In this document: piece after piece, positions 1 through 25,757 of the stretch | Layout of the letters: every line of letters starts with the position of its first letter | Position numbering within the stretch: position 1 is the stretch's first letter | Assembly: GCA_030039005.1 (NCBI GenBank) | Contig: JASHQT010000062.1 | Coordinates: forward strand, 1 to 25,757 | Direction: 5' to 3' | Length of the DNA: 25,757 bases | Origin: Bryobacteraceae bacterium | Lineage (GTDB): Bacteria > Acidobacteriota > Terriglobia > Bryobacterales > Bryobacteraceae | Made by a program: the position numbers and the translations under genes | Notes under the pieces: model-generated | The model's input: the letters and a program-made list of their open reading frames with translations, nothing else | Databases searched by the model: none | What the model was told of the DNA's origin: nothing

Positions 1-1
1 T

Positions 2-196
2 ACCGCCGCCAAGGTGCGCGTTCTGGTCGAATGGTCCGATCATCGCCGGAGCTGGGCCACCGTCGGCGTCTCCGACAACGTCATCGAAGCCAGTTGGGGT
101 GCGCTCGTCGACGCCATCCGCCTGGAGCTCATGCGCCTCACCGAGCAGGACGAAAACCTCGACCGGCTCGTCGAAGACTACTCCTGGGGCGTCTAA
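2..196 (+). CDS. cimA: (R)-citramalate synthase, C-terminal fragment (partial at window edge)
   Basis: Only the last 64 codons are present; the frame is open to the left edge, so the gene starts outside the window. The visible residues match the end of the regulatory (LeuA dimer) domain of the citramalate synthase/2-isopropylmalate synthase family. The stretch [20 protein letters not shown] (residues about 21-40 of the fragment) is very typical of CimA C-termini. CimA condenses pyruvate and acetyl-CoA to citramalate in the threonine-independent route to isoleucine, and this domain carries the feedback site. The catalytic TIM barrel lies outside the window, so substrate choice (citramalate or isopropylmalate synthase) rests on the tail alone. 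A GTG at 14 is in frame but is an internal valine, not a start. A strong stem-loop follows 9 bp after the stop. Confidence 0.75.
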
Positions 197-205
197 ACCT
201 GTGTG

Positions 206-227
206 GCGTTCACACTCGTGTGAACGC
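206..227 (+). terminator. Perfect 9-bp stem-loop after cimA (terminator-like, no T-tract)
   Basis: The arms GCGTTCACA (206-214) and TGTGAACGC (219-227) pair perfectly around the 4-nt loop CTCG. The hairpin starts 9 bp after the cimA stop and ends 11 bp before the Uma2 start. No run of T follows on either strand, so it is not a textbook Rho-independent terminator. It could protect the cimA mRNA end, act with Rho, or be an inverted-repeat operator or a member of a dispersed repeat family. The structure is plain in the sequence; its function is inferred. Confidence 0.45.
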
Positions 228-238
228 ATGGCTTAAAA

Positions 239-786
239 ATGTCCACCCTCCTCACGTCCAACCAGTTCCTGGCGTTGCCCGACGAGCTGGATCAGAACGG
301 CAATCGCATCAAAGTCGAACTGATCGGAGGTGAAGTCGTCCGCATGCCACCCGCGTCCCTATTGCACGACCTTATCAAGAATAAGATCCACGAGCTGTTG
401 ATGGATTTCCTCCGCGGCAATCCTCAACTCACCTTAAGAGTCTCGTCGAGATCGGCGCGCTGGTGAGCAACACCGATGCCTTCATTCCGGATGTCTCCGT
501 GGTGACCCGAGCCAGTATATCCACTGAATCAAGAATCTATCGCGGCTCCCCCGAAATCGCCATCGAAGTGGTCTCCCCCACTGACACTGTCAGGAATGTC
601 AAGTGCAAAGTCGATGCCTATTTTGAAGGCGGCGCCAAGTCCGTTTGGATCGTCTTCCCCGAATCCCGCGCCATCCAAGTGTTCAACCCCGAATCCATCC
701 GCGAGTTGAAAGCCGACCAACCCATCACCGATCCGCTCCTCCCCGGCTTCTCCCCGCCCGTGTCCGCTTTCTTCGACCTCGCCTGA
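239..786 (+). pseudogene. Uma2-family PD-(D/E)XK nuclease-like protein, broken by a frameshift
   Basis: The frame starting at 239 (MSTLLTSNQF...) runs well to the residues NPQLT and then ends at a TGA at 464-466 after an unrelated tail. The rest of the protein continues in another frame from about 433 (LKSLVEIGALVSNTD...) to the stop at 784-786. The whole span is 548 bp, one base short of 183 codons, so a single-base deletion around 433-440 explains it. Rejoined, the protein would be about 182 residues, matching the intact 185-residue neighbour at 1021-1578. Uma2 landmarks are present in the two halves: ELIGGEVV, then PDVSVV, EIAIEVVSP and a lysine in KCKVDAY, the likely PD-(D/E)XK core. The biological role of Uma2 proteins is unknown. 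It could be a true pseudogene, a sequencing error, or a site of programmed slippage, although no classic slippery heptamer is evident. Confidence 0.8.
709..786 (+). repeat. Direct repeat, copy 1 (3' end of first Uma2 gene)
   Basis: This 78-bp stretch matches 1501-1578, the 3' end of the second Uma2 gene, at 70 of 78 positions by hand count, including 23 identical bases at its left end. The copies are 792 bp apart. It marks the two Uma2 genes as tandem duplicates whose 3' ends are better conserved than the rest, perhaps through gene conversion. Confidence 0.75.
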
Positions 787-1020
787 GTCACAGTTCTCCC
801 CGCCTCTATCTGCCAGCCCGCGTGCTGTTTCCCCCGTCCCCAAACCCCAGCCCCGGTTCGCATTGCTAATCTCCTCGCGCACAAATGATCCTTTCCCTCC
901 ACGCTACTTCGAGTTCGCCGAACTTTCGCCGCTCTGCGAGAAAAAATCGCCGCACCCCACAGCATCCCTCCTCCCCCTTCTCCGGATGGAACCCGGCCGC
1001 CGCGCGCTAAAATGAAATGG

Positions 1021-1578
1021 ATGGCGGCGACAACCCTCCTCACCTCCGATCAGTTCGTGGCGTTGCCCGAGGAATTCGACGATCACGGCAACCCTATCTA
1101 TCAAGAACTGATTCACGGCGAGGTGGTCACCATGGCCCGGCCGGCAAAGCGGCATCAGATTATCCAAAACAACATCCTCAAGGCTCTGGTCATCTATTTG
1201 GACCAAAACAGAACCCTCGGCCTAACGGCTTTCCAAGACGCAGAATATATCGTCAGCGGCAGTGATTCCTTCATCCCAGACGTAAGCGTGCTGGCAGTAA
1301 ACCGCTTGAATCCCCCCGAGGAGACGTATGTTCACGGCGCCCCCGAGCTTGCAATCGAAGTCGTTTCCCCTAACGAAAGCGCAGGTCACCTCCGCCTCAA
1401 GACTGACGCGTATCTCGCCAACGGTTCCCATTCCGTCTGGATCGTCTTTCCCGAAGTCCGCTCGGTCATGATCTACACCCGCGACTCCATTCACGAGCTC
1501 AAAGCCGACCAACCCATCACCGACCCGCTGCTCCCCGGCTTCTCCGCGCCCGTCTCCGCCTTCTTCGCGCTCACCTGA
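1021..1578 (+). CDS. Uma2-family PD-(D/E)XK nuclease-like protein (intact)
   Basis: The intact protein has 185 residues, the usual Uma2 length. Landmarks in order are the N-terminal LLTSDQFVALPEEF segment, an acidic ELIHGEVV strand, FIPDVSVL, ELAIEVVSP and a lysine in RLKTDAYLANG, followed by SVWIVFPE. This is the restriction-endonuclease-like core of the family, and the putative catalytic acid and lysine residues are kept. The ATG at 1021 (MAATTLL) is chosen over the in-frame ATG at 1012 because the paralogue begins MSTLLTSNQF at the equivalent place. No strong ribosome binding site is visible for either. Uma2 proteins are abundant and duplicated in cyanobacteria and some acidobacteria, and their cellular role is unproven. 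It lies just downstream of its frameshifted copy, with 225 bp (1-based 787-1011 plus a few codons) showing no gene or clear signal between them. Confidence 0.85.
   Translation: MAATTLLTSDQFVALPEEFDDHGNPIYQELIHGEVVTMARPAKRHQIIQNNILKALVIYLDQNRTLGLTAFQDAEYIVSGSDSFIPDVSVLAVNRLNPPEETYVHGAPELAIEVVSPNESAGHLRLKTDAYLANGSHSVWIVFPEVRSVMIYTRDSIHELKADQPITDPLLPGFSAPVSAFFALT
1501..1578 (+). repeat. Direct repeat, copy 2 (3' end of second Uma2 gene)
   Basis: Partner of 709-786 (70 of 78 bases identical by hand count). Both copies encode the residues KADQPITDPLLPGFS followed by a PVSAFF ending. Confidence 0.75.
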
Positions 1579-1586
1579 CCCCCTCA

Positions 1587-2135
1587 ATGCGCCACTTCTT
1601 CACGCGATCCATCCCAGCGTTCTCGCGCGTTCTCCTGGTCGAAAGCGGCAGCCGCGATCTCTTCGAGAAGCTGCTACCCATCCTCTACCAAAATCATCCC
1701 GGCATGACCTGTGACCTGGTCACCTGCTACGCCGGCGCTCCCAAGAGCTTCCGCGAGGACCAGGGCGCCGTCTACCACGTCACTGATTACCCCGCCGGCC
1801 CCGCGCGCCAGCGCTTCTACCGCGAGCTTGCCGCCAACCGATACAACAACACCGGCATCATTTGTTCCGCCGAGCCCATCATGACCAAGTGGAAATGGAT
1901 GCTCGCCGCCCGCCTGCCCGCCAAGGTTTTCGTAGTCAATGAAAACGGCGATTACTTCTGGCTGGATTACGGACACCTGGAAAACATTCGCTATTTCATG
2001 CTGTACCGCGCCGGCCTCACCGGCTCGGGCGCTGTCCGCACCATCGCGCGAGTGGTATTGTTCCCCTTCAGCCTGCTATACCTGATCTTGTACGCCATGC
2101 TGGTTCATTCCCGGAGGATCTTGCGAACCCTATGA
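1587..2135 (+). CDS. Hypothetical protein with a C-terminal membrane helix
   Basis: This 182-residue protein is not assigned to a named family. The N-terminal part (about residues 12-50: RVLLVESGSRDLFEKLLP, then TCDLVTCYAG) has the beta-strand/helix rhythm of a Rossmann-like fold, reminiscent of glycosyltransferase N-domains. A conserved-looking middle (GIICSAEPIMTKWKWMLAAR, then KVFVVNENGDYFWLD) follows. The C-terminus (about 150-173) is one hydrophobic helix ending in basic residues, which suggests a protein lying on the inner face of the membrane. It starts 8 bp after the Uma2 stop. Its own stop overlaps the next start in an ATGA, so it is probably co-translated with the oxidoreductase. 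A role in envelope glycan synthesis is only a guess. Confidence 0.7.
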   Translation: MRHFFTRSIPAFSRVLLVESGSRDLFEKLLPILYQNHPGMTCDLVTCYAGAPKSFREDQGAVYHVTDYPAGPARQRFYRELAANRYNNTGIICSAEPIMTKWKWMLAARLPAKVFVVNENGDYFWLDYGHLENIRYFMLYRAGLTGSGAVRTIARVVLFPFSLLYLILYAMLVHSRRILRTL

Positions 2136-3085
2136 AAGCGGTCTTCGTCGAACAACCCGGCGGCCTGGAAAAACTCAAATACGCGGAGGTCGCGAAACCC
2201 TCGCCCGGCCCTGGTCAGGCGCTTGTGAAGCTCGCCGCCTCCGGCGTGAACTACATCGATGTGTATTTCCGCATGGGCGTGTATCCGGCGTCTCCGCCCA
2301 TCATCCTCGGCAGCGAAGGCGCGGGCACTGTGGAATCTGTCGCGCCCGATGTGAAGAACGTCGCGCCCGGCGATCGCGTCGCCTATGCCATGCCGCGCGG
2401 CTCTTACGCCGAGTATCAGGCGGTCCCCGCCTGGCAACTGGTGAAAATCCCCGCTTCCGTCGATTTCGAGACCGCCGCGGCCGCCATCCTCCAGGGCATG
2501 ACCGCGCATTACCTCACGCATTCCACCTATCCGCTCAAACCCGGCGACTCTTGCCTGATCCATGCCGCCGCCGGCGGCACCGGCCGATTGATCGTCCAGA
2601 TGGCCAAAATGCTGGGCGCGCACGTCATTGGAACCGTGGGCAGCGAAGAGAAGGCGGAAGAAGCCCGGCGCGCCGGCGCCGACGACGTCATCATCTATAC
2701 AAAAGAGGATTTCGTCGCCAAGGCCAAAGGCGTGCACGTCGTCTATGACTCGGTAGGTCAGGCCACCTTCTCGCAGAGCCTCGATTGCCTGCGCCCGCGC
2801 GGGATGATGGTCAGCTTCGGCAATGCCAGCGGCCCGGTGAAGGAAATCTCTCCGCTCCTTCTGATGCAGAAGGGTTCGATTTTCCTGACTCGTCCTACGC
2901 TCGGCAACTACGCAGCAACTCCCGAGGAACTCGATTGGCGCGCCGGCGACGTATTGACTTGGATCAGCCAGGGCAAACTGAAAATCCACGTTCACAAGGT
3001 GTATCCGCTGTCCGCTGCTTCCCAAGCACAGAGCGATTTGGAAAGCCGCAAAACCACCGGAAAGCTGCTGCTGCGTGTCGCCTGA
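2132..3085 (+). CDS. qorA: Zinc-independent quinone oxidoreductase (MDR superfamily)
   Basis: The 317-residue protein has the full layout of NADPH:quinone oxidoreductases of the medium-chain dehydrogenase/reductase superfamily. There is an N-terminal GroES-like domain (GVNYIDVYFRMGVYP, then GSEGAGTVESV), then a Rossmann domain whose dinucleotide loop reads AAAGGTGRLIVQMAKMLGA (about residues 145-163), and a C-terminal return to the first domain. The cysteine and histidine zinc ligands of alcohol dehydrogenases are absent, as expected for the QOR branch. It would reduce quinones, or act on enoyl/enone substrates, with NADPH in the cytoplasm. The start overlaps the upstream stop by 4 bp. Exact substrate is unknown. 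Confidence 0.88.
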   Translation: MKAVFVEQPGGLEKLKYAEVAKPSPGPGQALVKLAASGVNYIDVYFRMGVYPASPPIILGSEGAGTVESVAPDVKNVAPGDRVAYAMPRGSYAEYQAVPAWQLVKIPASVDFETAAAAILQGMTAHYLTHSTYPLKPGDSCLIHAAAGGTGRLIVQMAKMLGAHVIGTVGSEEKAEEARRAGADDVIIYTKEDFVAKAKGVHVVYDSVGQATFSQSLDCLRPRGMMVSFGNASGPVKEISPLLLMQKGSIFLTRPTLGNYAATPEELDWRAGDVLTWISQGKLKIHVHKVYPLSAASQAQSDLESRKTTGKLLLRVA

Positions 3086-4139
3086 CCGCACCGCGATTCC
3101 CTTCACGGAGCTGAAACTGGACGCGCTGCTCGTCTCCGCGCCGCCGAACGTCCGGTACCTCTGTGGATTCACCGGCGACAATGGCCTGCTGCTGGTCACG
3201 CCCCAATCGCAAACCTTGTTCACCGATCCGCGGTTCACGATTCAGGCTGCCCAAGAGTGTTCGTGCGAAGTCAAGACCGTTACCAAAACTCCGCTCGATC
3301 AAGCTGCGCTCCAGATCATCCGGCGCAAGCGCCTCAAGCGCGTCGGATTTGAAGCCACCCGCGTTTCTTACGAAGTTTTCGAGCGTCTCGAAAAAGGATT
3401 GCCGCGCGGCTCCACGCTCATTCCGGCCGGTCCCGTGGTGGACCGTCTGCGCATGGTGAAATCCGAGGGGGAACTCGCGCGCATCCGCCGCAGCGTGCTC
3501 ACGAACTCGGAAGCTTTCGAGAAGGCCGTCCGGTCCATCCGCCCCGGAGTGCGCGAATCGTCCATCGCGGCCGAGCTTGAATACCAGATGCGACGCCTGG
3601 GCGCCGAGAAACCGGCGTTTGAAACCATCGTGGCCGCAGGACCGCGCTCGGCGCTCCCGCACGCGCAGCCCACCGCGCGCACACTCGCTAATCATGAGCT
3701 GCTGCTGATCGACATGGGCGCCTGCCAGGACGGCTACATGAGCGACATGACTCGCGTGCTGTTCCTCGGCACACCCAGCCGCCGCGTACGCACCATGTAC
3801 AGAGCCGTATTGAATGCCCAACTGGCTGCCATCGATGCCGTCCGCCCTGGCGTCACCGCTGCGCATGTCGATCGCGCGGCGCGCCGCGTGCTCGAGCAAG
3901 AGGGCCTCGGGAAAGAATTCGTGCATTCCACCGGTCACGGCCTTGGCCTCGAGATCCACGAAGGCCCGCGGCTCGGCCGCCGCGACAAGACCAAGCTGGA
4001 ACCCGGCATGGCCATTACAATTGAGCCTGGTGCCTACATCCGCGACTTCTGCGGCATTCGCATCGAAGACACTGTATTGGTAACGAAGAACGGCAGCGAA
4101 ATTCTCACTCCCACGTCGAAGGAGCTCAGGCTGCTCTAG
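3075..4139 (+). CDS. pepP: M24-family Xaa-Pro aminopeptidase
   Basis: The 354-residue protein has the small creatinase-like N-domain (about 1-125) and the M24 pita-bread catalytic domain. All five metal ligands are visible in order: Asp in LLLIDMGA, Asp in YMSDMTR, His in HSTGHGLGLEIHE, Glu in ITIEPGAY and Glu in IRIEDTV. It should remove N-terminal residues before proline, using two divalent metals. The GTG start at 3075 overlaps the oxidoreductase stop by 11 bp and is favoured because the N-domain (KLDALLVSAPPNVRYLCGF) begins soon after. accB begins 1 bp after its stop. An M24 peptidase next to efp-accB-accC is a common bacterial arrangement (yqhT in Bacillus); efp is absent here. The symbol is by family only. 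Confidence 0.88.
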   Translation: MSPDRTAIPFTELKLDALLVSAPPNVRYLCGFTGDNGLLLVTPQSQTLFTDPRFTIQAAQECSCEVKTVTKTPLDQAALQIIRRKRLKRVGFEATRVSYEVFERLEKGLPRGSTLIPAGPVVDRLRMVKSEGELARIRRSVLTNSEAFEKAVRSIRPGVRESSIAAELEYQMRRLGAEKPAFETIVAAGPRSALPHAQPTARTLANHELLLIDMGACQDGYMSDMTRVLFLGTPSRRVRTMYRAVLNAQLAAIDAVRPGVTAAHVDRAARRVLEQEGLGKEFVHSTGHGLGLEIHEGPRLGRRDKTKLEPGMAITIEPGAYIRDFCGIRIEDTVLVTKNGSEILTPTSKELRLL

Positions 4140-4140
4140 C

Positions 4141-4596
4141 ATGTCGAACGATGAAATTAAAGAGCTGATCCAGCTCGTGCTGGAAAGTGGTATCGCGGAA
4201 CTCGAGATTGAGCGCGGCGGCGATCGCGTTCGCATCCGGCGAACGATTGAGGCGCCGGCCGCGGCTCCGGTCAGCGCCGCCGTTCCCACCGTGGAGATTC
4301 CTCACCTGGCCTCCGCTACGGCGCCGGCGGCTTCCTCACCTGAATCCGCTTCGAACGAGTACATTCAAAAATCTCCCATTGTAGGCACGTTCTATGAATC
4401 GCCGAAACCCGGAGATCCGCCCTTCGTGAAGATCGGCGATGCCGTCGAGGCTGGCCAGATTCTCTGCATTATCGAATCCATGAAATTGATGAACGAGATC
4501 GAGTCCGACGTCGCCGGCACCGTTGTCGCCAAGCTGGTCGAGAACGGCCGCCCGGTCGAATACGGAGAAGCCCTGTTCGCCATCCGTCCGCATTGA
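4141..4596 (+). CDS. accB: Biotin carboxyl carrier protein of acetyl-CoA carboxylase
   Basis: The 151-residue protein has the BCCP plan. An N-terminal helical segment (1-35, MSNDEIKELIQLVLESGIAE) binds biotin carboxylase in known BCCPs. An Ala/Pro-rich linker covers about 38-70, and the biotinyl domain about 75-151. The biotin-attachment site reads ESMKLMNEIES with the target lysine at residue 115. The domain also carries SPIVGTFYESPKPGDPPFV, the BCCP thumb region, which marks an acetyl-CoA carboxylase carrier. It carries CO2 from AccC to a carboxyltransferase for malonyl-CoA synthesis. It sits 1 bp after the peptidase gene and 15 bp before accC. It could also serve the acyl-CoA carboxyltransferase encoded on the facing strand. 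Confidence 0.95.
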   Translation: MSNDEIKELIQLVLESGIAELEIERGGDRVRIRRTIEAPAAAPVSAAVPTVEIPHLASATAPAASSPESASNEYIQKSPIVGTFYESPKPGDPPFVKIGDAVEAGQILCIIESMKLMNEIESDVAGTVVAKLVENGRPVEYGEALFAIRPH

Positions 4597-4611
4597 TTGT
4601 TTTGAAGTGAT

Positions 4612-5958
4612 ATGTTCCAGAAGATTCTCATCGCCAATCGGGGCGAGATCGCCGTTCGCGTCATCTGCGCCTGCAAAGATCTGGGCATCAAAACCGTCGC
4701 CGTGTATTCGGAAGCCGACCGCCACAGCCTGCACGTGCGTTTCGCCGACGAAGCAATTTGTATAGGACCAGCAAAGAGTTCGCGCAGCTATCTCGACATT
4801 CCTTCCGTCATCAGCGCGGCCGAGATCACCAATGTCGACGCCATCCATCCCGGCTACGGATTTCTGAGCGAGAATGCCGATTTCGCCGAGGTGTGCGAAG
4901 CGTCCGGCATCAAGTTCATCGGCCCCAAGCCGGATGTTACACGCGCGATGGGCCTCAAACAACTTGCGCGCGCGGCCATGGCCGAATGCGGCGTGCCTAT
5001 TTTGCCAGGCTCCCAGGGAATTCTCCAGAATTCCGAGGAAGCGCTCGAAACCGCGCAGCGCATCGGATACCCGGTGATGCTCAAAGCATCCGCCGGCGGT
5101 GGGGGCCGCGGCATGCGCATGGTGCACGGGGCTGCCGAGCTGCCCTCGTTATTGTCCCAAGCGCAGCAGGAAGCCGGCGCCGCGTTTTCGGTGCCCGACG
5201 TCTACATGGAGAAACTCGTCGTGGCGCCGCGGCATATCGAGTTTCAGGTGCTCGCGGACGAACACGGCAACGTCGAGATTCTGGGCGAACGCGATTGTTC
5301 CATCCAGCGACGGCATCAGAAGCTACTCGAAGAAGCGCCCTCGCCGGCGATGACGCCCGAGTTGCGCACAACGATGCGGAACAAGTTGGCTGCCGCCATG
5401 AAGCAAATCGGGTACACCAATGCCGGAACGATCGAGTTTTTGATGGGCCAAAACGGCAATCTGTATTTCATCGAAGTAAACGCGCGCATTCAGGTGGAGC
5501 ATCCGGTCACCGAATCGATCACGGGCCTCGATCTAGTGAAAAGTCAGATATTGATCGCCGCGGGTTACAAATTGACTGAAATCATCCGGCAACCGGTGAC
5601 GATTCGCGGTCACGCCATCGAGTGCCGCATCAACGCGGAAAACCCCGACACCTTTGCGCCCTCGCCGGGCCGCATCACGGCGCTGAACTTGCCGGGCGAT
5701 GTCGGCATTCGCGTCGATACGGCGGCTTATACCGACTACGTGATTCCGCCGTTCTACGATTCTCTGGTGGCGAAATTGATCGCCTATGGCCACGACCGCG
5801 CGGAGGCCATCGCGCGCATGCGGCGGGCACTCGACATGTTCGTGGTGGAGGGCATTTATACGACTATTCCATTACACCAGCGCATCATGCAGGATGCCGA
5901 TTTCATTTCAGGAAAATTCGACACGTCGTTTCTTACTTCGCGATCTCGCTCTCACTGA
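4612..5958 (+). CDS. accC: Biotin carboxylase subunit of acetyl-CoA carboxylase
   Basis: At 448 residues it has the normal length of a stand-alone biotin carboxylase. Order: biotin-carboxylase N-domain ([17 protein letters not shown], then [15 protein letters not shown]), ATP-grasp domain with the lysine and glycine-rich loop [14 protein letters not shown] (about residues 158-171), the [15 protein letters not shown] strand, the metal-binding [16 protein letters not shown] segment, and the C-domain ([12 protein letters not shown]). It uses ATP and bicarbonate to carboxylate biotin on AccB in the first step of fatty acid synthesis. No carrier domain is fused. The 3' end overlaps the facing AtuA-like gene by 26 bp (5933-5958), so transcription of the two operons converges here with no room for a terminator between them. 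Confidence 0.96.
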
Positions 5959-6265
5959 CTTCGATTTCCATGCGCAGGAGCGCCGCGCCGAGCGTTTTGC
6001 CTTGCGCGTCGACGCGCAGCGACAAGGTCCCGCCTCCGCCCAGCGCTTCATACAACAGGAAATTCAGGGCGCCGAGGTTCGGCAGTTCGTAGCGCTCGAC
6101 CTTCCCTTTAACCATTTCGCCAAAGAAACGTTTTACCCGTTCGGCGGTGACTTCCCGCGCCAACACCGGGTAATGCCGCGGGTCAAACGCAATGATGCCG
6201 ATGTTCGAGGTATCGCCTTTGTCGCCCGAGCGTGCGTGCGCGATGCGGGAAAGCGGGATTTTCAC
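5933..6265 (-). CDS. AtuA-like C-terminal (ferredoxin-fold) protein, stand-alone
   Basis: This 110-residue protein matches the small C-terminal domain that follows the main domain in AtuA (acyclic terpene utilization) proteins. It has the typical start [20 protein letters not shown] (residues 3-22) and later [22 protein letters not shown]. The GTG start overlaps the stop of the upstream gene in a GTGA, so the two are probably translationally coupled and form a two-chain AtuA. In Pseudomonas the two parts are one protein; the exact AtuA reaction is unproven. Its last 26 bp lie inside the 3' end of accC on the other strand. A longer open frame upstream is rejected because it runs through the larger AtuA gene. 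Confidence 0.85.
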
Positions 6266-7596
6266 GCCACCACCTCCACGGAGGTGTGAATGAGCTCGCG
6301 TGGAATCAATGCAGGCCAATAGGCGACCACTTCGCGGACCGGCGGCCGGCCGTCGCCGAAACCGGTGGCGGTGGGAGGGCCGCTCAACACCAACGGGATC
6401 AGTTCGCGGGTGAATCGATCCACCGCGCTGCGATCCTGGCCCCGGACTCCGATCCGGAGTTGGACTTCGGGCGGATCGGGGTTGGGCACGGCGACCGGGC
6501 CGTGGCAGGCGTTGACACCAAAGAATTCCGTGTAGATTTCTTCGAATTTGAGCCCGAGCTGATGCAGGCGTTGGCGCGCGATGCGGTCGGCGGCGCGCGA
6601 TTTCTCCAGAGCCTGTGGCGCGCTGAAAACCAGCGTGCCGACGGCCTTCCAGCCGTAGGAATAGGCGATGGAAAGCTTCAACATCTCCGGGCGCGGGCCG
6701 CCGCGAATTCCGGAAACCTGCACGCGATCGGGCCCCGAGTCCTTGAGCTGGATCGTGGTGAAATCGGCGCTGCAATCCGGCGTGATGTAATTCTTCGGAT
6801 CGCCGAGCTCATAGAGCAGTTGCTCTTTGACGATATCGGCGGAGACGCGGCCGCCAGTGCCTTCGTGCTTGGTGATGCTGAAGCGGCCGTCGGGCTCGGC
6901 CTCGATGATGGGATAGCCGATGTTGGCCATGTCGGGGATAGATTCCCAACGCACCTGGCAATTGCCGCCGGTGGTCTGCGCGCCGCATTCAACAATATGG
7001 CCGGCAATTGTTCCGGCGGCGAGTTTGTCCCATTCGTTCGCTTTCCAGCCGAAGCGATGGATCATGGGGCCGAGCGACAGCGCGGTGTCGGTGCAGCGGC
7101 CGGCGATGACGACGTCGGCGCCGGTGGCCAGGGCTTCGGCGAGAGGGAACGCGCCGATGTACGCGTTAGCGCTCAGGATGCGAGCGCGAATCGCGCTGAG
7201 CGGTTCGCTGGTTTCCATGTTTTTCATGGCTTGGCCCGAGGCGAGAAATTCATCCAGACGCGAGAAAACGTCGTCGCCCAACACGACGGCGACTTTGAGG
7301 GACGGCGCCAAACGCTTTACCTCGCGCGCGCAGGCGATGGGATTGACGCCGCCCGCGTTGGCGATCACCGTGACTTCGCGTTGGATGAGACGCCGCTGAA
7401 GGAGGCCGATGAGGGGAGGGAAATCGCGTGCGTAGCCGAGATTCGGATCAGCCTCCTTCTGTTTTTGCAGGATGGACATGGTGATCTCGGCCAAGTAATC
7501 GAGCGCGAGGTAATCGATGGGACCTTGCTCGACCAGGCGCACGGGCGCTTCGAGCCAATCACCCCAGAAGCCTTGGCCGTTGGCGATGCGGATCAC
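6262..7596 (-). CDS. Acyclic terpene utilization AtuA-family protein (DUF1446), N-terminal part
   Basis: The 444-residue protein begins with the family signature IRIANGQGFWGDWLEAPVRL and DYLALDYLAEITMSILQKQK. The middle holds IANAGGVNPIACA and VVIAGRCTDTALSLGPMIHRFGW, both strongly conserved in AtuA/DUF1446 proteins. AtuA is essential for citronellol/geraniol breakdown in Pseudomonas, but its reaction is not established, and many bacteria hold homologues beside other acyl-CoA carboxylases. The GTG start lies 1 bp after the stop of the carboxylase gene and is favoured because the signature starts at residue 2. The C-terminal domain is encoded by the next, overlapping gene. Together the three genes suggest breakdown of a branched or terpenoid acyl-CoA; the substrate is inferred only from family. 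Confidence 0.88.
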   Translation of the reverse strand: MIRIANGQGFWGDWLEAPVRLVEQGPIDYLALDYLAEITMSILQKQKEADPNLGYARDFPPLIGLLQRRLIQREVTVIANAGGVNPIACAREVKRLAPSLKVAVVLGDDVFSRLDEFLASGQAMKNMETSEPLSAIRARILSANAYIGAFPLAEALATGADVVIAGRCTDTALSLGPMIHRFGWKANEWDKLAAGTIAGHIVECGAQTTGGNCQVRWESIPDMANIGYPIIEAEPDGRFSITKHEGTGGRVSADIVKEQLLYELGDPKNYITPDCSADFTTIQLKDSGPDRVQVSGIRGGPRPEMLKLSIAYSYGWKAVGTLVFSAPQALEKSRAADRIARQRLHQLGLKFEEIYTEFFGVNACHGPVAVPNPDPPEVQLRIGVRGQDRSAVDRFTRELIPLVLSGPPTATGFGDGRPPVREVVAYWPALIPRELIHTSVEVVA

Positions 7597-7597
7597 G

Positions 7598-9166
7598 TTA
7601 CAGAGTCTCCAAGACGAGATGTTCGCGGTGCCGGTGGGCGGTGGAAACTTCGAGCGCGAAGGCGAGAATGCGCCGTGTCTGCAAGGGATCGATCAGGGCA
7701 TCGACATGGCCGCGGGCGGCGGCATAACGCGCATCGAGCCAGCGCTCGTAATCGGCGCGGGTTTGATCGATGCGGTCCTGCAACTCCCGGGGAACGGGCT
7801 GGCCTTCGGATTTCAAGCGATCGAGTTCGGTGCCATGGATGGCCTGGACGGCCGAATCGCCTTCCATGACGCCGATGCGGGCCGTCGGCCAGCCGAAGGT
7901 GAAATTAGGATCGAAGCCCTGGCCGGCCATGGCGTAATAGCCGGCGCCGCTCGCGTGGTTCAACGTGAGCACGATCTTCGGAACAGTGGCGCAGGCCATT
8001 GTTTCAACCATTTCGGCACCAGCGCGTATGATGCCATTGCGCTCGGCATCGACGCCGACCATGAAGCCGGAGACGTCCTGCAAATAGATCAACGGCACGT
8101 TGTTGCGGTGCGCATTCTCGACGAAATAGGCGACCTTGCGCGCGGATTCGGTGTACACGATGCCGCCGATGCGCGCGCCGCCTTCGGTTTTCAAGAACCC
8201 GCGGCGATTGGCGATCAACGCGACGGCGCGGCCGAACAGTTTCGCGTCGGCGCATAGCAACTCGGGGGCGTGGTGCGGCTGAAACTCCAGATAATCGTCG
8301 CGATCGAAAATACGCTCGATGGCCTCTTCGACGTTGTAGGGCAGCCGGTGATCGGTGGGCATCAGATCGTAGAGGCCTTCGGCGGGTTTGGCGGGGGACG
8401 AGCTGTCGTGTTCAGCGATGGGGCGAGGCATGGCGCGAAAACGCTCGCGAATCATTTGAAGACAGTCCGCGTCGTTCTTGGCCGTGTAGTGCGCGACGCC
8501 GCTGGCGGTAGTGTGCATGCGCGCGCCGCCGAGCGATTCGGCATCCACCACTTGACCCACGGCGCCTTTCACCAGGTTGGGCCCGCCGAGGCCCATGAAG
8601 CTGGTGCCTTCCACCATGATGATGACGTCGCTCAAGGCGGGGAGATAGGCGCCGCCAGCGATACACGGTCCCATGACGGCGGCGATCTGCGGAACGTGCA
8701 GACGCCTGCGCATCAGCGAATTGTAGTAGAAGATGCGCGCGGCGCCATACTGGCCGGGGAAAATTCCATCCTGCAAGGGAAGGTTGACGCCCGCGGAATC
8801 GACCAGGTAGACGATGGGAACGCGATTGCGCATGGCGATTTCCTGCGCGCGGAGGATTTTGGTGATGGTTTCGGGCCACCAGGCGCCGGCCTTCACGGTA
8901 GCGTCGTTGGCGACGACGACCGCCGGACGGCCTTCAATTTTTCCAACGCCTGTGACTACGCCTGCGGCGGGTGCCTGACCATCGTACTGATCGTAGGCGA
9001 CGAGGAGGCCGACTTCAAGGAACAGCGCGCCGGGATCAAAGAGCTTGGCAATGCGCTCGCGCGCGGTGAGTTTGCCGTCGCGATGCTGTTTTTCGACGCG
9101 TTTGGGCCCGCCGCCTTGCCGCAATTGATCCTCGAGCACGAGCAGATCGTCGACGAGCTGCCGCAT
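7598..9166 (-). CDS. Acyl-CoA carboxylase, carboxyltransferase (beta) subunit
   Basis: The 522-residue protein has the two crotonase-like halves of biotin-dependent carboxyltransferases: KLTARERIAKLFDPG near the start, then VVVANDATVKAGAWWPETI, VMGPCIAGGAYLPALSD (first-half oxyanion region) and LIYLQDVSGFMVG plus LNHASGAGYYAMAG in the second half. It resembles methylcrotonyl-/geranyl-CoA carboxylase beta subunits (AtuC, MccB, LiuB) more than propionyl-CoA types. It moves CO2 from biotin to an acyl-CoA. No alpha subunit with its own biotin carboxylase is adjacent; the accB-accC pair on the facing strand is a possible partner. The ATG at 9166 is chosen; TTG at 9193 and GTG at 9190 are in-frame alternatives, and none has a clear ribosome binding site. 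Confidence 0.9.
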   Translation of the reverse strand: MRQLVDDLLVLEDQLRQGGGPKRVEKQHRDGKLTARERIAKLFDPGALFLEVGLLVAYDQYDGQAPAAGVVTGVGKIEGRPAVVVANDATVKAGAWWPETITKILRAQEIAMRNRVPIVYLVDSAGVNLPLQDGIFPGQYGAARIFYYNSLMRRRLHVPQIAAVMGPCIAGGAYLPALSDVIIMVEGTSFMGLGGPNLVKGAVGQVVDAESLGGARMHTTASGVAHYTAKNDADCLQMIRERFRAMPRPIAEHDSSSPAKPAEGLYDLMPTDHRLPYNVEEAIERIFDRDDYLEFQPHHAPELLCADAKLFGRAVALIANRRGFLKTEGGARIGGIVYTESARKVAYFVENAHRNNVPLIYLQDVSGFMVGVDAERNGIIRAGAEMVETMACATVPKIVLTLNHASGAGYYAMAGQGFDPNFTFGWPTARIGVMEGDSAVQAIHGTELDRLKSEGQPVPRELQDRIDQTRADYERWLDARYAAARGHVDALIDPLQTRRILAFALEVSTAHRHREHLVLETL

Positions 9167-9228
9167 GTGGGGCGTCGAGGCGGTGGGCACCAATTTCAGA
9201 ATACATGAGTCGCGCGAAGCCCCACGCG

Positions 9229-10968
9229 CTACTGCAGGGAGAATACGGCATCCGGAGTCTCGACGCCGCCGACGGCCGCCTGCAACGAAACTTCGCCGGA
9301 GCCAAGGCCCCCGGGAACCGTCAGGTTGATCTGGTAAAGGCCGGGGCCGGACAACCCTGCAAACGACGGCGTCACGCTAACCTGGTTGATTTCGAGCGTC
9401 ACGGGATTGGTGGTTGGCGCCACTCCGGAAAATGCCTGACCAGCCGGAACCGCGGGATTGGTCGGCCCAAACCCAGTACCGAAAAGTTCAACCACATCGC
9501 CTGGTTTCGCGGCAACAGTTGGATAACCGAGTGAATTTCCGGTCGGCCCAAGGATGTCGTAGCTGCCTCCACCGTAGGCGCCCGAACCGTCGGATCTCAG
9601 GATGATGCCAGCTACATGCATGGAAGCGTCCAGCAGGAAAAACAAAGGACCGAACTCAGCCAGCGTTACAGTGGATGCACCACTACCGACAGCGGTGGTT
9701 ACCACCACGGGCGCCGTCCCGCTTGTCGTGACATTCGGGACTTGCAAGTCAATCTGTCCGGGGCTGACATACGAAAGATAAGCCTCTTGCCCGCCAATGG
9801 TCACAGTGGTGCCGCCGAGGGACGTTGGAAAGTTTCCCGTCCAATCTGCCGTGCCGCCGGCCAGATTGGTTCCGTAAATCGACACCCACTCTCCGGACTG
9901 TACCGTTCCTGGGACGATCCCATTTGAACTAATCTTCGGGAGAAGCCCCGTCCCACCACCCCCGGTGGTGAAGGCCACCCCAAAGGGTGAACTGCCCACG
10001 CCTATCGTGCCGACAACAGCGTTGCTCGATGTGTCGATTACCGTGACGGCGCCGTTGCCGATACCGGTAACGTTGGTTGCAATCGTCACATAGGCACGCG
10101 TTCCGTCCGGGCTAACAGCCACGCCAGTGGGTCCAGTCCCCACGCTCACCATGTCGACTACAGTGTTGCTCGACGTGTCGATCACCGAGACGGGGCCGGT
10201 GCCTCCGGGGCCGAAGGTCACCACATAGGCGTGCGCTCCGTCAGGCGTGATGGCAACCCCAACGGGGGAGTCCGCTACATTCGGCACGGATACTGTCGTG
10301 TCCACGGTGTTGGTCGAGGTGTCGATAACCGACACCGAGCCCAGGGCGTCGGCCACATAGGCACGCGTTCCATCCGGGGTGATGGCCACCCCCACGCTGC
10401 CCACGTTTCCCAACGTCACTGTGGCGGCCACCGTATTGCTTGATGTGTCGATTACCGAGACGGAACTGGATCCCATGCCGACGTTGCTGATGTAGGCGCG
10501 CGTTCCGTCCGGCGTGATGGCCACTCCACCGGGGGCAATCCCCACCGGAACCTTGGTCACCACCGTGTTGCTCGACGTTTCTATCACCGCCACGGAGTTG
10601 GCGTTGGCTTGCGTCACATACGCGCGCGTTCCGTCCGGGGTGACAGCCACGCCGGTGGGGCAGCCCCCTACGAGAAACTTGCTGGCCACTTTGTTGCTCG
10701 ATGTGTCGATCACCCAGACGTCGCCGCCGCAATTCGCTACATAGACGCTGGTTCCGTCCGGTGTGATGGCGACCCCTTGGGGTTGGGTTCCCACCATTAC
10801 TGTAGCGATCACGGTGTTACTCGATGTGTCGATCACCGAGACGTTATCGGAGCCGAAGTTCGCCACGTAGGCGAGAGCTTGAGCGTAAGAAAGCTGGCTT
10901 GAGCCCCAAAGCCCAGTTAACGCTGGGATCGAAACAGCGAAGACAGACGCTATTCTCCCAGACATCAT
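9229..10968 (-). CDS. Secreted seven-repeat YVTN beta-propeller protein with Solibacter-type C-terminal domain
   Basis: The 579-residue protein starts with a signal peptide (MMSGRIASVFAVS... ending near YAQA, residue 31). Seven YVTN/NHL-like repeats of about 40-47 residues follow (about 31-335), each with the pattern AYVAN...VSVIDTSSNTV...VGxxPxGVAITPDGT. Seven repeats are the right number for a closed propeller. The C-terminal part (about 338-579) has ISSNGIVPGTVQSGEWVSIYG, LPTSLGGTTVTIGG-like and AAKPGDVVELFGTGFGPTNP segments. These are typical of the domain that ends hundreds of secreted proteins in Candidatus Solibacter. Function is unknown; export and surface binding are inferred. The ATG at 10968 is chosen because a TATACT box at 10989-10994 overlaps the earlier TTG start at 10989. 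The next gene downstream is the carboxylase, 62 bp away. Confidence 0.88.
   Translation of the reverse strand: MMSGRIASVFAVSIPALTGLWGSSQLSYAQALAYVANFGSDNVSVIDTSSNTVIATVMVGTQPQGVAITPDGTSVYVANCGGDVWVIDTSSNKVASKFLVGGCPTGVAVTPDGTRAYVTQANANSVAVIETSSNTVVTKVPVGIAPGGVAITPDGTRAYISNVGMGSSSVSVIDTSSNTVAATVTLGNVGSVGVAITPDGTRAYVADALGSVSVIDTSTNTVDTTVSVPNVADSPVGVAITPDGAHAYVVTFGPGGTGPVSVIDTSSNTVVDMVSVGTGPTGVAVSPDGTRAYVTIATNVTGIGNGAVTVIDTSSNAVVGTIGVGSSPFGVAFTTGGGGTGLLPKISSNGIVPGTVQSGEWVSIYGTNLAGGTADWTGNFPTSLGGTTVTIGGQEAYLSYVSPGQIDLQVPNVTTSGTAPVVVTTAVGSGASTVTLAEFGPLFFLLDASMHVAGIILRSDGSGAYGGGSYDILGPTGNSLGYPTVAAKPGDVVELFGTGFGPTNPAVPAGQAFSGVAPTTNPVTLEINQVSVTPSFAGLSGPGLYQINLTVPGGLGSGEVSLQAAVGGVETPDAVFSLQ
9965..10878 (-). 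repeat. Seven tandem YVTN coding repeats
   Basis: Seven in-frame units of roughly 125-140 bp encode the propeller blades. Every unit keeps a DNA block near GTGTCGAT(C/T)ACCG (plus-strand reading of its complement region) coding for VIDTSSNTV, and a block coding for TPDGT. Unit length varies with loop insertions; the last two units are longest. The high similarity suggests recent duplication or homogenisation. Confidence 0.85.
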
Positions 10969-10988
10969 CTTCTTCACCCCGTGACGCA

Positions 10989-10994
10989 AGTATA
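10989..10994 (-). promoter_or_regulatory. Possible -10 box of the beta-propeller gene
   Basis: On the minus strand TATACT reads from 10994 to 10989, 21 bp before the chosen ATG at 10968. It matches the TATAAT -10 consensus in five of six positions. No good TTGACA-like -35 box is seen at the expected distance. The purine-rich stretch GGGGTGAAGAAG between box and ATG can serve as ribosome binding site. Confidence 0.4.
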
Positions 10995-11033
10995 CACCTA
11001 CTCGTTTTGAGTTGAGCCCTGGGTGGTGGGGTC

Positions 11034-11396
11034 TTAGCGGGGATACGCGGGGTTCGGTGGTGGTGGCGGATGAGATTTTCGCTCCACGATGATTGCGCGG
11101 TATTGCTTGTTTTTTTCGTCCGAGAAATACATTGGATCGCCTGCCTGAGCCTTGGGGTCAATAGATACGTCGATTGGGCCGATGTTGAGACGTGGAATAC
11201 GATGGCCAGCCTTATAACGTACTGTAAACAGCCCCAGCGGACTATCGATGGAGTACAAGAACTCATGGCCAGTTTGCTGGATTGAATTCAATTTAGCTTG
11301 ATGGAAATAGTGAGTCCTGCCTTGAGCAGCCCCAACTATCAGGACCGCGAGGATTGCAGTTTCTGGATGCGCTCGTAGTCTAAACAAGTCACCCAT
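11034..11396 (-). CDS. Small secreted hypothetical protein
   Basis: The 120-residue protein opens with MGDLFRLRAH and a hydrophobic stretch PETAILAVLIVGAAQG that looks like a signal peptide. The mature part has an alternating hydrophobic pattern typical of a beta-rich domain (HEFLYSIDSPLGLFTVRY, GHRIPRLNIGPIDVSIDP, AGDPMYF) and ends in a proline-rich tail SHPPPPPNPAYPR. No named family is recognised. The frame stays open to 11576, but the upstream 60 residues look non-coding, so the ATG at 11396 is preferred because it gives the signal peptide. Base composition (about half G+C) is clearly lower than that of neighbouring genes, which suggests transfer or relaxed selection. It could have a start different from the one given. 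Confidence 0.5.
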   Translation of the reverse strand: MGDLFRLRAHPETAILAVLIVGAAQGRTHYFHQAKLNSIQQTGHEFLYSIDSPLGLFTVRYKAGHRIPRLNIGPIDVSIDPKAQAGDPMYFSDEKNKQYRAIIVERKSHPPPPPNPAYPR

Positions 11397-11931
11397 CCAG
11401 CCGAAAACCCTAACATCCTGGGACATGTTAACTATACCTACGTTACCTATGCAGAGATTATTGCAACGGCCACAGATGTCAGGATTGCTTTTGGTGACCG
11501 ACTTCCACCAATAGGGGAGGTCAAACCGCTCGGTGGCCTGACGATGCCACATGACGTTGCACTCAGCTTCGCCCAAATGGTCGCTAAGATTAGACCCGCT
11601 ATCGAAAGGGCCAGAGGTTTCAGCGGCGATAAAACGGCGGTTCTCGAACAGACTGTAGATCCCGCGCGGTAGCTACTGCAGGGTTCTTCAAAGCAACGCC
11701 GTAGTCATCTCTCGCTAAGACCCCACTACCGAGGCCTGGAGCGCCTTTTACGGCCGCTATGACCACGGATGGCCCGCGCAGTTGCAGCCTGTGCAATTCC
11801 AGGGAACTCGCCAAGGCGTCTTCACGCTATGCTAAGGGCGTGCGCGGGATGGACAAGAGGGGGCGTTGCGACGCGGTGTCCGCAGGGATGCGGACACGGC
11901 ACGCTGGGAGCGTGCGCCACCGGTCAGACAA
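11397..11931. other. Intergenic stretch without a convincing gene
   Basis: About 535 bp between the small secreted protein (-) and the permease (+). Short open frames on both strands give no recognisable protein. The left part is A+T-richer than the surroundings. The right end (11876-11915) holds two perfect hairpins described separately. A promoter for the permease is expected here; a weak TATGCT lies at 11828-11833 with no clear -35 box. Confidence 0.55.
11876..11915 (+). repeat. Two back-to-back perfect hairpins upstream of the permease gene
   Basis: Hairpin one pairs GTGTCCGCA (11876-11884) with TGCGGACAC (11889-11897) around GGGA. Hairpin two starts one base later and pairs GCACGCT (11899-11905) with AGCGTGC (11909-11915) around GGG. 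The pair ends 16 bp before the ATG at 11932. Such short paired palindromes with fixed loops resemble REP/BIME-type dispersed elements, but they could also be a leader structure controlling translation. No T-tract follows, so it is not an obvious terminator. Confidence 0.6.
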
Positions 11932-12999
11932 ATGTTAGGGATCGATCCGAAGGCGGCGCGGGCGGCGTGGACGGTGTTTCTGGTCGCGTTGCTGGTGGCG
12001 GCGGCGTACGCCATTCGCGAGATCATCGCGGTTTTTGCTATCTCACTCCTGTTCGGTTATCTTTTGATGCCGCTGGTGGGACTTGTGGGGCGGGTGACGC
12101 CGCGGCAGGTTTCGCCGCGCATTGCGCTCGCGATCGTCTATTTGGCGCTGGTGGGCGCGATTGTGGCGCTCGCCTTGACGCTGGGGCCGCGTTTGGCGGA
12201 TGAGGCGAATAACCTCGCGATGCAATTGCCATCGCTGCTCAGCAACCCGAGCTGGATGGAGAACATTCCGCTGCCGGCGGCTCTGGAGCCCGCGCGGGCC
12301 GATCTGGTCCAGCACCTGGAAGCGCAACTGAGCAGCAGCGGCCAGCAGATTCTGCCCTATATCAGGAGCCTGAGCGGGCACCTGGTGTCGGGTGCGAAAT
12401 ATGCGTTGTATTTCGTGTTGATTCCCATCCTGGCGTTTTTCTTTTTGAAAGACGGCACGCTTATCCGCGACGACATCCTTTCGGCGCTGGTGGAAGAGCG
12501 GCGGCGTCCGGTGGTGGAAAACATTCTTTCGGACATCAATGAGCTGCTGGGAGAATATATCCGGGCGCTACTGCTGCTCGCGCTCGCGAGCTTCACCGCG
12601 CACAGTATTTTTCTGAGCGTGACCGGGGCACAATTTGCCTTGCTGCTTTCGGGTGTGGCGGCGACCGGCGAGTTTATCCCGGTGATCGGGCCGGCGGCGG
12701 CCGGAGTGATTATCGTACTGGTGACGGGTCTGAGCGGGTATAACCACGTCATTCTATACATCAGTTTTTGGATCTGTTTCCGGCTGGCGCAGGACTATAT
12801 CTTTTCGCCATTCTTGATGAGCAGAGGAGTGCAGCTCAATCCGCTGCTGGTGCTGTTTGGGGTCCTGGCTGGAGACCAGATCGCGGGGGTAGTGGGGATG
12901 TTCTTGTCGGTGCCGGTGCTGGCGATTTTGCGCGTGATGTTCGTGCGCCTGCGGCGGGCGCGGGCGGCGGATTTAGTCGCGCCGCGGGGCGAAATATGA
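11932..12999 (+). CDS. AI-2E family transporter (PerM/TqsA-like permease)
   Basis: The 355-residue integral membrane protein shows the family plan. A pair of N-terminal helices (about 13-60) is followed by a third helix, a soluble segment (about 105-165, NNLAMQLPSLLSNPSWMENI), and then a block of helices. The block includes the conserved core SGVAATGEFIPVIGPAAAGVI and the later SPFLMSRGVQLNPLLVLFGVLAGDQIAG. Family members include TqsA (autoinducer-2 export), PerM and Na+/H+ antiporters, so the substrate is open. The ATG at 11932 is preferred over an upstream TTG at 11866 because that extension would only translate the paired hairpins. The stop overlaps the next start in an ATGA, so it is co-translated with the HupE/UreJ-like gene. 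Confidence 0.88.
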   Translation: MLGIDPKAARAAWTVFLVALLVAAAYAIREIIAVFAISLLFGYLLMPLVGLVGRVTPRQVSPRIALAIVYLALVGAIVALALTLGPRLADEANNLAMQLPSLLSNPSWMENIPLPAALEPARADLVQHLEAQLSSSGQQILPYIRSLSGHLVSGAKYALYFVLIPILAFFFLKDGTLIRDDILSALVEERRRPVVENILSDINELLGEYIRALLLLALASFTAHSIFLSVTGAQFALLLSGVAATGEFIPVIGPAAAGVIIVLVTGLSGYNHVILYISFWICFRLAQDYIFSPFLMSRGVQLNPLLVLFGVLAGDQIAGVVGMFLSVPVLAILRVMFVRLRRARAADLVAPRGEI

Positions 13000-13949
13000 A
13001 AGCGCTGGCAGGTCTGCTGGCGATCGTCATGCCGGCGACGGCTCACATGGTGAGCATGAGCACGGGCGACTTAAAAGTGGACGGCGCGCACGCAAGCTAT
13101 GAACTGCGCATGCCGATGTACGAGGTCGCGCACGTGCATGCGCCGGAGCGGACGCTGCTGGAGCATGTGCGCTTCGCGAGCGGCGGCGTGTGGGCGAAGC
13201 CGTCGAATGAAGCGTGCCGGCAGGAGCAGGCGAGCTACGTTTGCACGGCGGATTATCAATTCGCCGCGCCGGTGGAGACGGTGGAAGCGGAGTGCACGCT
13301 GGCGGCGGTGACGGTACCGAATCACGTGCATCTGCTGCGCGCTTATCTCGGCGATAAGACGGACCAGGCGGTGTTCGATCTCACATATACGAAGGCGGAA
13401 TTGCGTTTCCGGCCGCCGACGGCTTTCGAAATCGCGACGCGCGAGATCGGCGCCGGGTTCATGCGCGCGGCGGGGGGGCTCGCCCCCTTATTGTTTCTCG
13501 TCAGTCTTACCTTAGCAGCGAGGACCCGGCGGGAACTCGCGGCGCTGGTGGGATCGTTCGTGGCAGCGGAAGCGCTGGCGTGCGCGGTGGCGCCGCGACT
13601 GCCGGTAGCGCTCTCGCCCAGGTTCATCGAAGCGGCGGCGGCGCTGACGATCGCGTATCTGGCGTTCGAGATCATTCTGCTCCCCGCTTCGGGCATGCGC
13701 TGGTTGGTGGTGGCGGTGCTGGGGCTGTTTCATGGCGCGTACTTCGCGGCGTTCCTCGCGGGGAGCGGGATTCATTTTGCGCCGTTTTTTGCGGGCGTCG
13801 TGATTTGCGAACTGATCCTGATCGCTCTATTCGCCTTCGTGTTGGACCGGCTGCTGCGGCTGAGCTTTCTACGGCGCGCGGTTCCGGTAGCGGCATCGGT
13901 GTTGCTGGCGGTGGGGGTGGGGTGGTTTTTGCTGCGCCTAAGAGCATAA
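12996..13949 (+). CDS. HupE/UreJ-like membrane protein
   Basis: The 317-residue protein begins with a signal peptide (MKALAGLLAIVMPATAH). An extracytoplasmic domain follows (about 18-150, with ELRMPMYEVAHVHAPERTLLEH), then six or seven membrane helices to the C-terminus. The segment VLGLFHGAYFAAFLAGSGIH in the helical part matches the HGxxFA signature of the HupE/UreJ_2 family. HupE proteins bring nickel to hydrogenase in some bacteria, but this second branch is poorly characterised. The full hydrogenase operon lies 4 kb away on the other strand, so a nickel role is possible but unproven. The ATG overlaps the permease stop by 4 bp. It is followed 27 bp later by the MbfA-type iron protein gene, suggesting a metal-related group. 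Confidence 0.75.
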   Translation: MKALAGLLAIVMPATAHMVSMSTGDLKVDGAHASYELRMPMYEVAHVHAPERTLLEHVRFASGGVWAKPSNEACRQEQASYVCTADYQFAAPVETVEAECTLAAVTVPNHVHLLRAYLGDKTDQAVFDLTYTKAELRFRPPTAFEIATREIGAGFMRAAGGLAPLLFLVSLTLAARTRRELAALVGSFVAAEALACAVAPRLPVALSPRFIEAAAALTIAYLAFEIILLPASGMRWLVVAVLGLFHGAYFAAFLAGSGIHFAPFFAGVVICELILIALFAFVLDRLLRLSFLRRAVPVAASVLLAVGVGWFLLRLRA

Positions 13950-13976
13950 GGAGTGAAGGCCTGAGATCATGATGGA

Positions 13977-14933
13977 ATGCGCAGCTTTGACAGCCTGAAC
14001 GAACGTGAAATTCTAGCTCTTGCCATTTCGCTCGAAGAGGAAGACGAGCGCGTGTATGCCGAGTACGCGGAGGGATTGCGCGAGAATTTCCCGGCGTCGG
14101 CCGCAGTGTTCGACGGCATGCGGGAAGAAGAATCCGGGCACCGGCGGCGGCTGATCGAGCTGTTTCGCAAAAACTTCGGCGAACACATTCCGTTGATCCG
14201 GCGGCAGGACGTGCGCGGCTTCGTGCATCGCAATCCGGTGTGGCTGATGCAACCGCTGGGACTCGATACGGTGCGCAATCAGGCGAGCGCGATGGAAGTG
14301 GAGAGCCGGCGGTTTTACGAGAAAGCCGCGGCGCGGGCGCAGGACGCGAGTGTGCGGCAGTTGCTGGACGATCTGGCGGCGGAAGAGCGGACGCACGAGG
14401 ATCGCGCGGAGGAACTGGAGAAGAGCAAGCTGCGGCCGGATGTGAAGAGCAAAGAGGACGAGGCGAACCGGCGGTTGTTCGTGTTGCAGATTGTGCAGCC
14501 GGGGCTGGCGGGCTTGATGGATGGGTCGGTATCGACGCTCGCGCCGGTGTTCGCGGCGGCGCTCGCGACGCAGAACAGTTTCGATGCGTTCAAGGTGGGG
14601 CTGGCGGCATCACTGGGCGCGGGGATCAGCATGGGATTCGCGGAGGCGCTGTCGGACGATGGTAGCTTGACGGGGCGGGGACATCCTTGGCTGCGCGGGA
14701 TCGTGTGCGGATTGATGACGGCGGTGGGCGGGATTGGACACACGCTGCCGTTTTTGATTCCGGGTTTTCGCACCGCCATGATCGTCGCGGGCGCGGTGGT
14801 GCTGGTGGAGTTGGGCGTGATTTCGTGGGTGCGGAATCGATTTATGGAGACGCCACCGCTCGCGGCGGCGGTGCAGGTGGGGCTGGGAGGGGTGCTGGTG
14901 TTTTTGACGGGGATTTTGATCGGGAGTTCGTAG
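13977..14933 (+). CDS. mbfA: Membrane-bound ferritin: ferritin-like domain fused to VIT1 transporter
   Basis: The 318-residue protein joins an N-terminal ferritin/rubrerythrin-like four-helix domain (about 1-150) to a C-terminal VIT1/CCC1 membrane domain (about 165-318). Metal-ligand patterns are visible: acidic EEED (20-23), EEESGH (50-55), MEVESRRFYEK (106-116) and EERTH (136-140). The membrane half has GLAGLMDGSVSTLAPVFAAA and GAGISMGFAEALSDDGSLTG, both VIT1 signatures. This architecture is that of MbfA of Bradyrhizobium and Agrobacterium, an inner-membrane iron exporter that protects against iron and peroxide stress. GGAG lies about 25 bp upstream, rather far for a ribosome binding site. 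No Irr/Fur box is evident. Its stop is 1 bp from the facing peptidase gene. Confidence 0.9.
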   Translation: MRSFDSLNEREILALAISLEEEDERVYAEYAEGLRENFPASAAVFDGMREEESGHRRRLIELFRKNFGEHIPLIRRQDVRGFVHRNPVWLMQPLGLDTVRNQASAMEVESRRFYEKAAARAQDASVRQLLDDLAAEERTHEDRAEELEKSKLRPDVKSKEDEANRRLFVLQIVQPGLAGLMDGSVSTLAPVFAAALATQNSFDAFKVGLAASLGAGISMGFAEALSDDGSLTGRGHPWLRGIVCGLMTAVGGIGHTLPFLIPGFRTAMIVAGAVVLVELGVISWVRNRFMETPPLAAAVQVGLGGVLVFLTGILIGSS

Positions 14934-14934
14934 G

Positions 14935-17268
14935 CTACGGATGCGCGTCGGTTCGTTGCGGATCGAGAGCGTTGAAAAATAGCTTGAACGTCTGGTAGCT
15001 TTGGGCGCGATATTGCGGTCGGAAGCCGAACAAGATGGCGCGGCCCTGGCCTAGAGGGACTTCGACGAGCGCGGCACGGTCCTTTATATAGGATTCGCCG
15101 AGGAGCCAGCCGGAGGCGAGCAGATGATCGCTGGGGTAGCGCACGATCACTTTGTCATGGCTCGCGGCGGGAACTTCCCAGGCCGGGCTTTCTTCGCTCC
15201 AGATGGCGATATTTTCCGGAAGCCCGAAGGCGAGCGGACTGTGGGTGTCGAGCATGGCGTTGAGGATGGAGCCGGGCGAATAGAAATCGCGGTTGGGGAC
15301 GCCCGCGACGACGTTGCGCACGTCGAGATGCAGGTGCTCGACGGCGTAGTTAGCGGAACGGTTCAGGAACACGAGCGTGCCGCCTTGTTCGGCGAAGGCG
15401 CGTAGATTCGCCGCGGCTTTGGAGTTGAGGCCGCCCGAGTATTCCTGCGGCATCGTGCCGAGCTCGAAGCCAGAGGAGATTTGCGAGGCGGGCTGATCGG
15501 GAAACACGATCACATCGAAATGTTCGCGCAAGTTTCCGGCGTCAATATCGGGATTGCGGACGCTTTGGTAGGCGAAATGGAAATCTTCGAGCAGCCAGCG
15601 GGTCCAGCCCTCGTCGATGGCGGGGACGTAGCTTTTGTACAAGCCGATCCGGGAAGTTTTCTTCGCGGTGCGCCAGTAATCCGTGCCGCCGGGCGCGGCG
15701 CCATCAAACTCGAACGATTGCGCGAGCTTTGAGGGAACGGTGAACGAGGCGTCGACGGTGTCGGTTTCGACACCCATGAGCAGTGGCAGGGTTTGCGCGG
15801 TGACGTCGTAGGGGCGCTGCGGTGGGCCGCCGCGAAACAGGCGAAGGTCGGGATAATGCTGGCGCTCGAGCAGCGTTTTGGCGTAGCTGGAATCGGGCTG
15901 CTGCATGCGGACGATGTAGCTGCCATCGCCGTAGCGTTTTCCTTGGACGCTGAAAGCGTCGGAGACGCGTTCTACTTCAACGCCACCGAAGCTCAGCAGT
16001 TCGAGCATTTTTCGCGCGGCGCCCGCATCGGATTGTTCGCGCGGGATCACGAAGGCGTAGGGCGAAGTCCGCGTGACGGCACGCGCGTTCACTTCATAAA
16101 AATTGCGCAGCAGATCCTCGCGGCGGATGGCGGCCTGATAGAGCAGGCTTTCGAAGGCGATCAACTGATCCGCGACGATGTCGCCGATCTTCCATGTCCC
16201 GCCTTCCCAGGGCTCCAGATAATTCCAGCTTCGCTCGCGCGGATTGAAGCCGAGAGCGGTGGTTTGGATTTGATCCGGGGCGACGTCGAGCGGGGAGGCG
16301 AGCGCGGCGCTGGCGGCTTCGCTCAAGATTCGGATGCCGCCGCGATAGGCGATGTACTGGCGGGCCGGGGACCAGAAATCGTAGAGCGCGTTGGTGACCA
16401 CGCCTTTCTTGCCGGCGGCGGTGAGATCGGCGGCCATGGACATGCCCAAGTAGTTGCCCTCTTGGGCGAGCGTGGGGTCGACGTTGGGATCGATGGGATT
16501 CAGCCAGGGCGGCACGAACATGCGCGAGGCGTAGGCGCCCTGCTGGTGGACATCGTAGACGATTTGGGGATGCCAGGAATTTTCGAGCTGCGCGGTCAGG
16601 CGTTGCTCGGGTTGCGTGAAGATGTACCAGTCGCGATTGTTGTCGTGCCCCAGGTATTTCTGATACAGCTCGGGCGGGGAGGTGCCTTCAAACGGCGTGC
16701 CGAGCGTTTTGCGGTACCAGCGTGTGACGAGGTCGAGGCCGTCGGGATTTTGCGAGGGGATGAGCAGGATGATGACGTTGTCGAGGATGGCGCGGAATTT
16801 GGGAGAGTCCTCAGTGAGCAAGTTGTAAACGAACTGAACGGCGGACTCGGTGGAGGCGACTTCGGTGGAGTGGATGGAGCAGGTGATCACCACGACGGTT
16901 TTGCCGTCGGCGATCAGGCGGGCGGCTTGGGCGAACGGGGTTTTGCGTGGATCGGCGAGCGAGGCTTGGATTTCGCGGTAACGATCGAGATTGCGGAGGG
17001 TTGCCGCGGAGGCGATGGTGGCGGCGATGAAGGGGCGGCCTTCGGTGGTTTTGCCGAGCTCTTCCACGCGGATTTTGTCGCTCGAACGGGCGAGCGCCTG
17101 GTAGTAGGAGACGACTTTGTCCCAATCCAGCAGTTGGCGGTCGGCGCCCATGGGGTGTCCGAAGTAGGCGGCGGGAGCTGGAAGCGATGCGGGCGTTTGC
17201 GCGAGCGCCGCCGCGAACACCGACAACAGGAGCGGCACGGACAGCCAGCAAACTTTCAGGAATTTCAT
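14935..17268 (-). CDS. Secreted M14-family zinc carboxypeptidase with C-terminal GATase-like domain
   Basis: The 777-residue protein begins with a clear signal peptide (MKFLKVCWLSVPLLLSVFAAALAQ). The M14 catalytic domain covers about 35-370. The zinc motif is HSTE within TCSIHSTEVASTES, with a third zinc ligand in IVYDVHQQGAY, a PSQNPDGLD loop, and a probable catalytic Glu in GIRILSEAAS. The C-terminal half (about 550-777) looks like a class I glutamine amidotransferase-like or DUF4350-like fold (HFDVIVFPDQPASQ, then LRAFAEQGGTLVFLNRSANY) without an evident catalytic cysteine, so it is probably a structural domain. Such large M14 peptidases are frequent in Acidobacteria and Bacteroidetes and degrade extracellular proteins. 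The ATG at 17268 is chosen over an upstream frame because it gives the signal peptide. Confidence 0.88.
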   Translation of the reverse strand: MKFLKVCWLSVPLLLSVFAAALAQTPASLPAPAAYFGHPMGADRQLLDWDKVVSYYQALARSSDKIRVEELGKTTEGRPFIAATIASAATLRNLDRYREIQASLADPRKTPFAQAARLIADGKTVVVITCSIHSTEVASTESAVQFVYNLLTEDSPKFRAILDNVIILLIPSQNPDGLDLVTRWYRKTLGTPFEGTSPPELYQKYLGHDNNRDWYIFTQPEQRLTAQLENSWHPQIVYDVHQQGAYASRMFVPPWLNPIDPNVDPTLAQEGNYLGMSMAADLTAAGKKGVVTNALYDFWSPARQYIAYRGGIRILSEAASAALASPLDVAPDQIQTTALGFNPRERSWNYLEPWEGGTWKIGDIVADQLIAFESLLYQAAIRREDLLRNFYEVNARAVTRTSPYAFVIPREQSDAGAARKMLELLSFGGVEVERVSDAFSVQGKRYGDGSYIVRMQQPDSSYAKTLLERQHYPDLRLFRGGPPQRPYDVTAQTLPLLMGVETDTVDASFTVPSKLAQSFEFDGAAPGGTDYWRTAKKTSRIGLYKSYVPAIDEGWTRWLLEDFHFAYQSVRNPDIDAGNLREHFDVIVFPDQPASQISSGFELGTMPQEYSGGLNSKAAANLRAFAEQGGTLVFLNRSANYAVEHLHLDVRNVVAGVPNRDFYSPGSILNAMLDTHSPLAFGLPENIAIWSEESPAWEVPAASHDKVIVRYPSDHLLASGWLLGESYIKDRAALVEVPLGQGRAILFGFRPQYRAQSYQTFKLFFNALDPQRTDAHP

Positions 17269-17484
17269 GCGGCGACGATAAAAACAAGCTACACCGGCGC
17301 GACGGCTGGCGTCCACGGGTACTTTTTGGAGGAAACGCGGGGATGCGATTTACGACACAGGATATGTGGGGCAGTACGTAACATTTTCCTAGCTGGATCG
17401 CTGGCGGATGGCTAAAGTCTTCTATTTCCTCAAGATGCCGAGTGGCCCCCGTCTTGCGATCTAATTGGCCAGGAGTCACAAGCC

Positions 17485-17916
17485 ATGGCGTTAAGAATCA
17501 CCCGCGGCGAGAAAGAGGGGATCTGGGTCCTGAAATTAGACGGGCGGCTGACGTTCGGGCCGGAGGACATCGAGATGAACGATGAGATCCGGCACGCGAT
17601 CGCAGCGCGGAGGGTGCGGCTGGTGCTCGATTTAGGGGGGGTAGATAAGATCGACAGCGCCGGACTAGGCACTTTGTTGTATGCGCGCGCGGAACTGCGC
17701 CGAGCCGGAGGTGGGCTGGCGCTGGCAAACTTGAGGCCGGCTCATCTACAGACCCTGCTGGTGGCGAAGCTGGAAACGGTATTCGACGTTTTCGAGACCG
17801 AGCAGGACGCCGTCAACAGCTTTTTCCCGGAGCGCGCGGTGCCGCACTACGATTTACTGGCGGTCATCCAAGGGATGCGCCGCGAACGCGCGCAGGATCT
17901 GCAGCCGACGCGCTAG
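17485..17916 (+). CDS. STAS-domain protein (anti-sigma factor antagonist-like)
   Basis: The 143-residue protein has a STAS domain (about 3-110) with the signature DKIDSAGLGTLLYARAELRR; Ser58 sits where SpoIIAA-type antagonists are phosphorylated. Such proteins release a sigma factor by binding its anti-sigma kinase, or act in stress signalling hubs. No kinase or sigma gene is near, so its partner is unknown. A good ribosome binding site (AGGAG, 17470-17474) lies 10 bp before the ATG. The last about 30 residues extend beyond the domain, and its 3' end overlaps the facing hydrogenase protease gene by 53 bp (17864-17916). The divergent region shared with the peptidase gene (17269-17484) shows no confident promoter. 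Confidence 0.88.
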   Translation: MALRITRGEKEGIWVLKLDGRLTFGPEDIEMNDEIRHAIAARRVRLVLDLGGVDKIDSAGLGTLLYARAELRRAGGGLALANLRPAHLQTLLVAKLETVFDVFETEQDAVNSFFPERAVPHYDLLAVIQGMRRERAQDLQPTR

Positions 17917-18403
17917 CGCGTGCAGGATCCGCATCATCTTCCCAGGCCCGCAATTGTTCGATCACCAGATCCGGGATTCTTTCGAGAGCATCGCGGACAG
18001 GCGGGGTCAATTCGGTTCCCCAATCGATTGACAGGGGCTGGATGCCGAAGAGCACGATCTGCTCGGGGGATTCGCCCAACAGTTCGAGCGCAACCATGAG
18101 GTCGGCGAAACCGAGTTGGTGAACGCTAGGCTTGCCGGGCAGATGGCGGAGCGCGTCGCCTTCCAGGCGCACCAGGGTACCGGGGGGTTCGCCGACGTCG
18201 AGGGCGTCGACCACAATGATGCGCTCGAAGGCCGAGATGTGCGGCAGCAAGGCCAAGCCTTGCGTGCCGCCGTCTAGGAGAACCACGTGCGAGGGGACAC
18301 GGGAATCGCGCTGCAGGATCTGGATTGCGTGAACGCCGAGTCCGTCGTCGGAATGGACCAGGTTTCCTAAACCGAGGACGAGCGTACGGCGTTCACACGT
18401 CAT
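17864..18403 (-). CDS. hyaD: [NiFe]-hydrogenase maturation protease (HyaD/HupD family)
   Basis: The 179-residue protein has the HybD/HycI fold landmarks: GLGNLVHSDDGLGVHA at 11-26, VVDALDVG at 64-71 and VHQLGFADL at 94-102. Asp20, Asp66 and His95 fit the three nickel-probing ligands (E16, D62, H93 in E. coli HybD). It cleaves the C-terminal tail of the large subunit after nickel insertion. It is the last gene of the hydrogenase operon, 4 bp after the cytochrome b gene. The C-terminus carries an extra Ala/Asp-rich tail of about 25 residues, partly inside the overlap with the STAS gene. Symbol follows the hya order small-large-cytochrome-protease. Confidence 0.9.
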   Translation of the reverse strand: MTCERRTLVLGLGNLVHSDDGLGVHAIQILQRDSRVPSHVVLLDGGTQGLALLPHISAFERIIVVDALDVGEPPGTLVRLEGDALRHLPGKPSVHQLGFADLMVALELLGESPEQIVLFGIQPLSIDWGTELTPPVRDALERIPDLVIEQLRAWEDDADPARASASAADPARVRGASLG

Positions 18404-18407
18404 GGCG

Positions 18408-19124
18408 TTATCGGGGGCTCACCTTGTCTTTGCGGGCTTCCATTTCGATTTCGTCCACCGGGATCACTTTGTAGCCGATGAAGATGCTGTCCATCAGGCC
18501 GTGCTTTTCAAAGCGCGAAACCAGCATCGCGAGGTGGACGTGGAAGACGCCGAAGGCGATAAACACATACATCAGGAAGAAGTGGATCAGCCGGAGCGTT
18601 TGGATGTTGACCAGGCGCGGAATCCAGCCGACCAGAGCGAGGAGGAACGCGTTGTGGAGCAGGCGCTGGTACATCACCAGGCCGGAGAGAACTTCGACCA
18701 GAACCAGCGCGTAGAGGCCGACGTAGGACATGGCGGCCAGGTGGTTGTGGCCGATTTTCGAGACTGGGCGCGGGCGGATGAAGGTGTAGAACTTCACCAT
18801 CTCCCACATTTCACGGAAGTGCTCTTTCTTGGTGGGAATATATTCGCGCCAGCCCTCCCACTTGTTGCCGCCGAAAAAGAGGTAGATGCGCAGGAGCAGA
18901 AGGGCGGTGAACAGCATGCCGAAGGTTTCGTGAACGAAGCGGAACTCAGCCATCAGGAACGGCCGGTTGGAGAGGCCGTAGATGAACGGGTCATGGATGT
19001 AGTAGCCGGTGACCGCGAGCACGCCGATGGAGATCACGATGCCCCAGTGGACCAAGCGCAGCGGGTATTGCCAGACGTAGACGGGCGCCGTCGCTTCGAC
19101 GCCCGAGAGTGCTTGAGTGGCCAT
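18408..19124 (-). CDS. hyaC: [NiFe]-hydrogenase cytochrome b subunit
   Basis: The 238-residue membrane protein has four or more helices and the family's histidines: LVHWGIV near 25, FVHETFGML near 63, GHNHLAAMSY near 125, and IHFFLMYVFIAFGVFHVHLA near 184-203. These fit two b-type haems as in HyaC/HupC. It anchors the hydrogenase to the inner membrane and passes electrons from the small subunit to the quinone pool. It begins 12 bp after the large-subunit stop with a perfect AGGAGG ribosome binding site. The C-terminus (VIPVDEIEMEARKDKVSPR) is cytoplasmic and charged. Confidence 0.93.
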   Translation of the reverse strand: MATQALSGVEATAPVYVWQYPLRLVHWGIVISIGVLAVTGYYIHDPFIYGLSNRPFLMAEFRFVHETFGMLFTALLLLRIYLFFGGNKWEGWREYIPTKKEHFREMWEMVKFYTFIRPRPVSKIGHNHLAAMSYVGLYALVLVEVLSGLVMYQRLLHNAFLLALVGWIPRLVNIQTLRLIHFFLMYVFIAFGVFHVHLAMLVSRFEKHGLMDSIFIGYKVIPVDEIEMEARKDKVSPR

Positions 19125-19136
19125 GGCGAGTTCCTC

Positions 19137-20870
19137 CTAACCGGCCTTGCGGCCCGCGCCGAGGCGCGTTGTGGGAATGGTGTAGTCGCGGCCGCGCGCA
19201 TCGAGGACATGCACGGCGCAGGCGATGCAGGGATCGAAGGAATGGATGGTGCGCAGGATCTCGAGCGGGCGCTCGGGGTCGGCGACCGGCGTCGAGAGTA
19301 GCGACGCTTCATAAGGGCCGCGCTGGCCCTGGCCGTCGCGCGGGCCGGCGTTCCAGGTGGTGGGGACCACGGCCTGGTAATTCTTGATGCCCTTGCCTTC
19401 GATCTCCACCCAATGGCCGAGCGATCCGCGCGGCGCTTCGTGCCAGCCGAAGCCGCGGCTGGAAGCGGCCCAGGTGCTGGGGTTCCATTTGGTGGTGTTG
19501 CAGATGGCCACCTTGCCGTGGGCCATGTTGGAGTCGAGCTGATCGACCCAGTCTTCCAGGTGATTGGCCATGATCTGCGATTCGATAGCGCGCGCCGCGA
19601 TGCGGCCGAGCGTGGAGAACAGCACCGTGGGGGGGGCGTTGAAGTACTTGAGCACGCCGTCGACGGCGGCGCGGATTTCCTTTTGTCCGGCCGCGTAGCC
19701 GACTACCATGCGGGCGAGCGGACCCACTTCCATGGGCTTGCCCTGATAGCGCGGCGATTTGAGCCAGGAGTATTTTTTATCGACTTCCAGGTAATCGTAA
19801 GGCGCCTTGGGACCCGTGTAGTTAGGATTCGTTTCGCCTTCGTAGGGATGGCGCGGCTTGTCGCCGTCGGAATAATCGTACCAGGCGTGGCTCACCGACT
19901 CGGTGATCTGGGCCGGATCGACAGGGTAGACTTTGGAGATGTCGCGGTTCAGCACGACGCCGCGGGGGAAGAGGAAGGAACTGGCGTCGCCCTGATCGGC
20001 CGAGGCGTAATCGCCGTAGGAGAGGAAATTGCCGACCCCTTCCCCGCGCGTGAACCAGTCCTTATAAAAGCCGGCGACCGCGAGGACGTCGGGGATGTAG
20101 ACTTGGTCGACGAATTTCTTGGCGTTGCGCGCCAGGTCCCGCAGCTTGCCGATGCTGTCCGGGTTGATGACCGCGAACGGTTCATTAGGGTCCATGGCGG
20201 TGGACATGCCGCCGACCAGGAAGGTCTGCGGGTGCGGGTTCTTGCCGCCGAGCAGCGCGTGGATGCGGATGAAGTCCTTCTGCCAAGTGAGGGCTTCGAG
20301 GTAATGCGCCACGGCGAGCAGGTTGGCTTCCGGCGGCAGATGATAGGCCGGATGGCCCCAATAGCCGCTGGTGAACAGGCTCAACTGGCCGCTTGCGACC
20401 AGGCCTTTCACGCGATCCTGCACGCCCTTGAAATACGTGGTGCTGGATTTTTCGTAGTTGGAGATGGATTGGGCGAGCTGCGAGGTCTTTCCGGGATCCG
20501 CTTTGAGCGCGCCGGTGACGTCCACCCAATCGAGCGCGTGCAGGTGATAGAAGTGAATGACGTGGTCCTGGACCATCTGCGAGCCGGCGATGAGATTGCG
20601 GACCAGGCGCGCATTTTCGGGGACTTCGATTTGCAGCGCGTCTTCGACGGCGCGGACGCTGGCGAGTGCATGCACCATGGTGCAGACGCCGCAGATGCGC
20701 TGCGCCCAGATCCAGGCCTCGCGCGGGTCGCGATCGCGCAGGATGATTTCGATGCCGCGGAACATGGTTCCGGCGCTCCAGGCGTCGGAGATTTTTCCCG
20801 AATCCACCTGGGCCTCGATGCGCAGGTGGCCTTCAATGCGAGTGACCGGATCTACTACCAGGCGTGCCAT
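19137..20870 (-). CDS. hyaB: [NiFe]-hydrogenase large (catalytic) subunit
   Basis: The 577-residue protein carries the Ni-Fe ligand motifs RICGVC (Cys60, Cys63) and DPCIACAVH (Cys548, Cys551, His554). The 23-residue tail after His554 (VLDARGRD...) is the part removed by the maturation protease. Other group 1 marks are VDPVTRIEGHLRIE at the start, HALASVRAVEDAL, QDHVIHFYHLHALDWVDVT and GGKNPHPQTFLVGG. It oxidises H2 in the periplasm, reaching it by riding on the Tat signal of the small subunit. The ATG at 20870 is chosen because the conserved N-terminus starts there and AAAGGA lies upstream; it begins 1 bp after the small-subunit stop. The upstream in-frame extension to 20969 lies inside the small-subunit gene and is rejected. 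Subgroup (1c, 1f or other) cannot be fixed by eye. Confidence 0.97.
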   Translation of the reverse strand: MARLVVDPVTRIEGHLRIEAQVDSGKISDAWSAGTMFRGIEIILRDRDPREAWIWAQRICGVCTMVHALASVRAVEDALQIEVPENARLVRNLIAGSQMVQDHVIHFYHLHALDWVDVTGALKADPGKTSQLAQSISNYEKSSTTYFKGVQDRVKGLVASGQLSLFTSGYWGHPAYHLPPEANLLAVAHYLEALTWQKDFIRIHALLGGKNPHPQTFLVGGMSTAMDPNEPFAVINPDSIGKLRDLARNAKKFVDQVYIPDVLAVAGFYKDWFTRGEGVGNFLSYGDYASADQGDASSFLFPRGVVLNRDISKVYPVDPAQITESVSHAWYDYSDGDKPRHPYEGETNPNYTGPKAPYDYLEVDKKYSWLKSPRYQGKPMEVGPLARMVVGYAAGQKEIRAAVDGVLKYFNAPPTVLFSTLGRIAARAIESQIMANHLEDWVDQLDSNMAHGKVAICNTTKWNPSTWAASSRGFGWHEAPRGSLGHWVEIEGKGIKNYQAVVPTTWNAGPRDGQGQRGPYEASLLSTPVADPERPLEILRTIHSFDPCIACAVHVLDARGRDYTIPTTRLGAGRKAG

Positions 20871-20871
20871 G

Positions 20872-22038
20872 TTAGTTTTCCTTTCTAGTGGCCGTGACGC
20901 CGCCATTGCCATGCGCCACCGGTTGAGTGGTCCGCGCGGGCTCGGGGGATGCGGGTGCGGAAGGGCCATCCGCGGGCGGCTTGGGCGCGGGCTTGATCAT
21001 CTGAATCAGGCCGTGCGCGGTGACGCCGGCGATGGTGGCGCCGACTAATCCTAAGCCGATTTGCCCGGCGGTAACTTCGACGCCGAAGCCGGGGACCGAG
21101 GGCACGCGATCGTAGAACGGCGACATGTGGTCCCAGAAGCGCGGCGAGGCGCAGGCGATGCAGCCGTGGCCGGCGCGCACCGGCCAACTGGTATGGTCGT
21201 TCCAGCCTTCCACGGGGCAGTTAAACGTGGCGGCGGGACCCTTGCAGCCCATTTTGTACAGGCACCAGCCCTTGCGGTGGCCTTCGTCGCCCCAATCCAC
21301 CACGAAGCGGCCGGCGTCGTAGTGCGCGCGGCGCTCGCATTGATCGTGAATGATACGGCCGTAAGCGAACAGCGGACGGTTGTACTGATCGAGCGCGGGC
21401 AGATCGTTGAATGTGAGGAAATGCACCAGCGCCGCGGCGGTGTTGGCCGGATTGTGCGGGCATCCGGCCATGTTCATGACCTTGATGCCGGGCACGGCTT
21501 CGTGGACGCCGAGGCCGCCGGTGGGATTGGGTGCGGCGCGCACCAGGCCTCCATCGAAGGCGCAGGCGCCTACCGCGATGGTGGCGGCGGCGTTGCGGCA
21601 GACTTTATTGGCGATCTCCATGGCGCTGTGGCCTCCGATGTTGCAGAAACCTTCGCCGGTGGGGATGGCGCCTTCCACCACCGCCAGGTATTTTCCCTTA
21701 TCCTCATTCACTACGCGATCGAGCACCGCATTGGCGGCTTTGCCCGCGCCCGGCATGATCACTTCGTGGTATTCCCAGCTCAGCAGGTCGAGCACGGCCT
21801 CGGCGACATCGGGATGGCTGGAGCGCAGCATGGATTCCGAACAGCCGGTACAATCCTGGAACTGCAGCCATAACAAGACCGGTTTTCTCGCCTTGCTGAC
21901 CGCACTCACCACTTGGCCGAGATATTTTTCCGGCAGCGCGAGGGTGCCGAGCATGGCGCTGCAAAACTGAATGAGCTGGCGGCGCGAGATGCCCTGGTGG
22001 GCCAGCGCGGCTTGTAGATTAGTGTCCGACGACAGCAT
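20872..22038 (-). CDS. hyaA: [NiFe]-hydrogenase small subunit, Tat-exported and membrane-anchored
   Basis: The 388-residue protein has a twin-arginine signal (SRRQLIQFCSAMLG, Arg19-Arg20). Proximal cluster ligands are Cys63 and Cys66 (CTGC), Cys159 and Cys193 (GCPHNP). The distal cluster has His231, Cys234, Cys259 and Cys265. The medial cluster has Cys274, Cys293 and Cys296, with Pro286 where a fourth cysteine would be, so a 3Fe-4S cluster is expected. The two extra cysteines of O2-tolerant enzymes are glycines here (Gly65, Gly164). A C-terminal membrane helix (about 322-348) anchors it to the cytochrome. A Pro/Ala-rich tail of about 40 residues follows, longer than usual. The start overlaps hypB by 20 bp and has a GGAGG ribosome binding site. 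Confidence 0.96.
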   Translation of the reverse strand: MLSSDTNLQAALAHQGISRRQLIQFCSAMLGTLALPEKYLGQVVSAVSKARKPVLLWLQFQDCTGCSESMLRSSHPDVAEAVLDLLSWEYHEVIMPGAGKAANAVLDRVVNEDKGKYLAVVEGAIPTGEGFCNIGGHSAMEIANKVCRNAAATIAVGACAFDGGLVRAAPNPTGGLGVHEAVPGIKVMNMAGCPHNPANTAAALVHFLTFNDLPALDQYNRPLFAYGRIIHDQCERRAHYDAGRFVVDWGDEGHRKGWCLYKMGCKGPAATFNCPVEGWNDHTSWPVRAGHGCIACASPRFWDHMSPFYDRVPSVPGFGVEVTAGQIGLGLVGATIAGVTAHGLIQMIKPAPKPPADGPSAPASPEPARTTQPVAHGNGGVTATRKEN

Positions 22039-22732
22039 GTTCCACCTCCTCCGCCTTTAAGGCGGCTCGTTTGGCTGCGGCGCGGCGGGCGAGCCAGTTG
22101 AGCCACAAGTCCAGGCCCGCGCCGGTAGTGCAGGATGTTTCGATTACTTCAATGCCCGGATGGATCCGGCGCGCGTTGTCCAGCGCCAGTTGCGGATCGA
22201 AGGGCACATACGGGAGCAGATCGATTTTGTTCAGAATCATCAGCTCGGCTTTGCGGAAGATGCCGGGATATTTAAGTGGCTTGTCTTCCCCCTCGGTGAC
22301 GCTGAGCACGACGACTTTGGCGTCTTCGCCCAAATCGTAGCTGGTGGGGCAGACCAGATTACCGACGTTTTCAATGAAGAGATAGTCCAGGCGGCCGGCG
22401 AGCCGGTCCGTGAGTAACTCTTCGAGATGGTTCTCCACCATGCGGGCGTCAAGGTGACAGGCGCCGGTGGTGGTGATCTGGCGCACGGGGTAGCCGTAGC
22501 GGGCCAGGCGCCGCGCGTCGTTGTCGGTTTGGAGGTCGCCGGTGAGCACGGCCGCGCGTGTTCCTTGCGGGAGCATTTGGAGCGTTTTTTCGAGCAGGCT
22601 GGTTTTGCCCGAGCCCGGCGAGCTGATCAGGTTGAGCGTCAGGGTGCCGGAGCGGGCGAAGGATTCACGCAGCCGCGCCGCGATTTGATCGTTCTCGCTC
22701 AGGACTTTCTTCTCGAGGATTAGTTTCTCCAT
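22019..22732 (-). CDS. hypB: Hydrogenase nickel-incorporation GTPase HypB
   Basis: The 237-residue GTPase has the Walker A loop SSPGSGKTS (Lys43), the LTGDLQTDNDARR segment, the metal-site GACHLDA, the IENVGNLVCP switch region and the NKIDLLPY guanine-specificity motif. HypB, with HypA, loads nickel into the large subunit at the cost of GTP. The histidine-rich nickel-storage N-terminus of some HypBs, and the CxxCGC motif of E. coli HypB, are absent. The ATG at 22732 has GGAGG just upstream and overlaps the 3' end of hypA by 68 bp. The C-terminal helix is extended by an Ala/Glu/Lys-rich tail. Confidence 0.95.
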   Translation of the reverse strand: MEKLILEKKVLSENDQIAARLRESFARSGTLTLNLISSPGSGKTSLLEKTLQMLPQGTRAAVLTGDLQTDNDARRLARYGYPVRQITTTGACHLDARMVENHLEELLTDRLAGRLDYLFIENVGNLVCPTSYDLGEDAKVVVLSVTEGEDKPLKYPGIFRKAELMILNKIDLLPYVPFDPQLALDNARRIHPGIEVIETSCTTGAGLDLWLNWLARRAAAKRAALKAEEVEHAVVGH

Positions 22733-22982
22733 CTGAAGATTCCTCCATTTCCAAATAGGCGAGCTTCAGCTCGTCCGAGCCGGTGCGCCAGTCGATGGCA
22801 AGCTCGGGCGCCGGCACCCGGTCGCGCGCCAGAACCTCGAAGCAGAAGCGCAGGGATTCGGTGTCGACGCCCGCGTACTCGCCGATCACGACCGCGATCT
22901 TGGCCGGCCAGCGACCGGGGTAGTGCCGGGCTTCGTTGTCGGCGGCTTCGAGAATTGAACTGGCGATGCCCATTTCGTGCAT
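22665..22982 (-). CDS. hypA: HypA-like nickel metallochaperone lacking the zinc domain
   Basis: The 105-residue protein begins [18 protein letters not shown], the exact HypA nickel-binding start (Met1 amine, His2, Glu3). It continues through the HypA core AKIAVVIGEYAGVDTESLRFCFEVLARD. In normal HypA a zinc domain with two CxxC pairs follows (about 35 residues). Here the chain runs from ELAIDWR straight into GSDELKLAYLEMEE, the usual last strand. The only cysteine is in RFCFEV. Both flanks of the loop are in one frame, so this is a clean deletion, not a frameshift. After LEMEE, about 24 further residues read through the hypB start and look non-functional. The ATG at 22982 shares one base with the hypE stop (TAATG) and is preferred over TTG at 22988 because nickel binding needs His at position 2. 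Confidence 0.85.
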   Translation of the reverse strand: MHEMGIASSILEAADNEARHYPGRWPAKIAVVIGEYAGVDTESLRFCFEVLARDRVPAPELAIDWRTGSDELKLAYLEMEESSDGETNPREESPERERSNRGAAA

Positions 22983-24049
22983 TAGCAAATCCTCGGCAAC
23001 TGTTCGCCGGCCAGCATGTCGACGATACGGGAGGAGCCGAATGCCGTTTGCATAGTGACCAGCCCTGCGCTTTCTTCTCCTACGGTTCCGATGATGGCCG
23101 CTTCGGCACCCAGCGGATCCTCCCGCATAGCTTGCAAAACCTCATCGGCCGCCTCGGGCGCCACGATCGCGATCAATTTGCCTTCGTTGGCGACATAGAG
23201 CGGGTCGAGACCGAGCAGTTCGCAGGCGCCGCGGACCTCGTCGCGGATCGGGATCTGGGTTTCTTCGATGCGAATGCTAACGCCGGACTGCGCCGCGATT
23301 TCGTTCAGCGTGCTCGACACTCCGCCGCGCGTCGGATCCCGCATGGTGCTAACCGCACCGGCGGGTGCGCAGGCGAGCATCCGTGAAACTAGGCCGTGCA
23401 ACGCGGCCGAATCGCTACGGATTTCGGTCTCGAATTCCAGGCCCTCGCGCTGGGCGAGGATGGCGATGCCGTGATCGCCGATGGAGCCGCTTAAGAGAAC
23501 GCGGTCGCCCGGGCGGGCCTGGCTCGCGCTGAGGCGCACACCGTCCGGTACCAGCCCGATCCCGGTCGTATTAATAAAGACACCGTCGCCTTTGCCGCGC
23601 TCGACCACTTTGGTGTCGCCGGTGACGATGGCAACCCCGGCCCGAGCCGCGGCATCCGCCATCGAGCGGGCGATGCGCCGCAATTGCTCGGTCGGAAAAC
23701 CTTCCTCGAGAATAAATCCCGCGCTTAGATACAAGGGGCGTGCCCCACCCATGGCCAGATCGTTAATGGTGCCGTGGACGGCGAGGGAACCGATGTCGCC
23801 GCCGGGGAAAAACAGCGGCTGGACCACAAACGAATCCGTGGTGAAAGCCAGGCGCGCGCCCGCGATTTCGACCACCGCCTGGTCGTCCATGCGATCGAGC
23901 ACCGGATTTCCGAATACCGGCAGGAAGACGTCGCGCAGCAGTTCGGCGCTGAGCCGTCCGCCCGAGCCATGGCCGAGCACGATGCGCTCGGACTGCGCGA
24001 GCGGAGCAGGACAAGTGAAACGAGCGATTTCTGTGGCGAGTTCAGGCAT
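22982..24049 (-). CDS. hypE: Hydrogenase maturation protein HypE (thiocyanate-forming)
   Basis: The 355-residue protein of the PurM/SelD fold has [19 protein letters not shown] near the start, [49 protein letters not shown] and [17 protein letters not shown]. It ends in PRIC, the C-terminal cysteine that receives the carbamoyl group from HypF and is dehydrated to thiocyanate for the iron cyanide ligands. All ATP-site blocks are intact. The ATG overlaps the hypD stop by 8 bp. hypF, needed to supply the carbamoyl group, is not in the window. Confidence 0.97.
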
Positions 24050-25151
24050 GGATTTGAATGGGAATGGAATGGCGGCGGTATTGATAATAGGCCGCGCAAG
24101 CGCCTTCGGAGGAAACCATGGGGGCGCCGAGCGGCGTCATGGGTGTGCAGCGTGTGCCGAAGGCGGGGCAGTCGAGGGGTTTCTTCAGCCCCTGGAGGAC
24201 GAGCGCGCTGATGCACTCCGCGGGTTCCTCAGCGTGCCAGTCCTCCATCCCGTAAACGCGCTCGGCGTCGAAGTCCGCGAATTCCTCGCGCAGCCGGAAC
24301 CCACTTTGGGCGATCGGGCCGATGCCGCGCCACTGGCGGCCCGAAACTTCGAACACCTCGCGCAAGACCTGCTGGGCGGGCAGGTTGCCTTCATAATTCA
24401 CCGACCGCGCGTACTGATTTTCGACCTCGGCGCGGCCTTCTTCCAGTTGTGAGACCAGCATGGAGATGGCCTCGAGCAAATCCAGGGGCTCAAACCCGCC
24501 CACCACCATCGGCACGCGGAATTCGCGGGCGAGGTCTTCATATTCGCGGTAGCCCATCACGGTGCAGACATGGCCGGGTGCGATAAAGCCCTGGACGCGA
24601 TTGGCGGGCGAGCTCAGAATCAGACGCATGGCCGGCGGAACGAGCACGTGCGAAACCAGCATCGAAAAATTCTTGAGACCTTCGCGCTTGGCCTGCCACA
24701 CCGCCATGCCGTTGGCGGGCGCGGTGGTTTCGAAGCCGACGCCGAAGAAGACCACTTTGCGGTGGGGATTTTCGCGCGCCAGTTTCACCGCGTCCATGGG
24801 CGAATAGACGATGCGCACGTCGGCGCCTTGGGCCTTGGCCTGGAACAGATCCGATTCCGAGCCGGGGACGCGCAGCATGTCGCCATAGGAGGTGAAGATG
24901 ACTCCCGGGAGCGAGGCGATACGGACGGCGCGGTCCACCATTTCGATGGGCGTGACGCACACCGGGCAGCCGGGGCCGTGCACCAACTCGATTTCGCGCG
25001 GCAGCAGCTCGTCGATGCCGTAACGCATCAGCGTATGGGTCTGGCCGCCGCAGACTTCCATGAGCACCCAGGGGCGGGTGACTTTGCGGGCGATTTCGGC
25101 GGCCAAGCCTCGAGCGAGCGTGGGATCGCGATATTCATCGACGTATTTCAT
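24042..25151 (-). CDS. hypD: Hydrogenase maturation protein HypD (Fe(CN)2CO assembly)
   Basis: The 369-residue protein has the HypD core cysteines: Cys34 in [10 protein letters not shown], and Cys62 and Cys65 in [11 protein letters not shown]. The C-terminal 4Fe-4S ligands lie in [20 protein letters not shown] and EGACAAYY. The conserved [12 protein letters not shown] and [15 protein letters not shown] segments are present. With HypC it forms the scaffold on which the iron receives CN and CO ligands. It overlaps hypC by 4 bp (ATGA) and hypE by 8 bp, consistent with coupled translation. Length is normal for the family. Confidence 0.97.
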
Positions 25152-25468
25152 CGCGCCGCTCCGATCCCGCGCCCGGCGGAGGATGCGGACTCACCTGACT
25201 GGAGGCCTTGTTCAGTGGCAGGCGCCAAGCCTTCCTCAGACAAGGCCCCGATCTCGAGCAGATATTGATAGGTCCGGCGGGCTTCCTCTTCATCCACGCG
25301 GGTCAACGCGAAGCCGACGTGCACCAGCAAGAAGTCGCCGGGCGCGGCGTCCGGGGTGAAGGCCAGGTTGACGGTTTTCTTGACGCCGCAGAAATCCACG
25401 CGACCGAGCCGGAAGGCGGGATCGTCGCCTTCGATGCTCAACAGCTTGCCAGGAACTGCCAAACACAT
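25148..25468 (-). CDS. hypC: Hydrogenase maturation chaperone HypC
   Basis: The 106-residue protein begins [14 protein letters not shown]; Cys2 is the essential HypC residue that binds the iron centre once Met is removed. This fixes the ATG at 25468 and rules out the upstream extension, although the frame is open to 25585. The OB-fold continues with [20 protein letters not shown] and [20 protein letters not shown]. It carries the Fe(CN)2CO unit between HypD and the large subunit. After about residue 78 there is a Gly/Ser/Ala-rich tail of nearly 30 residues, longer than in most HypCs. AAGGAG lies upstream at a suitable distance. It is the first gene of the nine-gene hydrogenase operon. Confidence 0.94.
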
Positions 25469-25490
25469 CGCGGTGTGGCTCCTTACATGA

Positions 25491-25516
25491 CTGCCGGTTA
25501 AGTGGCTGCCGGATAA
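25491..25516. repeat. Two 11-bp direct repeats just upstream of hypC
   Basis: CTGCCGGTTAA (25491-25501) and CTGCCGGATAA (25506-25516) differ at one base and are 15 bp apart start to start. They lie 22-48 bp before the hypC start, where an operator would sit. Function is inferred from position only. Confidence 0.45.
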
Positions 25517-25667
25517 CTCTAAAGCAGTTTCCCGCCCAGAGCGCGATCGAGTGGCGCGAACGCGCTGGTCGCTCATATCGGCCATGATTCTTCAGGTTTT
25601 AGCGCCGCGGCCAAAGAAAATTCGCTGCAATTTCAATGAGTTCGGGGGTGGGGAGAATTACGCTCGG

Positions 25668-25685
25668 GTGCGCAAATTGGCGCAC
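25668..25685. repeat. 18-bp palindrome about 200 bp upstream of hypC
   Basis: GTGCGC (25668-25673) and GCGCAC (25680-25685) pair perfectly around AAATTG. The A+T-rich centre between G+C arms is common in dimeric regulator sites. It could belong to hypC or to a divergent gene beyond the window. Confidence 0.3.
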
Positions 25686-25757
25686 GGGATTTGGCGCGGG
25701 CGGGATTTTGGCGCCTCCTCAGCATTCGCAGCCGGGGCGTTTGTGGAGTGATATGAT

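Follow-up and report, generated by a model that had tools for sequence, protein, structure and literature searches.

According to passages of a review (PMC7055735), every HypA has a nickel site and a zinc site made of two CxxC motifs. Work on H. pylori mutants points to an important role of the zinc site, and since mutations of its cysteines reduce hydrogenase activity, the zinc domain matters in that organism. As to the partner GTPase, part of a study of A. fulgidus (PMC3287977) reports that HypA binding by HypB requires Tyr4 and Leu6 of the latter. Operons of the hypAFCDE type that have no hypB occur in several bacteria, with UreG suggested as a substitute, and one of them, from Nitrosococcus oceani AFC132, accompanies a group 3b hydrogenase, as described in sections of a further report (PMC7285500). 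In the literature covered here, chiefly open-access titles, abstract openings and passages, no mention of a zinc-less HypA was found.

Here we describe such a HypA, encoded in a stretch of 25,757 nucleotides (the window) from a Bryobacteraceae bacterium (GCA_030039005.1, contig JASHQT010000062.1). Compared with canonical HypA/HybF proteins (PF01155, TIGR00100; structures 3a43, 2kdx, 6g81, 5aun and 5yxy), it shares the nickel-site residues M1, H2, E3 and D40 in the H. pylori manner, the alpha-beta fold predicted across its entire core, and the place in the operon, in the order hypE-hypA-hypB. In contrast, it has no zinc ribbon and no CxxC motif, it comprises about 81 residues against at least 111, and it scores far below the cut-off of TIGR00100, the HypA equivalog model (33.2 versus 88.1 bits). 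Full-length acidobacterial HypAs (L004-L007, L010 and L011), 44-53% identical to it (alignment A1) and found in the same hypE-hypA-hypB order, differ in having kept both CxxC motifs.

The hydrogenase operon and its short hypA

The operon lies on the minus strand and begins with hypC (25148..25468; PF01455 match from ORF residue 40, the MCLAVPG start at 25468 being placed by the match within a mechanical ORF that runs to 25585), hypD (24042..25151; TIGR00075, 501.8 bits) and hypE (22982..24049; TIGR02124, 478.6 bits). These are followed by hypA (22665..22982) and by hypB, which encodes a GTPase of 237 residues with CHL and NLVCP motifs (22019..22732; TIGR00073, 264.1 bits). Next come the genes for the [NiFe]-hydrogenase small subunit (20872..22038; TIGR00391, 378.7 bits), the large subunit (19137..20870; PF00374, 772 bits, with the start placed by us at 20870 in a mechanical ORF reaching 20969), a hydrogenase b-type cytochrome subunit (18408..19124; TIGR02125, 128.6 bits) and a maturation protease (17864..18403; PF01750 and TIGR00072, the latter with 139.1 bits). 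The other genes of the operon look intact, in agreement with the impression, gained from the sequence-only reading, that the neighboring hyp genes look functional. The best solved relative of the large subunit, the presumed nickel client of the window HypA, is 3myr; we take the enzyme to be a membrane-type, group 1 hydrogenase. The hypE stop and the hypA start overlap as TAATG, and the 3′ end of hypA shares 68 nt with the start of hypB in a different frame. Elsewhere in the window, the ORF list shows two similar neighboring stretches, 1012-1578 and 239-786, that have blocks like ELKADQPITDPLLPGFS in common. Of these, the first looks broken, being divided between two ORFs that differ in frame.

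The hypA gene runs from an ATG at 22982 to a stop ending at 22665 and encodes 105 residues, with MHE at the start, a single cysteine and no CxxC. Its PF01155 match (42.3 bits, curated cut-off 28.9 bits) places it in the HypA superfamily, whose nickel-domain fold it is predicted to have, and spans only profile positions 1-57 of 112, in the N-terminal half; the absence of the zinc domain at this locus, claimed by the sequence-only reading, is confirmed. In full-length relatives the zinc domain sits at the position of codons R66/T67 (22782..22787, minus strand; A1). The reading had put the junction close to this site, with ELAIDWR joined directly to GSDELK; its junction is one residue off, as a Thr separates the two. 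The final strand is kept in the alignment, in line with the intact core and last strand noted before. Residues 1-81 form the core (22740..22982), and S82-A105 with the stop form a C-terminal tail (22665..22739). As this tail is predicted to be disordered and runs into hypB (overlap 22665-22732), and as HypA in two relatives ends right past the core, at 82 residues, the functional unit probably comprises about 81 residues, in support of the minimal core of about 80 proposed earlier. Structure prediction of the protein alone, as the reading had suggested, gives the fold and the disordered tail mentioned above; Foldseek TM-scores against 14 HypA chains are modest (0.47-0.60 over the query), in our opinion partly owing to that tail. 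At 22665-22732 the tail is similar to the L003 tail (ESPERERS/ESAERERS), a likeness probably due to the second coding role of this DNA, which also specifies the first residues of HypB in a different frame.

Relatives of the short form and its evolution

When GTDB species genomes were scanned with the window protein, 14 loci came up. Five of them (L001, L002, L003, L008 and L009, all labeled Bryobacterales or Bryobacteraceae) encode proteins of 82-113 residues with no CxxC, eight encode proteins of 113-126 residues with two CxxC each, and the remaining one (L014) shows one CxxC motif and a masked stretch. In A1, the five short loci miss 27-32 columns at the zinc ribbon and keep the final strand, and the same columns carry the two CxxC motifs in the other eight; with five related loci sharing the absence of the zinc domain, it cannot be put down to an isolated error. 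None of the five genomes has another HypA over the cut-off. Searched with the short forms, a protein database returned 1991 proteins at E <= 1e-6, full-length HypAs surely included, and the best 120 of these 1991 all have no CxxC.

Among 150 genomes from the order of G003, HypA was found in 70, at 72 places. At 22 places, each in a separate genome, the match extends only to profile position 52-69 and no CxxC was found on reading; 49 places, read individually, have at least two CxxC. The one left, L094:1569-1937 in G138, encodes a divergent HypA whose zinc site is changed to one CxC (CVC) and one CxxC (CAAC); distant hydrogenase genes lie beside it, and no HypB was found in G138. Fifteen of the 22 short places are of the window's kind, with hypA adjoining hypB and 81-113 residues, and seven belong to a second kind, taken up below. 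The sequence-only reading had allowed for extra CxxC-coding DNA at the junction and for a second, full-length hypA. The former is absent from the five nearest zinc-less loci, and no second HypA over the cut-off appears in 16 of the 17 genomes with the window's kind (14 of the 15 from the order, plus G001 and G002), a status counted in relatives' genomes; the window's own genome may still carry a second hypA. The exception, G078, holds a full-length HypA besides the short one (L076, L050), as does G143 with the second kind (L090, L103); both genomes should be useful for asking which hydrogenase each form serves. Phylum samples of 396 genomes (183 with HypA at E <= 1e-4) and 297 genomes were judged by best E-values and the rows listed, and the former contains at least four zinc-less cases (G003, G463, G230 and G531). 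Zinc loss showed no link to one hydrogenase type when the PF00374 matches of relatives' genomes were compared: strong matches (best E < 1e-100) occur in 13 of 17 short-form genomes and 8 of 19 full-length relatives, and weak ones may include complex I NuoD.

The short forms had been thought a possible distinct subfamily, an idea that fails if one lineage is meant. In a HypB tree built from 73 rows (19 zinc-less, 54 full-length), six changes of the trait are required, and well-supported branches force at least four of them. A HypE+HypB tree was then built from 41 rows, namely the 37-row HypB-tree clade holding the window and four outgroup rows, with L117 left out, and on it a single clade of the 18 zinc-less rows is rejected (p-AU 0.00404). 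Rejection persists (p-AU 0.0048; 15 versus 13 rows) on a reduced tree without L093, a long branch, and without 12 rows whose columns were less than half filled (L053, L057, L072, L078, L079, L103, L110, L116, L045, L050, L058 and L111); since the choice of rows was made with knowledge of the HypB tree, both p-values are somewhat flattering. Well-supported branches force at least four changes on the first HypE+HypB tree and at least two on the reduced one. The window falls in a well-supported, all-short set of eight rows on the HypB and first HypE+HypB trees and of seven on the reduced tree, and the full-length L004, L007 and L112 group with the short L001, L003 and L009 on the first HypE+HypB tree. 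As the outgroup is full-length, loss is the likely direction, although hypA may instead have been replaced by recombination; the trees give no single number of losses, and on them repeated loss looks the same as hypA swaps between operons. In L117 (G463:C154), which the HypB tree places apart from the clade of the window, a zinc-less hypA adjoins hypB, possibly representing a further independent loss.

Nickel site, HypB partner and competing explanations

The window gene probably encodes a working minimal HypA, reduced to its nickel-binding domain. The zinc ribbon, an insertion separating the last two strands, would have been lost in frame, and these strands would now be joined through a short turn, so that the alpha-beta domain could close normally. 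Most likely, nickel would be taken at M1, H2, E3 and D40, ligands assigned by analogy with H. pylori HypA; the protein would dock on the N-terminal hydrophobic residues of the adjacent HypB, and the metal would be handed to the large subunit of the membrane-type hydrogenase of the same operon. We infer that nickel binding, HypB docking and nickel delivery would all proceed without the zinc domain. Several points weigh against a working protein: the reduced hydrogenase activity of H. pylori with Cys mutations in the zinc site; the TIGR00100 shortfall; the lack of specificity of Asp40, which is also present in 15 of 56 full-length HypAs paired with HypB; the Leu at position 40 of L117, a zinc-less HypA with HypB; and the dN/dS estimates, which are saturated or nearly so in five of seven pairs and reach 0.45 in the unsaturated-looking pair L077/L078 (dS 1.06).

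The GTPase side looks unchanged, as the docking positions and both motifs are mostly kept and no CxxC or His cluster appears at or before the start. Alignment to 2wsm puts L4 and L6 of the window HypB at the positions where A. fulgidus HypB has its HypA-docking residues, and both docking positions are hydrophobic in 17 of 19 partners of zinc-less HypAs and 55 of 56 partners of full-length ones. The CHL motif is present in all partners (19/19 and 56/56), and the NLVCP-type motif in 19/19 and 53/56, respectively. In the 19 HypBs that partner zinc-less HypAs, the search of the first 30 aligned residues and of the open frame preceding each HypB revealed neither a CxxC nor a His cluster.

These observations bear on the possibility that HypA is here only an adaptor or a remnant and that nickel is loaded by HypB, as the sequence-only reading had considered, or by another nickel protein. 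HypB is indeed over the cut-off in all 17 tested genomes with the window's kind, and nickel addition can wholly or partly substitute for HypA/HypB in mutants, as stated in parts of the literature including PMC7285500 and PMC3287977. However, among the best 120 of the 1991 homologues, MHE lies within the first 20 residues in 118 and Asp40 is found in 118 of 118; together with the missing CxxC or His cluster in the HypBs, this retention of the HypA nickel site makes such a division of labor unlikely. A decaying, truncated pseudogene would explain why a conserved domain is missing, why the junction length varies (L003 also lost residues before it) and the ratio of 0.45 for L077/L078, but it is very unlikely in view of the open frames and last strand in the copies read, the low dN/dS of the two least diverged pairs, and the wide recurrence of the short form; we reject it. 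We likewise reject, as slightly less probable still, the idea that a separate small protein provides the zinc ribbon in trans, for which nothing positive was found: the three CxxC-X8-25-CxxC matches of a six-frame scan of the window (10437-10487, 21783-21875 and 3736-3801) look like chance, the one nearest hypA, 21783-21875, lying inside the small-subunit gene in another frame. An assembly or sequencing error, with nothing in its favor, can be dismissed with near certainty, the segment being missing also from independent MAGs and from database proteins of many contigs.

A second zinc-less kind and the role of the zinc domain

The second kind (loci L080, L081, L082, L085, L086, L087, L090, L096 and L098) has 82-89 residues and a histidine at position 43, with the motif MHE[ST][SG] in the seven found in the order of G003; its predicted model also matches HypA structures. 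A profile built for it finds at least 4153 proteins at E <= 1e-6, full-length HypAs surely among them, and source names among the matches listed include Acidobacteria, Thioalkalivibrio, Planctomycetota and Proteobacteria. None of 124 sequences, the best 120 of those at least 4153 included, has a CxxC, and 96 have no cysteine whatever; at position 40 the 124 have Ser, Thr, Gly or Ala, and four of eight second-kind loci read have Asp. In an alignment of 48 sequences (A5), His43 is invariant and His47 nearly so.

The operon context, which is group-3-like, rests on the annotated loci L086 and L087. In L087, a HoxU gene (NF005745, 394.3 bits, over the cut-off) and a large-subunit gene, nearest to group-3 models yet below their cut-offs, precede the second-kind hypA, which is followed by the genes for HypF, HypC, HypD and HypE; L086 is similar. 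No HypB was detected at E <= 1e-8 in any of the eight genomes in which the second kind is the only HypA seen (G113, G140, G128, G126, G089, G075, G531 and G230), whose completeness is not assured. G143 has one HypB, adjoining its full-length HypA. Weaker HypB-model matches (43-102 bits), perhaps UreG, occur in six other genomes and in none of those eight. In gene order (L086 and L087) and in having no detected HypB, the second kind resembles the system of N. oceani AFC132, itself described as having no hypB in the sections cited above (PMC7285500), whereas the window's kind has HypB, the order hypCDEAB and no His43.

Judged by sequence, the generalization that every HypA carries a zinc site fails for the proteins described here, and the many relatives with the same stripped-down HypA suggest that the zinc-binding half can be done without. 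Most simply, the zinc domain would be an insert in the nickel domain whose effect on nickel delivery is to modulate it and not to bring it about. As a tentative extension, which may well prove wrong, we propose that it is a dispensable regulatory insert lost repeatedly, and that the bare nickel domain of 80 residues works with HypB in operons of the window's type and, as a second widespread lineage with invariant His43, without any HypB in group-3 hydrogenase operons, where a single protein of about 85 residues would suffice for nickel insertion, with no GTPase involved. Natural zinc-less HypAs make the role of the zinc domain directly testable, with similar enzymes and HypBs in the presence and absence of the domain, and they might serve as the smallest nickel-delivery modules in hydrogenase making.
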